This document shows, one piece after another, positions 1-64,000 of a DNA stretch of 64,000 nucleotides. How positions within the stretch are numbered: position 1 is the first letter of the stretch; each line of letters opens with the position of its first letter. Below the pieces are notes generated by a model that was given only the letters and a program-made list of their open reading frames with translations, searched no databases and was not told the origin of the DNA. Source of the stretch: Mesorhizobium loti. GTDB lineage: Bacteria; Pseudomonadota; Alphaproteobacteria; Rhizobiales; Rhizobiaceae. Location: positions 6,991,020 through 7,055,019 of the forward strand of contig AP017605.1 in NCBI GenBank assembly GCA_002356515.1, written 5' to 3'. A program made the position numbers and the translations under genes.

Positions 1-280
1 CGACCGGGGAAAGCAGATAGGGTTTTGCCGGATCGCGCGCTGCCTCGAAACTGTTGGCCGCTATGTCATCGAGCGAGCCGATCGGCTTGCCCTTGGCCGA
101 ACGCACATGCCCTGCCGGATCGGTCATCTCGCAGATATCCCGTACGGTCGGCGCCGCGCTCGAGGTGATGTCGAAGACGGTGCCGTCTCGCACCGTGACG
201 ATCAGGGGATGGGGCACATCCGGTGATCGAGCGCGGCCGAGAAAGACGCCATCGTCAGGCAGAAACGTCATGTTTGTCAT
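1..280 (-). CDS. Fumarylacetoacetate hydrolase family protein, N-terminal part
   Basis: Only the first 93 codons are present; the gene runs off the left edge. The ATG at 280 is the first usable start, because an upstream ATG near 294 meets a stop after four codons. Visible text such as FLGRA, IVTVRDG, PTVRDICEM and IGSLDDIAANS resembles the N-terminus of FAH-family enzymes found in sugar-acid catabolic clusters, where family members hydrolyse diketo acids or dehydrate 2-keto-3-deoxy acids. The catalytic C-terminal domain lies outside the window, so the reaction cannot be assigned. It is the last gene seen in the minus-strand sugar operon, 148 bp after the aldose epimerase gene, and is the likely final pathway step. 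Confidence 0.7.
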   Translation of the reverse strand, partial: MTNMTFLPDDGVFLGRARSPDVPHPLIVTVRDGTVFDITSSAAPTVRDICEMTDPAGHVRSAKGKPIGSLDDIAANSFEAARDPAKPYLLSPV

Positions 281-428
281 TGCACTCTCGTCATTGCGCA
301 GGATAGTTCGATGTTATGACGTGCGCATGGCCCCTTCAAGCCGACACGCCCTGAAGCAGCATGTGCCAAGCGACAGGCGATCAACGGAAAAGGCCCTTGC
401 CACCATGTCGCTGTACTGCTTCGCGGCG

Positions 429-1328
429 CTACAGTTCATCCCAACGTAACCGCAAATGCGCGCTTGTCGATCCGGCTTTTTCCAGCGTGGTCAGACCGCT
501 GCCGGGATGGGCGTCCACCACATGTGAAACGGGTTCGAAGCAGAAGAAATCAGCGTCTCGTGCCGGCGAATAGAGGACGAAGACATTCAGCGAGGGTGAT
601 GCCTCGACCGTGACGGCGATAGCGTCATCCGGCTGGATGATCGTGGCGTGCCCGTTCCAGCCTTCGAAGGCATTGTTGACCCAGGCGTCGGGAAGCGGCG
701 CGGCTTGCGAAAAATCCCAGTCCGGCCGGGAGGCCAGCGGCACCATCCCCGTCGGCAGGTGTCGTTCGTCCTCCAACCAGACACTGTGCGCCGATGCTTG
801 CAGCAAAGTGCGCGGGCGGCGCGGAAACCAGGGGTGGAAACCGAGCCCGTAGGGCAGGCGGATAGTGGCTCGGTTCTCGACAGTCAGCGCTGCGGACAGC
901 GCGCCATCCTCCAATGCATAGCGGACGCTCGCACGGTAGCGGTAAGGCCCGATCGCCCCATCCTCCAGAGCCAGCTCCATTTCAGTGCCGGTTCGCCTCG
1001 TCAACCGCCACGGCTTTTGAAATGCGTCGCCGTGGAGTGGGAACGGCTCGCCTTCGACATTGGGCTCTATCGCATGGAAGCGCCCGTCAAACTCGAAGCC
1101 TCCACCGGAAATGCGGTTTGACCAGGGGATCAGCAGTTGCGACCCGAACTTCAGCGGGCCCCTCGACGGCTCAAGCACAGGCGTCGGTGCTCGGCCGGGG
1201 CGGAGCGCGTCGTAGCGCAGGATGGCAGCGCCCTCGCGGGGGCGCACCACAAGGCTTGCCCGCCCATCGGCAAGTTCGATCTCGTCGCCATTGATCATCG
1301 AAAGGGAGCCATGGCTACCATCCGCCAT
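429..1328 (-). CDS. Aldose 1-epimerase (mutarotase) family protein
   Basis: A 299-residue GalM-type mutarotase, which interconverts alpha and beta anomers of an aldose in the cytoplasm. Seen: the NRI substrate-binding motif (71-73), H100 in a LHGD context, the catalytic histidine in GFHPWF (H165) and the catalytic glutamate in FCFEP (E265). Length fits the family. The start at 1328 overlaps the end of the SDR gene by 14 bp; a second ATG at 1298 gives MINGDEIEL and is an alternative, and neither has a strong ribosome binding site. Within this operon it would supply the anomer used by the sugar dehydrogenase. Confidence 0.88.
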   Translation of the reverse strand: MADGSHGSLSMINGDEIELADGRASLVVRPREGAAILRYDALRPGRAPTPVLEPSRGPLKFGSQLLIPWSNRISGGGFEFDGRFHAIEPNVEGEPFPLHGDAFQKPWRLTRRTGTEMELALEDGAIGPYRYRASVRYALEDGALSAALTVENRATIRLPYGLGFHPWFPRRPRTLLQASAHSVWLEDERHLPTGMVPLASRPDWDFSQAAPLPDAWVNNAFEGWNGHATIIQPDDAIAVTVEASPSLNVFVLYSPARDADFFCFEPVSHVVDAHPGSGLTTLEKAGSTSAHLRLRWDEL

Positions 1329-2073
1329 CGATGTTGATGTTTTGACCGCTGATCATGTCCGAGGCCGGGGAGGCGAGGAACAGCACCAAATCGGCAATAT
1401 GCTGCGGCTCGATGCGCCGCTTCAGGCTTTGGTTGGTGAGGATCCAGTCATTGTATTCCTCGAGCCGTTCTCCGAAGACGCGCTTCTCTGCCTCGGAAAC
1501 GACGGCGCCGGGCGACACCGCGTTCACGGTGATGCCGTGTGGTCCCAATTCCCGCGCCAGCGACTTGGTGAGTCCCAGCATGGCGCCTTTCGAGGCCACA
1601 TAGGGCACGTAACCGTCCCAGCGGCCATTCAGCGTCACCGAGCAGAAATTGACGATCCTGCCCCAGCCCTTCTTCTTCATGCCAGGGGCGCAGGCGCGCG
1701 CCAGCGCGAAGGCGGCCGATGAATTCACACGGATCTGGTCCTCGTACTCACCAAGCGAGAATTCCTCGAACGGACGGTTGATGATGAGTGCGGCATTGTT
1801 GATCAGAATGTCGATCGTGCCTTCTTCGTCGGCGAGCGCCTTGACCGCTGCCTCGGCTTTGGCCAGCTGGTTCAAGTCGCAACCGACATAGACGATCGTG
1901 CCCTTGTTTGCCGCCGCCAATTCCGCTGCGATTCCGGGTCCTTCGGCATTCTCCGGTCGGTCAAGCAAAAGCACGCGCGCGCCAGCGCCGGCAAGCGCGG
2001 CAGCCTGGGCGCGGCCGAGCGAACCGAGACCACCCGTCAGGAGCACAACTTTACCGGAAAGGTTCGTCACCAC
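1315..2073 (-). CDS. SDR family NAD(P)-dependent oxidoreductase
   Basis: A classical short-chain dehydrogenase of 252 residues. Seen: the nucleotide-binding glycine motif TGGLGSLG (13-20), NNA (92-94), the catalytic serine in NFCSVT (S145) and YVASK (Y158, K162). The start is GTG at 2073, preceded by GGAG at good spacing; a second GTG follows directly. It lies 12 bp after the transporter ATPase gene and overlaps the epimerase gene. By context it probably oxidises an aldose to a lactone or a later hydroxy-acid intermediate; substrate and cofactor cannot be read from the sequence. Confidence 0.9.
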   Translation of the reverse strand: MVTNLSGKVVLLTGGLGSLGRAQAAALAGAGARVLLLDRPENAEGPGIAAELAAANKGTIVYVGCDLNQLAKAEAAVKALADEEGTIDILINNAALIINRPFEEFSLGEYEDQIRVNSSAAFALARACAPGMKKKGWGRIVNFCSVTLNGRWDGYVPYVASKGAMLGLTKSLARELGPHGITVNAVSPGAVVSEAEKRVFGERLEEYNDWILTNQSLKRRIEPQHIADLVLFLASPASDMISGQNINIDGGW

Positions 2074-2085
2074 CGTTCCCGCTCC

Positions 2086-2817
2086 TCAAAGCACGTTGTG
2101 GACTTCATCGATGGAGGTTTCCTCGATGCGTTTGTCGAGCACGACCTCGCCGCGCGCCATCGCGACCACGCGGTCACAGCAATCAAACACGTGATGCATG
2201 TTGTGGCTGATGAAAACGCCGGTCACCCCTTGTGCCTTCAATCCACGCACAAAGCCGATGACCTTGCTGGTCTCCTTGACCGAAAGGTGATTGGTCGGCT
2301 CGTCGAGGATCATCACCTTCGACTTGAAATGCATGGCTCGCGCGATAGCGACGCCTTGCCGCTGGCCGCCTGACAGTTCACCGACCAGTGCGTCGGGCGA
2401 GCGCAGATGCAGGTCGACATTGGCGATCGCCTTGATGCTTTCGCTGCCCATCTTCTTTTGATCCAGGATGCCGACGCCGAATACGGAAAACAGCGTCGGT
2501 TCGCGGCCGATAAACAGGTTCCTGGCGATCGACATGGTGGGAACCATCGAATTGTACTGGTAGATGGTCTCGATACCGAGGTTCATCGCGTCGCGCGGCT
2601 TGGCTATCCGCACCGGTTTGCCTTCGACCAGGATCTCGCCCTCATCGGCGGTATGGACGCCGGACAGGATGTTGATGAGCGTCGATTTGCCGGCACCGTT
2701 GTCGCCGACCAGCCCGAGCGCCTCGCCCCGCTTCAGGTCGAGGCTCACCCCCTTCAACGCATGGACGCCGGAATACCATTTGTGAAGATTGCGGACGGAG
2801 ATGATTGCGTCTTCCAT
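2086..2817 (-). CDS. Sugar ABC transporter ATP-binding protein (FrcA type)
   Basis: A 243-residue single ATPase domain. Seen: Walker A GDNGAGKST (38-46), signature LSGGQ (148-152), Walker B VMILDEPT (168-175) and switch histidine in ISHN (H205). It has one ATPase domain, like rhizobial FrcA, whereas RbsA/XylG-type sugar ATPases have two fused domains; it presumably works as a dimer on the inner face of the membrane. The start follows GGAGGG and is 3 bp from the permease stop, so translation is probably coupled. Confidence 0.92.
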   Translation of the reverse strand: MEDAIISVRNLHKWYSGVHALKGVSLDLKRGEALGLVGDNGAGKSTLINILSGVHTADEGEILVEGKPVRIAKPRDAMNLGIETIYQYNSMVPTMSIARNLFIGREPTLFSVFGVGILDQKKMGSESIKAIANVDLHLRSPDALVGELSGGQRQGVAIARAMHFKSKVMILDEPTNHLSVKETSKVIGFVRGLKAQGVTGVFISHNMHHVFDCCDRVVAMARGEVVLDKRIEETSIDEVHNVL

Positions 2818-2820
2818 GGC

Positions 2821-3798
2821 TCAGCCCTCCATCTTGATCGCCTTGGCGCGCTTGCGCATCCAGGCATTGGCGACGACGGCGAAAATGGTCAGGAAGCCGA
2901 TCGCGAATTTGAACCAGTTCGCGTCGACATTGGAGAGCACCAGCCCATTGTCGATGATACGGATGAGGATTGTGCCGATGACGCCGCCGGCGACCGTACC
3001 GATACCGCCTGCGAGCGAAGCACCGCCGATAACCGCCGAGGCGACCGCCTGGAGTTCCAGACCTTCGCCGATGGAAGGCAAAGGGGAGCCCAGCCTCAGC
3101 ACTTGCAGCATCCCGGCGAAACCCGACAGCATCGAGCAAAGCATGAAGCATGCGAGTTTTACCCTCGCGGTCGGGATGCCCATCGAGGCGGCAGCAGGGT
3201 GAAAGCCGCCGGTGGCCTTTATCCAGTTGCCGAAATTGGTTCTGGAAAGCATCAGCGACGTCAGCAGGGCAATTCCCGCGAACCACAGGAACGACATGCG
3301 GAACATGTTGCCGGGGCCGACGAACGAGGTGAACAGCCAGTTCGGCAGATCGGCGGGAAGCAAGGGTGGAAACCCGCCCGAGACGACGATCGTCAGGGAC
3401 CGGGCGATGAAAAGCATGCCGAGCGTGGTGATGAAGCTCGGGATCTCGAACCGGATCGTCACATAGCCGTTGATAAATCCGATCACCGCGCAAACGACAA
3501 GCCCGGCCAGCAAGGCAAGCGGGAAAGGCACCCCTTGGACCATGAGCACCGCCATGCACATCGGCATCAGCGCGAACACCGACCCAACCGACAGGTCGAA
3601 CTCGCCGCTGATCATCAAGATCGTCACGCCGATGGCGACGAGGCCCGTTTCCGGCAGAATGCCGAGTATGCCGCGCAGGTTGTCCTGGTTGAGGAACACG
3701 CCATTCGAGCGGATCTCGAAAATCACCACCAGAAGCACCAGCAGGATCAGTCCCGCCAGTTCCGGCTTTTCCAGATAGGTCTTGAAGAGGCGTTTCAA
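2821..3798 (-). CDS. Sugar ABC transporter permease (RbsC/FrcC type)
   Basis: A hydrophobic protein with about 8-10 predicted membrane segments; the stretch from EIRSNGVFLNQ through ISGEFDLSVG is typical of BPD_transp_2 sugar permeases. The frame is open back to a GTG at 3861, but I chose the TTG at 3798 (325 residues, MKRLFKTYLEKPE). It has GGAG six bases upstream, and the 5' extension would read through a strong intercistronic stem-loop (3829-3856) as an unlikely Cys/Arg-rich peptide. It forms the membrane channel for the flanking binding protein and ATPase. Confidence 0.88.
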   Translation of the reverse strand: MKRLFKTYLEKPELAGLILLVLLVVIFEIRSNGVFLNQDNLRGILGILPETGLVAIGVTILMISGEFDLSVGSVFALMPMCMAVLMVQGVPFPLALLAGLVVCAVIGFINGYVTIRFEIPSFITTLGMLFIARSLTIVVSGGFPPLLPADLPNWLFTSFVGPGNMFRMSFLWFAGIALLTSLMLSRTNFGNWIKATGGFHPAAASMGIPTARVKLACFMLCSMLSGFAGMLQVLRLGSPLPSIGEGLELQAVASAVIGGASLAGGIGTVAGGVIGTILIRIIDNGLVLSNVDANWFKFAIGFLTIFAVVANAWMRKRAKAIKMEG

Positions 3799-3828
3799 GG
3801 TAGGCTCCAGGAATTCGAGGCAAGGGAC

Positions 3829-3856
3829 CACCCGGCAGTGCGAGGACCGCCGGGTG
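3829..3856 (-). promoter_or_regulatory. Intercistronic stem-loop after the binding-protein gene
   Basis: Perfect 8-bp arms, CACCCGGC and GCCGGGTG, with a 12-nt loop, lie 20 bp after the binding-protein stop and 30 bp before the permease start at 3798. Stem-loops in this position often protect the upstream mRNA from 3' exonucleases, so the periplasmic protein is made in excess over the permease. That role is inferred here. There is no U-tract, so it is not a simple terminator. Confidence 0.6.
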
Positions 3857-3876
3857 AACACATGGCAGGCGTGTGC

Positions 3877-4854
3877 TTAACGCAGACCTTGCGAGGAAAG
3901 CGTCATTATCGCGTCGGCCTGATCCGGGCGAACGATGCCTTGACCCGTATCGATGTCGGAGGGTGCCAGACCTATCTTCTTGTTCAGGTAGGCCTCCATG
4001 ACGGGCATGAAACCCTGCATGTAGGGCTGTTGGTCCACCAAAGCCTGTACGTAGCCCTTCTGCATCTGCTGCAGAACTTCCGGCACCAGATCGAAACCGC
4101 CAAGCAGGACCTTGCTCGGCGCGACGCCGCGGTCCTGCAGCGAGCGCGCAACGCCCGCGCACCAGAAGCCGGTGTCGAAATAGGCTGTGGTGTCGGGATG
4201 CGCATTGAGATAGGCGCCGACACGATCGGACGTGATCGCAAGGTCCGTTCCGCTGTCGATCCGCTCCCATGAGACCTGACGGTCGGGATGGGCCGCCTTG
4301 TACTCTTCCAGGAACTGCATCACGCCTGCGCCGCGGCTTTCGGACCAGTTCTGGCCGGGTGCGGAAATGCCGACCAGAACCTTGATTGGCCCCTCTTTCG
4401 GGAAGCTCTCGGAAATCGCCTTGCCGAGCGAATAGCCCGCCGGCTTGAAACCTTGCCCGATGAAGGCCTGCCGCGCATTGCCCTTGGCGCCTTCGGTGTC
4501 GTCGACATTGACGGCAATCACCAACACACCGGCATCCCGCGCCTCCTTGATGACGTCGTCGAACGCCTTGTTGTCGACAATCGAGGTCAGCAGGGCATCC
4601 GGCTTGGCGGCAAGCGCGGCGCGCATGTTGGCGAGTTGCTGCTCGACCGAGCCTTCGGTCTGGGTGAAAATCATGTTGCACTTGGCCTCGACCTTGCCGC
4701 AGGCATCGTCAAAGCCCTTCTTCACCGCCTGCCAGAAGGTGTTCGAGGCCGACGAATGGTGCGTAAAGACGATGTTGAGCCCGTCGGCACTGGCGACGGA
4801 AGGCCCGGCAAGCAGCGTCGTGGCGAGCAAAAGCGTTGCAGTCAGTCGTTTCAT
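3877..4854 (-). CDS. Sugar ABC transporter substrate-binding protein (RbsB/FrcB type)
   Basis: A 325-residue periplasmic protein. The first 23 residues are a signal peptide (MKRLTATLL, hydrophobic core, cut after ASA). The mature part resembles the Peripla_BP_4 fold: IVFTHHS, ALLTSIVD, VIAVNVDD, DTGFWCAG and KVLLGGFDL follow the alternating strand pattern of sugar-binding proteins. The ATG at 4854 has GGAGGAAT upstream. It captures the sugar for the adjacent permease and ATPase; the ligand cannot be deduced. Confidence 0.93.
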   Translation of the reverse strand: MKRLTATLLLATTLLAGPSVASADGLNIVFTHHSSASNTFWQAVKKGFDDACGKVEAKCNMIFTQTEGSVEQQLANMRAALAAKPDALLTSIVDNKAFDDVIKEARDAGVLVIAVNVDDTEGAKGNARQAFIGQGFKPAGYSLGKAISESFPKEGPIKVLVGISAPGQNWSESRGAGVMQFLEEYKAAHPDRQVSWERIDSGTDLAITSDRVGAYLNAHPDTTAYFDTGFWCAGVARSLQDRGVAPSKVLLGGFDLVPEVLQQMQKGYVQALVDQQPYMQGFMPVMEAYLNKKIGLAPSDIDTGQGIVRPDQADAIMTLSSQGLR

Positions 4855-4879
4855 TTCTATTCCTCCCGTTGAGTGTTCT

Positions 4880-6082
4880 TCAGATGTCCGCCTTGTCGGA
4901 GACGCGGCGATGGACGGTGTAGGCCCGACCGAGGTCGGGATTGAGTTCCAGCCCGAGGCCCGGGCCGGGCGGCACGGTGATCATGCCGTCCTTGACTTCC
5001 GGCAGCGCGGTCACGAGGTCGCGGTACCAGGTCCGGTAGAATGCCCGCACGCTCTCCTGGACGAGGGCGTTGGGCGCGTTGAGGGACAAATGCGTGGACG
5101 CCGCCAGGACCACTGGCCCGGTGCAGTCATGCGGGGCGACCGGCAAATGCCAGGCCTCCGCCATCGCCGCGATCTTGCGTGCTTCGGAAAGCCCGCCGCA
5201 CCAGGAAATGTCCAGCATGACGATGCCCGCGGCGCCCGTCTCCAGAAGGTCGCGGAATGCCCAGCGACTGCCCAAGGTTTCCGACGCCGAGATCGGCGCC
5301 GGGCTCGCGGCCTCATAGCGCTTGAGGTCGGCGAGGCTGTCCATGCGGATCGGATCCTCATGCCAGTACGTGCCATAAGGTCCGAGCGCCTTGGCGATCT
5401 TGATCGCCGGCAGGAGCTGCCACATGGAGTGGAACTCGACCATAATGTCGATCTTGTCGCCGACAGCTTTGCGGATCTTCTCGAAGGGTTGCAGCGCGGC
5501 TTTGAGGTCGGTGGCGGTGATGTCTTGCCCCCGGCTTTTCTCGGCGGCATGGTCGAAAGGCCAGATCTTCATGGCCGTGATACCGTCCTCGAGCAGCTCC
5601 GCCGCCAATTCGTCGGCGCGGTGGAGAAACCCGTTCAGGTCGTCGTATCCTTGCCTTGTGCCGAGACCATAATTCGCGGTGGTCTGTCCCTTGCCGTCCT
5701 TGATGTATTCGGTGCCGGCGCAGGTGTTGTAGGTACGGATGGACTGCCGCGAAAAGCCTCCCAGCAGCTGCGCGATCGGCTGGTTCATCGCCTTGCCGAA
5801 AATGTCCCAGAGCGCGATGTCGAAGGCGGAATTGCCGCGGACTTCGACCCCGCTTGAGCGGAAACCGAGATAGCCAACCAGATCCGCTGAAAGCAGATCG
5901 ATCTGCAGTGGATCGCGGCCGATGACGCGTGGCGCGACATATTCATGGACATATTCCTCGACCGTGCGGGCCAGGAAAAAGGTCTCGCCAAGGCCGGTGA
6001 TGCCCTCGTCGGTATGCACCTCGATCCAGAGCAGATTGGGCCGCTCTTCGATGCGGATGGTCTCGATCGAGCGGATTTTCAT
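4880..6082 (-). CDS. Enolase-superfamily sugar-acid dehydratase (mandelate racemase/muconate lactonizing enzyme family)
   Basis: A 400-residue enzyme with an N-terminal capping domain and a TIM-barrel. Likely metal ligands are E216 (VEFHS), E242 (HEDP) and E268 (SETLG); K172 in MKIW and H318 in APHDCTGP are candidate catalytic bases. This pattern fits acid-sugar dehydratases that turn an aldonate into a 2-keto-3-deoxy acid. Its ATG overlaps the GntR stop as ATGA, so it is the first structural gene of the operon. The exact substrate (fuconate, galactonate, rhamnonate, arabinonate or other) is not resolved. Confidence 0.88.
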   Translation of the reverse strand: MKIRSIETIRIEERPNLLWIEVHTDEGITGLGETFFLARTVEEYVHEYVAPRVIGRDPLQIDLLSADLVGYLGFRSSGVEVRGNSAFDIALWDIFGKAMNQPIAQLLGGFSRQSIRTYNTCAGTEYIKDGKGQTTANYGLGTRQGYDDLNGFLHRADELAAELLEDGITAMKIWPFDHAAEKSRGQDITATDLKAALQPFEKIRKAVGDKIDIMVEFHSMWQLLPAIKIAKALGPYGTYWHEDPIRMDSLADLKRYEAASPAPISASETLGSRWAFRDLLETGAAGIVMLDISWCGGLSEARKIAAMAEAWHLPVAPHDCTGPVVLAASTHLSLNAPNALVQESVRAFYRTWYRDLVTALPEVKDGMITVPPGPGLGLELNPDLGRAYTVHRRVSDKADI

Positions 6083-6801
6083 GCGATCCCCGCGTCGATC
6101 AAGGCCTTGACGCTTTTGTCGAAATGCGCGGCCATATGTTCGGCGGCGAGTTGCGGGTTCCCCGCGATGATCGCCCGAGCAATATCCGCATGCCCCTCGA
6201 TCATCTTGATCTGCTCTTCCTCGGTGGCACGCGTACGCCAGCCGATCACCCAGGTGCGTCGCGTGACACCGCTGAAGGCGTTGATGATCAACGAAAACAC
6301 CGGGTTGTGGGAGGCCCGCGCGATCGCCTCATGGAATGCGATGTCGTGTTCCATGACGGTCTCGGGCGCACGGTAGTTCTCGCGCATCAGCTGCGCGCAT
6401 TTCTGTATTTCAGCCGCCTCCGCGTCGGTCCGCCGGAGTGCGGCGAGCGCCACTGTGCGCATTTCGATGGTGCGCCGCACATCATAAACCTGCTGGATGC
6501 TGATCTGTTCGGTGGTGACGCCGTGCTCGATCACCATCGACATGGCACCAATGTCGAGCTTGGCTACGCTGGCGCGCCGGCCGGCGCTCATGTCGATGAG
6601 GCGCATCGCCGACAACGACCGAAACGCCTCCCGCACCACCGTTCGCGAGACGCTGAGCTTGCGGGTCATGTCGGCTTCACTGGGCAAGAGGTCGCCGGGG
6701 CCAAGGCCTTCCACGCGGATGTGTTGGGTGATGGCCTGAATGGCGGCACTCACCAGGCCGGGACTTGTCTCGTCAGGCTCTATGCTGCGATCGCTTACCA
6801 T
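6079..6801 (-). CDS. GntR family transcriptional regulator, FCD (FadR) subfamily
   Basis: A 240-residue repressor-type protein: N-terminal winged helix-turn-helix (PSEADMTRKLSVSRTVVREAFRSL) and an all-helical FCD ligand domain with the metal-binding pattern D-x3-H (MEHDIAFHEAIA) and later histidines. I start it at ATG 6801, which follows TTGAGG; a TTG at 6810 would add three residues. It heads the catabolic operon and is divergent from the lactonase gene, so it probably controls both, with the pathway substrate or an intermediate as effector. Confidence 0.9.
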   Translation of the reverse strand: MVSDRSIEPDETSPGLVSAAIQAITQHIRVEGLGPGDLLPSEADMTRKLSVSRTVVREAFRSLSAMRLIDMSAGRRASVAKLDIGAMSMVIEHGVTTEQISIQQVYDVRRTIEMRTVALAALRRTDAEAAEIQKCAQLMRENYRAPETVMEHDIAFHEAIARASHNPVFSLIINAFSGVTRRTWVIGWRTRATEEEQIKMIEGHADIARAIIAGNPQLAAEHMAAHFDKSVKALIDAGIA

Positions 6802-6812
6802 TTGCCTCAAAC

Positions 6813-6867
6813 CTGTATGACATGTTTTGTTGAAATGCCTATAGCTTTATGAAATCTTGTCTGTCAA
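6813..6867. promoter_or_regulatory. Candidate GntR operators between the divergent sugar genes
   Basis: TGTATGACA at 6813-6821 is a TGT-N3-ACA palindrome of the kind bound by FCD-type GntR regulators. A second, weaker dyad TTGTCTGTCAA lies at 6857-6867. The pair sits between the start codons of the GntR gene (6801) and the lactonase gene (6906) and could repress both directions. The assignment rests on motif form and position only. Confidence 0.5.
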
Positions 6868-6905
6868 TAGCAGTTGACCGCGCGACAGTTGGGAGGGGAA
6901 GGGCA

Positions 6906-7811
6906 GTGGATAGCGAAGAAAAACAGCCAGGCTTCGTGTTCGATGCCAGGGATATCGTCGGTGAGAGCCTGCTCTGGGACGAGAACAGGAAGGCACTGAT
7001 CTGGGTAGATATCATCGGGCGGCGCATTCACCTGCTCGATCCCGTCACGCTCGATCACAAGAGCTGGCAGACACCGGACTTCGCAACCTCGATTGGCCTG
7101 CGCCGGGACGGTGGCGCGATCGTCGGGCTACGGAAGGATGTGGCACTGTGGGATTTCGGAGAGAGCTTCAGGACGATCGCGACGATCGAAGCGGACAGCC
7201 CCGACACACGGTTGAATGAGGGCGTGGTCGCCCCGGACGGCTCTTTCTGGGTCGGCACCATGGAAAACAACATCGGCCCCGACGATCTTGCGCGCGACAT
7301 TTCGCGAGATGCGGGGCGGATCTATCGTGTCGACACAGCCGGCTCTGTCGAGGCGCTCAGTGCCGATCGCTTCGGCATCACCAACACGATGGTCTGGACG
7401 GCGGATGATACCTTCATCACGGCGGACACGACGAAGAACCAGATCTTTCGCTACCACTGGGACAGGTGGCGGTCGCGAATAACCGACAGGCGTCCTTTCT
7501 TTTCGGGTTTTCCTCGCGGCCTGCCGGACGGGTCGTGCATGGATGCGGAGGGCTATGTCTGGAACTGTCGCGTTGCGGGGGGCGGCTGCCTGGTCCGTAT
7601 CTCACCTGACGGGGTTCTGGACAAGGTGGTGGAACTGCCCTGCAACTGGCCGACGAGCTGTGCTTTCGGCGGCGAGAGTTTCGACATCCTCTTCGTCACC
7701 TCGGCGCGGTTTACCATGAGCGAGAGACATTTGCGGGCAAACCCGCAGGAGGGCGGACTGTTCGCGGTGCGCGCAGGCGTTCGAGGCACACCGACCAAAC
7801 GGTTCGGATGA
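6906..7811 (+). CDS. SMP-30/gluconolactonase family protein (sugar lactonase)
   Basis: A six-bladed propeller protein of 301 residues that opens sugar lactones to aldonates using a divalent metal. Seen: the glutamate in VGESLLWD, asparagine-bearing RLNEGVVAPDG and TNTMVWTADD, and aspartate in LPDGSCMDAEG, matching the family metal site. I use GTG 6906 because GGGAGGGG lies just upstream; the ATG at 6849 would add 19 residues that do not look like the family and would overlap a possible operator. It is divergent from the sugar operon and supplies the lactone-hydrolysis step. Confidence 0.88.
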   Translation: MDSEEKQPGFVFDARDIVGESLLWDENRKALIWVDIIGRRIHLLDPVTLDHKSWQTPDFATSIGLRRDGGAIVGLRKDVALWDFGESFRTIATIEADSPDTRLNEGVVAPDGSFWVGTMENNIGPDDLARDISRDAGRIYRVDTAGSVEALSADRFGITNTMVWTADDTFITADTTKNQIFRYHWDRWRSRITDRRPFFSGFPRGLPDGSCMDAEGYVWNCRVAGGGCLVRISPDGVLDKVVELPCNWPTSCAFGGESFDILFVTSARFTMSERHLRANPQEGGLFAVRAGVRGTPTKRFG

Positions 7812-7951
7812 GACGACCCGACTGAAGTGGCCGAGAACGCCAGGCCCTACCAGGTCGGCCACGGCCTTTTCGACCATTCCGTGCAAAGCCCAAGCGTTCC
7901 GGCAGTCGCTGGAGCGTTGATGGTGGCCAATTCAGGAAAGCCGGATTCCGC

Positions 7952-7974
7952 TTGACAGTTTCATGAATATGAAA
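7952..7974 (+). promoter_or_regulatory. Promoter/operator upstream of the polyamine-type ABC operon
   Basis: TTGACA (7952-7957) is a consensus -35 box. Overlapping the spacer is a perfect inverted repeat TTTCAT-gaat-ATGAAA (7959-7974). No clear -10 box is visible at 17 bp. The dyad 38 bp before the permease start is a likely operator, possibly for the XRE-cupin regulator encoded in the same cluster. Confidence 0.45.
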
Positions 7975-8012
7975 AAGTCTTAGCCAATTTCAAAATCTCA
8001 GTGGGCAGGTCG

Positions 8013-8897
8013 ATGTCGGCCTTCGTTGCAGCACAAGCGCCAGGGGGCCGGTCTTCATCGGGCTTCCGGCTCGCCATGCTGCTGCCCGGCGCGCTGGTCA
8101 CCTTCCTGCTGATCCTGTTCGCGCTTGGGCTGGTGCTGTTCCTCGCCTTCCGTGGCAATGACGGGTCGCTGCTCGGCGTCGGGCTGACCGTCGGGAACTT
8201 CGTCACCGTGGCCACCGATCCGCTCTACTGGACGGTGACGCTGCGCTCGCTGGTCATTGCCGGCCTGGTGACGCTGGCGACCGTCGTCACCGCCTATCCC
8301 GTCGCCTACTATCTCGCCTTCCACGCCGGGCGGCGGCGCGGCCTGCTGCTTTTCCTGGTGACGCTGCCGTTCTGGACCAGCTATCTCCTGCGCGTCTTCG
8401 CCTGGAAGATCGTGCTCGCCTATAACGGCGTCCTGAACTCGGCGCTGATTGAAAGCGGCATTTGGTCGGAGCCGACATTGGCCTTTCTCAACACGCCGGC
8501 CGCGGTGGTCGTCACGCTCGCTCATGCCTACGCGCCCTTCGCCATCCTGCCGATCTATGTGGCGCTGGACACCATTCCGAAATCGTTGCTCGAGGCCGCC
8601 TCCGACCTCGGCGCGCGGCCGTTCACCGCGTTCCGCCGCGTCGTGCTGCCGAACTCCATGCCGGGCGTATTGGCCGCCGCGCTGGTCGTTTTCGTACCGA
8701 CCGTTGGCGACTATGTCACGCCGGCCATGGTCGGCGGTCCGGCCAGCACCATGATCGGCACGCTGATCCAGTCACAGTTCGGCAAGGCCAATGACTGGCC
8801 GTTCGGTGCGGCCCTCTCGGTCTGCGTCATGCTGGTCATCCTCGTCGTCGTGCTGGTCGCGCGCGGCGCCGACCGCAGATTTGGCAGCCGCACATGA
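8013..8897 (+). CDS. ABC transporter permease (PotB type)
   Basis: A 294-residue inner-membrane permease with six predicted helices. The EAA loop is seen as EAASDLGARPFTAFRRVVLPNSMPG, which contacts the ATPase. ATG 8013 follows GGGCAGG; a GTG at 8001 is possible but has no ribosome site. It overlaps the next permease gene by 4 bp (ATGA). With the following genes it forms a spermidine/putrescine-type importer. Confidence 0.9.
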   Translation: MSAFVAAQAPGGRSSSGFRLAMLLPGALVTFLLILFALGLVLFLAFRGNDGSLLGVGLTVGNFVTVATDPLYWTVTLRSLVIAGLVTLATVVTAYPVAYYLAFHAGRRRGLLLFLVTLPFWTSYLLRVFAWKIVLAYNGVLNSALIESGIWSEPTLAFLNTPAAVVVTLAHAYAPFAILPIYVALDTIPKSLLEAASDLGARPFTAFRRVVLPNSMPGVLAAALVVFVPTVGDYVTPAMVGGPASTMIGTLIQSQFGKANDWPFGAALSVCVMLVILVVVLVARGADRRFGSRT

Positions 8898-9715
8898 AGG
8901 CGGAACAAGCCGACACGAAACGGGATGGCAGCTGGCTCGGCCTCTACGTGCTTGCCTATCTGGTGTTTCTCTACCTGCCGGTGCTGCTGATCCCGCTGTT
9001 TTCCTTCAACGATTCCATCCAGGCTGCGTTTCCGCTGCAGGGTCTTACGTTGCAATGGTATCAGACGCTCTACGGCAATCCGGCGCTGTCGGGCGCGCTT
9101 TTGAACAGTCTCGTCATCGCCGTCATCGCCGCATCCGGCGCCACGCTATGCGGCATCACCGTTTCCTATATGGACCTCTATGGCCGCTCGCCTCTGGCCG
9201 CCACGATCAGCGCCATCGCCCGGCTGCCGATCCTCATTCCCGGTGTCATCGTCGGCATATCCCTCTTGATTCTGGTCAACCTCATTGGCCTTGGACCATC
9301 GCGCGTCGCCATCGTGCTTGGCCACATACTGGTGGCGCTGCCGACGACGGTGGTCGTCATGCGCAGCCGTTTCGCCGCCATTCCCAGGACGGTTCGCGAG
9401 GCCGCGCTCGACCTCGGCGCCTCCGACTGGACGACGTTCCGGCGCGTCATGCTGCCGCTCAGCCTGCCGGCCGTGCTGTCGGCCTTCATGCTTGCCTTCC
9501 TGATTTCCTTCGACGAATTCATCGTCGTCTTCTTTCTCGCCGGAACTGAGCCGACGCTGCCGCTCTACATCTGGAGCCAGCTGCGCTTCCCCCGCTCGCT
9601 GCCGACCGTCATGGCGCTGGGGACGGTGATCCTGGCCGTATCCTTCATCATCGCCGGCACCGCCGAGATCCTGCGCCATCGCGGGCTCGGCGCCGCGCGC
9701 CGCAATCCAGCCTGA
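8894..9715 (+). CDS. ABC transporter permease (PotC type)
   Basis: A 273-residue second permease half with six predicted helices and the EAA loop EAALDLGASDWTTFRRVMLP. The tail FDEFIVVFFLAG and TLPLYIWSQL is typical of PotC-like proteins. Translation is coupled to the PotB-like gene through ATGA. It pairs with that protein to form the translocation path. Confidence 0.92.
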   Translation: MKAEQADTKRDGSWLGLYVLAYLVFLYLPVLLIPLFSFNDSIQAAFPLQGLTLQWYQTLYGNPALSGALLNSLVIAVIAASGATLCGITVSYMDLYGRSPLAATISAIARLPILIPGVIVGISLLILVNLIGLGPSRVAIVLGHILVALPTTVVVMRSRFAAIPRTVREAALDLGASDWTTFRRVMLPLSLPAVLSAFMLAFLISFDEFIVVFFLAGTEPTLPLYIWSQLRFPRSLPTVMALGTVILAVSFIIAGTAEILRHRGLGAARRNPA

Positions 9716-9741
9716 CCATAACAAAGAAGAGGAGAACGAAA

Positions 9742-10812
9742 ATGACCTTCCACCTGAAATCGATAACCGGACACAAAGCTCGCGCCGGCCTTGCCGCACT
9801 GGCGCTCGCACTGTCGTCGACCGTGGCGCTGGCCGCCGAAAAGCTGCAATATTTCACCTGGTCGGGCTACGAGCTGCCCGACTTCAACAAGAGCTTCCTC
9901 GCTGCGCACCCCGATGGCGTCGAGGCCTCGATCTTCGGGGACGACGACGATGCCTTCACCAAGGTCAAGGCTGGCTTCCGTCCTGACATCGCGCATCCCT
10001 GCTACGACAAGGTGGCGCGCTGGAACAAGGAAGGCCTGCTGCAGCCGATCGACACCAAGCGCATCAAGAACTGGGATTCGATCTTCCCGGTGTTCAAGAA
10101 CCTGCCCGACCTGCAAGCCGGCGACGGCAAGGTCTGGATGGTGCCGTGGGACTGGGGCAACACCTCGATCCTCTACCGCACCGATCTGGTGAAGAATCCC
10201 GAGGCGAGCTGGAACCTGCTCTGGGACAAGCAATATGCCGGCCGCATGGCGACCATCGACGCCGTCCACGATACGCCCATCGTCGCCGCACTTCTCGCCG
10301 GCGTGAACCCCTTCGACATGACACCTGAGCAAATGGACAAGGTCGCGGCAAAGCTGCGCGAACAGCGCCCGCTGCTGTCGAGCTACACCACCGACATGAC
10401 CTCGGTCGAGCAGGCGCTGGCCAGCGGCCAGCTGGTCGCCGCCATGACCTGGAACGCGTCGGCCACCTCGCTGAAGAAGCAGGGCGTGCCGGTCGAGTTC
10501 ATGAAGCCGAAGGAAGGCATGCTGACCTGGGCCTGCGGCTTCGTCATGCTCAAGGACGCCAAGAATGTCGATCTCGCCTATGATTTCATCAACAGCCGGC
10601 TCGACGCCGACTCGGGTAAGTTTCTCATTCAGTCCTACGGCTATGGCAGTTCGCTGAGCACCGCTTTCGCCGGCGTGGCGAAGGACGAGCTGGAGAAACT
10701 GCAGCTGCCGTCCGATCCGGAAGTGATGCTGAAGAGCACGATCTTCACCGGGCCGATGAAGCAGAATGACGATGTGGCAAAGATGTTCGAGAAGGTGAAG
10801 GCTGGCGGGTGA
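9742..10812 (+). CDS. Polyamine-type ABC transporter substrate-binding protein (PotD type)
   Basis: A 356-residue periplasmic protein with a signal peptide of about 31 residues (cut near VALAAE). The mature start KLQYFTWSGYELPDFNKSF and the segment WMVPWDWGNTSILYRTDLV match PotD/PotF-type proteins. The acidic run GDDDDAF could help bind a cationic ligand. SD AAGAGGAG precedes the ATG, 26 bp after the permease gene. A long palindrome follows its stop. Confidence 0.92.
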   Translation: MTFHLKSITGHKARAGLAALALALSSTVALAAEKLQYFTWSGYELPDFNKSFLAAHPDGVEASIFGDDDDAFTKVKAGFRPDIAHPCYDKVARWNKEGLLQPIDTKRIKNWDSIFPVFKNLPDLQAGDGKVWMVPWDWGNTSILYRTDLVKNPEASWNLLWDKQYAGRMATIDAVHDTPIVAALLAGVNPFDMTPEQMDKVAAKLREQRPLLSSYTTDMTSVEQALASGQLVAAMTWNASATSLKKQGVPVEFMKPKEGMLTWACGFVMLKDAKNVDLAYDFINSRLDADSGKFLIQSYGYGSSLSTAFAGVAKDELEKLQLPSDPEVMLKSTIFTGPMKQNDDVAKMFEKVKAGG

Positions 10813-10822
10813 GGCTGATCTT

Positions 10823-10965
10823 CCCTTCTCCCCTTGTGGGAGAAGGTGTCGCCGAAGGCGACGGGTGAGGGGTGCTCCAGCTTGGCGCCGACGGCGATCC
10901 GTCACCCACCCCTCATCCGTCTCGGCGCTGCGCGCCGATCCACCTTCTCCCACAAGGGGAGAAGG
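10823..10965. repeat. Inverted pair of two-stem palindromic repeats (family C), no gene inside
   Basis: Forward copy 10823-10874: stem CCTTCTCCC/GGGAGAAGG, small stem TCGCC-gaa-GGCGA, then a G-rich tail. Reverse copy 10903-10965 has the same parts in opposite order. About 28 bp separate the tails, so the whole is a 143-bp imperfect palindrome. It lies between the binding-protein gene and the regulator gene and could attenuate read-through or protect the upstream mRNA. The pair has the same tail-to-tail arrangement as the pair around the DUF559 gene at 48786. Confidence 0.85.
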
Positions 10966-11015
10966 CAAAACCGCGAAGCACTGCGCCAGTGAAGTGATGC
11001 AACGAGGACGAATGC

Positions 11016-11618
11016 ATGGATGTTCTTGACGAAGCGAAACCCAAGGACGATGCCGACGTTCGCGTTGGCCGGCGCGTGCGGGCGCTGCGGCTCGAGCGCC
11101 GCCTGTCGCTGGCCGAACTGGCGGCAAAAGCCGGCGTGTCGATCGGTGCGCTGAGCCAGATCGAGCGCGGCATGTCCTCGTTGCGCGTCAAGGTGATCTG
11201 GCCGCTCGCCGCTGCGCTGGACATTGAGCCGTCGGCGCTGATTGCCGACGGCAATGATGCCGTCAACGATCTCTATTGCGTGCGCGCCGACAAAAGGCGG
11301 CAGATCCCGGTCAAGTCGGAAGGCATCGCCAAGGCGCTGCTGTCGCCGCCGGGCGCGACGCTCACCGGCATGCTGGTGACGGTCGAGGCCGATGGCGGCA
11401 CGGCGGAAGCCTATGCCCATGCCGGCCATGAATTCGGCTATGTCCTTTCGGGCGAGGTCGAACTGGTGGTGGATTCGACCAAATACGGGTTGAAGACCGG
11501 CGACAGCTTTGCCTTCAGGAGCACGCTTTTGCATGCCTTCCGCAATCCAGGCGCCGAGCAATGCCAGATCCTCTGGGTCAACACGACAAAACCCTCCGAG
11601 GTTCGCGATGGCGCCTGA
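11016..11618 (+). CDS. XRE family transcriptional regulator with C-terminal cupin domain
   Basis: A 200-residue protein: N-terminal helix-turn-helix (about 16-70; LSLAELAAKAGVSIGALSQIERG) and a C-terminal cupin barrel (about 105-190; HAGHEFGYVLSGEVEL, GDSFAFRSTLLHAFRNPG). This layout is that of PuuR-like regulators that sense small metabolites, often polyamines or amino acids. GAGGACG precedes the ATG. Lying inside the transporter operon, it is the obvious candidate local regulator. Confidence 0.9.
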   Translation: MDVLDEAKPKDDADVRVGRRVRALRLERRLSLAELAAKAGVSIGALSQIERGMSSLRVKVIWPLAAALDIEPSALIADGNDAVNDLYCVRADKRRQIPVKSEGIAKALLSPPGATLTGMLVTVEADGGTAEAYAHAGHEFGYVLSGEVELVVDSTKYGLKTGDSFAFRSTLLHAFRNPGAEQCQILWVNTTKPSEVRDGA

Positions 11619-12693
11619 TCCACTTGTCCGGTTGCAGGCGGTCTCGAAGGTTTTTCCCGGCGGCATCGTTGGGCTCGATGCCGTCGACCTCGACATTATC
11701 AGCGGCGAGTTCATCACGCTGCTTGGGCCATCGGGCTGCGGCAAGACCACCAGCCTGCGCGTCATTGCCGGTTTCGAAAGCCCCTCGAGCGGCAAGGTCT
11801 TGCTCGACGGCCGCGACATCACCGCGCTTCGGCCCTTCGACCGGCCCGTCAACACCGTGTTCCAGGATTACGCGCTGTTTCCGCATATGGACGTCGCCGA
11901 GAATGTCGGCTTCGGCCTGTCCCTGCGCAAACTGTCCGGCGCCGAGCAGGCCAAGCGCGTCGGCGAGGCGCTCGACATGGTCGGTCTCGCCGACAAGCTC
12001 CGCGCCCGCGTCTCCGAACTCTCGGGCGGCCAGCGTCAGCGCGTGGCACTTGCCCGCGCCATCGTCTGCGAGCCGCGCGTGCTTTTACTCGACGAGCCGC
12101 TGTCGGCGCTCGACGCGCATCTGCGCGAACAGATGCAGGTGGAACTGAAGCGGCTGCAATCGCGGCTTGGCACCACCTTCGTCATGGTCACCCACGACCA
12201 GACCGAGGCTTTGTCGATCTCCGACCGCATCGTCGTCATGAACAAGGGCCGCATCGAGCAGATTGCGCCGCCGGCGACGCTCTATGACCGGCCCGCCACG
12301 AAGTTCGTGGCGAGCTTCATCGGCACCATGAACCTGCTGCAGTCACACTTTGTCGGCCGCGATGGCGATCGCCTGCGTTTTACCGCCGGCACCTTGCCAC
12401 TGGAGGCCGTTTCTGAAACCGGCCAGTCACCCGGCGAAGGCGAAATGCGCACCATCGGCGTGCGTCCGGAGGATTTGCTGGCGGCCACCGAGGCGGCCGA
12501 AGGAACCGCGCCGGCGCGGGTGAACAGCATCGTCTTCCACGGCCGTACCTTGCGGCTGCACGCCGAGCTGGGGCAGGGGTTGCCGGTGGTGATCGATGCG
12601 CCGCGCCAGGCCGAGGGGTTTCAATTCAGCGTCGGCGACGTGGCGCATATCAGCCTGCGCCGTGGCGCCAACTGCCCTATGCTGCCGGGCTAG
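11608..12693 (+). CDS. ABC transporter ATP-binding protein (PotA type)
   Basis: A 361-residue ATPase. Seen: Walker A GPSGCGKTT (40-48), signature LSGGQ (138-142), Walker B LLLDEP (159-164), switch H196, and a TOBE-like C-terminal region after about residue 280. The frame stays open upstream, but ATG 11608 fits the family N-terminus, follows CGAGG and overlaps the regulator gene by 11 bp. It energises the permeases at 8013-9715. Confidence 0.92.
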   Translation: MAPDPLVRLQAVSKVFPGGIVGLDAVDLDIISGEFITLLGPSGCGKTTSLRVIAGFESPSSGKVLLDGRDITALRPFDRPVNTVFQDYALFPHMDVAENVGFGLSLRKLSGAEQAKRVGEALDMVGLADKLRARVSELSGGQRQRVALARAIVCEPRVLLLDEPLSALDAHLREQMQVELKRLQSRLGTTFVMVTHDQTEALSISDRIVVMNKGRIEQIAPPATLYDRPATKFVASFIGTMNLLQSHFVGRDGDRLRFTAGTLPLEAVSETGQSPGEGEMRTIGVRPEDLLAATEAAEGTAPARVNSIVFHGRTLRLHAELGQGLPVVIDAPRQAEGFQFSVGDVAHISLRRGANCPMLPG

Positions 12694-12888
12694 TCTGATC
12701 CACCTTCGCAAGGTTGCCGCCAATTGACCGGCCAGGACGATTCCATGGCCGGCATGTGAGAAATCGTCGCCACACAGTCGCGCTATATCTATCGTCCTGA
12801 CACGCCTTGTCAGCTGTCGTGCGGGCAAAGGTGGCGGGCCGGCAAGCGATCCCCTACTTCGAGTGCGTCTGAACAGGAGGAACACAAA

Positions 12889-13242
12889 ATGACCATCGCA
12901 GAAATTGCCAAGGATTTCACCGAGCTCCTCAAGCAGGGAGACCACAACGGTGCCGCCGAAAAATACAATGCCGACGACATCGCCAGCTACGAAGCCATGG
13001 AAGGGCCGATGGCCGTCAGCCATGGCAAGGAGGCCCTCAGGCAGAAGAGCCAGTGGTGGCAGGAAAACCACGAAGTCCATGGCGGCTCGGTCGAAGGCCC
13101 CTATGTCAATGGCGACCAGTTCGCGGTGCGCTTCACCTTCGACATAACGCCCAAGGCCACCGGCCAGCGCGTCACCATGGATGAGGTCGGCCTGTACACG
13201 GTCAAGAACGGCAAGATCGCCGAAGAGCGCTTTTACTACTGA
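12889..13242 (+). CDS. NTF2-like (SnoaL-type) family protein
   Basis: A 117-residue alpha+beta barrel protein. The pattern FTELLKQGDHNGAAEKY, HGKEALRQKSQWWQ and DEVGLYTVKNGKIAEERFYY is typical of SnoaL-like domains; the strong SD AGGAGG precedes the ATG. Members can be isomerases, hydrolases or ligand binders, and no catalytic residues mark a specific reaction. It stands alone, 195 bp after the transporter ATPase gene; that gap shows no other feature. Confidence 0.85.
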   Translation: MTIAEIAKDFTELLKQGDHNGAAEKYNADDIASYEAMEGPMAVSHGKEALRQKSQWWQENHEVHGGSVEGPYVNGDQFAVRFTFDITPKATGQRVTMDEVGLYTVKNGKIAEERFYY

Positions 13243-13519
13243 GGCAGGAAACTCCGACTTCGGAGTCTGCTCTTCGCTACAGGATCGAGTACAAGCATGG
13301 TGGCCAGGACGGTGTCTTGGCCATCATGCGAGAGGTCCAAATCGTCTTCAGATACTTGGCAAGCTGGTCGGCCACCGTGCCCCAGCCATCGAAGAAACCC
13401 ATCCTCTAGTATCGGCAAGCCCGAAAATTCCGCGGTTGCGAGCCTGGGCGCTGGCAAAGCGGGAAGGGCGGTTTTAGGCTGTGGGACGGATTTGACTGTC
13501 AGCCCAAGGGAAGCACGCT

Positions 13520-13867
13520 TTGACGATTACGATCTATGGCATCACCACCTGCGACACGGTCAAGAAGGCGCGCGTCTGGCTGGAGAGCCATGATGTGCCC
13601 TACCGTTTCCACGATTTTCGCGCGGAGGGGCTCGATGCGAAGCGGCTCGATGGCTGGGTCGGCAAGGTCGGCTGGGAAAAGCTGCTCAACAAGAGCAGCA
13701 CCACGTTCCGCGAGCTGGCGGACAAGGACAAGCAGGGCCTCGATGAAAAGAAGGCCAAGGCCCTGATGCTGGCCAAGCCAACGATGGTCAAGCGGCCGGT
13801 GCTGGAGGTGGGTGACCGGGTTCTCGTTGGCTTCAAGCCGGAGGCTTATGAGCAGGCGGTGAGGTAG
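13520..13867 (+). CDS. ArsC/Spx-like reductase family protein (YffB type)
   Basis: A 115-residue thioredoxin-fold protein. ITIYGITTCDTVKKARVWL carries the single N-terminal cysteine of the ArsC/YffB family, and TMVKRPVLEVGDRVLVGF is the usual C-terminal motif. True arsenate reductases use a conserved arginine set that I cannot confirm here, so arsenate activity should not be assumed. The start is TTG with AAGGGA upstream. The 277 bp before it hold only a small stem (13251-13266) and no supported gene. Confidence 0.85.
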   Translation: MTITIYGITTCDTVKKARVWLESHDVPYRFHDFRAEGLDAKRLDGWVGKVGWEKLLNKSSTTFRELADKDKQGLDEKKAKALMLAKPTMVKRPVLEVGDRVLVGFKPEAYEQAVR

Positions 13868-13891
13868 GTAGCGAAGCCGTTGAAGCTGCCG

Positions 13892-13937
13892 ATCTCCCCC
13901 CTCGTGGGGGAGATGTCCGGCAGGACAGAGGGGGGCG
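13892..13937 (+). repeat. Two-stem palindromic repeat, family C
   Basis: Stem ATCTCCCCC/GGGGGAGAT with loop ctcgt (13892-13914), then GTCC/GGAC (13915-13926) and a G-rich tail. The architecture matches the copies at 10823 and 48723. It lies between two convergent genes and might act as a bidirectional transcription end. Confidence 0.8.
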
Positions 13938-13969
13938 CTGTCCCGCCGGCCTCAGAAGTTCCGGCCGCC

Positions 13970-14326
13970 TCAGCCGATCCCGCGCATATACCCCGCCAGC
14001 GCCACGGCATTGTTGTGCGCTTCGTCATGGGCGCCGTAGAGCAGCGTTACCTTGCCCTCGCGAAGCAGGTGGCGCAATTGCGTCACCGCCTCGCCATTCC
14101 CATCCAGCTCAACACGATACCGCTCCTGAAACTCTGCCCAGCGCGCCGGTTCATGCCCGAACCACTTTCGCAATTCATCGCTCGGCGCAACCTCCTTCAG
14201 CCACAGCGCCAGCGCGGCATGCTCTTTGCTGACGCCGCGTGGCCAGATGCGATCGACGAGGACCCGCTGCCCGTCACCAGGTGCCGGTGGCTCGTAAATC
14301 CGCTTCACCGTCAGGTCGAAGGCCAT
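13970..14326 (-). CDS. DUF488 family protein
   Basis: A 118-residue cytoplasmic protein of unknown function. The family signature is clear: VDRIWPRGVSKE, WLKEVAPSDELRKWFGH, FQERYRVEL and LLYGAHDEAHNNAVAL. ATG 14326 follows GAGG at good spacing; a longer start at 14359 would overlap the aminopeptidase gene. It lies 23 bp after the aminopeptidase stop and may be cotranscribed with it. Confidence 0.88.
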   Translation of the reverse strand: MAFDLTVKRIYEPPAPGDGQRVLVDRIWPRGVSKEHAALALWLKEVAPSDELRKWFGHEPARWAEFQERYRVELDGNGEAVTQLRHLLREGKVTLLYGAHDEAHNNAVALAGYMRGIG

Positions 14327-14349
14327 CACACCCTCGCTGGTTGGAACCT

Positions 14350-15606
14350 TCAGACCCACTCGCCCTTGCGCATCACAGGCACGCGGCTGCCGTCCTTGTG
14401 GACGCCGTCAATGTCGATCTTGTCCGAGCCGATCATCCAGTCGATGTGGATAAAACTCTTGTTGCCGCCGCGCGCGGCGATCTCGTCCTGGCTGAGCGAG
14501 GCGCCGTCGACGAAGCACTTCGAATAGCACTGCCCGAGCGCGATGTGGCAGGCGGCGTTCTCGTCGAACAGCGTGTTGAAGAACAGCAGGCCGCTGGCCG
14601 AGATCGGCGACGAATGCGGCACCAGCGCCACTTCGCCCAGACGCCGCGATCCGTCGTCGGTGTCGAGCACCTTTTTCAGCACATCCTCGCCCTTCGAAGC
14701 CTTGGCCTCGACGATCCGGCCTTCCTCGAACCGCACCGAGATCTCGTCGATCAGCGTGCCCTGGTAGGACAGCGGCTTGGTCGAGGAGACATGGCCCTCG
14801 ACCCGCCTGGCATGCGGCGTGGTGAACACCTCTTCGGTCGGGATGTTGGGGTTGCAGGTGATGCCGTTCTTGGCGGTCGAGGCACCGCCCATCCACTCAT
14901 GGCCGTCAGCCAGTCCGACCGTCAGGTCGGTGCCCCGTCCGGTGAAATGCAGGGCGTGGAAATTATGGCCGTTGAGCCATTCGGTCCGGCCGCGCAGCGC
15001 GGCATTGTGCGCCGTCCAGCTGCCGATCGGGTCTTCCACGTCGACCCGTGATGCCGCGAAGATGGCATCGGCGAGCTTGGCCACGGCGACATCGTCGGCA
15101 TCGCCAGGGAAAACCTGCTTGGCCCAGGCGAGGTCCGGATAGGCGACGATGTTCCAGTTGATGTCGAAGCCGGTGATCTTTTCCAGCGCCGGCTGGTAGG
15201 CCATCGAATTGGCCTTGTTGGCGCGCGCCACTTTCGCCGGGTCCTGCGCCGACAACAGCGATGGATCCTCGCCGCGCACGGCAAGCCTGGCCGCATTTTT
15301 GGAAAAAGCCTTCGCCATGCCTTCATAGAGCCAGCCGGCGGCGTGGTCGAAACCGGCGTCCGCCCCGAAGCGGTAGCGCGCCAGCGTCATCTCGTCATCG
15401 TTGAAGATCGGCGTCACCAGCCCCGCGCCGGCCTTGTAGGCATGTTCGACGATGCGCCTGGTCAACGGCAATGCTGCGATTGACGAGGTCAGCACCAGAT
15501 CCTGTCCGGGCTGCAATTGCAGCCCGACCTTGATGGCGACCTCCGCCAGCCTGTCGAGCTTTACCGGGTCGATCGTTGCGGAAACGCCGCGCGAATGTGT
15601 GGTCAT
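14350..15606 (-). CDS. M29 family aminopeptidase (AmpS/PepS type)
   Basis: A 418-residue metallo-aminopeptidase that removes N-terminal residues from peptides in the cytoplasm. Candidate metal and catalytic residues lie in NIPTEEVFTTP, RFEEGRIVEAKA, VALVPHSSPIS, ACHIALGQCY and FIHIDWMIGS, which together fit the dinuclear M29 site. Length is normal for the family. It starts at ATG 15606, upstream of which sits a 100-bp palindromic repeat. Confidence 0.92.
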   Translation of the reverse strand: MTTHSRGVSATIDPVKLDRLAEVAIKVGLQLQPGQDLVLTSSIAALPLTRRIVEHAYKAGAGLVTPIFNDDEMTLARYRFGADAGFDHAAGWLYEGMAKAFSKNAARLAVRGEDPSLLSAQDPAKVARANKANSMAYQPALEKITGFDINWNIVAYPDLAWAKQVFPGDADDVAVAKLADAIFAASRVDVEDPIGSWTAHNAALRGRTEWLNGHNFHALHFTGRGTDLTVGLADGHEWMGGASTAKNGITCNPNIPTEEVFTTPHARRVEGHVSSTKPLSYQGTLIDEISVRFEEGRIVEAKASKGEDVLKKVLDTDDGSRRLGEVALVPHSSPISASGLLFFNTLFDENAACHIALGQCYSKCFVDGASLSQDEIAARGGNKSFIHIDWMIGSDKIDIDGVHKDGSRVPVMRKGEWV

Positions 15607-15693
15607 GATCCTGCCTGCCGTGATGTTTGATCTGGTCTTACATAGACCGCGGCCGGCATCCTTTCCACCGCGATTGCGCTGGGCCAGTTCAGG

Positions 15694-15793
15694 CCATGAT
15701 CCCGAAAAGTGGGAACCGGTGTTCGGAAAAGATCATGGTCAACCAAAAGAGACCGAACCCCATCCCGATTCCATCGGGATGGAACAGGCTCTA
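15694..15793. repeat. Palindromic intergenic repeat, family A (long form)
   Basis: Outer stem CCATGATC/GATCATGG, inner CCGAA/TTCGG with an AAAA bulge on the 3' side, then a linker and a second perfect 10-bp hairpin CCATCCCGAT/ATCGGGATGG (15760-15782), ending ACAGGCTCTAG. The same end occurs in the copy at 47350-47414. The CTCTAG end contains the stop codon of the LysR gene on the opposite strand. Confidence 0.85.
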
Positions 15794-16705
15794 GGCCGCG
15801 CTTTCGAGCGATCCGAACTGCGCCATCGTTGCCGCGATCTCCTCCTTGATCCAGACTTTGAAGTCCCGGACCTTGCGGCTCTCCGTCTTGGCCGACGAGG
15901 TCACCAGCCAATAGCCGAGCCCGCTCTGGGCGCGAATTCCAAATGGGGCCACCAGCCGCCCGTCGGCCAGTGCATCCGCCGTCAGCAACTGCCAGCCCAG
16001 CATCACCCCATGGCCGGCAATCGCCGATTCCAGGCACAGCATCGGATCGGTGAAGCGCGCGCCCTTCTGGAAGGTGACGGGCGCAACACCGGCCGCGGCG
16101 AACCAGCTTTCCCAGTTGATCATCGCCCGCTCGTCGGTGATGGCGCAGGTCTGGGCAAGGTCCTCGATTGATTGCAGTTTCCTGGCGATCACAGGCGCGC
16201 AGACCGGGAAGACCTCCTGCGCCAGAAGCAGTTCCGCTTGCCCGCCCAGCCATTTGCCGTCGCCAAGCCGGATGGCGATGTCGATGTCGGAATGATCGAG
16301 ATCGGCCAGCCGCACCGACGCATCGATGCGCAGCAGCACATTGGGATGCCGGTCGAAGTGACGCGACAGTCTGGGCAGCAGCCATTTCGAAGCGAAGGCC
16401 GGTGCCGCCGAGACGACCAGTGTGCATTGCGTCGCCTCGTCGGCCAGTGCCACGGCCTGGGCAAGCTCGCGAAATCCAGCACCGAGGCGGGCCGCGAAGA
16501 CGCCGCCGAATTCGGTCAGCACCAGACTGCTCGCGGTGCGCTCGAACAGCGCCTGGCCAAGTTGCTTTTCGGTGCGGCTTATCTGCTGGCTGACGGCGCT
16601 GACGGAAACGTTGAGCTCGCCGGCGGCCGCGGCAAGCGAACCGAGACGGGCAACAGTTTCGACGGCGCGAAGGCCGTTGAGATGGACGCGGTTGAGCATG
16701 GCCAT
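15791..16705 (-). CDS. LysR family transcriptional regulator (GcvA type)
   Basis: A 304-residue regulator: N-terminal helix-turn-helix (about 1-60; LNGLRAVETVARLGSLAAAAGELNVSVSAVSQQI) and a substrate-binding domain (about 90-290). The MLNRVHLNGLRA start and SAVSQQIS segment are typical of GcvA-like members. ATG 16705 is chosen because the 48-residue upstream extension is not family-like and would cover a palindromic operator. The stop codon lies in an intergenic repeat, so the present C-terminus may be shaped by that insertion. The frameshifted gene at 16803 is divergent from it. Confidence 0.88.
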   Translation of the reverse strand: MAMLNRVHLNGLRAVETVARLGSLAAAAGELNVSVSAVSQQISRTEKQLGQALFERTASSLVLTEFGGVFAARLGAGFRELAQAVALADEATQCTLVVSAAPAFASKWLLPRLSRHFDRHPNVLLRIDASVRLADLDHSDIDIAIRLGDGKWLGGQAELLLAQEVFPVCAPVIARKLQSIEDLAQTCAITDERAMINWESWFAAAGVAPVTFQKGARFTDPMLCLESAIAGHGVMLGWQLLTADALADGRLVAPFGIRAQSGLGYWLVTSSAKTESRKVRDFKVWIKEEIAATMAQFGSLESAA

Positions 16706-16741
16706 TTGAGATTTTCTAAACTGCTCCGGCTGAAATCTCAA
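16706..16741. promoter_or_regulatory. Candidate LysR operator
   Basis: A perfect 9-bp inverted repeat, TTGAGATTT and AAATCTCAA, separated by 18 nt, abuts the LysR start codon and faces the divergent small gene. This is the usual place for a LysR autoregulatory site. Confidence 0.5.
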
Positions 16742-16802
16742 TTGAAAGACACGCAGAAACGGCAGATTTTGTCGATGGGAGCCAGATCCGAGGAGCCGAA
16801 AA

Positions 16803-17028
16803 ATGTTAAGGCTGTTGTCGTCGCTGAAGGTTCTATTCGCCGTGGGCACGCCCTATGAGCCGCGCTCGCAGGGCGATACGCAGACATGGCTCACCGATCC
16901 GCTTTCGCACCCCGTTCCTGAATACCATGTCGGAGCGCGAACTTGGTGACGTGCCGTTCAGGCTGACGGCGCGGCGGACGGTGTACGAGACCGCTTCATC
17001 GCATGCTGGTTTCGGTGGGCGCCGCTGA
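16803..17028 (+). pseudogene. Frameshifted small gene divergent from the LysR gene
   Basis: ATG 16803, preceded by GAGGAG, opens MLRLLSSLKVLFAVGTPYEP and reaches DPLSHPV, then leaves the frame and stops soon after. The +1 frame continues LNTMSERELGDVPFRLTARR to a stop at 17026-17028. Removing one C from the GTTCCTG near 16909-16916 would join them into a protein of about 75 residues. The joined sequence resembles small rhizobial proteins with an SHP-x3-MS-x-REL-x-DLPF core (possibly DUF1127-like), from memory. A sequencing error would give the same picture. Confidence 0.5.
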
Positions 17029-17144
17029 GTCGAGCACGCGCTTTCAGCTTCATTATAAGTCGAACCGCTCGCGGGTCTCTGCGCTCCACTGGCCCAACAG
17101 ATGGCTGATTGTTTCGGCGATCGCTGCATTTATTGTGCGCTGCA

Positions 17145-18305
17145 ATGAGATCGGCCACCTCGACAGCGCTGCGCTTCACCCTCGCCGGTATGATTGCGAT
17201 GGCGGTGGCCATGGGCATCGGCCGCTTCGTCTACACGCCGATCCTGCCCGGCATGATGGAAGAGCTGCATCTGTCACCGGCCAATGCCGGATGGATCGCG
17301 TCCGCCAATTATCTCGGCTACCTCGTCGGCGCGTTTGTGGCGGCGGGCGGCTGGGCGCACGGGCGCGAGCGTCTGCTGATGCTGACTGGGCTTGGCGCCA
17401 GCACCGTCCTGGCCGCGCTGATGGGGTTGACCGACGCCATGGTCGCCTTTCTCCTCATCCGCTTTCTGGCCGGTCTGGCCAGCGCCTTCGTCATGGTGTT
17501 CATGGCCAGCATCGTTTTCAGCCATATCAATGCTGCCGGTCGTGGCGACCTGCAGGCCTGGCATTTCGGCGGTGTCGGCCTCGGCATCGCCATCTCGGCG
17601 GCGATGATGGCGGTGTTGGTCACGGAACATGCCGGCTGGGCGGCGGGTTGGTTGTGGTCGGCGGTAATTTCGGCATGCGGCTTCGTGGTCGTGGCGCTGC
17701 TGGCCAACGAAGGCCCGCTCGCCAACGGTGAAGCCGTCCGTGAGCCCGCGCTCCCGAAAGACCGGTCGCTGACGAAGATCATCGTCGCCTACGGCCTGTT
17801 CGGCTTCGGCTATGTGGTGACGGCGACATTCCTGGTCGCCATCGTCCGGCAAGGTGGCGGCAGCCGCGTCTTCGAGGCCATGGTCTGGCTGGTCGCCGGC
17901 CTTGCCGGTTTTCCCTCGACCTGGCTGTGGCAGAAGATCGCTGGACGGATCGGGCTCTACGCCGCCTATGCGTTGGCATGCTTCATCGAAGTGATCGGCG
18001 TCACCGCCAGCGTGGCGCTTGGCGGATATTCGGGGCCACTGCTTGGCGGGCTGCTGCTTGGCGGCACCTTCATTGCCATCACCGCACTTGGTCTGCAGGC
18101 CGCCCGCCAGCAGGCGCCGAAGGCACCCCGGCGCATCTTTGCGTTGATGACGGCCTCGTTCGGTCTCGGCCAGATCATAGGCCCGATTGCCGCCGGCCTT
18201 TTGGCGCAGATGTCAGGCGATTTCTTCCTGGCTTCGATCGTCGCTGCGGCCATGCTGGTGGTCTCCGGCGCCATCACCTGGTCGGCCGCGCCAAAATCGC
18301 CATGA
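17145..18305 (+). CDS. MFS transporter, YbfB/YjiJ family
   Basis: A 386-residue membrane protein with about 12 predicted helices. AMGIGRFVYTPILPGM near the N-terminus and LGYLVGAFVA, HFGGVGLGIAISA and ASFGLGQIIGPIAAG further on are characteristic of this MFS family. ATG 17145 fits the family start. Family members are presumed exporters but few have known substrates. It lies alone between the broken small gene and bacA. Confidence 0.88.
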   Translation: MRSATSTALRFTLAGMIAMAVAMGIGRFVYTPILPGMMEELHLSPANAGWIASANYLGYLVGAFVAAGGWAHGRERLLMLTGLGASTVLAALMGLTDAMVAFLLIRFLAGLASAFVMVFMASIVFSHINAAGRGDLQAWHFGGVGLGIAISAAMMAVLVTEHAGWAAGWLWSAVISACGFVVVALLANEGPLANGEAVREPALPKDRSLTKIIVAYGLFGFGYVVTATFLVAIVRQGGGSRVFEAMVWLVAGLAGFPSTWLWQKIAGRIGLYAAYALACFIEVIGVTASVALGGYSGPLLGGLLLGGTFIAITALGLQAARQQAPKAPRRIFALMTASFGLGQIIGPIAAGLLAQMSGDFFLASIVAAAMLVVSGAITWSAAPKSP

Positions 18306-18419
18306 TTTGTGGTCTTGCTCTGCGCCGGGTGTCGGGCAGGCATTTTCTTTCCCCCTAATGTGTGACTTTATGCCCGCCGAAGTCAGCTGATTTGCCCATC
18401 GAGCAAGGAATTCGCCACA

Positions 18420-19679
18420 GTGTTCGTATCCTTCTTCCCGCAGCCGAAGCTCTTTTTCTCTTCGGCCGCCATCTGGAGCCTTGCGGCAATCCTGTTCTGG
18501 TTTTTCGGGGGGGAGCAACTGGGCTCCGTTTTCGGCCTGCCAGCGGCCGCCGCTGACGCGCCGCCCATCATCGGCATCGCCGTGCTGGTGTCGAAGCCGT
18601 TCCTCTGGTTCTACATCTACTTCGTGGCCTGCGTGGCCATCTTCTACGCGTTCTGGAGCTGGTATTCCCCGCATCCGTGGCAGCGTTGGTCCATCCTGAT
18701 GACGGCGGTCATCCTGTTCTTCATCTATTTCAATGTGCAGGTCAGCGTAGCCGTCAACGCCTGGTACGGACCCTTCTTCGACTATGTGCAAGGCCTGATG
18801 TCAGGGACCGGGAAATCGACCAACGGTGAATTCTACACCGGACTGGCTGACTTCTCATGGCTGGCGCTGGTTGGCATGAATGTCCAGGTGGTCAATGCCT
18901 TCATCGTCAGCCACTGGATTTTCCGCTGGCGCACGGCGATGAACAACTACTTCATCGAGAATTGGGGCAGGCTGCGCCATATCGAGGGTGCTTCGCAGCG
19001 AATCCAGGAAGACACGATGCGGTTCTCGCAGATCATGGAGGATCTCGGCTCCAGCTTCGTCCAGTCGATCATGACCTTGATCGCCTTCCTGCCGGTGATG
19101 ATCCAACTGCAGGCTCATATCAGCGAATTGCCGATCATCGGTGCGATCCCGCAGCCCCTGGTGGTCGCGGCACTCGCTTGGTGTCTGTTCGGAACGATCT
19201 CGGTGATGATTGCCGGCCTGAAGCTTCCGGGGCTGCAGTTCCGCAACCAGCGCGTCGAAGCCGCTTATCGCAAGGAGCTGGTTTACGGCGAAGACCATGC
19301 GGACAGGGCGCAACCCGCGACCACTGCCGAGCTGTTCGCCAATGTCCGGCACAATTATTTCAGGCTCTATTTCCACTACATCTATTTCAACGTCGTCCGG
19401 TACACCTACCTTCAGGCCGACAACATCTTCTCGCTGCTGATCCTGGGTCCGTCGCTGGTCGCGCACAAGATAACGTTCGGCGCGCTGAACCAGATCTCGA
19501 ATGCCTTCGGCAAGGTGACGGGTTCGCTGCAGTTCCTGCTGACCTCGTGGTCGACCATTGTCGAACTGCAATCGGTCCACAAGCGCCTGCGCGCCTTCGA
19601 GGCGACGCTGCTGGGCGAGCCGCTGCCCGAAATCGACCAGCGCTATCTGGCAAGGCAGGGCGCCGAAGATCCGGCATAG
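18420..19679 (+). CDS. bacA: Peptide transporter BacA (SbmA/BacA family)
   Basis: A 419-residue inner-membrane protein with several helices, close in layout to rhizobial BacA: MFVSFFPQPKLFFSSAAIWS at the start, VSVAVNAWYGPFFDYVQ, WRTAMNNYFIENWGRLRHIEGASQRIQED and LFGTISVMIAGLKLPGLQFRNQRVEAAYRKELV. BacA imports antimicrobial-type peptides and affects lipid A very-long-chain fatty acids; in rhizobia it is needed for bacteroid survival with legumes that make NCR peptides. The GTG start has AAGGA upstream. No ABC domain is present or expected. It is monocistronic and convergent with the deacetylase gene. Confidence 0.93.
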   Translation: MFVSFFPQPKLFFSSAAIWSLAAILFWFFGGEQLGSVFGLPAAAADAPPIIGIAVLVSKPFLWFYIYFVACVAIFYAFWSWYSPHPWQRWSILMTAVILFFIYFNVQVSVAVNAWYGPFFDYVQGLMSGTGKSTNGEFYTGLADFSWLALVGMNVQVVNAFIVSHWIFRWRTAMNNYFIENWGRLRHIEGASQRIQEDTMRFSQIMEDLGSSFVQSIMTLIAFLPVMIQLQAHISELPIIGAIPQPLVVAALAWCLFGTISVMIAGLKLPGLQFRNQRVEAAYRKELVYGEDHADRAQPATTAELFANVRHNYFRLYFHYIYFNVVRYTYLQADNIFSLLILGPSLVAHKITFGALNQISNAFGKVTGSLQFLLTSWSTIVELQSVHKRLRAFEATLLGEPLPEIDQRYLARQGAEDPA

Positions 19680-19698
19680 TAAGGTTTGATGTAAAACG

Positions 19699-19721
19699 GG
19701 TTGGCGGCTCAGCCGCCAACC
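19699..19721. terminator. Hairpin between convergent bacA and deacetylase genes
   Basis: Perfect 10-bp stem GGTTGGCGGC/GCCGCCAACC with a 3-nt loop. On the minus strand the loop is the TGA stop of the deacetylase gene, and CGTTTTAC follows, so it probably ends that transcript and may also stop bacA read-through. The U-tract is short. Confidence 0.65.
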
Positions 19722-20716
19722 GCGGCCTGCTTCTGGTCGCCATCCTGCCGCGAAACATAATCGCGAAAACTGATGCATTCGACATCTGATTTGACGCAGA
19801 CCTCGCCGGCGAAACGCTCCAGCGCGTACCAGTAGGCGCCGTCATTCATCAGCGTGAAGTGGAAGCCGAGCTCCAGCGGAATGCGCTTGCCCTGATACTG
19901 CGCGTCGAAGGCGGCGCGGAAAGCCTGATAGCTCCGGTCGGCGAACTCGCCCGCCTTGCTCGGCCGCTCGAAGCCGCCGGAGTGTCTGACATAGAGATTG
20001 TAATCCATGGCGATCACCGGCCTGGAATTCGGACCTTCCGGGATCTGCGGCAGTGAAAAGCGGGTGATGCCGCCGACGGTCGGCGGCTGGGCGGGGCCTT
20101 GCGAGACGCCGCTGGCGTCGAACTGGTAGCCGGCGGCGGGTAAGGCCTCGTAGAGCGCCTTGCTTGCCGACAGATAGGGCGCGCGGAAACCGACCACGCC
20201 ATGCCGGGCGAATTCGCGCCAGCCACCGGGTTCGGGCACAATGCCGTTGATCGCATAGGCGTTCTCAAGAATGTGCTTGAACGAGGCGAACTCCTTCAGC
20301 CAGTCGGCCTTATTCCAGTCCTTGCCGTCGAAATGGCCGCAGGCGTGGCTGGCGATGTCATGGCCTTCATGCGCGGCAAGGCCGATCTGCTCCAGCCGCT
20401 CGGCCACTTCCTGTTTCGAGGCGGCAAAGCCGATATTGGATTTGCCAGCCGTTTTGCCGGGCGCGGTGTATTCCTTGCGCGTGTCTGGCGACAGGAGGAA
20501 GACGCAGGAGAGAAAATAGGTGAAATGCGCGCCGGTGCGCTGCGCCAGCGCCCGGCTGCGCTTCCACTGCGAGATGTCGCGGGCGCTGTCGAAGGAGATG
20601 ATGACCACCTGCTTGGGCTTCGCCGGCATTGGTGGCGCGGGCGGATCGGCCTGAGCCGCGCCGGCAGTGGCGATGGAGGCAAGCGCGAACGCGGCAACGC
20701 GAGACAGACTAGGCAT
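19709..20716 (-). CDS. Secreted polysaccharide deacetylase (NodB-like fold)
   Basis: A 335-residue exported protein. A signal peptide ends near AQA (about residue 23). The NodB-like domain shows VVIISFDSARD in place of the usual TFDDG and an H-x3-H metal pair in SHACGHFDG, so it is a divergent member. GVVGFRAPYL and LELGFHFTLMNDGAYW are also typical of this group. The substrate could be an acetylated cell-wall or surface glycan. ATG 20716 starts at the signal peptide; a longer open frame upstream passes through repeated palindromes and is not convincing. Confidence 0.85.
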   Translation of the reverse strand: MPSLSRVAAFALASIATAGAAQADPPAPPMPAKPKQVVIISFDSARDISQWKRSRALAQRTGAHFTYFLSCVFLLSPDTRKEYTAPGKTAGKSNIGFAASKQEVAERLEQIGLAAHEGHDIASHACGHFDGKDWNKADWLKEFASFKHILENAYAINGIVPEPGGWREFARHGVVGFRAPYLSASKALYEALPAAGYQFDASGVSQGPAQPPTVGGITRFSLPQIPEGPNSRPVIAMDYNLYVRHSGGFERPSKAGEFADRSYQAFRAAFDAQYQGKRIPLELGFHFTLMNDGAYWYALERFAGEVCVKSDVECISFRDYVSRQDGDQKQAAVGG

Positions 20717-20796
20717 CGGCAAACTTACAGGCTCCTGGCGGTCAGCAAGCCGGCTATCCCCGAAATGTGGCGTGGGTGCGATTGGGCTTTTTGCCG

Positions 20797-20857
20797 GTTT
20801 GCCCCGGGGCAAACATCGGCTTGCCCCCGGCAAACATCCGTTTGCCCCGGGGGAATA
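20797..20857. promoter_or_regulatory. Three phased palindromes upstream of the deacetylase gene
   Basis: Unit 1 is a perfect 18-bp palindrome GTTTGCCCCGGGGCAAAC (20797-20814). Unit 2 (20819-20835) and unit 3 (20840-20857) are near copies, with starts 22 and 21 bp apart, so all lie on one face of the helix. An outer inverted repeat CGGCTAT/ATAGCCG (20751-20757, 20855-20861) encloses the set, and a half-unit CGGCAAAC abuts the deacetylase start codon. Cooperative binding by a repressor or activator is the simplest reading. Confidence 0.6.
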
Positions 20858-20954
20858 GCCGATTTTCCGGCCGAACCCCTTCCATGCCGACAAAATTTCG
20901 CTAAAACGCGGGCTCATGAACCGCCCCGGCCCGGGGCAAAAGTGGTTTTGATTG

Positions 20955-21620
20955 ATGTCCGACGACAGTTTTATCCGTGAAGTCAACGACGAGATGCGTC
21001 GCGAACAGGCGCAGAAGCTGTGGGACCGTTTCGGTCCGGCCTTGCTTGTCATTGCGATTCTCGTGGTGCTCGGCACCGCCGCCTTCGTCGGTTATCGCTA
21101 TTGGGACGAGACCCGCGCCAACCGCTCCGGCGATGCCTTCTCGCAGGCGCTGAAGCTAGCCAATGACGGCAAGAACGACGATGCGCTGGCCGCGCTCGAC
21201 CAGCTGGAGAAAGATGGCTACGGTGCCTATCCGCTGCTCGCCCGCATGCGCGCCGCCACCGTCAAGGCGAGCAAGGGCGACACCGATGCCGCAGTGAAGG
21301 ATTTCGACGAGGTCGCCGCCGACACCGCCATCCCCCAGGGCATTCGCGACATGGCGCGGCTCAGGGCGGCGCTCCTGCTCGTCGATCACGGCTCCTTCGC
21401 CGACGTGTCCAGCCGCGTCGAGGCGCTGACATCGGACACCAACACGCTGCGCCACACCGCGCGTGAGGCGCTCGGCCTTGCCGCCTGGAAGGAAGGCAAG
21501 ACCCAGGACGCGCTAAAGCTGTTCGACCAGATCGCCGCCGATGACGGCGCCCCGCGCAACACCCGCGAGCGGGCAACGCTGATGTCCGAGCTGATCCGCG
21601 GCTCTGGCAATGCCTCGTAA
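20955..21620 (+). CDS. YfgM-like tetratricopeptide membrane protein
   Basis: A 221-residue protein: short cytoplasmic N-terminus, one membrane helix (about 25-48; PALLVIAILVVLGTAAFVGY), then TPR-like helical repeats in the periplasm. This layout and the place just before der match YfgM-type proteins, which in enterobacteria join the SecYEG translocon and chaperone exported proteins. A TTG directly before ATG 20955 is open but unlikely. A palindromic repeat begins right after its stop and separates it from der. Confidence 0.85.
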   Translation: MSDDSFIREVNDEMRREQAQKLWDRFGPALLVIAILVVLGTAAFVGYRYWDETRANRSGDAFSQALKLANDGKNDDALAALDQLEKDGYGAYPLLARMRAATVKASKGDTDAAVKDFDEVAADTAIPQGIRDMARLRAALLLVDHGSFADVSSRVEALTSDTNTLRHTAREALGLAAWKEGKTQDALKLFDQIAADDGAPRNTRERATLMSELIRGSGNAS

Positions 21621-21669
21621 ATGCATGTCGCCCAAAAGTGTGCAGCGGTTTTGGGACAACGACATGCAT
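21621..21669. repeat. Palindromic intergenic repeat, family B
   Basis: Outer stem ATGCATGTCG/CGACATGCAT (10 bp, perfect), inner stem CCCAAAA/TTTTGGG (7 bp), an 11-nt loop and an ACAA bulge on the 3' side. It starts at the base after the TAA of the YfgM-like gene. Confidence 0.9.
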
Positions 21670-21683
21670 GATTGTAGGACTGT

Positions 21684-23123
21684 ATGACCTTCAAAGTCGC
21701 CATTATCGGCAGACCTAACGTCGGCAAATCGACCCTTTTCAATCGGCTGGTGGGAAGGAAGCTGGCGCTTGTCGACGACACGCCGGGCGTCACCCGCGAC
21801 CGTCGCGTCCATGCCGCCAAGCTCTACGACCTGCATTTCGACGTCATCGACACCGCCGGTTTCGAGGACGCGGGTGCCTCGACCTTGCCCGGCCGCATGC
21901 GGGCGCAGACCGAGATCGCCATCCGCGAAGCCGACCTGATATTCTTCACCATCGACGCCAAGTCCGGCTTGCTGCCGGACGACAGGACCTTCGCCGAGAT
22001 CGTGCGCAAGTCCGGCAAGCCGGTCGTCCTGGTCGCCAACAAGGCCGAAGCCAAGGGCGCGCAGGGCGGCATGCTGGAGGCCTGGGAACTGGGTCTTGGC
22101 GAGCCGATCCCGGTTTCGGCCGAACATGGCCAGGGCATGCCCGATCTGCGCGATGCGGTCATTGGCGCGCTCGGCGAGGCGCGCGCCTTCGGCGAGGAGG
22201 AAGAGGGCGAAGACGACGAGATCGCCGCCACCGAGGTACTGATCGGCGAGGACATTGCCGACCCTGATGCCGAGGATGCGCACACCTACGACGACACCAA
22301 GCCGATGCGCATCGCCGTCGTCGGCCGCCCGAACGCCGGCAAGTCGACTCTGATCAATGCGCTGATTGGCGAGGAACGGCTGCTGACAGGACCGGAAGCC
22401 GGCATCACCCGGGATTCGATCTCGGTCGACTGGGACTGGCATGGCCGTCGGCTGAAACTGTTCGATACCGCGGGCATGCGCCGCAAGGCCAGGATCCACG
22501 AAAAGCTGGAAGCGATGTCGGTGCAGGATGGCTTGCGCGCCATCCGCTTCGCCGAGATCGTCGTCATCGTGCTCGACGCCACCATTCCCTTCGAGAAGCA
22601 GGACCTGCAGATCGCCGACCTGATCATCCGTGAGGGTAGGGCGCCGGTGATCGCCTTCAACAAATGGGACCTGATCGATCATCCGCAGGAGCTGCTGGCG
22701 GAACTGCGCGAGAAGACCGAGCGGCTGCTGCCGCAGGTGCGCGGCATCCAGGCCGTGCCGGTCTCGGCCGAGACCGGGCGCGGCCTCGACAAGCTGATGG
22801 ACGCGGTGCTCAGGACGCACAAGGTCTGGAACAGCCGCGTCTCGACCGGCAAGCTCAACCGCTGGCTCGAAGCCATACTGGCGCACCACCCGCCGCCCGC
22901 CGTAGCCGGGCGCCGCCTCAAGGTCAAATATGTCACCCAGGCCAAGACGCGGCCGCCGGGTTTTGTTGTTCAGTGCTCGCGTCCGGATGCGATGCCGCAA
23001 TCCTATGTGCGTTATCTCTCCAACAGCCTGCGCGAAGCCTTCGACATGCCGGGCGTGCCGATCCGCATCGCGCTGCGCACCTCGGACAATCCGTTCGCCG
23101 GCCGGGCCAAGAAGCGTAACTGA
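21684..23123 (+). CDS. der: Ribosome-assembly GTPase Der (EngA)
   Basis: A 479-residue tandem GTPase needed for 50S subunit maturation. First G domain: GRPNVGKST (9-17), DTAG and NKAE. Second G domain: GRPNAGKST (about 214-222), DTAG and NKWD. A KH-like C-terminal domain follows (about 360-460; [23 protein letters not shown]). An acidic linker rich in E and D joins the G domains. It follows the YfgM-like gene, a common order, with a palindromic repeat between them. Confidence 0.97.
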
Positions 23124-23141
23124 GCTCCAGCGCTCGTCTGA

Positions 23142-24059
23142 TCAGGCCACGGCACGCAAGCCGGCACCCCGCGCATTGCCCGGCAAGGCCTGCCGCGCCG
23201 CCTCCAGCAATATGTCTCCGAGGCGGGCCGCCACCGGCTCGGGCTCGGCATCCCGTCGATGCAGGAACAGCGCCATCTTGGGCAGCGCCGGCAGCCCGGC
23301 AATCTCCGGCGTCATCGCGCTGACGCTGGCCGGCAGGCCGATGTCGGTGCGGATCGTCAGTCCCAGCCCAGCCGCCACGGCCGCCCAGATGCCGCCAAGG
23401 CTCGGGCTGGAGAAGGCCATGCGCCAGGGCAGCCCGGCGCGGTCGAGCGTTTCCGTCGCCACCGTGCGCAGCAGGCATGGCGCCTCGAGCGCCACCAGCG
23501 GCAGTGGCTCGCCGTCGCGCAGGCTGGTCTCGATGCGCTTTACCGGGCCGATCCAGCGCATGGGAACATCGGCGACATGCTCGCTGTAGGGCAGCGTCTG
23601 GCCGCTGTGCCAGGCGAGCGCGATGTCGAGGCTGCCCGACACCACCCTTTCGGCAAGATCGTGGCTGCGCGCGATCCTGGCCTCGATCTTGACCTTGGGG
23701 TGGGCGCGGGCGAAGCGGCCGAGCACGTCCGGCAGCACCGCCTCGCCGAAATCCTCCTGCAGGCCGAGCCGCACCCAGCCTTCCAGTTCGACGTCATGGA
23801 TCGCCGCGGCCGCCTCGTCATTCAGCTCGAGCAGCCGGCGGGCATAGCCGAGCATGGTCTCGCCGGCCTCCGTCAAAGCGAGGCCGCGCCCCGATTTACG
23901 GAAGATCGGCGTCGCCGCCTGCTCTTCCAGTTTCTTCAATTGCGCGCTGACCGCCGAGGTCGACCGGCCGAGCCGGTCGGCGGCCTTGGCAAAGCTGCCC
24001 AACTCCATGCCGGTGACGAAACTGCGGAGAACGTCGAGGTCGAAAGTCGCATGTTGCAT
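23142..24059 (-). CDS. LysR family transcriptional regulator
   Basis: A 305-residue regulator with an N-terminal helix-turn-helix (LDVLRSFVTGMELGSFAKAADRLGRSTSAVSAQLKKLEEQ) and a LysR substrate-binding domain. ATG 24059 has ACAGGA upstream; a longer start at 24092 lacks support. It is divergent from an MFS gene, with paired dyads between, which suggests it controls that transporter. It is convergent with der. Confidence 0.9.
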   Translation of the reverse strand: MQHATFDLDVLRSFVTGMELGSFAKAADRLGRSTSAVSAQLKKLEEQAATPIFRKSGRGLALTEAGETMLGYARRLLELNDEAAAAIHDVELEGWVRLGLQEDFGEAVLPDVLGRFARAHPKVKIEARIARSHDLAERVVSGSLDIALAWHSGQTLPYSEHVADVPMRWIGPVKRIETSLRDGEPLPLVALEAPCLLRTVATETLDRAGLPWRMAFSSPSLGGIWAAVAAGLGLTIRTDIGLPASVSAMTPEIAGLPALPKMALFLHRRDAEPEPVAARLGDILLEAARQALPGNARGAGLRAVA

Positions 24060-24066
24060 AGAAATG

Positions 24067-24112
24067 TCCTGTTTTTCAGGATTAACAGTCAAAAACTTCC
24101 TGATTTTAAGGA
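24067..24112. promoter_or_regulatory. Paired dyads between LysR and MFS genes
   Basis: TCCTG-ttttt-CAGGA (24067-24081) and TCCT-gatttta-AGGA (24098-24112) have centres 31 bp apart, about three helical turns. They lie just upstream of the LysR start codon and in front of the divergent MFS gene. Two spaced dyads of this kind are common LysR binding sites. Confidence 0.45.
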
Positions 24113-24178
24113 CGAAATTATGGCGCTACAGAGATGCCGTCAAGGTCCAGGCGACTGGGCCACCACGGGAATGAAACC

Positions 24179-25513
24179 ATGTCCGCCATTGTCCACTGCA
24201 CCGACCAACAGCCAAGACAAATCCTGAAAGACAGCGCTGCAGGCCCCGCCGCAAGGGTGTTCAGCCCCGGCCATCGCTGGAAGGTCCTGGGCATCGGCGT
24301 CGCCGCGAACGCCAGTTTCTCGGCCACCTTCTCCGGCATACCGGCAACGGCGGTCGTGCTTCGTCAGGGCTATCACTTAAGCAATGCCGAACTTGGCTTG
24401 GCGCTCGGCCTTCTCGGCCTGGGCGTTGCGCTCAGCGAATTGCCCTGGGGCCTGCTCACCGATCGCTGGGGCGACCGCCGCGTGCTGCTGATCGGGCTTG
24501 GCGCGACGGCGGCATGGCTCCTTGCCATGGCCATGCTTGTCGTGCCGACAAGGTCAGGCGTTCCCGATGTCATGCTGCTGTCGGCAAGCCTGCTCCTCAC
24601 CGGATTGCTCGGTGGCAGTGTCAACGGCTCGAGCGGCCGCGCCATCATGGGCTGGTTCCGGGAAAACGAACGCGGCTTCGCCATGAGCATAAGGCAGACG
24701 GCGGTGCCGCTCGGCGGCGGCCTCGGCGCGCTTGTCCTGCCGTCACTTGCACTCGCTTTCGGCTTTTCCGCAGTCTTCGGGCTGCTGGCGGGCACATCCG
24801 CTCTGTCCGCTCTGTTCGCCTGGCGTTGGCTACACGAGCCGCCGGCGGCGGGCCACGTCGCCGCGTCAGCCGTGGCCGGACCGGCGCCGCTGCGCAACAT
24901 TGAGGTCTGGCGCATCGCGACCGCCATCGGCCTGCTCTGCTTTCCGCAGGTGGCGGTTCTCACCTTCGCATCGGTGTTCCTGCACGACTTCGCCGGGCTG
25001 GGAACGGCGGCGATCAGCGCGAGCCTCGCCGCCGTGCAGGTCGGCGCCATGGTCATGCGCGTCTGGAGCGGCCGCTTCACCGACCGCCATGGCAACCGGC
25101 GCCAGTTTCTGCGCCTGTTGAGTGCGCTCAGCGCGTTCGCCTTCGCGGTGCTTTGGCTGATGGTCCTGGCCAGCCCCGCAATGCCGGGCGGCCAGTCTTT
25201 CCTGGTTGCCGTCCTGCCCTTGGTGCTGATTGTTGCAGGCATCTCGGTCTCAGCCTGGCACGGCGTCGCCTATACCGAGCTTGCCACGCTTGCCGGCGCC
25301 GGCCATGTCGGAACCGCGCTCAGCCTGGCCAACACCTTCGTTTTCGTTGGCTTCTTCCTGGTGCCGGTGGCCATTCCCGGGCTGCTGCACCTCTGGTCCT
25401 GGTCCGGCGCCTGGCTGTCGGCCGCCATCTGCGCCCTGCTCGCCTGGCCGATCTTCCTGCGGCCGGCGGGTGCAAGGTCAGGCGACGGCGCCGACAATAA
25501 CAGGCGCGGATAA
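24179..25513 (+). CDS. MFS transporter
   Basis: A 444-residue protein with about 12 predicted helices. LSNAELGLALGLLGLGVALSELPWGLLTDRWGDRR is the conserved MFS loop 2-3 region, and NGSSGRAIMGWFRENERGFAMSIRQTAVPLGG resembles MFS sugar-acid or nitrate-type carriers. ATG 24179 is the first family-like start. Its 3' end overlaps the convergent acyltransferase gene by 36 bp. The substrate is unknown; the divergent LysR gene is the likely regulator. Confidence 0.87.
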   Translation: MSAIVHCTDQQPRQILKDSAAGPAARVFSPGHRWKVLGIGVAANASFSATFSGIPATAVVLRQGYHLSNAELGLALGLLGLGVALSELPWGLLTDRWGDRRVLLIGLGATAAWLLAMAMLVVPTRSGVPDVMLLSASLLLTGLLGGSVNGSSGRAIMGWFRENERGFAMSIRQTAVPLGGGLGALVLPSLALAFGFSAVFGLLAGTSALSALFAWRWLHEPPAAGHVAASAVAGPAPLRNIEVWRIATAIGLLCFPQVAVLTFASVFLHDFAGLGTAAISASLAAVQVGAMVMRVWSGRFTDRHGNRRQFLRLLSALSAFAFAVLWLMVLASPAMPGGQSFLVAVLPLVLIVAGISVSAWHGVAYTELATLAGAGHVGTALSLANTFVFVGFFLVPVAIPGLLHLWSWSGAWLSAAICALLAWPIFLRPAGARSGDGADNNRRG

Positions 25514-26683
25514 GGGTGCCCGCCTGGTCATCGGGAATTTTTTCCTGGCCCAGTCCATACCGGGTGTTTCCACCGTTCGATGGAGAACGATTGAAAAACC
25601 GAGGCTTAGTACGCCTGCCGAGATCGCGGCGACTGTCGGACCACAGTACTGCCTGATCTCGAAGTTGTAAGCCAGGACGTGGATGACAACCTGATGGATC
25701 ATGTAGAATGCGAAGCTGATCTCTCCACAGAAAACCAGCACACGGCAAGACAGGACGCGCATCAAAGAGCCTGACTGATGTGCGAAGACGTAGACGATGG
25801 CGGCGAAGAGTGGATACAGCCCAAATTCGCGATAGGCGACGGACGCCATCAGCGATGCATGATCGGCGAAAAATTGCGTGATCTCGGCATGTAGGCATGC
25901 CCAAAGCACCAGGCACACCACCGCGGCAACCTGGCAGAACGTCACCCAGTCATCGGAAATGCGCCGGCTCCTGAACAGCTGATAGACGGCTATCCCGGAC
26001 AAGAATTCCACCATACGCACGGGCGGGAAGAGGTGAACCAGCGACGCATCCGTGACGTAGAGGTCCAGCCAGGGCTTTTCGGAGGGGGGCGGAAATACAG
26101 GCCCGGGTAAAGTCGCTGTGAGAGCGATCAGACCAAGGACGGCAACTGTCCAGCCACAGACCACCAGCATAATCTGATTTGGCCGCAAGATCAGAATGAA
26201 CGGTAAGGCGAGATAGAAAAACAGTTCGACCGATATCGACCACGAAACGCCGTTATATGCGTAGGCCGTACCGTAGGTTGGAAACCAGGAACTCTGCAGT
26301 GTGGTTGCCAGGTATGCGGTGAAGAGACTGGTCGGAGGATGACGCGCCACAAGGGCAAGGAAGAAACATAGCATGTGGACGGGCCACAGCCGGAAGAATC
26401 TCTGCAAGATGAAGTTTCTTATGTCGCGCCAGCCAAGGAAACGCCCCGAGAAACTGTACGCCAGCACGAACCCTGACAGGACAAAGAAGAACGAAACGGC
26501 ACAGCCGAGATACATGTCCCGAATGGATCGGGATGCATCGATCCCCAATTCCGTCAGATGGTAGATGAAGATCGACAGAGCCGCGAAGGCGCGCAGCGCC
26601 GTCAGATTGAGAAGCGTCGGGCGTGCCGTTGCTTTCGCCGATTGGGCGTCATCCACGGCAATATTTCCCGCGACCGCTGTCAT
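25478..26683 (-). CDS. Acyltransferase family 3 membrane protein (OafA/NodX type)
   Basis: A 401-residue protein with about 10 predicted helices. LNLTALRAFAALSIFIYHLTELG carries the family histidine, and FFFVLSGFVLAYSF, RFFRLWPVHMLCF and NGVSWSISVELFFYLALP are hallmark motifs. Family members move acetyl or other acyl groups onto surface polysaccharides, lipopolysaccharide or Nod factors. ATG 26683 is chosen; the 60-residue upstream extension is not family-like. Base composition is clearly lower in G+C than neighbours (47-53% in two 60-base samples), which suggests recent acquisition. Confidence 0.87.
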   Translation of the reverse strand: MTAVAGNIAVDDAQSAKATARPTLLNLTALRAFAALSIFIYHLTELGIDASRSIRDMYLGCAVSFFFVLSGFVLAYSFSGRFLGWRDIRNFILQRFFRLWPVHMLCFFLALVARHPPTSLFTAYLATTLQSSWFPTYGTAYAYNGVSWSISVELFFYLALPFILILRPNQIMLVVCGWTVAVLGLIALTATLPGPVFPPPSEKPWLDLYVTDASLVHLFPPVRMVEFLSGIAVYQLFRSRRISDDWVTFCQVAAVVCLVLWACLHAEITQFFADHASLMASVAYREFGLYPLFAAIVYVFAHQSGSLMRVLSCRVLVFCGEISFAFYMIHQVVIHVLAYNFEIRQYCGPTVAAISAGVLSLGFSIVLHRTVETPGMDWARKKFPMTRRAPLSAPVIVGAVA

Positions 26684-26971
26684 CCGTCCGCTGTGCTGAA
26701 CCGCTGTTTGGAACCAACTGCCATATGGCGGTTCGAATATGGATATCCCGTTAAGCCCATCCTCTGGACCGGCAGACTTACCGGCTCGCCTGCCAGCGTC
26801 GGGTCGTTCGAAGCGGCGCGCCGCGCGACAGTTGGCCGCAAAACCGCCCGACTTCGAAACCACGACCTTGAGCCGACTGAGAAAACCCGATCGAACCCGT
26901 TAACGTCCCATCAAGGTTAATGCATCATTTTGCTCTCCAGTGGGGTCAGTAGCGTTCCTGGAGAGAGTTCC

Positions 26972-28156
26972 GTGCATCGACGCGTCTTGAAGCGGCTTGT
27001 TGCCGCCGCCGGTGAGAAGAAACGCAATCTTGTGTCTCCTTTCATCATCGGCCTCGGCATCTGGATCGGCTTCCCGACCGTCGCCGCCTACCAGGACATG
27101 ACCAGCCTGGTTTCCGGCCTCGAATCGCCGACCGCGCGCTGGAATTCCTATGTCGAGAGATCCGTCGCGGGCTCGACCCATGCCGCCGAGATGCCGTTCA
27201 TCGATTCCGACGTCACCGGCTCGATCTCTGGATCGGGTATTCACCTGGCTGGCGTCGGCAACGTGTCGTTTCGTGGCAAGGGCGGCAAGGTCAGCGGCTC
27301 CCCCGACGAGGATCGCGTCGTGCGCGCCGACAAGAAGGGCCGCATCGTCCAGGTGTCTCCCGTCGCGCCGCCGAAGAACTTCAACGCTGGTTCGATTTTC
27401 CAGCGGACCTCTTCCCTGATGCGGCCGAGCATGGACGGCGGCCTGAAAATGGCCTTTGCCAAGCCGCAGATCAAAGGCAAGGAAATCCAGATCGCCGCGG
27501 AATTCCATGCGCGTGAGGACAAGAAGCCTGATCCCGGCGTGCCGGCCATGCTTGCCGCTTTGGTCAACAACGACCATCCCGACGTCCTGGCGACGGCCTA
27601 TGCGCAATCCGAGCCGGACTATGCCAAGGCCTCGCCCTTCGAAGCCCTGCTGCAGGACGAGCAGCCCAACAGCGGCCGCTTCATTCCGCCGATGGCCAAG
27701 GGCGACCATTGGTGGATCCAGAACCCGCTGCCGGCCAGCGTCTTCTCCAAGCCCGAGCAAAAATGCCTGGCCAATGGCATCTATTTCGAGGCAAGGAGCG
27801 AATCCGTGCGCGGCCAGGCTGCCGTTGCCCAGGTTATTCTCAACCGCGTGCGCAATCCGGCCTATCCGAATTCGATCTGCGGTGTCGTCTACCAGAACGA
27901 CAGCTGGTTCAACCGGTGCCAGTTCTCCTTCGCTTGTGACGGCAGGAAGAAGCGCATCGACGATCCCGCCGCCTACAAGACCGCGCAGGACATCGCCATG
28001 GCCGTCACCGCCGGCAAGATCTTCATCCCCGAGGTCGGATCGTCGACCCACTACTATGCCCAATATGTCCATCCGGGCTGGGCGCGCACGATGCAGAAGA
28101 TGACCAAGATCGGCCTGCATATCTTCTACCGCACCTATGGCGGCGGCTGGAGTTGA
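26972..28156 (+). CDS. Cell wall hydrolase, SleB domain
   Basis: A 394-residue protein with a hydrophobic N-terminal segment (about 17-40; VSPFIIGLGIWIGFPTVAAYQ), a long low-similarity middle, and a SleB/Hydrolase_2 domain from about residue 262 (CLANGIYFEARSESVRGQAAVAQVILNRVRNPAYP, with the catalytic-type glutamate in YFEARSE). It probably cuts peptidoglycan glycan strands. GTG 26972 has GGAG upstream. The 288 bp before it hold no other gene; a pair of GTTAA motifs there is too widely spaced for a CtrA site. Confidence 0.88.
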   Translation: MHRRVLKRLVAAAGEKKRNLVSPFIIGLGIWIGFPTVAAYQDMTSLVSGLESPTARWNSYVERSVAGSTHAAEMPFIDSDVTGSISGSGIHLAGVGNVSFRGKGGKVSGSPDEDRVVRADKKGRIVQVSPVAPPKNFNAGSIFQRTSSLMRPSMDGGLKMAFAKPQIKGKEIQIAAEFHAREDKKPDPGVPAMLAALVNNDHPDVLATAYAQSEPDYAKASPFEALLQDEQPNSGRFIPPMAKGDHWWIQNPLPASVFSKPEQKCLANGIYFEARSESVRGQAAVAQVILNRVRNPAYPNSICGVVYQNDSWFNRCQFSFACDGRKKRIDDPAAYKTAQDIAMAVTAGKIFIPEVGSSTHYYAQYVHPGWARTMQKMTKIGLHIFYRTYGGGWS

Positions 28157-28325
28157 GGGGCCCCGGCTGCTGGTCTTTCCGACCGGCCACAGGCTCAATC
28201 GGGCAGCCATTGCCGGGGGGATTCGTGCAACGCATCCCCATCATCGCGGCGGGCACGATGTCGCACCTCCTTAATTAATTGATTTTATTGCCTAAAATAC
28301 ATGGCAATGATCTTCCGCCCGTGGC

Positions 28326-28354
28326 TTGACGGGCGCAAACCCTCTAACTATGTT
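28326..28354 (+). promoter_or_regulatory. Candidate promoter of the F0 ATP synthase operon
   Basis: TTGACG (28326-28331) and TATGTT (28349-28354) are separated by 17 bp, a good match to a housekeeping promoter, about 55 bp upstream of the first gene. The rest of the 255-bp gap after the hydrolase gene is AT-rich near 28270 and shows no gene. Confidence 0.5.
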
Positions 28355-28411
28355 GCCGGCGACTTTAGAAGCGGACGGACAGTGACGGTCTGACCGGGCA
28401 GGGGGGTTGCG

Positions 28412-28819
28412 ATGGCCGACAAGAATGGGCCAGACGGAACCGGAGAAACCGGCCGCGGCAATCAGCATGAAACCGGCATCCGCGACGAGGATCTTGAGCG
28501 ACGTCGGCGTGAACTTGAAGCATCGCTTGCGACAAGGCTGCCGAACCGGCTCGAGGGGAAAGACGACGCGAAAGCGGGCAGTGCGGCCGGTTATGGCCAG
28601 GCGGTCAAGCTCTCCAGCGAATTTATCGCTGGCGTGGTGGTGGGCGCCGGCATCGGCTGGATCATCGACCGTATGGCGGGGACATCGCCGTGGGGTCTGA
28701 TCGTTTTCCTGCTGCTTGGTTTTGGCGCCGGTATACTCAATGTCATGCGTTCCGCGGGCGTTGTGGCAGAATTCGGACAGGGCGATAAATCGCGCTCTGG
28801 CCGGGACGACAGCAAATAG
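28412..28819 (+). CDS. atpI: ATP synthase accessory protein AtpI
   Basis: A 135-residue protein with a charged N-terminus and two membrane helices (about 70-90, 95-115; FIAGVVVGAGIGWIIDRMAG, GLIVFLLLGFGAGILNVMR). It helps assemble the c-ring and is the usual first gene of the alphaproteobacterial F0 operon. Length and the SGxF-type AtpI motif pattern fit. Confidence 0.93.
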   Translation: MADKNGPDGTGETGRGNQHETGIRDEDLERRRRELEASLATRLPNRLEGKDDAKAGSAAGYGQAVKLSSEFIAGVVVGAGIGWIIDRMAGTSPWGLIVFLLLGFGAGILNVMRSAGVVAEFGQGDKSRSGRDDSK

Positions 28820-28875
28820 CCGCCCTGGTGCGGCAATGATAATTTGGCCGTACGCGGCATTGACGGGGTTAGAAC

Positions 28876-29634
28876 GTGGCAGCTGACAAGGTCGATCCGA
28901 TCCACCAGTTCCATATCATCAAGCTGATTCCGATTAACATCGGCGGCTACGACCTGTCCTTCACAAATTCGGCATTGTTCATGGTCGCGACCGTGATCGT
29001 CGCGGCCGCCTTCCTCTATCTCACCACATCCAGCCGCAGCCTGGTTCCCGGTCGGCTTCAGTCGATCTCGGAAATGGCCTACGAATTCGTCGGCAACATG
29101 TTGCGCGATGCCGCCGGCACGCAGGGCATGAAGTTCTTCCCGCTTGTGTTTTCGCTGTTCATGTTCGTGCTGGTCGCCAATCTGCTCGGCCTGTTCCCCT
29201 ATTTCTTCACCATCACCAGCCACATCATCGTCACCTTCGGCCTCGCCATCCTGGTGATTGGCACCGTCATCGTCTACGGCTTCATGAAGCACGGTCTGGG
29301 CTTCCTCAAGCTGTTCGTGCCGAAAGGCGTGCCCCTCGTGATGATGGTGCTTGTCGTTCCGATCGAGGTGATTTCCTTCGTCTCGCGCCCGATCAGCCTC
29401 TCGGTTCGTCTGTTCGCCAACATGTTGGCCGGCCATATCACGCTGAAGGTGTTTTCGGGCTTCGTCGTCAGCCTCTCCGCGCTCGGCGCGGTCGGCGTGG
29501 CGGGCTCGATCCTGCCGCTGGCCATGGCGGTGGCGCTGACGGCGCTGGAACTGCTGGTCGCCTTCCTGCAGGCTTACGTCTTTGCGGTGTTGACCTGCAT
29601 GTACCTCAACGACGCCCTGCACCCCAGCCACTAA
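28876..29634 (+). CDS. atpB: F0F1 ATP synthase subunit a
   Basis: A 252-residue membrane protein that forms the proton half-channels of F0. The essential arginine region is seen in [23 protein letters not shown], and the C-terminal helix ends with [14 protein letters not shown]. The start is GTG 28876, preceded by GGGG. It is the second gene of the operon. Confidence 0.97.
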
Positions 29635-29697
29635 ATTTCACCGGCGCGTGACGCCAATTACAATCTGCAACGACAACGGAACCACAAGGAGTTTGAC

Positions 29698-29922
29698 ATG
29701 GAAGTAAATGCAGCAGCTGCAATCGGCGCCGGCATCGCTTGCCTGGGCATGGGTGGCGCGGGCATCGGCCTGGGCAACATCTTCGGCAGCTATCTCTCGG
29801 GCGCGCTGCGCAATCCGTCGGCTGCCGATGGCCAGTTCGGCCGCCTGATTTTCGGCTTTGCCGTGACCGAAGCTCTGGGCATCTTCTCGCTCCTGATCGC
29901 GCTCCTCCTGGTGTTCAAGTAA
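29698..29922 (+). CDS. atpE: F0F1 ATP synthase subunit c
   Basis: A 74-residue proteolipid with two helices joined by the polar loop (LRNPSA). The proton-carrying acid is the glutamate in [17 protein letters not shown] precedes the ATG. It forms the rotating c-ring. Confidence 0.97.
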
Positions 29923-29984
29923 GAAACACAGGCTGACGAAGGGGGGCGCATGGTGCGACCTTACCTTATGGACAGGGGAATGAG

Positions 29985-30566
29985 ATGTTCGTGACATCTG
30001 CCTTTGCGGAAGAGACCGCGCCCGCCGTGACGGAAGGCGACACGCATTCCGGCACCGGCGTGCCTGCCGAAGCGCACGGCACGTTCCCGCCATTCGATCC
30101 GGCGACGTTTCCGTCACAGCTTCTGTGGCTGGCGATCACTTTCGGGCTGTTCTACCTCTTCTTGAAGAAGGTAGCGATGCCGCGCGTTGGCGGCATCATC
30201 GATGTCCGCAACGATCGCATCAGCCAGGATCTTGATCAGGCGTCGAAGTTGAAGGGCGAGGCCGATGCCGCCGTTGCTGCTTACGAGCAGGAACTGGCGG
30301 AGGCCAAGAAGAACGCCAGCTCGATCGGCCAGCAGGCCGCCGATGCGGCCAAGGCGGAAGCCGAAACCGCGCGCAAGAAGATCGAGTCCGCTCTCGACGA
30401 GAAGCTTGGCGAGGCCGAGGCGCGCATCTCTTCCATCAAGGCCAACGCCATGAAGGAAGTCGGCAGCATCGCCGAAGACACCGCTTCGGCGATCGTCGAA
30501 GCCCTGGTCGGCGGCAAGGCCAGCAAGGCCGAGATCGCGGCCGCGGTCAAATCCGTGGCCCGGTGA
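29985..30566 (+). CDS. F0F1 ATP synthase subunit b'
   Basis: A 193-residue peripheral-stalk subunit with one membrane helix (about 45-62; LLWLAITFGLFYLFLKKV) and a long coiled coil rich in Ala, Glu and Lys. Its N-terminal extension and place before b mark it as b', the second b-type subunit of photosynthetic and alphaproteobacterial enzymes. It forms a heterodimer with b. Confidence 0.95.
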   Translation: MFVTSAFAEETAPAVTEGDTHSGTGVPAEAHGTFPPFDPATFPSQLLWLAITFGLFYLFLKKVAMPRVGGIIDVRNDRISQDLDQASKLKGEADAAVAAYEQELAEAKKNASSIGQQAADAAKAEAETARKKIESALDEKLGEAEARISSIKANAMKEVGSIAEDTASAIVEALVGGKASKAEIAAAVKSVAR

Positions 30567-30576
30567 GGAGCGCATC

Positions 30577-31068
30577 ATGGACGCTACATCTCTCGCAACG
30601 CTCTGGGCCACGATTGCCCTGATCATCTTCCTTGGCATCGCTATCTACATCAAGGTGCCCGGCCTGATCGCCAAGGCGCTTGATGCCCGCGCCGCCAGAA
30701 TCAGCAGCGAGCTCGACGAGGCCCGCAAGCTGCGCGACGAAGCCCAGCAATTGCTTGGCCAGTACAAGAAGAAGCGCAAGGAAGCTGAGCAGGAGGCTGC
30801 CGACATCGTCGCTGCCGCCAAGCGCGAAGCCGAAATGCTCGCCGCCGAGGCGCACAAGAAGACCGAGGATTACGTTGCCCGGCGCACCGCACTTGCCGAG
30901 CAGAAGATCGGTCAGGCGGAACGCGATGCGGTGGCCGAGGTGCGCGCCAGCGCCGTCGACATTGCAGTCGAGGCCGCCCGCGCGCTGCTCGCAGCCAAGG
31001 TCGACGTCAAGGCCGGAGCCGACCTGTTCAAGGCTTCGCTCGCGGATGTAAAGGCCAAGCTGAACTGA
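30577..31068 (+). CDS. atpF: F0F1 ATP synthase subunit b
   Basis: A 163-residue peripheral-stalk subunit: an N-terminal membrane helix (about 5-25; TLWATIALIIFLGIAIYIKV) followed by a coiled coil. It is the last F0 gene, 10 bp after b', and a strong terminator follows. The F1 genes are not in this window, as usual for this group where F0 and F1 operons are separate. Confidence 0.96.
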   Translation: MDATSLATLWATIALIIFLGIAIYIKVPGLIAKALDARAARISSELDEARKLRDEAQQLLGQYKKKRKEAEQEAADIVAAAKREAEMLAAEAHKKTEDYVARRTALAEQKIGQAERDAVAEVRASAVDIAVEAARALLAAKVDVKAGADLFKASLADVKAKLN

Positions 31069-31088
31069 GCCGACAAGATTTGAAAATC

Positions 31089-31120
31089 AAAAAGCCGCCC
31101 GGGCAACCTGGCGGCTTTTT
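31089..31120 (+). terminator. Rho-independent terminator of the F0 operon
   Basis: Stem AAAAAGCCGCC/GGCGGCTTTTT with a 10-nt loop and a run of T, 20 bp after the subunit b stop. Confidence 0.92.
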
Positions 31121-31145
31121 TGTTGGCGATGCGTCAAAGCGGCTA

Positions 31146-31168
31146 ATCTCCCCCACAAGGGGGGAGAT
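31146..31168. repeat. Partial family C palindromic repeat
   Basis: Only the first stem is kept: ATCTCCCCC and GGGGGAGAT around a short A-rich loop, in the reverse orientation. It lies between the F0 terminator and the 3' end of rnhB. Confidence 0.7.
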
Positions 31169-31188
31169 CAGCTATATCGCCGTCCGGC

Positions 31189-31884
31189 TCAATCCAGTCC
31201 GGCCAGGCTCTCTTCCTCAGCCACCTCGGCTCCGCCCAGCCGGAACGGCGCGAACGACACGCGGTGCAGGCGCGCGACCGGGCCATGCGCCTCGATGGCC
31301 GTGCGGTGGCGTGCGGTGGCGTAGCCCATATGAACCTCGAAGCCGTAGCGGTCGTGGTGGCTGCCGCAGCCGCACATCATGCGGTCGCGCATCACCTTGG
31401 CGACGATCGAGGCGGCGGCGATCGATTGCGAGCGCTGGTCGCCCTTGATCAGCGCACGGCCGTCGCAAGGCAACCCCGGCGGCACGTCGCGGCCGTCGGC
31501 CAACGCGAGCTTCGGCCGAACCGACAGCCCGACCAGGGCGCGGCGCATCGCCTCGAGGCTGGCCTTCAGGATATTGCTGCCGTCAATGCCTTCGGCGCTG
31601 ATCGAGGCCATCGAAACCGCCTGCGCCGAACCAAGAATGCGCAGGAACAGCGCCTCGCGCTGCAAATGGCTGAGCCGTTTTGAATCGTCGAGGCCTTCGG
31701 GGATGTTGGCGGGGTCGAGCACGACAGCCGCGGCGACCACAGGCCCGGCCAGCGGACCGCGGCCGGCCTCGTCCATCCCCGCGACCGGCCATAGCCCGTC
31801 AGCCATCGCCTTCGTCTCGAAGGAGAAATCGGGTTTCTCGACGATTTCGAAGAGAAGCGGAGAATCGGAACGCGCGCGAGCCAT
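31189..31884 (-). CDS. rnhB: Ribonuclease HII
   Basis: A 231-residue enzyme that nicks RNA in RNA-DNA hybrids and removes misincorporated ribonucleotides. Active-site residues are visible in [19 protein letters not shown] (D38, E39) and the GLDDSK motif (66-69), with a further aspartate in [15 protein letters not shown] 31884 gives a usual N-terminus; the 26-residue extension upstream is unlikely. Confidence 0.95.
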
Positions 31885-32037
31885 GTTGCGGCGAGGTTCG
31901 CATCGGCTCCGATTCTCCGCAAGTCCCTCCGGGTCGGGTGGGGCGCCGGACCGGGAGGGCACCGTCTGCAGGCCGGGGCGGGCCGGACGGGATTTTGTAC
32001 GCCGTGGCAGGTCAAACCGCCGCGGCGAATTGCGTTC

Positions 32038-33243
32038 TCAGAGCAGCATCAGCTGCTCCTGGTCCTTTCCGGCGGCGACGAACTGGTCGGTGCGCAGCGT
32101 GCGCCGCTCGGCATTGATGCCGAGCCGCTTGGCGGTGATCTCGAAACGGCGGCCGATCTGCCAGGCATAGGGTCCGGCGCCCTTCATGCGCTTGCCCCAT
32201 TCCGAATCGTAGTCCTTGCCGTCGCGCATCGAGCGGATCAGCGACATCACGTGGCGGTAGCGGTCGGGATAGTGGCGCAGCAGCCAGTCCTTGAAGATCG
32301 GGCTGACTTCCAGCGGCAGGCGCAGCACGACATAACCTGCCTCGCGCGCGCCGGCGGCTCGTGCCGAATCGAGGATCCGCTCCATCTCCTGGTCGGTGAG
32401 GCCGGGGATGATCGGCGCCACCATGACCGAAGTCGGAATGCCGGCATCTGACAGCTGCCGGATCGCTTCGAGCCGCTTGGTCGGCGTCGATGCGCGGGGC
32501 TCCATCGTCCTGGCCAGCATGCGGTCCATCGTCGTCACCGACAGCGCCACTTTGGCCAGTCCGCGTTCGGCCATGCGCGACAAGATGTCGATGTCGCGCG
32601 TCACCAGAGCGGATTTGGTGACGATGCCGACCGGATGGCCACGCGCTTCCAGCACTTCCAGGATCTCGCGCATGATCCGATACTGTTTCTCGATCGGCTG
32701 GTAGGGATCGGTGTTGGTGCCAATGGCAATGGTGCGCGGCTGGTAGCCGTCCTTCGACAGTTCCTTGTCGAGCAACCGCGCCGCATCCGGCTTGGCGAAC
32801 AGTTTTGATTCGAAATCCAGCCCCGGCGACAGGCCCATGAAGGCGTGCGTCGGCCGTGCGAAACAATAGACGCAGCCATGTTCGCAGCCGCGATAGGGGT
32901 TGATCGACCGGTCGAAGGAAATGTCGGGCGATTCGTTGCGGGTGATGATGGTGCGCGGCTTTTCCACCTGCACCTCTGTCTTGAACGGCGGCAGTTCCTC
33001 CAGCGAGCTCCAGCCATCGTCGAAGACATGCCGGCTGACCGGTTCGAAGCGGCCGGACGGATTGATGCCCGCCGAGCGGCCACGGTTGCGGTCCGGACGG
33101 ATGCGCATGCCACTTTGCTCGATCATCGCATTGGCCATCTCGGCGCGTCCTGCCCCGAAGGCTGCAATGTCGGCACGCACGATCGGTTCCATCTTGGCCC
33201 GCTCCCAGGGACTGTCCATGTTGTTTCGAATCGCTCTGTTCAT
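32038..33243 (-). CDS. PA0069-type radical SAM protein (SplB-like)
   Basis: A 401-residue radical SAM enzyme. The iron-sulfur cluster motif C-x3-C-x2-C is CEHGCVYC (C120, C124, C127), followed by TIAIGTNTDPYQPIEKQY and PIIPGLTDQEM, as in spore-photoproduct-lyase-like proteins of non-spore formers. The reaction is not established; DNA photoproduct repair is possible. ATG 33243 has AGGA upstream. A perfect alphaproteobacterial LexA box lies 26 bp before the start, so SOS induction is likely. Confidence 0.9.
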   Translation of the reverse strand: MNRAIRNNMDSPWERAKMEPIVRADIAAFGAGRAEMANAMIEQSGMRIRPDRNRGRSAGINPSGRFEPVSRHVFDDGWSSLEELPPFKTEVQVEKPRTIITRNESPDISFDRSINPYRGCEHGCVYCFARPTHAFMGLSPGLDFESKLFAKPDAARLLDKELSKDGYQPRTIAIGTNTDPYQPIEKQYRIMREILEVLEARGHPVGIVTKSALVTRDIDILSRMAERGLAKVALSVTTMDRMLARTMEPRASTPTKRLEAIRQLSDAGIPTSVMVAPIIPGLTDQEMERILDSARAAGAREAGYVVLRLPLEVSPIFKDWLLRHYPDRYRHVMSLIRSMRDGKDYDSEWGKRMKGAGPYAWQIGRRFEITAKRLGINAERRTLRTDQFVAAGKDQEQLMLL

Positions 33244-33268
33244 GAAATTATTCCTATTTTGCTCATGA

Positions 33269-33283
33269 GAACAAAGCAAGAAC
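33269..33283. promoter_or_regulatory. LexA box (GAAC-N7-GAAC)
   Basis: GAAC-AAAGCAA-GAAC matches the direct-repeat SOS box known for alphaproteobacterial LexA. It lies upstream of the radical SAM gene on the minus strand and also in front of the divergent glycosyltransferase gene, so either or both could be SOS-controlled. Confidence 0.75.
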
Positions 33284-33342
33284 TTTTTATGCTGCGCCGC
33301 AAAAACTGGCGCTGTGCGCGGCTTTCCGCTATTCGGCTAAAT

Positions 33343-33870
33343 ATGCTCAGTGTTCTCATCGAAACGCGCAATGACGAGGAGGCTCTCGCCCGCACGCTCG
33401 CCTCGCTGATTGGCGGCGCGGTCGAGGGCGTGGTGCGCGACGTCATCGTCTGCGACACCGGCTCCACCGACCAGACGCATCATGTCGCCGAGCATGCCGG
33501 CTGCCATTATGTGGCGAGTGGCGGTATCGCATCCGGCATCCGGCAGGCCAAGGGTGACTGGTTGCTGCTGCTGGAGCCGGGCGCGCGGCTGGTGGAGGGC
33601 TGGATCGAAGCGGTCGTCGTCCACACGGCGAAGCAAACCATGGCGGCGCGATTTTCTCGCGCACGCGGCAGCCGCACACCGTTCCTGGCTCGCGTCTTTT
33701 CAGGAAACCGTGCGCTCGCCGAAGGGCTGGTGATCAGCAAGCGGCAGGCCGCGTCCTTGTCGAAGAGCGCCGGCAGCGCCGAGGCTCTGGCACGCGGCCT
33801 GGCGACAAAGAGGCTCGACGCCGAGATCTGGGTGGCGCCGCCGAAGCAGCAGCACCGCGCCCCGAAGTGA
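33343..33870 (+). CDS. Small glycosyltransferase family 2 protein
   Basis: A 175-residue protein with the GT-A opening LSVLIETRNDEEALARTLASL and a DTGSTDQT nucleotide-sugar motif. It lacks the longer acceptor-binding part of most GT2 enzymes, so its activity is uncertain. ATG 33343 fits the family start, but no good ribosome site is present; in-frame ATGs at 33265 and 33289 are alternatives. It is divergent from the radical SAM gene. Confidence 0.75.
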   Translation: MLSVLIETRNDEEALARTLASLIGGAVEGVVRDVIVCDTGSTDQTHHVAEHAGCHYVASGGIASGIRQAKGDWLLLLEPGARLVEGWIEAVVVHTAKQTMAARFSRARGSRTPFLARVFSGNRALAEGLVISKRQAASLSKSAGSAEALARGLATKRLDAEIWVAPPKQQHRAPK

Positions 33871-33892
33871 TTTTTTGCATCTGCTCTGTCCA

Positions 33893-33907
33893 TTGTGCAT
33901 TGCACAA
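33893..33907. promoter_or_regulatory. Perfect palindrome upstream of a dioxygenase gene
   Basis: TTGTGCA-t-TGCACAA is a perfect 15-bp dyad, 110 bp before the PhyH start at 34017. Position and symmetry suggest a dimeric regulator; the regulator is unknown. Confidence 0.4.
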
Positions 33908-34016
33908 AACCTGACGCGGGGTTAGCCTTTCCCCGAGGTGGATGAATTGGGTTTGGGTCATGCGAGTGGTGAGCACCGATGCGGCATCGGGTGTCGCCCT
34001 CATAGAAGAGGACCCG

Positions 34017-34991
34017 ATGAACCTTTCAACCCCTGACAAATCCGGCGCCGCCAGCCTCGAGGCCATTGCGCGCAATGGCAGCCTGCTGCGGCGCATCGCC
34101 GTACGCATTCCGACCTATCTCACGGACCTGCGCGAAAACCCTGCCTGGCTGCCGATGTTCATGCTGGCGCGCACCATGCCCGGCCGCCGGATGCATTGGC
34201 TGGGGGCAAAGCGCGCCCGTCCCGCCGACACTATTGGGAATACGATGTTTTCCGGTGTCGAGCGTGCAGCGGTGGTCGATGCGCTGCGTTCCGACGGCCT
34301 GTTTTCAGGCCTGGTCCTGCCGCCGGAAATCCACGAAGAGATCGCGGATTTCGCGGGGCGCACGCCGTGCTTCGGCAATTTCGACCGTCGTCTCGAATTC
34401 ATGCCGGGCGAGCATGCGCAGGCCGAGAAACGCCTGGGCCGCTCACTGCTCAGCGGACACTATTTCGAGCGCATCCTTGATTGCCCAGCCGCTCTCGCCA
34501 TCCAGCGCGATCCGCTGCTTCTCGACATCGCCGCGCACTATCTCGGCGCTCAGGCGAAACTGATCACGACGCGCGTCTGGTGGAGCTTTCCGACCGGCGA
34601 GGCTTCGGACGCCGACAAGAACCTTGCCTCGCTCGGCAAATATCATTTCGACCTCGATGACTGGCGCATGCTGAAATTCTTCTTCTACCTCAAGCCTGTC
34701 GATGCCGACACCGGTCCGCATGTCTATGTCCGGGGCAGCCATAGGCGCCGCGCCATCAAGCATCAACTGACCCTGCTGGTCGGCCATCCCGCCCAGGAGG
34801 TGCTGGACGTCTATGGTGAGCAAAGCCCGGTGACGCTGACCGGAGAGGCTGGCCTCGGCTTTGTCGAAGATCCGTTCGGGTTCCACATGGGCACCGTGCC
34901 GGCGCGCACGCCGCGGCTGATGATGGAAGTCGGCTTCGGCGTTTCGCGCCCCTCGCGCCGGCGCTTTCACGGCGAGCCGGTCATCCGGTAA
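34017..34991 (+). CDS. Phytanoyl-CoA dioxygenase (PhyH)-like protein
   Basis: A 324-residue protein with Fe(II)/2-oxoglutarate dioxygenase features: the H-x-D iron pair in KYHFDLDDW, GPHVYVRGSHRRR, a distal histidine in FGFHMG and an arginine in PRLMMEVGF. The substrate is unknown. ATG 34017 follows GAGG; upstream frame extension is not family-like. Its 3' end overlaps the convergent GFA gene by 11 bp. A second, different PhyH gene lies at 58464. Confidence 0.8.
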   Translation: MNLSTPDKSGAASLEAIARNGSLLRRIAVRIPTYLTDLRENPAWLPMFMLARTMPGRRMHWLGAKRARPADTIGNTMFSGVERAAVVDALRSDGLFSGLVLPPEIHEEIADFAGRTPCFGNFDRRLEFMPGEHAQAEKRLGRSLLSGHYFERILDCPAALAIQRDPLLLDIAAHYLGAQAKLITTRVWWSFPTGEASDADKNLASLGKYHFDLDDWRMLKFFFYLKPVDADTGPHVYVRGSHRRRAIKHQLTLLVGHPAQEVLDVYGEQSPVTLTGEAGLGFVEDPFGFHMGTVPARTPRLMMEVGFGVSRPSRRRFHGEPVIR

Positions 34992-35415
34992 AGGCGGACC
35001 GGATCTCCACCGGCATCCAGCGCGCCTGTCGCCGGGCAATGCGGCTTGCCCTGCTCTCGGCATCATAGTCCACGGCGACCGGTTCGCGGCTGAACTGCAA
35101 CCGGTCGTCCAGGGCATTGACGATGGCAATCGCCCTTGGATCCCTGTCATCGGTGGTGACCGCCGCGACGTAGACACCGCAGCCCTGGCAGATCAAATAC
35201 TCGGCTGTACGCAGACCGAACCGGTATCTGTGCAATCGGGCTTCGTCCTCGACCGAGACGGTCAATCGTCCGTCCGGATCGGCGAGGGCGCGCGAGCCAT
35301 GCTTGATGCAGAACGCGCATTGGCAGGCGCGGATTTCGATTTGTGAAGGATCGAGCTTGGTTGAAAATCGAAGGCGTATGTTGCCGCAATGGCATCCGCC
35401 GATATGCTCGCTCAT
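34981..35415 (-). CDS. GFA family protein (glutathione-dependent formaldehyde-activating/CENP-V fold)
   Basis: A 144-residue zinc protein. Seven cysteines fit the GFA zinc sites: CHC (8-10), CQCAFC (31-36) and CQGC (76-79). Family members are often named formaldehyde-activating, but most are untested; calling it a zinc-binding GFA protein is safest. The 142-bp gap to moaB holds no gene that I can support. Confidence 0.85.
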   Translation of the reverse strand: MSEHIGGCHCGNIRLRFSTKLDPSQIEIRACQCAFCIKHGSRALADPDGRLTVSVEDEARLHRYRFGLRTAEYLICQGCGVYVAAVTTDDRDPRAIAIVNALDDRLQFSREPVAVDYDAESRASRIARRQARWMPVEIRSAFTG

Positions 35416-35557
35416 CGCATCGTCCTTGTCGTGATCGGCTATGGCCCTTCCACGAAAAGGTACTTTCTCCGGTATCCGGTTTGGAATGGCGTTTCGAAGG
35501 CACGAACGCCGTTTCGCCTGGCAAACACGGCGTGAAACCGGGACTTGCCCTCGGCTT

Positions 35558-36112
35558 TTACGGAGCCGACTTGCCGCGCCGCAGATGTTCGTCCAGGCGC
35601 GGCATGATCTCGACGAAGTTGCAGGGCATGTGCCGGTAGTCGAGCTGCGCCTTGAGGATACCGTCCCAGGCGTCCTTGCAGGCGCCGGGCGAGCCCGGCA
35701 GAACGAAGACGAAAGTGGCGTTGACGACGCCGCCGGTAGCCCGGCTCTGGATCGTCGACGTGCCGATCTTGTCGTAGGAAATGCGGTGGAACACTTCCGA
35801 AAAGCCGTCCATTCGCTTTTCGAAGATCGGCTCCAGCGCCTCCGGCGTCACGTCGCGCCCAGTGAAGCCGGTGCCGCCGGTGGTGATGACGACATCGATG
35901 GCCTTGTCGCGCGACCACGCCAGCACCGTGTCGCGGATCTTGTCGCGGTCATCGGTGACGATGTCGCGGGCGGCCAGGATGTGGCCGGCCTCGGTGATGC
36001 GGTCGGCCAGCGTCTGGCCGGATTTGTCGTCGGCAAGGCTTCGCGTGTCGGAAACCGTCAGCACCGCGATGCGCACGGGCATGAACGAACGGCTCTCGTT
36101 GATCCCAGCCAT
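35558..36112 (-). CDS. moaB: Molybdenum cofactor biosynthesis protein MoaB
   Basis: A 184-residue MogA/MoaB-fold protein that adenylates or handles molybdopterin in the cytoplasm. Seen: RIAVLTVSDTRS, the TTGGTGFTGRDVTPEA ligand motif and LPGSPGACKDAWDGIL. ATG 36112 is one base after the ispE stop, and GGAGG inside the ispE end serves as ribosome site. Confidence 0.93.
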   Translation of the reverse strand: MAGINESRSFMPVRIAVLTVSDTRSLADDKSGQTLADRITEAGHILAARDIVTDDRDKIRDTVLAWSRDKAIDVVITTGGTGFTGRDVTPEALEPIFEKRMDGFSEVFHRISYDKIGTSTIQSRATGGVVNATFVFVLPGSPGACKDAWDGILKAQLDYRHMPCNFVEIMPRLDEHLRRGKSAP

Positions 36113-36113
36113 T

Positions 36114-37001
36114 TCACTCAGCCTCCGATGACATGCTGCGCGTCGCCGCGACGAACCAGTCGGGCTGGCGGCTGCGGATTTCGGCCGCCGCGCGCTTGGC
36201 GACATTGCCGGTTTCGAACAGGCCAAAGCAGGTCGCGCCCGATCCGGACATGCGGGAAAAGCCAGATCCGGCCTTGTCAAGCCACGAAAGCGCCCGGCCG
36301 ATGGCGGGCTGCAGCGCAAGCGCAGCCGGTTCGAGATCGTTGCGGGTGACCTCCAGCCAGTTGCGCAGGCTGTGAAAGTCGATGCGGCGCGGCAGCGGCG
36401 GCAGGGGCTCGTTGTCGCGGTGGGAAAGGGCCGCGAACACGTCGGCCGTGGAGACCGGCGTGCCGGGATTGACCAGCACCAGTCCCAGCGCCGAGAAATC
36501 CGGCACGATCGACAGCTCTTCACCAATGCCGCGCGCCACCAGCGGCTTTGCCGCCAGGCACATCGGCACATCGGCGCCGAGCGAGAGACCGATCCGCGCC
36601 AGTTCGGCGCCGCCCATGTCCAGGCCCCATGTCTGCGCCAGTCCGCGCAGCACGGCGGCCGCGTCGCTCGACCCGCCGCCGACGCCGGAGGCGACCGGCA
36701 GGTTCTTTTCCAGCTTTATGGCGACAGATGGGGTGCGCTCGGGGCCGGCCTCCCGTCGCAAGGCATCGCGCGCCTTGAGCACAAGATTGCCGGCGTCGAG
36801 CGGAACCGCCGGCGCATAGCGGCCGGACACAGTAAAATCGTCGCTGTCGGCGAGCGCGATCTCGACCCGGTCGCCAAAACGCGTGAACACCGCAAGGCTG
36901 TCGATCAGATGATAGCCGTCAGGCCGCCTGCCGGTGACATGCAGCGCCAGATTGATCTTGGCGTGCGCGTGCCAGATGCGCGAACAGATCTCGGTGTCCA
37001 C
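36114..37001 (-). CDS. ispE: 4-diphosphocytidyl-2-C-methyl-D-erythritol kinase
   Basis: A 295-residue GHMP kinase of the MEP isoprenoid pathway; it phosphorylates the 2-hydroxyl of CDP-methylerythritol. Seen: AKINLALHV with K15 and the ATP loop PVASGVGGGSSDAAA (102-116) including the catalytic aspartate. The start is GTG 37001. It is cotranscribed with moaB. Confidence 0.95.
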   Translation of the reverse strand: MDTEICSRIWHAHAKINLALHVTGRRPDGYHLIDSLAVFTRFGDRVEIALADSDDFTVSGRYAPAVPLDAGNLVLKARDALRREAGPERTPSVAIKLEKNLPVASGVGGGSSDAAAVLRGLAQTWGLDMGGAELARIGLSLGADVPMCLAAKPLVARGIGEELSIVPDFSALGLVLVNPGTPVSTADVFAALSHRDNEPLPPLPRRIDFHSLRNWLEVTRNDLEPAALALQPAIGRALSWLDKAGSGFSRMSGSGATCFGLFETGNVAKRAAAEIRSRQPDWFVAATRSMSSEAE

Positions 37002-37027
37002 GGCGTCAGTCGTATGGGGGATGATGC

Positions 37028-37213
37028 TCAGTCCTTGGCCAGCCGGTATTCGCCGGTCTTCGGATCCTTGACCAGCGTTCCCATCGCGCCATTGGCCGCC
37101 TGCTTTTCGGTGCGCCGCACCTTGGCCGTCACGCGCTCGGCCTCGCGCACGAAGGTGCGGTAGCCGAAATAGGCGGCGACGCCAACGACGGTGAAGAAAA
37201 TGATCTGCGGCAT
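37028..37213 (-). CDS. Small single-helix membrane protein, unknown function
   Basis: A 61-residue protein: one N-terminal membrane helix (PQIIFFTVVGVAAYFGY) and a basic tail ending TLVKDPKTGEYRLAKD. GGGAGGAG precedes ATG 37213. A longer frame to 37309 would read through a palindromic repeat and is rejected. I recognise the type from rhizobia but no function is known. It lies 26 bp before ispE and may share its transcript. Confidence 0.75.
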   Translation of the reverse strand: MPQIIFFTVVGVAAYFGYRTFVREAERVTAKVRRTEKQAANGAMGTLVKDPKTGEYRLAKD

Positions 37214-37265
37214 GCCAAAACTCCTCCCACGCTGGGCCGGCGAAGGCGGCCGGTTGGGTCGGTTA

Positions 37266-37313
37266 ATGCATGTCGCCCAAAACTGTGTTCTGTTTTGGGA
37301 AAACGACATGCAT
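37266..37313. repeat. Palindromic intergenic repeat, family B
   Basis: Outer stem ATGCATGTCG/CGACATGCAT, inner CCCAAAA/TTTTGGG, a 10-nt loop and an AAAA bulge on the 3' side. It lies between two minus-strand genes, 52 bp before the small membrane protein start. Confidence 0.9.
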
Positions 37314-37353
37314 AGGACTTCAAGCTTTCATGCTAGACGGTTTTACCGGTTTT

Positions 37354-38214
37354 TCAAAGCCCGAAGCGAGCCCACAATGCGCGCTCTTCCGCCGCATCGA
37401 TGACGCCGCTGGCGGCAGCGGCGGCGATATCGGGCGCCGAAAAGCCCTTGCTCGAGCCGAACAGGCCGAAACGGCTGAGGAAACCGCGTGGCGCCGTGAC
37501 CAATCTCAGCTGGGTCTTCGCCCCGAACCGGGTCTTCAGCACCGTGCGCATGTCGCCGAGCGCATCGACGAGGCCTAGCTCCAGCCCCCTTTTTCCGGTC
37601 CAGAACAGGCCGGTGAACAGGTCTGGATCGTCCTTCAGCTTGCTGCCGCGCCGCTCCTTGACCAGATCGATGAAGGTGTCGTGGACCTCGAGCTGCAACG
37701 CCTTCAGCCGTTCGACGTCTTCCTTCTTCTCGGGTTTGAACGGATCAAGCACCGCCTTGTTCTGGCCAGCCGTGTGGACACGGCGCTCGACGCCGATCTT
37801 CTTCATCAGTTCGGGAAAGCCGAACGAGGCCGAGACCACGCCGATGGAGCCGACGATGGAGGACGGATCGGCAAAAATCTCGTCGCCGGCGACCGCGATC
37901 ATGTAGCCGCCCGAGGCCGCGACGTCCTCGACGAAGACCAGAACTTGTCTGTTCTTTTCAACCGCCATGTCGCGGATGCGCTTGAAGATCAGCCGCGATT
38001 GCACCGGCGAGCCGCCGGGCGAATTGATCGAGATGGCGACTGCCGGCGCGTCGAAGGAAAACGCCTTCTCGATGAGGCCGGCGGTGGAGGCCAGCGACAG
38101 ATTCTGCCGGAACTGGCCGCCGGCCATGATGGTGCCGTGCAGCCGGATGACCGGAATGGTGACGACGGTGGAGCGCCAGGATTTCGGCAGCAGTCGGTTG
38201 AAAAGGCGTTTCAC
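37354..38214 (-). CDS. S49 family serine peptidase (SppA/SohB type)
   Basis: A 286-residue peptidase. The nucleophile motif VFVEDVAASGGYMIAVAGDEI and the oxyanion SINSPGGSPVQS are clear, and the general-base lysine is expected in the K-rich middle. Family members degrade signal peptides or membrane proteins. GTG 38214 gives the family start MKRLFNRLLPKSW, though its ribosome site is weak; the frame is open to 38304. It lacks an obvious membrane anchor. Confidence 0.87.
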   Translation of the reverse strand: MKRLFNRLLPKSWRSTVVTIPVIRLHGTIMAGGQFRQNLSLASTAGLIEKAFSFDAPAVAISINSPGGSPVQSRLIFKRIRDMAVEKNRQVLVFVEDVAASGGYMIAVAGDEIFADPSSIVGSIGVVSASFGFPELMKKIGVERRVHTAGQNKAVLDPFKPEKKEDVERLKALQLEVHDTFIDLVKERRGSKLKDDPDLFTGLFWTGKRGLELGLVDALGDMRTVLKTRFGAKTQLRLVTAPRGFLSRFGLFGSSKGFSAPDIAAAAASGVIDAAEERALWARFGL

Positions 38215-38293
38215 GAGGGCATGGTCTCCGGTCGATGGGTTGCAGGCATGTAGGGATTTCCCGGCCAACGGCAATGCGGAGGCCAGGAATAGC

Positions 38294-39109
38294 TCAATCT
38301 CCAAACAACGAGGCGAGACCGTTGGCGATCATTTCGCTGCGCTCGTCGGGGCCGTTGCCCGATTGCGCGTGAAGCATAAGGGGTGGGCGGATTGCGAGCT
38401 TTCCGCGCGCGCCGAGTGCTGCCCGCACGATGATGCGGATCGCGGCTGCGTCGGGGCGAGGGTGGACGGCAAGCATCTCTGCATCGCCGAAACGGCCTGA
38501 CATCGCGTCGAGGATGGCGCCGAGCTGTTCGGGCCGCGCAATGACGGCAAGTCCGCCGCGCGGCCTGACCACCGCCGCCGCACTGCGGATCCAGCTTTCG
38601 AACAGGCCGTCCTCCATGACATGGGCTTCCTTCCGCAGCCGGTCAGGCGTGGCGCGGTCCCGGGCGGCGTTGAAGGGCGGGTTCATGATGACGTAGTCGA
38701 AATCATTATCAGCGAGGCCGGCTGCCGCTCGCGCCCGGCCGGATACCGTGACATCGGCGATAAGCACGGACGCACGATCGCTGAGATGGGCATTGCCGGG
38801 ATGAGCAAGGGTGGCCGCGGCAAAGGCCGCCATTTCCGACGCACGTTCGACCAGCACGGCCTGGGCAGCCGGACAGCGCGACAGCACGGCAAGGCCGGCA
38901 GCGCCGGCGCCGGCGCCGAAATCGGCGAGGCGTCCATCGAACGAGGATGGCACGGATGCCGCCAGCATCATCGCATCCATGCCGGCGCGGTGGCCGCCAT
39001 GCTTGGGCTGCACGAGCCAGAACCGGCCGCGATGGAAGGCATCGACCGTATGGGCCGGCGTGTCCGGGCCAAGGGGGTCAAGGGCAGGGGCGGCTGGCGC
39101 GGCCGACAT
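38294..39109 (-). CDS. Class I SAM methyltransferase (TrmN6/YfiC-like)
   Basis: A 271-residue enzyme. The SAM site is LADFGAGAGAAGLAVL and the adenine N6 target motif is NPPF (in VIMNPPFNAARDRA). It resembles tRNA1(Val) A37 N6-methyltransferases. It starts one base inside the stop of the DUF2007 gene, which suggests coupling. Confidence 0.85.
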   Translation of the reverse strand: MSAAPAAPALDPLGPDTPAHTVDAFHRGRFWLVQPKHGGHRAGMDAMMLAASVPSSFDGRLADFGAGAGAAGLAVLSRCPAAQAVLVERASEMAAFAAATLAHPGNAHLSDRASVLIADVTVSGRARAAAGLADNDFDYVIMNPPFNAARDRATPDRLRKEAHVMEDGLFESWIRSAAAVVRPRGGLAVIARPEQLGAILDAMSGRFGDAEMLAVHPRPDAAAIRIIVRAALGARGKLAIRPPLMLHAQSGNGPDERSEMIANGLASLFGD

Positions 39110-39333
39110 TATTTTGTGCGGATCTCGTTGGCGATGCCAGCGTCCGTGAGGATGCGACGTGCTGCATCGGCCTGGTCAGCGTCGACCATGACGCGCTTCT
39201 GCAAAAGACCGATCGACCCTTCGAGAATGCTCATATTCTGATCGGCGACGAAGCAGGCAATGCCGGCGTCGCGCATCAGCGATTCGACAAAGGAGATGAT
39301 GACGGCATCGTTGGTGCGGACAAGCTCTATCAT
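39109..39333 (-). CDS. DUF2007 family protein
   Basis: A 74-residue protein matching the small DUF2007 (putative signal transducing) domain: MIELVRTNDAVIISFVESLMRDAGI, VADQNMSILEGSIG and RVMVDADQADAARRIL. Function unknown. It shares one base with the methyltransferase start and is divergent from ispB. Confidence 0.88.
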   Translation of the reverse strand: MIELVRTNDAVIISFVESLMRDAGIACFVADQNMSILEGSIGLLQKRVMVDADQADAARRILTDAGIANEIRTK

Positions 39334-39536
39334 CGTATGAAACTCGCAGTTTGCGCTATTGATGTAAACGGGCAGGGGATTCCGCGGCAGAGCCTCGCTT
39401 CCTGCCGGATCGTTAACAAGCTGTCACCGGCGCCGCGCCAATTCGCCACTTGCCGTGGCCGTGTCCGCCGCCCTAGAGTCCGTATCGGGACTAAGGGTGC
39501 CGTCGCACGCGTTATACCAAGGCGGGAGTGATTGTC

Positions 39537-40553
39537 GTGGGTGTCGTTCTCAACATCGAAAACGGGAAGCGGGAACCCGCCTCCATCAAGGATCTCATCG
39601 ATCTGACGGCTGCCGATATGGGCCGCGTCAACGAATTGATCCTGTCCAAGGCCGGCTCCGACGTCGAGATGATCCCGGAGGTTGCCAACCATCTGATCTC
39701 GTCCGGCGGCAAGCGGCTCAGGCCGATGCTGACGCTCGCTGCCGCGCAGATGTTCGGCTATGCCGGCGAGGGCCACGTCAAGCTCGCCACCTCGGTCGAG
39801 TTCATGCACACGGCGACGCTTCTCCACGACGACGTCGTCGACGAGAGCGGCATGCGGCGCGGCAAGAAGACCGCCCGCATGATCTGGGGCAATCAGGCGA
39901 GCGTGCTGGTCGGCGACTTCCTGCTCGGCCAGGCCTTCCGCATGATGGTCGATGTCGGTTCGCTCGAAGCGCTCGACATCCTGTCGAGTGCGGCCTCGAT
40001 CATCGCCGAGGGCGAGGTGATGCAGCTTGCCGCCGCCAAGAACCTCGAAACCACCGAGGATGAGCACTTCGCCGTCATCAAGGCCAAGACCGCGGCGCTG
40101 TTTTCGGCCGCCGCCGAAGTTGGACCGGTCATCGCCCAGGCAACCCGCAATGATCGCGCCGCACTTCGCTCCTACGGCATGAATCTCGGCCTTGCCTTCC
40201 AGCTCATCGACGATGCGCTGGACTATGGCGGCACCAGCAAGGATCTCGGCAAGAATGTCGGCGACGATTTCCGCGAGGGCAAGGTGACCTTGCCGGTCAT
40301 CCTCGCCTACCGGCGCGGCACCAAGGCCGAGCGCACCTTCTGGAAGCGCGCCATCGAGGACAATGTCGTCGACGACGCCGGCCTGGAAAAGGCGATCGGC
40401 CTGATGACCCGTCACGGCGCCATTGCCGACACGATCGGCCGCGCCCGGCATTTCGGCGAGATCGCCCGCGACGCGCTGGCGCCGCTGGAAGAAACGCCGC
40501 AGAAATCGGCGCTGATCGACGTCATCGATTTCTGCATCAGCCGGGTAAACTGA
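39537..40553 (+). CDS. ispB: Polyprenyl (octaprenyl) diphosphate synthase
   Basis: A 338-residue long-chain trans-prenyl transferase that builds the side chain of ubiquinone. Both aspartate-rich motifs are present: LLHDDVVDESGMRRG (about 98) and LIDDALDYGG (about 224). GTG 39537 has GGGAG eight bases upstream; a GTG at 39528 is also possible. It is convergent with the MFS gene. Product length is not certain from sequence, but fits the ubiA gene at 56411. Confidence 0.93.
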   Translation: MGVVLNIENGKREPASIKDLIDLTAADMGRVNELILSKAGSDVEMIPEVANHLISSGGKRLRPMLTLAAAQMFGYAGEGHVKLATSVEFMHTATLLHDDVVDESGMRRGKKTARMIWGNQASVLVGDFLLGQAFRMMVDVGSLEALDILSSAASIIAEGEVMQLAAAKNLETTEDEHFAVIKAKTAALFSAAAEVGPVIAQATRNDRAALRSYGMNLGLAFQLIDDALDYGGTSKDLGKNVGDDFREGKVTLPVILAYRRGTKAERTFWKRAIEDNVVDDAGLEKAIGLMTRHGAIADTIGRARHFGEIARDALAPLEETPQKSALIDVIDFCISRVN

Positions 40554-40559
40554 ACGGCG

Positions 40560-42011
40560 TCACTTGGGCGTCGGCCACTTCGCTTTCCCCGGCAGGACCA
40601 TCGCGGCGAGCAGGCTGATCACGATGCCTGCCGCCGCCAGCCAGAAGGCAAGCTCTATGCCGTCGGCGATGGCGATCTTCAGTGCATCGCCCGTCAATCC
40701 GGCAATGTGGCTGTTGGCGACGGCGATCAGCGTCGCCATGCCGATGGCGTTGCCAATGTTGAGCGTCGTGCAGGCCATGCCTGAGGCAACGCCCTGTTCG
40801 TCATGCGCGACGCCTGAAGCGGCCGCGATCCACATCGCGGTCCAGACGATGCCTTGGCCGACGCCGGAGATGATCAGGCCCGGAACGAGGGCGGCATAGC
40901 TGCTCTCGGCCGACGCGCCAAGGACCATCAAGGCTGTGCCGGCCGCCCCGATAACCATGCCGCCAACCAGGGTCGAGCGTGTCGAAAAGCGCGTCGCCAG
41001 CCGCTCGCCGAGCTGCGTGCCGGTGGCGATAGCGATCGATGGCACCAGGAAGGCGAGGCCGGTCTCCAGCGCGGTGAAGCCATGTACGGTCTGCAGCAAC
41101 ACGGTGAGGAAATAGGGCAAGGCCCCGAACGTTCCCATGTAGAGGAAGGTGATCGTCATGCCAGCGACCAGGCTGCGGTTGCGGAACAGGCGCAGCGGCA
41201 TAAGCGGGTCGGCGCTCCGTGCCTCGATCACGGCGAAGACTACCAGGAAGAATGCCGCCAACAGGGCGCTGGTGAGGATTGTCGGTGACGTCCAGCCATA
41301 GTCCGGTCCCTGAACCAGCGTGAAGACCAGCAGCGTGGCGCCTGCGGTGACGGTGAGCGCGCCGGGCAGGTCGAAATTGCGATGCGCCTGCCGCTTCGGA
41401 TCACGCGGGATGATGGCAAAGGCGGCGGCGATGGCGATCCCGGCCAGCACCACATTGACATAAAACACGGCCGGCCAGCCGAAGGCGCCCGTCAAAAACC
41501 CTCCCGCCAGGGAGCCGAGGGTCAGGCCGCTTGCCCCGGCGCCGCCCCAGACAGCGAGTGCCCTGTTGCGCTCCGGTCCCTCGGTGAACAGGCGGTTGAC
41601 CAGCGACAATGTCGCCGGAAACAGGAAGGCAGCGCCGATGCCTTGCACGGCGCGCGCCGCGATGATGACCCCGGGCGACCAGGCGAGGCCGCCAAGCAGC
41701 GAGGAGAGCGCATAGAGCCAGAGCGCGAAGATGAAGACGCGGCGTTGGCCGACCAGGTCTGCGGCGCGGCCGCCAAACAGCAGGAAGCCGCCGGTGAAGA
41801 CCGTGTAGGCGCTCACCACCCATTGCAATGTCTGGCCGGAAAAGCCGAGGCCCGAGCCGATCTCCGGCAGCGCCACGAAGACGATGTTGAGGTCGAGCGC
41901 GATGATGAGCTGGGCGAAGGCGAGCAGCGCCAGCGTGGCGCCGCGCCCGCTGCCGGCCGCCGCTTGAGTTGGCGCGATATCGAGCGCCGCGTCTTGATTG
42001 AGTGAACTCAT
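40560..42011 (-). CDS. MFS transporter, DHA2 (EmrB/QacA) family
   Basis: A 483-residue drug-efflux type carrier with about 14 predicted helices. Seen: IIALDLNIVFVALPEIG (motif D1), FGGRAADLVGQRRVFIFA (motif A) and ARAVQGIGAAFLFPATLSLV (motif B region). ATG 42011 has GGAG upstream. It is divergent from a TetR gene, and shared operators lie between them. Confidence 0.92.
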   Translation of the reverse strand: MSSLNQDAALDIAPTQAAAGSGRGATLALLAFAQLIIALDLNIVFVALPEIGSGLGFSGQTLQWVVSAYTVFTGGFLLFGGRAADLVGQRRVFIFALWLYALSSLLGGLAWSPGVIIAARAVQGIGAAFLFPATLSLVNRLFTEGPERNRALAVWGGAGASGLTLGSLAGGFLTGAFGWPAVFYVNVVLAGIAIAAAFAIIPRDPKRQAHRNFDLPGALTVTAGATLLVFTLVQGPDYGWTSPTILTSALLAAFFLVVFAVIEARSADPLMPLRLFRNRSLVAGMTITFLYMGTFGALPYFLTVLLQTVHGFTALETGLAFLVPSIAIATGTQLGERLATRFSTRSTLVGGMVIGAAGTALMVLGASAESSYAALVPGLIISGVGQGIVWTAMWIAAASGVAHDEQGVASGMACTTLNIGNAIGMATLIAVANSHIAGLTGDALKIAIADGIELAFWLAAAGIVISLLAAMVLPGKAKWPTPK

Positions 42012-42033
42012 GTCAGTCTCCGGTTTGCGATTC

Positions 42034-42100
42034 TTTATCGATTGACAAAGAATTGGAATTTGCAATCCGGAGTCAAGCGGATTATTTGTTGATCGATAAA
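42034..42100. promoter_or_regulatory. Two TetR operator candidates
   Basis: TTTATCGATTGACAAAGAA begins at 42034; a near copy, TTTATCGATCAACAAATAA, is on the opposite strand ending at 42100. The two are inverted and each is itself a partial dyad around ATCGAT. They lie between the divergent MFS and TetR genes, so the TetR protein probably represses both. Confidence 0.6.
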
Positions 42101-42114
42101 AAATGGAGTTGGCG

Positions 42115-42720
42115 ATGGCGGGCAGGCCAAGGGAGTTCGATCGTGATCGGGCGCTTGAGAAGGCGCAGGATGCCTTCTGGACGCGCGGCTACGAAGGCAC
42201 CTCGATGGCCGATCTCGTCTCGGTGCTCGGCATTGCCTCGGCGCGCATCTACGCGGCCTTTGGTTCCAAGGAGGATTTGTTTCGGGAAGCGGTCGGCCTC
42301 TATGAGGCCAATGAAGGCGGTTTTGCCACGCGAGCCCTGGCGGAAGAGCCGACCGCCCGGCGCGCCATCGAGCGGATGCTGCGCGAGGCCGTCGAAACCT
42401 ACACAAAGCCGGGGCGGCCGCAGGGCTGCATGGTGGTATCGGCCGCCACCAACTGCGCCGTCGAGAATGACCGTGTGCAGGAGTGGCTGGCACAGCACCG
42501 CCGCGCGCGCACGGTATCGATCGTCGAGCGGCTGAACGAGGCTGTTCGGGACGGCGAACTGAAACCGAGTACGGATGCCGAGGCGCTGGGCGATTACTAC
42601 GCCACGCTCATGCACGGGCTTTCGGTACAGGCGCGTGACGGCGTACCAAACAAGCGCCTGCAGGATCTCGTCACTGTCGCCATGCAGGCGTTGGACGCAA
42701 GGTTGGCAGGGCGCCCCTGA
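42115..42720 (+). CDS. TetR/AcrR family transcriptional regulator
   Basis: A 201-residue repressor with an N-terminal helix-turn-helix (about 10-55; AQDAFWTRGYEGTSMADLVSVLGIASARIYAAFGSKEDLF) and an all-helical ligand domain. ATG 42115 follows GGAG; an ATG at 42103 adds four residues. It presumably regulates the divergent efflux gene. Confidence 0.93.
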   Translation: MAGRPREFDRDRALEKAQDAFWTRGYEGTSMADLVSVLGIASARIYAAFGSKEDLFREAVGLYEANEGGFATRALAEEPTARRAIERMLREAVETYTKPGRPQGCMVVSAATNCAVENDRVQEWLAQHRRARTVSIVERLNEAVRDGELKPSTDAEALGDYYATLMHGLSVQARDGVPNKRLQDLVTVAMQALDARLAGRP

Positions 42721-42790
42721 ATGCCGGTACCGTTTCGCCAGCAGTTGTGGAAGCCGGTCTCGCTGTCTCGACAAGCGGCCCTTCCGCAAA

Positions 42791-42800
42791 TTATCTATAA
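42791..42800. promoter_or_regulatory. BioR box upstream of bioR
   Basis: TTATCTATAA matches the known BioR consensus TTATMKATAA. It ends four bases before the bioR start, which fits autorepression. Confidence 0.75.
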
Positions 42801-42803
42801 AAC

Positions 42804-43472
42804 ATGGCAAAGGGCACGGACGACACCATCGCGGTGCGCATCAGCAAGGTGCTGGCGGACCGCATCATCTCGGGCGCGATCGAGCCTGGCGCCCGGTTGC
42901 GCCAGGATCATGTCGCCGAGGAGTTCCACACCAGCCATGTTCCGGTGCGCGAGGCGTTCCGCCGGCTGGAAGCGCAAGGCCTTGCCGTCAGCGAGCCGCG
43001 CCGCGGCGTGCGCGTCGCTGCCTTCGATCTCGGCGAGGTCAAGGAAGTGGCTGAAATGCGGGCAGCCCTCGAAGTGCTGGCGCTGCGCCATGCCGCGCCA
43101 CATCTGACGTCAGCCATTCTCGATCTTGCCGAGGAAGCCACCAAGGCCGGCGACAAATCCCGCGATGTCCGGTCATGGGAAGAAGCCAACCGCGCCTTTC
43201 ACCGGCTGATCCTGGCGCCATGCGCCATGCCCCGCCTGCTCGCCACCATCGACGATCTGCATGCGGCCAGCGCCCGCTTCCTGTTCGCGGCATGGCGTTC
43301 GGAGTGGGAGACGCGCACCGACCAGGACCATCGTGCGATCCTGACCGCCTTGCGGCAAGGAAACACCGAATCGGCCGCCGCGACGCTGGGCCGGCATGTT
43401 CAATGGATTGGCCGCAAGCCGGTCCGGACGGCCTCCGGCGCGACGCGTGAAGCCTTCGCGATCGTGGGTTGA
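42804..43472 (+). CDS. bioR: GntR family biotin regulator BioR
   Basis: A 222-residue GntR/FCD protein: winged helix-turn-helix (about 10-70; RISKVLADRIISGAIEPGARLRQDHVAEEFHTSHVPVREAFRRL) and a helical FCD domain. I call it BioR because BioR boxes lie directly upstream of it and of the next gene, bioY; in alphaproteobacteria BioR represses biotin uptake and synthesis genes. A palindromic repeat begins right after its stop. Confidence 0.82.
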   Translation: MAKGTDDTIAVRISKVLADRIISGAIEPGARLRQDHVAEEFHTSHVPVREAFRRLEAQGLAVSEPRRGVRVAAFDLGEVKEVAEMRAALEVLALRHAAPHLTSAILDLAEEATKAGDKSRDVRSWEEANRAFHRLILAPCAMPRLLATIDDLHAASARFLFAAWRSEWETRTDQDHRAILTALRQGNTESAAATLGRHVQWIGRKPVRTASGATREAFAIVG

Positions 43473-43516
43473 CGCACGTCGCCCAAAGTGGCCCCGATTT
43501 TGGGAACACGACATGC
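43473..43516. repeat. Palindromic intergenic repeat, family B (degenerate copy)
   Basis: GCACGTCG/CGACATGC outer stem, CCCAAA/TTTGGG inner stem and an AACA bulge; the outer stem has mismatches. It starts at the base after the bioR stop and separates bioR from bioY. Confidence 0.75.
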
Positions 43517-43626
43517 CTGAAGTAATGATCTGAAGCGCGTCACGACGCAGGTCAGACGGTCTTTGTCGTGGGAAGGCTTGCTATCCCAGCGAAAATGTGG
43601 ATTCGATAATAGATCGAAAACAGAAA

Positions 43627-43636
43627 TTATCTATAA
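43627..43636. promoter_or_regulatory. BioR box upstream of bioY
   Basis: TTATCTATAA, inside the longer dyad AAATTAT-ct-ATAATTT, lies 25 bp before bioY. It is identical to the box before bioR. Confidence 0.8.
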
Positions 43637-43661
43637 TTTCAAATCGAGCGAAGGAATCCTC

Positions 43662-44255
43662 ATGACAGACATCGCATTCACGTCCAGCAAGCCGTCTTTC
43701 AGCCCGCTCCGGCTCCAGGATCGCTCGCTCACCTGGCAGGTCGGAGCCGTCGTGCTCGGCACGCTGTTCCTGGCGCTGTCGTCCTACATCGAAGTGCCGA
43801 TGGTGCCGGTTCCAGTGACCATGCAGACCTTCGCGGTGACGCTCATTGGCGCCCTCTATGGCTGGCGGCTTGGCGCGGTCACCATCGCGGCGTGGCTTGT
43901 CGAGGGTGCCGCCGGCTTTCCGGTGCTGGCTGGCGGCGCTGCCGGCGTAGCGCATTTCGTCGGCCCGACCGGCGGCTATCTCTTCGCCTTCCCGGTCACC
44001 GGCGCGCTGGTCGGCTGGCTGGCCGAACGCGGCTGGAACGGCAACCGGGTGGTGCTTGCCTTCGCCGCCATGCTGCTCGGCAATCTTGCCTGTCTGGTGC
44101 TCGGAACGGCATGGCTTGCCGTCATGATCGGCACTGAGAAGGCCATCACCTTCGGCTTCCTGCCATTCATCGTCGGCGGATTGCTGAAGTCGGCGCTTGG
44201 TGCTGCGACGCTCATGGCGCTTCGCGGCGGCAAGGCCAAGCCGGCCAATTCGTGA
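43662..44255 (+). CDS. bioY: Biotin transporter BioY
   Basis: A 197-residue membrane S component of an ECF-type or stand-alone biotin importer, with about six helices. Seen: LFLALSSYIEVPMVPVPVTMQTFAV and the FPVLAGGAAGVAHFVGPTGGYLFAFP motif. ATG 43662 has AAGGA upstream. Its stop overlaps the next start (GTGA). No bioM or bioN gene is adjacent. Confidence 0.95.
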   Translation: MTDIAFTSSKPSFSPLRLQDRSLTWQVGAVVLGTLFLALSSYIEVPMVPVPVTMQTFAVTLIGALYGWRLGAVTIAAWLVEGAAGFPVLAGGAAGVAHFVGPTGGYLFAFPVTGALVGWLAERGWNGNRVVLAFAAMLLGNLACLVLGTAWLAVMIGTEKAITFGFLPFIVGGLLKSALGAATLMALRGGKAKPANS

Positions 44256-44698
44256 TCAGGCTGCGCGCCCACCACCTCCTTTGCCTGCTCACCTATGTGG
44301 GCAAGGGATACAGCCCCGGTTTCACCGCCAATTACGACGCGGCCGCGGAGCGCCTGAGCCGGGGCGAGGATATCCTCCTTGTTTCCGGTCCGGACGACAT
44401 CTGCGCGCCTTTGCTCGATGAGCCGGAACCGCATTGCCTCAACGAGAGCGTCATCGAGCGGGACCGGCTTGCCGCACGCGATGTCGGGGATCTGCTGGCC
44501 CGGCCAATCCAGGCCGGCGTCCGCGTCGATCTCGACGCGGCAACCCTGGCGCGGCTGCGACAGGCTTTTTCTGTCGGTGGCGTGCGCAAGGCTTGCGACG
44601 GCTGCGAATGGAACGAACTGTGCAGCGCGATCGCGGCCGACGGCTTTGCCGATACGAAGGTGCTGCGATCCGTCGCGCCGGGAGAGCGTGGACCTTGA
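44252..44698 (+). CDS. DUF1284 family protein
   Basis: A 148-residue protein starting MIRLRAHHLLCLLTYVGKGYS, the hallmark of DUF1284, with conserved cysteines in CDGCEWNELC and CLNE that could bind metal. Function unknown. The GTG start overlaps bioY by 4 bp, so it may be cotranscribed with the biotin transporter. Confidence 0.87.
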   Translation: MIRLRAHHLLCLLTYVGKGYSPGFTANYDAAAERLSRGEDILLVSGPDDICAPLLDEPEPHCLNESVIERDRLAARDVGDLLARPIQAGVRVDLDAATLARLRQAFSVGGVRKACDGCEWNELCSAIAADGFADTKVLRSVAPGERGP

Positions 44699-44875
44699 CG
44701 CGGGCTTTTCCGCGGTCGAAAGTCGCCTTCAGCCATGGTTTGTTAATCGGCTGACCCGATTGTGAATTTCAGGCGGATTGAAGCGTGACCCCAAAAAGGC
44801 CATGCTTTGCCCGGAAAGATCGAGTCTACGTCGATCCCGCTGATGCGGAGATGGCGCCTGGCTGAAAGGGATACG

Positions 44876-46651
44876 ATGCAGCAAGGACGTGCGCGCTGGC
44901 TGACAAGGCTGGCAATTGTGACGGGCATGGCGATCTCGGCTCTGCCGGCCTACGCCAAGCAATCCACCGAACCGGTCAAGATCTCGTCGTTCTCTGGCGC
45001 CTATCTGGCCGCCCGGATCGCCGAAGGCGACAATGATCTCGACAGCGCCATCGCCTACTACAAGCAGGCCCTGGCCTTCGATCCGAGCGACACCGGCCTG
45101 CAGCAGAGCCTGATGCTGTCGCTGATCGCGCAAGGCCGCTTCGACGAATCCCTGGTCTATGCCGACAAGCTCAAGGAAGTGCCCGATGTCGAGCGCTTCT
45201 CGCGCCTGGCACTGGCCGTCGATTCCTTCCACAAGAAGGATTTCACCAAGGCACAGTACTGGCTCAAGCTGTCGCTGGAATCCGATCTCGACCGGCTGAT
45301 CTCCGGCGTCATGTCCGGCTGGGCGCAGCAAGGCGCTGGTGAAGCCACGGATGCGATGGCTTCCATCGACAAGCTGCAGGGCCCTGACTGGTTCGGTCTG
45401 TTCAAAGCCTTCCACCGCGCCCTGATCGCCGATGCATCCGGCATGCCTGAGAAGGCCGAGGCGATCTACGCCGCAACGCTGCAGGACACGACCGCCGGCG
45501 GCGCGGCGCCCGAAACCTGGATGCGCAATGCGCAGGCCTATGCCTCGTTCCTGGCCCGCAAGGGCGACAAGGCCAAGGCGATCTCGGTGCTCGACCAGGC
45601 CGAGGCGTTTTCGCCGGGCAAGCTGGAAATCGTCGCCCTGCGCGACAGGATCGCCAAGGGCGACAAGATCCCGCCCTTCGTCTCAGGTCCGTCCGACGGC
45701 GCTTCCGAAATCCTGCTCGATCTGGCCACCGCGCTCAACCGTGGCGGCGGCGAACCGTTCGTCCGCCTTTATCTGCAATACGCGCTCGCCCTGAGGCCTG
45801 ACAGCGACGCGGCTCTCGTGCAGCTCGCCGCCGTCGCCGAACAGCTGAAGGACGGCGAGGGCGCCATCGCGCTCTATCGGCGGATCCCTGATTCTTCGCC
45901 GCTGAAGGAGCTGTCGGACCTGCAGCTCGGCCTCAACCTTGCCGATCTCGACCGCCACGACGAGGCGATCACCCATCTGAAGGCCTTCGTCGACGCGCAT
46001 CCCAACGACATGCGCGCCTATCTGGCGCTTGGCGGGGTCTATTCCTCGAAGGATGATTTCCGCTCGGCCGCCAATCTCTATGACAAGGCCGTGGAGGTGC
46101 TGAAGACGCCGACCGCGGCCAATTGGAACATCTTCTACCAGCGCGGCATCGCTTATGAGCGGCTGAAGGAATGGCCGAAGGCCGAGCCGAATTTCCGCAG
46201 GGCGCTGGAACTGCAGCCCGACCAGCCGCAGGTGCTGAACTATCTCGGCTATTCCTGGGTCGACATGAACACCAACCTGAAGGAAGGCTTGGCGATGATC
46301 CAGAAGGCCGTCGATCTCAGGCCGAGCGACGGTTACATCGTCGATTCGCTGGGTTGGGCCTATTTCCGCCTTGGCAGGTTCGACGACGCGGTGCGCGAGA
46401 TGGAACGCGCTGTATCGCTGAAGCCGGAAGATCCGGTTCTCAACGACCATCTCGGCGATGCCTACTGGCGCGTCGGCCGCAAGCTGGAAGCCACCTTCCA
46501 GTGGAACCAGGCCCGCGACCTGAAGCCCGATCCCGATGTGCTGGCCACCTTGCAGCAGAAGCTGATGAAAGGCCTGCCGCCGATCGAGTCCAACACGGCG
46601 CAGGAGACCCCCAAGGTCAAGCCCGAGCCGGTGCCCGCCCCGAAGGGGTGA
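44876..46651 (+). CDS. Exported tetratricopeptide repeat protein
   Basis: A 591-residue protein with a signal peptide (cut near AYA-K, about residue 28) and many TPR helix pairs, clearest in the C-terminal half (AYLALGGVYSSKDDFRSAANLYDKAVEVL; NIFYQRGIAYERLKEWPKAEPNFRRALELQP; DSLGWAYFRLGRFDDAVREMERAVSLKP). It ends in a Pro/Lys-rich tail. ATG 44876 follows AAAGGG; upstream ATGs lack ribosome sites. It probably scaffolds envelope protein complexes. Confidence 0.88.
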   Translation: MQQGRARWLTRLAIVTGMAISALPAYAKQSTEPVKISSFSGAYLAARIAEGDNDLDSAIAYYKQALAFDPSDTGLQQSLMLSLIAQGRFDESLVYADKLKEVPDVERFSRLALAVDSFHKKDFTKAQYWLKLSLESDLDRLISGVMSGWAQQGAGEATDAMASIDKLQGPDWFGLFKAFHRALIADASGMPEKAEAIYAATLQDTTAGGAAPETWMRNAQAYASFLARKGDKAKAISVLDQAEAFSPGKLEIVALRDRIAKGDKIPPFVSGPSDGASEILLDLATALNRGGGEPFVRLYLQYALALRPDSDAALVQLAAVAEQLKDGEGAIALYRRIPDSSPLKELSDLQLGLNLADLDRHDEAITHLKAFVDAHPNDMRAYLALGGVYSSKDDFRSAANLYDKAVEVLKTPTAANWNIFYQRGIAYERLKEWPKAEPNFRRALELQPDQPQVLNYLGYSWVDMNTNLKEGLAMIQKAVDLRPSDGYIVDSLGWAYFRLGRFDDAVREMERAVSLKPEDPVLNDHLGDAYWRVGRKLEATFQWNQARDLKPDPDVLATLQQKLMKGLPPIESNTAQETPKVKPEPVPAPKG

Positions 46652-46671
46652 GATTTGCTATGTGAATGCGA

Positions 46672-46702
46672 ACGGGGCTCTTTTCAGGGCCTCGTTTTCG
46701 TT
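46672..46702 (+). terminator. Terminator of the TPR gene
   Basis: Stem ACGGGGCTC with AGGGCCTCGT (two G-T pairs) around TTTTC, followed by TTTCGTTT. It lies 20 bp after the stop and between convergent genes. Confidence 0.65.
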
Positions 46703-46715
46703 TGGAGGGGCGTCC

Positions 46716-47177
46716 TCAGAATAGTTTGCGATAGACGACGAAGCCGGAGCGCTCGCCGATCTTGTCATAGAGCCTCATGGCGGTTTGGTTGGTTTCGCGC
46801 GTCAGCCAATACACCCGGCCGGAGCCGGCGGCCTGGGCGCGCTCGTAGACGCCTTCGATCAGCGCCCGGCCGATGCCTTGTCCACGCGAGGTCTCCGTGG
46901 TGAAAAGGTCCTGCAAATAGCAGCTCGGCGCGATCGCCGTCGTGCTGCGGTGAAACAGATAGTGCACGAGGCCGAGCAGTTGGCCGTCGCTTTCAGCCAC
47001 CAGCGCATGCACCGGTTCATAGGAATCGAAGAAACGCGACCATGTCATCGCGGTGATCTCGTTCGCCAGCGCCGTCTCGCCGGAGCGGCCATAGAATGCG
47101 TTGTAGCCATCCCACAGCGGCAGCCATCGGTCGAAATCCTGCCGCGTGACCGGGCGGACGATGATGGAGCTGGGCAT
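46716..47177 (-). CDS. GNAT family N-acetyltransferase
   Basis: A 153-residue acetyl-CoA-dependent transferase. The coenzyme loop is TTETSRGQGIGRALIEGVY, and YLQDLFT and WLTRETNQTAMRLYDKIGE are standard GNAT parts. ATG 47177 has AGG upstream. Substrate unknown; it lies between the TPR gene and glyQ. Confidence 0.9.
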   Translation of the reverse strand: MPSSIIVRPVTRQDFDRWLPLWDGYNAFYGRSGETALANEITAMTWSRFFDSYEPVHALVAESDGQLLGLVHYLFHRSTTAIAPSCYLQDLFTTETSRGQGIGRALIEGVYERAQAAGSGRVYWLTRETNQTAMRLYDKIGERSGFVVYRKLF

Positions 47178-47349
47178 GGCTGGACCTGTCGTCGTTGATG
47201 TGGAGATCGAACAGACCGCAGGCATCTTAGGTGGGCAATGGGCCAGCCTTCCGCAAAGCTTTCAACAGCGTTTGGGTATCTCCGGCGTGTCCGCATCCGG
47301 CGCGCCTTGCTTGACGCTTCGCCGCCGTGTCTCTAGGACGTGCCGGAAA

Positions 47350-47414
47350 GAGCATGATCCCGAAAAGTGGGTATCAGTTTTCGGAGAAGATCATGCTCAA
47401 TGGACAGGCTCTAG
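47350..47414. repeat. Palindromic intergenic repeat, family A (short form)
   Basis: Outer stem GAGCATGATC/GATCATGCTC, inner CCGAAAA/TTTTCGG, an 11-nt loop and an AGAA bulge, followed directly by the ACAGGCTCTAG end also seen at 15783-15793. It ends 21 bp before the glyQ start. Confidence 0.9.
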
Positions 47415-47435
47415 CCTTTGCTGTCGAGGCCACCC

Positions 47436-48380
47436 GTGACGATTGAAATCCCTGCCCATATGCACCCCAGCCGCTCGTTCCAGGGGCTGATCCTGACCTT
47501 GCACAATTACTGGGCTGCCTATGGTTGCGTCATCCTCCAGCCCTACGACATGGAGGTCGGTGCCGGCACGTTTCATCCGGCAACGACGCTGCGCGCGCTC
47601 GGGCCGCGTCGCTGGAACGCCGCCTATGTCCAGCCCTCGCGCCGCCCCAAGGATGGCCGCTATGGCGAGAACCCGAACCGGCTGCAGCATTATTACCAGT
47701 ACCAGGTGATCCTGAAGCCGAACCCGCCGAACCTGCAGGAGCTTTATCTCGGTTCGCTCCAGGCGATCGGCGTCGACCCGCTGCTGCACGATATTCGTTT
47801 TGTCGAGGACGACTGGGAAAGCCCGACGCTGGGCGCCTGGGGGCTTGGTTGGGAATGCTGGTGCGACGGCATGGAAGTCTCGCAGTTCACCTATTTCCAG
47901 CAGGTCTGCGGCATCGAATGCGCGCCGGTGGCGGGCGAGCTGACCTACGGGCTGGAGCGGCTGGCCATGTATGTGCAAGGCGTCGACAATGTCTACGACC
48001 TCAACTTCAACGGCCGCGAGGGCGCCGACAAGGTCACCTATGGCGATGTCTTCCTGCAGGCTGAGCAGGAATATTCGCGCCACAATTTCGAATACGCCAA
48101 CACGGCGATGCTGCTCAGGCATTTCGAAGACGCCGAAGCCGAGTGCAAGGCGCTGCTTGAGGCCGGCGCGCCGGCCTCGAACGATAATCTGCCGATGCAC
48201 AAGATGGTCTTCCCGGCCTACGACCAGTGCATCAAGGCCAGCCATGTCTTCAACCTGCTCGACGCACGCGGCGTGATCTCGGTCACCGAGCGGCAGAGCT
48301 ACATCCTGCGGGTGCGCAACCTGGCGAAAGCCTGCGGCGAGGCGTTTCTGAAGACGCAGGCCGGCGGATTGGCGGCTTAG
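47436..48380 (+). CDS. glyQ: Glycyl-tRNA synthetase alpha subunit
   Basis: A 314-residue catalytic subunit. [49 protein letters not shown] is diagnostic. It charges tRNA-Gly with the beta subunit. GTG 47436 has GAGG six bases upstream; ATG 47460 is a shorter option. It is separated from glyS by 873 bp that hold a small reverse frame and the DUF559 cassette. Confidence 0.97.
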
Positions 48381-48556
48381 CCAGCTGCTTTCGAGAGGGC
48401 GGCGGACGCGCTGATCGGCGGAACGTTCTGACCGGCGGCACCGTCGATCGTCCTCAACGCTTGCCGCACGCCCGGCATCGAGAAGGCGCCGTGGACCTGC
48501 GCGGTGAAGCAGGCGCTAAGTGCGAGGATCTGCAGAAGTCTGGATGCCGTTTTCAT
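48377..48556 (-). CDS. Possible small secreted protein, unknown
   Basis: A 59-codon frame from ATG 48556 opens with a signal-peptide-like [23 protein letters not shown], with a cysteine that could be a weak lipobox, followed by a short Ala-rich tail. It overlaps the glyQ end by 4 bp. No convincing ribosome site is present and the family is unknown, so it may be chance. The rest of the 405-bp stretch from 48381 to 48785 holds only a family C repeat. Confidence 0.35.
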
Positions 48557-48722
48557 GGTCGTTCAGCCAATGGTTCCCTGCCTGAGCGTGGGTCGCTCCA
48601 GCGCTGCGTTCGGTTCATGGAAATCTTTGATCCAAGGACGGGCCGGATCGCTGCGGCCCGACAGGGCGGTCAAAATTTCTGGAAAGGGTGACAGCGGCCA
48701 GCCGAGTTGCTATGCCCCCTTT

Positions 48723-48774
48723 ACCTCCCCCTGGATGGGGGAGGTCGCCGCGAAGCGGCGGGTGGGGGTGCTGG
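48723..48774 (+). repeat. Two-stem palindromic repeat, family C (left of DUF559)
   Basis: Stem ACCTCCCCC/GGGGGAGGT with loop tggat, then CGCCGC-gaa-GCGGCG, then a GGTGGGGGTG tail pointing toward the DUF559 gene. Confidence 0.88.
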
Positions 48775-48785
48775 CGCGACTTTCC

Positions 48786-49178
48786 ATGCCGAAACTCGAT
48801 CGGTTCAAGCTGCAGTCCGCGCAACGGCTTCGTGCGGCAATGACCGACGAAGAACGCATTTTGTGGCGGCATCTGTGGCGCATTCCGGTCGAAGGCACTC
48901 ATTTCCGCAGGCAGGCGTCGGTCGGCATCTACTTCCCGGATTTCATCTCACACCGACTGAAGCTGATCATCGAGGTGGACGGAGCCCATCACAGCTTCGA
49001 TGACCAGCAGCGCCATGACGAGCGTCGAACAAAATGGTTCGAGAGCCAGGGTTATCGCGTCGTCCGCTTCTGGAACCATGAAATCAAAAACGAACTGGAT
49101 TCCGTGCTCGATACGATTTATGCGGCGATGGAAGAACGAAAATCCCACCTTGGCCCGCGAGACGCCGAAGGCGCTTGA
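48786..49178 (+). CDS. DUF559 (Vsr/PD-(D/E)XK-like) endonuclease domain protein
   Basis: A 130-residue protein with the DUF559 pattern: AMTDEERILWRHL, FRRQASVGIYFPDF and LKLIIEVDGAHH, then GYRVVRFWNHEI. D52, E63 and D65 are candidate metal-binding residues of a Vsr/PD-(D/E)XK-like nuclease core. Activity of such stand-alone proteins is largely unknown. ATG 48786 matches the family start but lacks a clear ribosome site; the frame is open upstream through the repeat. Its G+C (55-60% in samples) is somewhat below its surroundings. Confidence 0.85.
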   Translation: MPKLDRFKLQSAQRLRAAMTDEERILWRHLWRIPVEGTHFRRQASVGIYFPDFISHRLKLIIEVDGAHHSFDDQQRHDERRTKWFESQGYRVVRFWNHEIKNELDSVLDTIYAAMEERKSHLGPRDAEGA

Positions 49179-49189
49179 GACCGAGACGC

Positions 49190-49241
49190 CGCCACCCCAC
49201 CCCGGCGCTAACGCGCCGACCCTCCCCATCAAGGGGAGGGT
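49190..49241 (-). repeat. Two-stem palindromic repeat, family C (right of DUF559, inverted)
   Basis: C-rich tail, then CGGCGC/GCGCCG, then ACCCTCCCC/GGGGAGGGT with loop atcaa: the same parts as the left copy in mirror order. The GAGGAG next to its end (49243-49248) is the glyS ribosome site. Confidence 0.88.
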
Positions 49242-49253
49242 GAGGAGCTAACC

Positions 49254-51485
49254 ATGCCTGACCTGCTTCTAGAACTTCGCTCCGAGGAAATCCCCGCGCG
49301 CATGCAGCGCAAGGCGGCGGGTGATCTCAAGAAGATGCTGACCGACGGTCTGGTCGAGGCGGGTCTGACCTATGAGGCGGCGCGCGAGTACTGGACGCCG
49401 CGGCGCCTGACTCTCGACATCAGGGGGCTGACCGCACGCTCGAAGGATATAAGCGAAGAGATCAAGGGGCCGTCGACATCAGCCCCCGAGCAGGCGGTCC
49501 AGGGGTTCCTGCGCAAGGCCGGGCTGTCTTCGGTCGCCGAGGCGCATGTCCATTCCGACCCGAAGAAGGGCGACTTCTTCGTCGCCCACATTTCGAAGCC
49601 GGGCAGGGCGGCCGAAGAGATCATCGCCGAGCTGGTGCCGGGCATTATCCGCAATTTCCCCTGGCCGAAGTCGATGCGCTGGGGGCCGGCCTCGGCCAAG
49701 CCGGGCTCGCTGCGCTGGGTGCGGCCGCTGCAATCGATCCTGTGCACCTTCGGCCCTGAGACCGAGGAACCTGTCGTGGTCGACTTCGAGATCGACGGCA
49801 TTCGCTCCGGCAACGTCACCTTTGGCCATCGTTTCCTGGCGCCGGGCGAAATCACCGTGCGCCGCTTCGACGATTATGTGAGCAAGCTGGAAGCGGCAAA
49901 GGTCGTGCTCGACGCCGACCGTCGCAAGGAGATCATTCTTGCCGACGCCCGCAACCTCGCCTTTGCCAACGGGCTCGACCTGGTCGAGGACGAAGGCTTG
50001 CTGGAGGAAGTGTCCGGTCTGGTCGAATGGCCCGTCGTGCTGATGGGCGAGTTCGAGCAGGATTTCCTCGCCATTCCGGCCGAGGTGATACGGCTGACCA
50101 TCCGCGCCAACCAGAAGTGCTTTGTCACGCGCCCGCAAGGCGAGGGCGAGGCGCTCTCCAACCGCTTCATCCTCACCGCCAACATCGAAGCCAGGGACGG
50201 CGGCAAGGAGATCGCCCACGGCAACGGCAAGGTGGTGCGCGCCCGTCTGTCCGACGCGCTCTATTTCTGGACGACCGACCAGGGCGATCTGCCCGATCTC
50301 GGCCAGCTCGAAGCATCGGCTGAAAAGTTCGGGCTCGATCTGAAAAAGCCGCTCGACCAGCGCATGGCCCGCCTCGACCACCTCGGCGTTACCTTCCACG
50401 CCAAGCTCGGCACGCAAGGCGAGCGAGTGGAGCGGATCAGCCGGCTCGCCGAAGAACTGGCGCCGACCGTCGGTGCTGACCCGGCGCTCGCCGCTCGCGC
50501 CGCGGTTCTCGCCAAGGCCGATCTCACCACCGAAATCGTCGGCGAGTTCCCCGAACTGCAGGGCGCCATGGGCCGCAAATACGCGTTGCTCCAGGGCGAG
50601 CACCCGTCCGTGGCCGCGGCCATCGAGGAGCACTACAAGCCGCAAGGTCCATCTGATCGTGTACCGAGCGATCCGGTGTCGGCTGCGGTAGCGCTTGCCG
50701 ACAAACTCGACACGCTGGTCGGCTTCTGGCTGATCGACGAAAAACCTACTGGGTCAAAAGACCCCTATGCCTTGCGAAGGGCAGCGCTGGGCGTGGTCAG
50801 AATATTGGTGGAGAACAGCGTACGGCTGAACGTCGTTGAAACGATGGAAGCTCATGTTCCGCGAGCTCATCAATCGATAAAGGAGGCTCTCCTTAGGCAA
50901 GGTGGAACCTTCGCTATCGGCCAAGGAATGCAACAATTCAGAGGGAGGCAGGTTGATTCCAGCGTCCTCGACCTCCTCGCCTTCTTCCACGATCGCCTCA
51001 AAGTCTACCTTCGCGACCAGGGCGCTCGCCACGATCTCATCGACGCCGTCATCACGCCGCAGTCCGACGACCTCTTGCAGATCGTCCGCCGCGTCGAAGC
51101 GCTCGGCTCCTTCCTTGATACCGAGGACGGCAAGAACCTGCTCGCCGGCACCAAGCGTGCGGCCAACATCCTGGCTGCCGAGGAGAAGAAGAAAACGGCG
51201 ATTGCCGAAGCCGTTGAGCCGGCTCTGTTCCAGGAGAATGCCGAGAAATCGCTGTTTGCGGCGGTGAATCAGGCAGAGAAGCAAGCCGGCGAAGCGATTC
51301 AAAACGAAGACTTTTCGGCCGCCATGCTGGCGCTTAGCGCGTTGCGCGAGCCCGTTGATTCATTCTTTGAAGGTGTTCTCGTGAATGATGAAGACCTGGC
51401 GGTGCGAGCCAACCGTCTGGCGCTCCTCACCCGCATCCGCGCGGCGACGGGTCAGGTCGCGGATTTCTCGAAAATCGCCGGCTGA
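49254..51485 (+). CDS. glyS: Glycyl-tRNA synthetase beta subunit
   Basis: A 743-residue subunit that binds tRNA-Gly. Seen: [21 protein letters not shown] at the start, [27 protein letters not shown] and the C-terminal anticodon-binding-like region ([20 protein letters not shown]). GAGGAG precedes the ATG. Bases 50821-50940 drop to 50% G+C (60 of 120) against 60-62% in the 60-base blocks on either side, and that segment encodes [14 protein letters not shown] and nearby text that may be a variable insertion. Confidence 0.97.
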
Positions 51486-51595
51486 GCGCCCAGGAAAAAT
51501 ATCTCTCAGCCGGCCGTTCGAGCCGGCTTACAGTCATATGACGATGATCTCTCCGTGGCAAAAGGGACATGTTCCCCAACCCAACGGAGGCTTCC

Positions 51596-51919
51596 ATGAA
51601 TTCCGATCACGAAATCGAAGTGACTGAAGAAACCTCGGCCGCCGCCGAGGCGCTTGAATCCGCTTCCGAAACCGATCACGACGCCGCTGCCGCCGTCGAA
51701 GCCGCCGCTCACTCTGACGACGAGGATGGCGACGAAGAAGACGGCGACGACGAAGACGGCGAAGAGTCTGACGAAGCGGCCACGGCCTCGGGTGAAGACG
51801 ACGAAGATGAAGACGAAGACGACGCTGATGACGCCGTGAAAGCCGAAGGCGACGACGCTGAAGAAGAATCCGAAGACGGCGAGTCCGAAGAAGACGACGA
51901 CAAGGAAGAAGCGGCCTGA
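51596..51919 (+). CDS. Highly acidic low-complexity protein
   Basis: A 107-residue protein in which 55 residues are Asp or Glu, with two Lys and no Arg. The core from about 40 to 107 is runs of D, E, G, S and A. GGAGG precedes ATG 51596, so it is a real, well-translated gene in appearance. It has no domain I know; it is probably disordered and may buffer cations, mimic DNA or act as a chaperone-like tail. The strong D/E repetition also means the length may vary between strains. Confidence 0.75.
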   Translation: MNSDHEIEVTEETSAAAEALESASETDHDAAAAVEAAAHSDDEDGDEEDGDDEDGEESDEAATASGEDDEDEDEDDADDAVKAEGDDAEEESEDGESEEDDDKEEAA

Positions 51920-51963
51920 GATTTCAATCCGGCTCTGTCGAGAAAAGGGGGAACGCTGACTTG

Positions 51964-52353
51964 TCAGTCCTCCAGGATGCTGACGCGCACGCTGTTTTCA
52001 TAGACGTCGACCTGGATCAGCGGTTCGCCATTGACGATGGCGCGCTTGGTCGACGAACTCATCGCGCCGGGGCGCTCCAGCATGCGCTGCAGGTCGGCGC
52101 GCGCGTCGTTGGTCGTGAACCACTCATCGCCCTGGTCGTCTCTGTCGCGGCGATGGAATTTGTGCCAGTTGGCGCGATCCTGGCGCACCATCTGCGCGGC
52201 GTTGTCCAGCGCATAGCCATCGCTCGCCTGATGATCCCTGTCGGAAATGCGCGCGACATAGGATCCCAGCATGTCATCGGCTTGCGCCGCACTGGCGCCC
52301 AGCAGCGACGCCAGCAGAAGCCCGGCCACGGTAACGGTCTTGGATAGTCTCAT
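51964..52353 (-). CDS. Small exported protein, unknown function
   Basis: A 129-residue protein with a clear signal peptide (MRLSKTVTVAGLLLASLLGASAAQA, cut about 25). The mature part is mixed and charged (SDRDHQASDGYALDNAAQMVRQDRANWHKF), ending EPLIQVDVYENSVRVSILED, with no cysteine. ATG 52353 follows GGGGG. No family recognised. Confidence 0.75.
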   Translation of the reverse strand: MRLSKTVTVAGLLLASLLGASAAQADDMLGSYVARISDRDHQASDGYALDNAAQMVRQDRANWHKFHRRDRDDQGDEWFTTNDARADLQRMLERPGAMSSSTKRAIVNGEPLIQVDVYENSVRVSILED

Positions 52354-52540
52354 GATCAACCCCCTTTTAAACGACGAAGCCCGTCTGTCAGAGCCGCCCC
52401 TTTGCCTTAAGCACTTGGCTAAATTCAGGCGGCGGCGTCCAGCGAGATGTGCCGCACGAGCTCGCGCGGCAATGGTGCGCCGAGCGCCGGAGTGCCGTCA
52501 AGCTGTCAACGATCTGGCCAGTCCGGCCGTTTGCCGGCCG

Positions 52541-52972
52541 CTACTTGACCTTGCCGACGCCGGAAGCGGGCATGGTCGATGCGGCCGGTTTCTTCTGCGT
52601 GTTCGATGCCGGAGCGGCCGAGGCGGTCGCCTTGGCTGGAGTGGGGGCAGGGGTGGTGGCCGCGGCTGGTGCCTTGCCTTGCACCGGTGTCGAGAAGTCG
52701 CCGCCGACGACGCCGCCGCGAATGATCATCGGGCCTGGCATGAAACCGTGCCGTGCCTCGGGCGCGTTGGGGATCGCCGCCACCTTCTCATAGGTGACGT
52801 CAGGCTCGCCGAGCGCAACGACGGACATCACATCGCTTGCCTTCGTGTCATCCGCCTTCAGGGTCAGGACGGAGGGCGTTGTGGCCGGCGCGCCGGGAAA
52901 GACCAGGGACGAGGCCTGAGCTTCGCCGATCAACGCCAGGGTGATGATACCCAGCAGGATACGCACAGACAC
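52541..52972 (-). CDS. Exported Ala/Pro/Thr-rich protein, unknown function
   Basis: A 143-residue protein: signal peptide (VRILLGIITLALIGEAQA), a short folded-looking part (TPSVLTLKADDTKASDVMSVVALGEPD) and a low-complexity Ala/Pro/Thr/Lys tail. GTG 52972 has GGGGAG at good spacing and is preferred to GTG 52981. No family recognised. It is divergent from the TsaC gene. Confidence 0.7.
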   Translation of the reverse strand: MSVRILLGIITLALIGEAQASSLVFPGAPATTPSVLTLKADDTKASDVMSVVALGEPDVTYEKVAAIPNAPEARHGFMPGPMIIRGGVVGGDFSTPVQGKAPAAATTPAPTPAKATASAAPASNTQKKPAASTMPASGVGKVK

Positions 52973-53149
52973 GATGACCACTCCCCTTCGCCCAAGCCCG
53001 AATGGTAGTCGACCGGAATTGATGCCGGCTTTCGCGGAAACGTAGCATTTTAGGGATTGATAAATCGCCAAGACGCTCTCTTGCCGAACAGCCGGCTTGC
53101 CCAACAGCCGCCATCGTACTACGCAGCCGGCATCTGCGAGGTGACGAGA

Positions 53150-54124
53150 GTGGCTGAGATACTTGCCGCCGGCGAGGCGTTGGAGCGGGCACTGGCGCTG
53201 CTCGAAGGCGGCGATGTCGTCGCCATCCCGACGGAGACCGTCTACGGGCTTGCCGGCGACGCCACCAACGGCATTGGCGTGGCGCGCATTTTCGAGGCCA
53301 AGGGTCGGCCGCGGTTCAATCCCTTGATCGCCCATGTCGCTGACATGGCGATGGCCGAGCGCATCGCGGTGTTCGATCCATTGTCGAAGAGACTGGCACA
53401 GGCGTTCTGGCCGGGTCCGCTGACGCTGGTGCTGCCGCAGCGGCCCGGCAACGGCATCCACCCGCTGGTCACGGCCGGGCTCGACACGATCGCTCTGCGC
53501 ATGCCGAGGGGCTTTGGCGGCGATCTCATCGCAAAACTCGGCCGGCCGCTTGCCGCACCCAGCGCCAATTCATCGGGCAGGATCAGCGCGACGACGGCGC
53601 AAGCGGTGGCAGCCGATCTCGGCGCACGCATCAAGCTGGTGGTCGATGGCGGCGCGACGCCGGTCGGACTGGAATCGACCATCGTCAAGGCCGAAGGGGC
53701 AGGATTGCGCCTGCTTCGTCCCGGCGGCATCGCCGCCGAAGAGATCGAGGCGGCCATCGGCATGACGCTGTTGCGCGGCGGCACCGCCGGCGTCGAGGCG
53801 CCGGGCATGCTTGCCTCACACTATGCGCCGGGCGCGGCGATGCGGCTCAATGCTGATACGGTTGGTGAGGGCGAGGCGCTGCTTGCCTTCGGCGGTCAGC
53901 GGGCCGAAGGATGGCGGCATGCAGCCGCCTTCCTCAATTTGTCCGCATCAGGCGATCTGCGCGAAGCGGCGAGCAATCTTTTCGCCTATATGCAGGATCT
54001 CGATCGCAGCGGCGCACACACCATCGCTGTCGAGACGATTCCCTTCGACGGGCTCGGCGAGGCCATCAACGACCGGCTCTCTCGCGCGGCCGCCCCTCGT
54101 GACAACACTCAGCCCACACCGTAG
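53150..54124 (+). CDS. Threonylcarbamoyl-AMP synthase (TsaC/Sua5)
   Basis: A 324-residue enzyme that makes threonylcarbamoyl-AMP for the t6A37 modification of tRNA. The N-terminal YrdC/TsaC domain shows IPTETVYGLAGDA, EAKGRPRFNPLI and PSANSSGRIS; the C-terminal Sua5 domain starts about residue 215 (APGMLASHYAPGA). GTG 53150 has GAGG eight bases upstream; GTG 53141 is an alternative. The long Sua5 form is typical of alphaproteobacteria. Confidence 0.93.
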   Translation: MAEILAAGEALERALALLEGGDVVAIPTETVYGLAGDATNGIGVARIFEAKGRPRFNPLIAHVADMAMAERIAVFDPLSKRLAQAFWPGPLTLVLPQRPGNGIHPLVTAGLDTIALRMPRGFGGDLIAKLGRPLAAPSANSSGRISATTAQAVAADLGARIKLVVDGGATPVGLESTIVKAEGAGLRLLRPGGIAAEEIEAAIGMTLLRGGTAGVEAPGMLASHYAPGAAMRLNADTVGEGEALLAFGGQRAEGWRHAAAFLNLSASGDLREAASNLFAYMQDLDRSGAHTIAVETIPFDGLGEAINDRLSRAAAPRDNTQPTP

Positions 54125-54132
54125 TTTCCCGC

Positions 54133-55563
54133 ATGACCGAAATTCCGCAAAACCTTGACCCCGCTGTCATCGATCGCTTCGCGGCGATTGTCGGTGACAA
54201 ATACGCGCTGCGCGACGAGCAGGACATCGCGCCCTACCTCATCGAGCGGCGCGGGCTCTGGCATGGCGTGACATCGCTGGTGCTGCGGCCGGGCAGCGTC
54301 GACGAAGTCAGCCGGATCATGCGTCTGGCGACCGAGACGGGAACGCCGATCGTGCCGCAAAGCGGCAACACCGGTCTGGTCGGCGCCCAGGTGCCGGACA
54401 GATCCGGCCGCGAAATCATCCTGTCGCTGTCGCGGCTGAACCGTATCCGCGAGATCGACGTCCTGTCGAACACAGTGACTGTCGAGGCTGGCGTCATCCT
54501 GCAGACGCTGCAGGAGGCGGCCGACGCCGCCGACCGGCTGTTTCCGCTGTCGCTCGCTGCGCAAGGCTCCTGCCAGATCGGCGGCAACCTTTCTTCCAAT
54601 GCCGGCGGTACCGGCGTGCTTGCCTATGGCAACGCCCGCGAACTGTGTCTCGGCGTCGAAGTGGTGCTGCCGACGGGCGAGGTGTTCGACGATCTGCGCA
54701 AGCTGAAAAAGGACAACACCGGCTACGATTTGAAGAACCTGTTCGTCGGCGCCGAAGGCACGCTCGGCATCATCACCGCCGCTGTCTTGAAGCTCTTCCC
54801 GAAGCCGAAAGGCAGGGAGGTCGCCTTTGCCGGCATGTCGTCGCCCAAAGCGGCGCTGTCGCTCTTTACCTTGGCGATGGACCGGGCCGGCGCCTCGCTC
54901 ACCGCTTTCGAGCTGATCGGCAAAAGGCCTTACGACTTCACGCTGAAGCATGGCCAAGGCATCACGCGGCCGCTTGCCGATGATTGGCCCTGGTATGTGC
55001 TGATGCAGGTCTCTTCAGGACGTTCCGAGGAAGACGGCAGGGCGCTGATCGAGGAGATCCTGGCCAAAGCCCTCGAGCAAGGCATCATCGGCGACGCAGT
55101 GGTCTCGGCAAGCCTTGCCCAGGGCGATGCCTTCTGGAATTTCCGCGAGACGCTGCCAGAGTGCCAGAAGCCCGAGGGCGCTTCGATCAAGCACGACATC
55201 TCGGTGCCGACAGCCGCGATCCCGGAGTTCATCGACAAGGCGGCCGGCGTGGTGGAAGGGGTCTGCCCCGGCGCACGCGTGGTCTGCTTCGGCCACATGG
55301 GTGACGGCAATCTGCATTACAACATCTCGCGCCCCGTGGACTGGCAGGATGAGGCGTTCCTCGACCTTTACCATCCCATGAACCACGCCGTGCACGATGT
55401 CGTGCGCTCCTTTCATGGATCGATCTCTGCCGAGCACGGCATCGGCCAGTTGAAGCGCGACGAACTGATCGCCACCGCGCCGCCGATGGCCATCGATCTG
55501 ATGCGCAGGGTGAAAGCCGCTTTCGATCCGGCCGGCATCATGAATCCCGGTAAGGTTATCTGA
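54133..55563 (+). CDS. FAD-binding oxidase, GlcD/D-2-hydroxyacid dehydrogenase type
   Basis: A 476-residue flavoprotein. The FAD_binding_4 domain shows VPQSGNTGLVGAQVPD, GNLSSNAGGTGVLAYGNAREL and FVGAEGTLGIITAAVLKLFP; the C-terminal FAD-oxidase_C domain has GHMGDGNLHYNIS, ISAEHGIGQLKRDEL and NPGKV. Such enzymes oxidise D-2-hydroxy acids such as D-lactate or D-2-hydroxyglutarate; the substrate is not settled. It follows the TsaC gene by 8 bp and may be cotranscribed. Confidence 0.92.
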   Translation: MTEIPQNLDPAVIDRFAAIVGDKYALRDEQDIAPYLIERRGLWHGVTSLVLRPGSVDEVSRIMRLATETGTPIVPQSGNTGLVGAQVPDRSGREIILSLSRLNRIREIDVLSNTVTVEAGVILQTLQEAADAADRLFPLSLAAQGSCQIGGNLSSNAGGTGVLAYGNARELCLGVEVVLPTGEVFDDLRKLKKDNTGYDLKNLFVGAEGTLGIITAAVLKLFPKPKGREVAFAGMSSPKAALSLFTLAMDRAGASLTAFELIGKRPYDFTLKHGQGITRPLADDWPWYVLMQVSSGRSEEDGRALIEEILAKALEQGIIGDAVVSASLAQGDAFWNFRETLPECQKPEGASIKHDISVPTAAIPEFIDKAAGVVEGVCPGARVVCFGHMGDGNLHYNISRPVDWQDEAFLDLYHPMNHAVHDVVRSFHGSISAEHGIGQLKRDELIATAPPMAIDLMRRVKAAFDPAGIMNPGKVI

Positions 55564-55747
55564 TCCTTTCAACATCTTGTGGTCGGTGGCATTCCGATAA
55601 CCATCCCTGAGATCAGCAAAATTTAACCGACTTTCTTAAGCGCGGCGGTAAGGAGCCCGCGCTACTGTTTCCCCATAACGAGGCCGGGAAAACTGGCCCG
55701 GAGAGAACCGGACACCGGCTCTCAGGAGACAGACAGGAAGGCACTCT

Positions 55748-56314
55748 ATGAACACCGGACTGAAGCCAGTCTGGGCGGGACGCAACATGCGCCTCGACCC
55801 ATTCCGACTGCCCCAGATGGTCAGCTACGCCACGCGCGACGACTACGGCGACGTGACGTTCACCATCGACCACCGTGGCGCCGTGATCCGCCGCATGCTC
55901 GAGATGAGCGGCGTGCCGGCGATCATCGCCCTTCCGGCCAATGCGTTCCGCGGCGTCGCCGCCCGCGCCATGGAGGATCCGGAAGGCAATGTCACGGTGA
56001 CGCTCGAACTCCTGCACAATGATCCAATGCTGTCGGTGCCGCTTTTGGTGGCCGACGATCTCGACGATGTCGCCGCCGACTGGCGCGCCTGGGCCGATGC
56101 CTATCGCCTGCCGATGCTGTTGATCGAATCGGACGGCGTCGCCCGCACCCTGGAAGAATCGCTCGGCGCCGCCATCAAGACGCTGCCGCCGCAGGATCGC
56201 CGCAAGGGCCGCATTTCGCACACGCGCCGCCCGCGCTTCCTCGCCCGCCGCAGGGCCGGCAACCTCGGTCTCAGGCTGGTCATCGACGGCCAGGAGATCA
56301 TTTCGAGGGAGTGA
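55748..56314 (+). CDS. DUF6101-type protein, unknown function
   Basis: A 188-residue cytoplasmic protein with VWAGRNMRLDPFRLPQMVSYATRDD near the start, a central part VPAIIALPANAFRGVAARAM and a basic tail (RRKGRISHTRRPRFLARRRAGN). I recognise it as a conserved rhizobial family (DUF6101). AGGAAGG precedes the ATG. Hairpins follow its stop. Confidence 0.82.
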   Translation: MNTGLKPVWAGRNMRLDPFRLPQMVSYATRDDYGDVTFTIDHRGAVIRRMLEMSGVPAIIALPANAFRGVAARAMEDPEGNVTVTLELLHNDPMLSVPLLVADDLDDVAADWRAWADAYRLPMLLIESDGVARTLEESLGAAIKTLPPQDRRKGRISHTRRPRFLARRRAGNLGLRLVIDGQEIISRE

Positions 56315-56320
56315 GAAGCG

Positions 56321-56360
56321 GTTCGCGTAGCGAACGAAAAGCCAATTGCTTGGCTTTTCG
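56321..56360. terminator. Hairpins after the DUF6101 gene
   Basis: GTTCGC-gta-GCGAAC (56321-56335) and the perfect 11-bp stem CGAAAAGCCAA/TTGGCTTTTCG with loop TTGC (56335-56360). The second could terminate transcription in either direction, as both flanks read AAAA or TTTT. Confidence 0.6.
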
Positions 56361-56400
56361 AGCTTCGAACGCCCTGAGCCTGCGAAGGGCCAGGGCGTGG

Positions 56401-56423
56401 AAAAAAGCCGCTACACCAGCGGC
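56401..56423 (-). terminator. Rho-independent terminator overlapping the ubiA stop
   Basis: On the minus strand, GCCGCT-ggtgt-AGCGGC is followed by TTTTTT. The hairpin includes the last codons and the TAG of ubiA, so transcription ends right at the gene end. Confidence 0.8.
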
Positions 56424-57400
56424 TTCAGCGCCACCCACAATGCGCCGCCGATCAGGCCGAGGAAGATCAGCCAGCCGACCTGGTTGTTCGACCGGAACAG
56501 CCGCAGGCATTGGTCCGGATCGTTGATATCCAGAACCGCGATCTGCCGCGTCATATGGGCCCCGGCGGCGATCAATCCTGCCAGAGCCACCACCGGCGCC
56601 TGCGCGGAGGCGAAGGCGATGGCGAAGCAGATCAGCGTGCCGCCGTAAAGCCCGACCAGCCACGACTTGGTGTTGTCGCCGAACAGCCGTGCCGTCGAGC
56701 GCACACCGACAATGGCGTCGTCTTCCTTGTCCTGATGCGCGTAGATCGTGTCGTAGCCGATCACCCACAGGATCGAGCCGATATAGAGCATGATGGCGGG
56801 GCCATCGAGATCGCCGAACTCGACCGCCCATCCCATCAGCGCACCCCAGGAAAAGGCAAGGCCGAGAAACAATTGCGGCCAGTTGGTTATCCGCTTCATG
56901 AATGGATAGATGGCGACGATCGCCAGCGAGCAGATGCCGAGCAGGATGGCGAAACTGTTGAACTGTATCACCACCACAAGGCCGACCAGGGCCTGCAGGA
57001 CAAGAAACAGCCAGGCCCGCCGGCGCGTCGTCTGGCCCGACGGCAGCGGGCGCGAGCGGGTGCGTTCGACCTGGTTGTCGATGTTCTCGTCGACAATATC
57101 GTTGTAGGTGCAGCCGGCGCCGCGCATGGCGATGGCGCCGACCAGGAACAGCACGAGATACAATGGCGCGGGCAGCAGCGAGAGCAGAGGGTCGCCGGGG
57201 CGCGGATAGGCGCTCGCGGCGAGCGCCGCCGACCACCAGCACGGCCACAGAAGCAATTGCCAGCCGATCGGCCTGTCCCACCGCGCTAGCTGCGCATAGG
57301 GCCAAACCGCGCGCGGCAGCACGCGATAGACCCAATGGCCGTTCGGTGCATCGGCGACACGGCCCTGGGCCGCTTTCGACTGGATAGGTTCCATGTCCAT
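56411..57400 (-). CDS. ubiA: 4-hydroxybenzoate polyprenyltransferase
   Basis: A 329-residue membrane enzyme that joins the polyprenyl tail to 4-hydroxybenzoate in ubiquinone synthesis. Both aspartate motifs are visible: GAGCTYNDIVDENIDNQVERTRSRPL and GYDTIYAHQDKEDD. About eight helices are predicted. ATG 57400 is chosen; ATG 57394 follows two codons later. It would use the product of the prenyl synthase at 39537. Confidence 0.95.
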   Translation of the reverse strand: MDMEPIQSKAAQGRVADAPNGHWVYRVLPRAVWPYAQLARWDRPIGWQLLLWPCWWSAALAASAYPRPGDPLLSLLPAPLYLVLFLVGAIAMRGAGCTYNDIVDENIDNQVERTRSRPLPSGQTTRRRAWLFLVLQALVGLVVVIQFNSFAILLGICSLAIVAIYPFMKRITNWPQLFLGLAFSWGALMGWAVEFGDLDGPAIMLYIGSILWVIGYDTIYAHQDKEDDAIVGVRSTARLFGDNTKSWLVGLYGGTLICFAIAFASAQAPVVALAGLIAAGAHMTRQIAVLDINDPDQCLRLFRSNNQVGWLIFLGLIGGALWVALKPLV

Positions 57401-57461
57401 GGAGTGGCAGCAGCCGCGGAAACCGTCAAGCGGCAAGCGGATGCGGGCTGTCGCCGACCCC

Positions 57462-58373
57462 TCAAGAGGTGAAGATGTCGCGCGTGGAAAACCAGTCTTT
57501 CGCCGTCTCGACGAAGGCAAGCGCCGCATTCGACACGCGCTGCTGCGTGTCATAGGTGAGGATGATGCGCTGCATCGGCAGCGGATCCGACAGCGGCCTG
57601 CAGATCAGCGGCAGCCCGTCATAGCTGCGGTCGCCATGCGGCCTTGTGTAGCTGACGGCGACACCAAAACCGTTCGCCACCATGCTGCGCTGGAGTTCGA
57701 ACGAACTGGTCGCCCTGTCGGCCACCGGCGAAAGGCCACGGCTGCGGAACAGGTCGAGCATGTGCTGCCAGCTCTGCGGCTGGTCCGTCGTGATCAGCGG
57801 ATAGGCGGCCAGATCGGCCAGACCGACCTCGGCACGGTCCGCCAGCGCATGGCCAGCCGGCAACAGCGCATGCGGCCGCAGCTCGTGCAGCAGGATGCGG
57901 GCGAAATGCGATGGCAGGCCGAGATCGTAGCTGAGGCCAAGATCGATGGCGGCGTCCGCCAGACGCCGCCCGAGCGTCTCGAATGTCTCGTCGCGAACGA
58001 TCACGGCGACGTCTGGATGGCGCTCGGAAAAGGCGCGGATGAGACCCGGCGCGAAATAGGGGGCCAGATCCTCGAAACATCCAAGCACCAGCTCGCCGCC
58101 GACGGCTGAATTGCCTGAACCCAGGCTCATCAGTTCGTCGGTCTCGGCAAGAACCTGTTTTGCCTTTGCCACGACGACCCGGCCGAAGGAGGTCAGCGAA
58201 ACGCCGCTCCCGCGCTGGCGCACGAACAGTTTCTGGCCGAAATCCTTTTCGATAGCGTCGATCGCCACCGAAATCGAGGGCTGGGAGATGTTCAGTGTCC
58301 TGGCCGCGCCGGTGACGCTGCCGTGGCGGGCGACCGCAACCAGATAACGCAACTGCGTGAGAGTCAGGCTCAT
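57462..58373 (-). CDS. LysR family transcriptional regulator
   Basis: A 303-residue LysR protein: helix-turn-helix at the N-terminus (LTQLRYLVAVARHGSVTGAARTLNISQPSISVAIDAIEK) and an effector domain. It is divergent from the PhyH gene at 58464 with 90 bp between, so it is the likely regulator of that gene. Confidence 0.92.
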   Translation of the reverse strand: MSLTLTQLRYLVAVARHGSVTGAARTLNISQPSISVAIDAIEKDFGQKLFVRQRGSGVSLTSFGRVVVAKAKQVLAETDELMSLGSGNSAVGGELVLGCFEDLAPYFAPGLIRAFSERHPDVAVIVRDETFETLGRRLADAAIDLGLSYDLGLPSHFARILLHELRPHALLPAGHALADRAEVGLADLAAYPLITTDQPQSWQHMLDLFRSRGLSPVADRATSSFELQRSMVANGFGVAVSYTRPHGDRSYDGLPLICRPLSDPLPMQRIILTYDTQQRVSNAALAFVETAKDWFSTRDIFTS

Positions 58374-58463
58374 AGTTTCGTTCTATGTGTCAGATGAGAA
58401 GTTATTATTTTACTGAATGAATGCGGGTTGCGATAGTCGTCCCGATCCTGAAAGGAGGACACT

Positions 58464-59285
58464 ATGGTTTCCCAGACTGCTGCCCGCGCCATCGACACCA
58501 GCCTGATCGATGCGGAGACGATTGCCGACTACCAGCGTGACGGTGCGGTTTGCATCCGCGGCGCCTTCAAGGGCTGGGTCGATACGATTGCCGCCGGCAT
58601 CGAGCGCAACATGCAGAACCGCAGCGCCACCGCGTCCGACATCGCCAATGGCCGCGGCAGTTTCTTCGACGATTACTGCAATTGGGAGCGCATTCCCGAA
58701 TTCGTCGAGGTGGTGCGGAAGTCGCCGGCCGCGCAAATCGCGGCGGCGGTGATGCAGTCGCGCACCGCGCAGTTTTTTCACGATCACGTGCTGGTCAAGG
58801 AGCCCGGCACGCAGAAGCCGACCCCCTGGCATCAGGACATCCCCTATTATTTCGTCGACGGCCAGCAGACAGTCAGCTTCTGGATCCCCATCGACCCGGT
58901 GAAGGAGGCGACGCTGCGGCTGATCGCCGGCTCGCACAAATGGGACAAGATGATCCTGCCGGTGCGCTGGCTCGACGACAGCAATTTTTATGCCGGCGAG
59001 GGCGACTATTTGCCGGTGCCCGATCCCGACAACGACCCGTCGATGAAGGTGCTCGAATGGGAGATGGAGCCGGGCGACGCCATCCTGTTCGATTTCCGCA
59101 CCGCGCATGGCGCGCGCGGCAATCTGACCTCGGCACGGCGCCGGGCGCTGTCGCTGCGCTGGGTCGGCGACGATGCCCATTATGTCGAGCGGCCGGGCCG
59201 CACCTCGCCGCCCTATCACGGGCACGGCATGCAGCCGGGCCAGAAATTGCGCGAGGACTGGTTCCCCGTGGTCTTTCCCGGCTGA
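58464..59285 (+). CDS. Phytanoyl-CoA dioxygenase family protein
   Basis: A 273-residue Fe(II)/2-oxoglutarate dioxygenase. The iron pair H-x-D is in TPWHQDIPYYF, the distal histidine in FRTAHGARGN and the 2-oxoglutarate arginine in RRRALSLRWVGDD. AAGGAGG precedes the ATG. Related enzymes act on varied small molecules; the substrate is unknown. A perfect hairpin follows. Confidence 0.9.
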   Translation: MVSQTAARAIDTSLIDAETIADYQRDGAVCIRGAFKGWVDTIAAGIERNMQNRSATASDIANGRGSFFDDYCNWERIPEFVEVVRKSPAAQIAAAVMQSRTAQFFHDHVLVKEPGTQKPTPWHQDIPYYFVDGQQTVSFWIPIDPVKEATLRLIAGSHKWDKMILPVRWLDDSNFYAGEGDYLPVPDPDNDPSMKVLEWEMEPGDAILFDFRTAHGARGNLTSARRRALSLRWVGDDAHYVERPGRTSPPYHGHGMQPGQKLREDWFPVVFPG

Positions 59286-59294
59286 AGCGGGCCA

Positions 59295-59327
59295 GAATAT
59301 GGGCGCCGGTATTCGGCGCCCATATTC
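59295..59327. terminator. Long hairpin after the PhyH gene
   Basis: Perfect 14-bp stem GAATATGGGCGCCG/CGGCGCCCATATTC with a 5-nt loop, 9 bp after the stop. No U-tract follows, so it may stabilise the mRNA 3' end rather than terminate on its own. Confidence 0.6.
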
Positions 59328-59438
59328 GGCTGGGATAACGTTCCCGTGCGCAATTCGGATCAAAACGTCCTGATGCCTTGACCCGTCGCCCCGAGAGCAA
59401 TAGCGGGTGCTCTCCAGGGTTTGCATCAAGAGGTGGCC

Positions 59439-60716
59439 ATGAACGTTCTTCTGCTGGGCTCCGGCGGCCGCGAACATGCGCTTGCCTGGAAGATCGCCGC
59501 CTCGCCGTTGCTGACCAAGCTCTACGCGGCCCCCGGCAATCCAGGCATTGGCGCCGAGGCTGAGCTGGTGAAACTTGACATCACCGAGCACGCCGCTGTG
59601 GTCACCTTCTGCCGGGAGAAGAAAATCGACCTCGTCGTCGTGGGTCCGGAAGGGCCGCTGGTCGCCGGCATTGCCGACGATCTGCGCGCCGAAAACATCC
59701 GCGTCTTCGGCCCTTCCAAGGCCGCCGCGCGGTTGGAAGGCTCTAAGGGTTTCACCAAGGATCTCTGCGCTCGGTACAACATCCCCACTGCCGCCTATGG
59801 TCGTTTCAACGATCTGGCCTCGGCCAAAGCCTATGTCGAAAAGACGGGTGCTCCGATCGTCATCAAGGCCGATGGGCTCGCCGCCGGCAAGGGTGTCACC
59901 GTCGCCATGACGCTGGACGAGGCGAGGGCGGCCCTCGATGCCTGTTTCGAGGGCTCCTTCGGCGCTGCCGGCGCGGAGGTGGTGGTCGAGGAATTCATGA
60001 CCGGCGAGGAGGCGAGCTTCTTCTGCCTCTGCGACGGCACCACGGCACTTCCCTTCGGCACCGCGCAGGACCACAAACGCGTCGGCGATGGCGACACTGG
60101 CCCCAACACCGGCGGCATGGGCGCCTATTCGCCGGCGCCGGTGATGTCGCCTGAGATGATCGAGCGCACCATGCGCGAGATCATCGAACCGACCATGCGC
60201 GGCATGGCCGAGCTTGGCGCGCCCTTCGCCGGCATTCTCTTCGCCGGGCTGATGATCACGGACAAGGGGCCGAAGCTGATCGAATACAACACCCGTTTCG
60301 GCGATCCGGAATGCCAGGTGCTGATGATGCGGCTGAAGGACGACCTCTTGGTGCTGCTCAATGCCGCCGTCGACGCCCAGCTGGCGCACACGTCCATACG
60401 CTGGCGCGACGAGGCGGCGCTCACCGTGGTGATGGCGGCGCGGGGCTATCCCGGCACGCCGGAAAAAGGCTCGGTTATCCGCGGCGTCGAGCAGGCCGCG
60501 AGCGACGGCGTCCAGATCTTCCATGCCGGTACCGCCATCAATGGCGGCGCGCTGGTCGCCAATGGCGGCCGCGTCCTCAATGTCACGGCGACCGGTGCCA
60601 CGGTCGGCGCGGCGCAGGCGCTGGCCTATGCCGCGCTCGACCGGATCGACTGGCCTGACGGGTTCTGCCGCCGCGACATCGGCTGGCAGGCCGTGGCGCG
60701 CGAGCGGGCGAGCTGA
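59439..60716 (+). CDS. purD: Phosphoribosylamine-glycine ligase (GAR synthetase)
   Basis: A 425-residue ATP-grasp enzyme that adds glycine to phosphoribosylamine, the second step of purine synthesis. Seen: [35 protein letters not shown], the ATP-grasp segment [16 protein letters not shown] and [21 protein letters not shown] 59439 follows AGAGG. Confidence 0.97.
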
Positions 60717-60733
60717 GATTTCGCAGCGGCGGC

Positions 60734-61897
60734 TTACGGCCGACCGCGATCGACTTCGGTCGAGCCGGTGCTGACGGGGTCGGCCGCGGCAAAGGCGGCG
60801 TCCAGCTGCTCGGGTGAGCGTTGCTCGGTCCGCTTCCAGGCGACGTATTGGACGATGCCGAAGCCTGGCCGGCGCGGCACCGTCTTCACGACCGGCATGC
60901 GGAACCCGTCGCGGAATTTCGACCAGCGCGAGCCGAGCACCGAGACCATTTCCTCGAAGGTCGGCGGCGTTGCCACATCGGCATAGATGAGTGTGGCCTT
61001 GCCGGCGAGCGCTGCTTCGCGCGAGAGCGGCACCGGCACGCTGGCGAGATAGTCGGATGGCACGTCGATCAGCCCGCCAAAGGGCCATTGCTGGCGCAGT
61101 GTGGCGGCATCCGTCGGCGCGACGTTGACGTCGATATCGTTAGGCGTGCCGGCAACCCTGTAGGGGCAACGGAAACGGCCGCAATTGGCCTGCGCCGAGA
61201 ATTGCCAAAGTGCGTAGCTCCGCCAGTTTCCCATCGGAAAATGCACGTCGATGTCGGGCTTGTAGCGCGCGTACCAAAGCGGCAGCCGCGACAGGAGCCG
61301 GTATTTGTAGCGGTTGTCGGCGATGTACTGGGCGGTCTTGCCGTTGGTGTAGAGCACCGGGAAGCGGCCGACGCGCCGATGCACCTGGCGCACGAACTCC
61401 TCGGCGTCGTCGAGCGACATCCATTGCAAGGGATCGATGCCCTCGATATCGAGAACCATGAGATCGTCCGACGCGGGGTCGGCGAAGTCGAGAAAATTGT
61501 TGGCCTGCTCGACCGGATTGCCGGGACGGGCGAGGTGATAGGCGCCCCATTTCAGGCCGAGCGCCTTGGCGACGACCCGGCGCGTCTGGAACAGTTCGCG
61601 CGTCACCGCATGGCGCTTCCACAGCGCCTTGCAGAGCTTCACATCGGTGTCGCTGCCTAAACAGAAATAGGGCGGCGGCATGCCGTCGGAGGCCTTGTTG
61701 ATGAAGGCGACGATACGCTTGTCGGTGGCAAGCTGCGCCCAGTCGATGGAATTGTACTCGTAGGCGTCGACGACCAGCGCGCGGTCGGCACTCTTCCACG
61801 GCTCGGAAAAGTCCGAAGCCTTTGCCGCGGATATCAGCGCCATCATCGCCGCAAGAGCGATCGCTGAGCGGCGAAGAAGATGCGCCGGCGTTTTCAA
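60734..61897 (-). CDS. Exported GH25 (lysozyme-like) family protein
   Basis: A 387-residue protein with a signal peptide (cut near AKA, about 27) and a GH25-type barrel: ALVVDAYEYNSIDWAQL, RIVAFINKASDG, AYHLARPGNPVEQANNFLDF and the acidic LMVLDIEG motif, then YALWQFSAQ and PNDIDVN. Catalytic acids are plausible but not proven. It would cut peptidoglycan in the periplasm or outside. The start is TTG 61897 with GGGGA upstream, so it is uncertain. Confidence 0.85.
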   Translation of the reverse strand: MKTPAHLLRRSAIALAAMMALISAAKASDFSEPWKSADRALVVDAYEYNSIDWAQLATDKRIVAFINKASDGMPPPYFCLGSDTDVKLCKALWKRHAVTRELFQTRRVVAKALGLKWGAYHLARPGNPVEQANNFLDFADPASDDLMVLDIEGIDPLQWMSLDDAEEFVRQVHRRVGRFPVLYTNGKTAQYIADNRYKYRLLSRLPLWYARYKPDIDVHFPMGNWRSYALWQFSAQANCGRFRCPYRVAGTPNDIDVNVAPTDAATLRQQWPFGGLIDVPSDYLASVPVPLSREAALAGKATLIYADVATPPTFEEMVSVLGSRWSKFRDGFRMPVVKTVPRRPGFGIVQYVAWKRTEQRSPEQLDAAFAAADPVSTGSTEVDRGRP

Positions 61898-61978
61898 ACA
61901 GGGGGTCCCCGTTGATCAAACACCGATGGTGAACCGGTATGGTTAAGGAATACTTCTCGATGCAGAGGCCGTGGGAAC

Positions 61979-62215
61979 CTAGCGCCGGCTGAACGGCTGA
62001 AATTCGAACGGGTCGGGCGCGGGCTCCTGCCGTAGCGTGCCTTCGGCGGCGCGCTTGCGGTGGTGGGCAAGCGAACATTGCGGCGAGCACAATATGCCGC
62101 GATCTGACCAATAGGCTGCACCGTGTTCCAGCTGGCCGCCATGATGCCAGAATCCCGTTGCGCGATAGGGCAAGCCGCATTCGATGCAGCGATAGGCGTC
62201 TGGTCTGGCGAGCAT
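61979..62215 (-). CDS. Small zinc-finger-like protein, unknown function
   Basis: A 78-residue protein with CIEC (10-13) and CSPQC (43-47), spaced like a zinc ribbon, and HHGG and HH pairs between and after. No helix-turn-helix. The C-terminal tail (PAPDPFEFQPFSRR) is Pro/Phe-rich. GGAA precedes the ATG. Family unknown. Confidence 0.6.
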   Translation of the reverse strand: MLARPDAYRCIECGLPYRATGFWHHGGQLEHGAAYWSDRGILCSPQCSLAHHRKRAAEGTLRQEPAPDPFEFQPFSRR

Positions 62216-62320
62216 GGGCTGGTTCCGGTCGGCTAGTTCTGGTCGTCGCCGGTCGATTTGATGCGGCGTGGATCGAATTTAATACAGGCCGGCCCGATTG
62301 CAAAATCCGCGTGACAAAAT

Positions 62321-62336
62321 TTGACGTTTACGTAAA
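62321..62336. promoter_or_regulatory. Palindromic operator candidate upstream of the acyl-CoA dehydrogenase
   Basis: TTGACGTTTACGTAAA includes the perfect dyad TTTACGTAAA (62327-62336) and also a possible -35 box TTGACG. It resembles, from memory, sites of MerR-type LiuR regulators of acyl-CoA and branched-chain amino-acid catabolism. It is 93 bp before the gene. Confidence 0.4.
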
Positions 62337-62428
62337 AAGAAACCGGGAGACCGCCCAAAGGCGGATGGTTTTGCGGCCGCGCCGGCTCTAGGGTTGGCGA
62401 GGCCGATGCATCAGGAGGATCGAGCGGC

Positions 62429-64000
62429 ATGTATCGGGCACCGATCGAGGATATCGCTTTCACCTTGAAGCACGTGGCGGGCATGAAATCGGCCCTCGAT
62501 GCCGGCACCTTCGGCGATCTCGGCGAGGACCTGGTCGATGCCGTCCTTGGCGAGGCCGGTCGTTTCGCCACCGAGGAGGTGGCGCCACTCTACAAGATCG
62601 GTGACGAACACGGTGCGGTGCTGAAAGACGCCGCCGTCACCACGCCGCCCGGCTGGAAGGACCTCTATCGCCGCTGGATCGATGGCGGCTGGAACGCGCT
62701 GTCCGGCCCTGAAGACTATGGCGGCCAGGCGCTGCCGACCATGCTGGGCGTCGCGGCGCTCGAAATGTGGAACTCCGCCGCCATGGCCTTCGGCATCGGC
62801 CCGACGCTGACCATGGGCGCTGTCGAAGCACTCGACCAGCATGCCTCCGAAGCGCTCAAGGCCAAGTATCTTGCAAAGCTCGTATCGGGCGAATGGATGG
62901 GCACGATGAACCTGACCGAGCCCCAGGCGGGCTCGGACCTCGCTGCCTTGCGCGCCCGCGCCGAGCCTGCTGGCGACGGCACCTACCGCATCTTCGGTCA
63001 GAAGATCTTCATCACCTATGGCGAGCACGATTTCACCGACAACATCATCCATCTGGTGCTGGCGCGGCTGCCGGACGCACCGGCCGGCACGCGCGGCATC
63101 TCGCTGTTCCTGGTGCCGAAGTTTTTCGTCAACGACGATGGTTCGCTCGGCGCCCGCAACGACGTCTTCTGTTCTGGCCTCGAGCACAAGCTTGGCATTC
63201 ATGCCTCGCCCACTTGCACCATGATCTATGGCGACGGTTTCCAGGGTGCCAAGCCCGGCGCCATTGGCTGGCTGATCGGCGAGGAGAACAAGGGCCTGGC
63301 CTGCATGTTCACCATGATGAACAATGCGCGGCTGTGCGTCGGTATGCAGGGTGTCGCGGTCGCGGAAGCCGCCACCCAGAAGGCAATCGCCTACGCCAAT
63401 GAGCGGCGCCAGGGCAAGGCGGCGGATTACGCCGGGGCCGGCATGGCGCCGATCGTCCATCACCCCGACGTGCAGCGCAATCTCCTCACCATGAAGGCGC
63501 TGACGCAGACGGCGCGAGCGATCAGCTATTCCTGTGCCCACGCCATCGACATGGCACGGGTCTCGGACGGTGACGAGGCTGTGCATTGGCGCGACCGCGC
63601 CAATCTCTTGACACCGCTGGCCAAGGCATTTTCGACCGATGTCGGTGTCGAAGTGGCCTCGTTCGGCGTGCAGGTGCATGGCGGCATGGGCTTCATCGAG
63701 GAGACGGGGGCGGCAGCGCTCTATCGCGATGCCCGCATTGCGCCGATCTACGAGGGCACCAACGGCATCCAGGCGATCGATCTGGTGATGCGCAAGCTGC
63801 CGCTCGGCGACGGCGAGCATGTGCACGGCTTCATCGGCGAATTGGCTACGGTCGCCAACGCCGTGCGCATCTCCAATCTGCAGGGTTTCGGCCGCACCGC
63901 CGATGCGCTCGATGCTGCACTCAACGATCTGACACTGGCGACCCGTTTCCTGCAGAGATTGTCGGCCGACGGTCGGGTGGAGGAGGTGCTGGCAGGGGCG
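62429..64000 (+). CDS. Acyl-CoA dehydrogenase, partial at 3' end
   Basis: 524 codons are present; the frame is open at the right edge. It is a long-type flavoprotein of fatty-acid or acyl-CoA oxidation: MNLTEPQAGSDL, FGQKIFITYGEHDFTDNIIHLVLAR, the NARLCVGMQGVAVAE helix, QVHGGMGFIEETGAAALYRDARIAPIYEGTNGIQAIDLV with the catalytic-type glutamate in YEGTNGIQ. AGGAGG lies upstream of ATG 62429. The missing part is likely a short C-terminal domain. Confidence 0.93.
   Translation, partial: MYRAPIEDIAFTLKHVAGMKSALDAGTFGDLGEDLVDAVLGEAGRFATEEVAPLYKIGDEHGAVLKDAAVTTPPGWKDLYRRWIDGGWNALSGPEDYGGQALPTMLGVAALEMWNSAAMAFGIGPTLTMGAVEALDQHASEALKAKYLAKLVSGEWMGTMNLTEPQAGSDLAALRARAEPAGDGTYRIFGQKIFITYGEHDFTDNIIHLVLARLPDAPAGTRGISLFLVPKFFVNDDGSLGARNDVFCSGLEHKLGIHASPTCTMIYGDGFQGAKPGAIGWLIGEENKGLACMFTMMNNARLCVGMQGVAVAEAATQKAIAYANERRQGKAADYAGAGMAPIVHHPDVQRNLLTMKALTQTARAISYSCAHAIDMARVSDGDEAVHWRDRANLLTPLAKAFSTDVGVEVASFGVQVHGGMGFIEETGAAALYRDARIAPIYEGTNGIQAIDLVMRKLPLGDGEHVHGFIGELATVANAVRISNLQGFGRTADALDAALNDLTLATRFLQRLSADGRVEEVLAGA

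Follow-up and report, generated by a model that had tools for sequence, protein, structure and literature searches.

DUF559 nuclease genes framed by intrastrand-triplex repeats as candidate homing-like mobile elements

Triplex repeats, REP hairpins and DUF559 proteins

RAYTs, which are Y1 HUH transposases, are thought to act on REPs. The association of RAYTs with REP hairpins in other bacteria, as well as the GTAG or CGTC tag that is a feature of REPs, is described in the available part of a published account (PMC3733652). A second class of small hairpin repeat is the BoxC/PIT/TM_ECO motif of Holder et al. 2015 (PMC4666352), the canonical repeat form in the present analysis, which in E. coli consists of a hairpin (CCCTCTCCC..GGGAGAGGG) and a reverse-Hoogsteen third strand (GGGTGAGGG). 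According to the accessible text of that paper, the E. coli motif forms a triplex in vitro, remnants of transposases or integrases were never found around its sites, and its mechanism and origin were left unanswered. The words DUF559, endonuclease and nuclease are absent from its main text.

The DUF559 gene of E. coli K-12 is ycjD, and the MG1655 record assigns YcjD no function. A profile match between YcjD and Vsr was published in 2005, with no repeat named in the accessible text (PMC1189080). The Caulobacter protein VsrA (CCNA_02930), which contains a DUF559 domain, has a proposed function in mismatch repair, and cells lacking the ScmA methyltransferase require it for their SOS response, as stated in the accessible part of that report (PMC12907096). 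Within the open literature, searched by titles and the starts of abstracts and leaving most subscription papers and preprints outside its scope, no link between DUF559 and triplex repeats was found, and none of the 14 papers that mention DUF559 pairs it with 'repetitive extragenic palindromic'. The observations described below suggest that DUF559 genes probably supply the coding portion of a selfish, homing-like element that is widespread and is ended by intrastrand-triplex (BoxC/PIT-type) repeats.

The DUF559 locus between glyQ and glyS

The window, a stretch of 64,000 nt of Mesorhizobium loti DNA, contains a DUF559 nuclease gene on the forward strand between two host genes of the same strand, glyQ upstream (tRNA-synt_2e; 47418..48380, with the ORF start as listed, the true start perhaps being a later ATG) and glyS downstream (tRNA_synt_2f; 49254..51485). 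The gene extends from the ATG at 48786 to the stop at 49178, encodes 130 aa from that ATG and matches Pfam PF04480 with an E-value of 1.3e-34. To its left lies a forward-strand triplex repeat (48724..48768) made up of a hairpin (CCTCCCCC-loop-GGGGGAGG, 48724-48744), a small second stem (about 48746-48760) and, on the gene side, a third strand (GGGTGGGGG, 48760-48768). To its right, an inverted repeat on the reverse strand (49195..49240) presents the third strand (49195-49203), the second stem and the hairpin (49220-49240) in that order. The original prediction of a DUF559 gene framed by inverted two-stem repeats with their tails facing the gene is confirmed by coordinates, Pfam and folding, both repeats out-folding 200 of 200 shuffles as single-stranded DNA (hairpin folding; z -4.53 and -5.04). 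The predicted gaps of about 11 bp proved too small, with 17 nt from tail to ATG and 16 nt from stop to tail by the repeat limits used here, although the value varies with the chosen tail end.

The two repeat copies differ from each other in sequence and length, and an ungapped repeat finder applied to the window did not report the pair. Since pyrimidine-arm hairpins are scarce (17 in 400 kb of Mesorhizobium DNA) and none of 19,040 random 320-bp slots held a strict facing pair, the arrangement is not attributable to chance. A search of 48600-49400 against Rfam gave no match at E <= 1.

Further repeats occur elsewhere in the window. A gene-less facing pair, or doublet, of A-type triplex repeats (10824..10965, no strand assigned; hairpins 10824-10846 and 10943-10965, tails inward) is possibly a non-autonomous form of the element. 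Single B-type hairpins (TCTCCCCC type) are located at 13893-13913 and 31147-31167, and the same type adjoins another DUF559 gene of this genome (L002). A separate dispersed 48-bp repeat (CATGATCCCGAAAAGTGGG...) is present at 15695-15742 and 47353-47400 in copies that are 88% alike, one of them upstream of glyQ.

The nuclease protein

An alignment of 35 sequences, the window protein among them, shows D52 and E63 to be invariant and D65 to be at least 90% conserved; these PD-(D/E)XK-type residues had been correctly identified in advance. Structural modelling combined with a fold search places the predicted fold nearest to 3hrl, a DUF559 relative, and to the domain of the homing endonuclease I-Bth0305I. 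The nearest folds appear to be PD-(D/E)XK nucleases, and a predicted similarity to Vsr is likewise found. PADLOC and PHROGs yielded only weak nuclease-type or unnamed matches.

Repeat structure and families

The window repeats match the BoxC/PIT intrastrand triplex motif, in which a pyrimidine arm pairs with a purine arm and a purine third strand mirrors the latter (G:G, A:A or T:A). Judged by its sequence, the repeat tail is the mirror image of the hairpin purine arm, with T permitted opposite A, and would therefore constitute a reverse-Hoogsteen third strand. The G-rich tail noted originally is thus present, whereas its third-strand nature and its correspondence to the known motif had been overlooked. 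Arm and tail mirror each other across unlike families, as in GGGAGAGGG with GGGTGAGGG, GGGAGAAGG with GGATGAGGG, GGGGGAGG with GGTGGGGG and the AT-rich AAAGAGGGG with GGGGAGATT, and in 235 of 285 flanking hairpins the tail fits its own arm better than it fits foreign arms on average. Among 286 hairpins beside DUF559 genes, a perfect third strand lies on the gene side in 175 and on the far side in 84.

By strict patterns, BoxC-type repeats reach 100-126 copies per genome, and the A-type stem occurs in 0-126 copies per Mesorhizobium genome. The strict pattern of the window-type repeat is rare, being found in 22 of 61 genomes with a maximum of two copies each, mostly at glyQ-glyS, which counts against a mobile element. 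Close repeat pairs (less than 200 bp apart, among the places listed), oriented by eye from the loop sequence, include 12 that face each other, one that is ambiguous and one that points outward; four of the five close E. coli pairs in Table 1 of Holder et al. face inward (PMC4666352, accessible part). A different hairpin family (CCTTCTCCCCGTGAACGGGGAGAAGG) frames a DUF559 match (9186-9494) within G001:C17:9048-9576 and occurs singly in several Mesorhizobium genomes.

Distribution of flanked DUF559 genes

DUF559 was detected in 59 of 61 Mesorhizobium genomes, in 93 of 289 Alphaproteobacteria genomes (71 of these at E 1e-10 or better) and, with weak matches counted, in 145 of the 398 genomes of a phylum draw. 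Within 320 bp, 191 of 214 DUF559 genes have a strict version of the triplex motif, 94 of them as a gene-facing pair. It accompanies 53 of 60 Mesorhizobium loci (24 with facing pairs), 42 of 47 loci of the 289-genome Alphaproteobacteria survey (22), 31 of 34 phylum-draw loci (12) and 65 of 73 loci from the best 80 of 525 relatives, ordered by likeness to the window gene (36). By record title, the relatives belong to Pseudomonadota, Planctomycetota, Chloroflexi, Nitrospirae, Desulfobacterota-type and other taxa. The loci are best-scoring matches, one per genome as a rule, together with 60 picked by hand from the hit lists (mostly complete genomes, chosen before the flanks were viewed), and do not form a random sample; loci with short flanks were excluded (3 of 144 under a looser rule, 10 of 224 under the strict one, 5 of 30 for Vsr and 7 of 29 for viral loci).

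In controls, the strict motif was present in 8 of 418 shifted windows and in 283 of the 19,040 random slots, and it was found beside none of 25 Vsr genes, the one other gene family compared for enrichment, which came from the 289-genome survey and from genomes overlapping the DUF559 set only in part. The looser hairpin rule recovered 132 of 141 DUF559 loci vs 5 of 277 shifted windows. A flank-to-flank alignment score exceeded its threshold at 35 of 77 loci and in none of 77 shifted controls; because it missed loci with several repeats on one side, detectors for hairpins and triplexes took its place. Neither of the two counter-tests attached to the original prediction went against it: DUF559 genes of Mesorhizobium relatives do carry the repeats, and the gene is no constant occupant of the glyQ-glyS interval (see below). 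Against an element stand the 23 of 214 genes that lack the strict motif and the 120 of 214 that lack a facing pair.

The arrangement of repeats and DUF559 recurs far outside Mesorhizobium, across phyla. Inspection by eye revealed a clean facing pair around DUF559 on a Deinococcus plasmid, and repeats on both sides with both copies in the same direction on a Picosynechococcus plasmid and in a Neisseria gonorrhoeae record. A DUF559 gene on a Synechocystis plasmid has a repeat-like piece on one side only, which argues against the element. Among DUF559 loci on viral contigs (IMG/VR, L318-L342), the strict motif lies beside 17 of the 22 examined, with the weaker L347-L388 left out.

Presence, absence and turnover

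The glyQ-glyS site was examined in 50 of 61 genomes, one of which had no anchor. Of the other 49, 16 carry the unit at this site, 24 have an empty site and 9 retain only a single-repeat remnant, the right repeat in eight and the left in G044. The gene is consequently not fixed between glyQ and glyS, and the empty site that the original prediction proposed to seek in relatives does exist. On a local tree of 32 of the 49 genomes, the occupied state requires at least 9 changes, 6 of which are imposed by branches with good support, and shows almost no clustering (129 of 500 shuffles as low); this scattered occupancy points to fast gain, loss or recombination at glyQ-glyS. A target-site duplication, which is a trait of DDE-type IS, was not seen there by eye, and the sites also differ by small replacements.

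By single linkage, the 62 Mesorhizobium DUF559 loci form 14 contexts, five of which hold 51 loci. The two common ones (22 and 17 loci) contain most copies, so movement appears to be infrequent, which weighs against the element.

Coupling of repeats and nuclease

At least three canonical repeats are present in 41 of 71 genomes with DUF559 vs 9 of 218 without it (odds ratio 32, a statistic that ignores phylogeny), and at least one in 26 of the 218. Both the 24 DUF559-containing genomes with zero canonical repeats and the 9 DUF559-free genomes with three or more speak against an element.

Four Mesorhizobium repeat types (A, B, C and T) track the DUF559 tree, the exceptions being that type B is divided between two clades and that a single A-type locus falls inside the T clade. 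With three untyped loci excluded, the types change 5 times on the tree, compared with a mean of 19.9 and a minimum of 13 in 300 within-genome shuffles (13 genomes, 37 genes). When one gene is kept per genomic context and type (16 genes), 5 changes compare with 7.9, a value as low arising in 1 of 500 shuffles. Two short-armed loci (L169 and L178) were assigned to type B by hand; without that assignment, 10 changes are obtained vs a shuffled mean of 29.7. All four types coexist in one genome (G004), distributed over five DUF559 genes, each within its clade. The median number of A-type copies is 47 in the 28 genomes with an A-type DUF559 and 22 in the 33 without, a difference that is only supportive, as it relies on a crude rule (HMM envelope end 106 or 107) and a stem common to a second repeat family.

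In-frame insertions

DUF559 domains with more than 60 residues of frame on both sides account for 15 of 223 open-frame domains, and in the ten of these covered by a Pfam scan no intein domain was detected. By Pfam, DUF559 separates the pair of B12-binding domains in MetH at four loci that belong to Bacteroidota by title (L259, L269, L300 and L311); a fifth (L308) was recognized from sequence only, and the insert occupies about the same point in all five. Within the HsdM frame, DUF559 is likewise inserted at about the same point in L132 and L315, the part behind the insert being judged from its sequence, and in L279 it separates the DNA-binding and helicase domains of PriA. Other cases involve an M14 peptidase frame and positions adjoining HsdS and TilS domains; L284 and L305 are among the loci with DUF559 in frame inside housekeeping or restriction genes. 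The repeats beside in-frame DUF559 encode PLPMGEGRGEG-like peptides. At three MetH loci and the PriA locus, the repeats were seen by eye to face outward, contrary to most loci, which counts against the element. The in-frame cases show how repeats, and even a complete nuclease gene, can be incorporated into housekeeping reading frames.

The ycjD locus of E. coli

Motif no. 9 of Holder et al. (MG1655), as given in the accessible part of the paper, matches the ycjD-fabI repeat in sequence and place. In K-12, the single intact repeat beside ycjD lies downstream of it and points away from the gene; degenerate pieces are also present, one of them overlapping the ycjD stop. This configuration does not favor an element. 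A 701-bp stretch with ycjD is covered to at least 80% in 3,365 of 5,426 E. coli genomes. Three genomes without ycjD (one of them ST131) were considered as an empty site and rejected as unclean, since efflux genes, likewise described in the accessible part of PMC12817139, occupy the gap behind sapF. A PF04480 control search returned no E. coli match despite the DUF559 annotation of MG1655 ycjD, and this control may miss such copies. The link between repeat and YcjD is immediately testable in E. coli K-12 and yields a candidate for an enzyme able to read DNA in triplex or hairpin form.

Interpretation and alternatives

The basis for regarding DUF559 as part of an element comprises the flanking, the gene-ward orientation bias, the covariation of stem and tail, the clade-tracking types, presence and absence at one site, the in-frame insertions and the fold. 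The usual framing of DUF559 by triplex repeats makes it a strong candidate for the enzyme, so far missing, behind their spread. On balance, DUF559/YcjD may well be the mobilizing nuclease of BoxC/PIT repeats, forming a new class of autonomous mobile element across several bacterial phyla. Its homing-endonuclease-like PD-(D/E)XK enzyme would recognize structure-forming DNA (hairpin or triplex) bordering its own gene and mobilize the unit, with housekeeping reading frames among the places it enters. Recognition would most likely concern a hairpin or triplex that the repeat adopts in single-stranded DNA at replication forks, and the nuclease would then nick or cut the repeat; we infer that it acts on its own end repeats. 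Repair or template switching could then insert copies elsewhere, either of the whole unit or of just one or two repeats. Lone repeats and doublets without a gene would represent dead or non-autonomous products, and the many BoxC-type repeats in genomes may be the residue of such products. The idea of a small mobile or homing-like unit has gained support, with repeats at 53 of 60 Mesorhizobium loci and three states (16, 24 and 9 genomes) at glyQ-glyS.

It is also conceivable, although unlikely, that DUF559 serves the host in repair or resolution, cutting roadblocks formed by triplexes or hairpins, and is kept near repeats for regulation or DNA protection, the repeats themselves spreading otherwise. 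Such a service alone predicts neither flanking nor orientation bias, and it gives no account of clade-specific types in one genome, of site presence and absence or of in-frame insertions. A passive association, in which DUF559 resides in tolerant, repeat-collecting intergenic islands or the repeats act as terminators or mRNA stabilizers for small genes, would agree with the largely intergenic location of the repeats and with the five contexts that dominate in Mesorhizobium. This explanation is nevertheless quite improbable in view of the shifted-window, random-slot and Vsr controls, the co-occurrence across genomes and the clade-specific types; moreover, earlier work cited in the accessible text of Holder et al. 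found the E. coli motif to be without promoter or terminator activity (PMC4666352).

Even less probable is a function in mismatch repair, with a Vsr-like DUF559 mending 5mC-to-T mismatches and the repeats being incidental. The DUF559 domain of VsrA, its ScmA-linked SOS dependence (PMC12907096, accessible part) and the predicted similarity to the Vsr fold are consistent with this function, whereas the motif occurs at 0 of 25 Vsr vs 42 of 47 DUF559 genes, in genomes that overlap only in part, and the window protein scores 18.8 bits with the vsr model TIGR00632, under its cut-off of 97.85. There is only a very slight probability that another enzyme, such as a RAYT, moves the repeats while DUF559 hitchhikes. 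RAYTs do accompany REP hairpins in other bacteria, according to the accessible part of PMC3733652, yet only 8 of the 61 Mesorhizobium genomes have Y1_Tnp, and both Y1 genes of the window's genome are flanked by a different inverted repeat, GGTGACAGTGCACT; a RAYT origin is thus disfavored in Mesorhizobium by this scarcity and by the unrelated flanks. The inverted GGTGACAGTGCACT frame of these two Y1 transposase genes (L033 and L034; G000:C1 6053343 and 6055611) is TIRYT-like and contains no triplex repeats.

Comparison with known systems

In the accessible text of Holder et al. 2015, BoxC/PIT repeats are described alone, whereas here they frame a DUF559 gene; the window variant is additionally unlike BoxC/PIT in that a second stem separates its hairpin from the third strand. 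Vsr genes differ in being without triplex repeats. The catalytic fold of I-Bth0305I (EDxHD type, PDB 3r3p) is matched by the DUF559 model, which suggests a likeness to homing endonucleases. No intron or intein context of the kind associated with those enzymes was found, the window gene being intergenic and devoid of Rfam matches nearby, and the ends of the DUF559 unit are repeats; homing is attributed to it by analogy. Rickettsia palindromic elements are palindromic repeats that insert in frame into genes, as DUF559-linked repeats do; to our knowledge, they contain no nuclease gene.

The likeness to REP/RAYT systems lies in small, mainly intergenic hairpins, single and paired, around a short nuclease gene, in several repeat families per genome that are each paired with an enzyme clade, and in an enzyme gene flanked by hairpin repeats of the matching family. 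The parts are different: the DUF559 gene belongs to PF04480 and is of the PD-(D/E)XK type, not HUH Y1 (PF01797), and its hairpins are of the triplex type, with neither a GTAG nor a CGTC tag in the two window repeats. The analogy drawn in the original prediction holds in logic, with DUF559 in 59 and Y1 transposases in 8 of the 61 Mesorhizobium genomes, and the DUF559 element is best read, by analogy, as REP/RAYT-like in its logic but built from unrelated parts.
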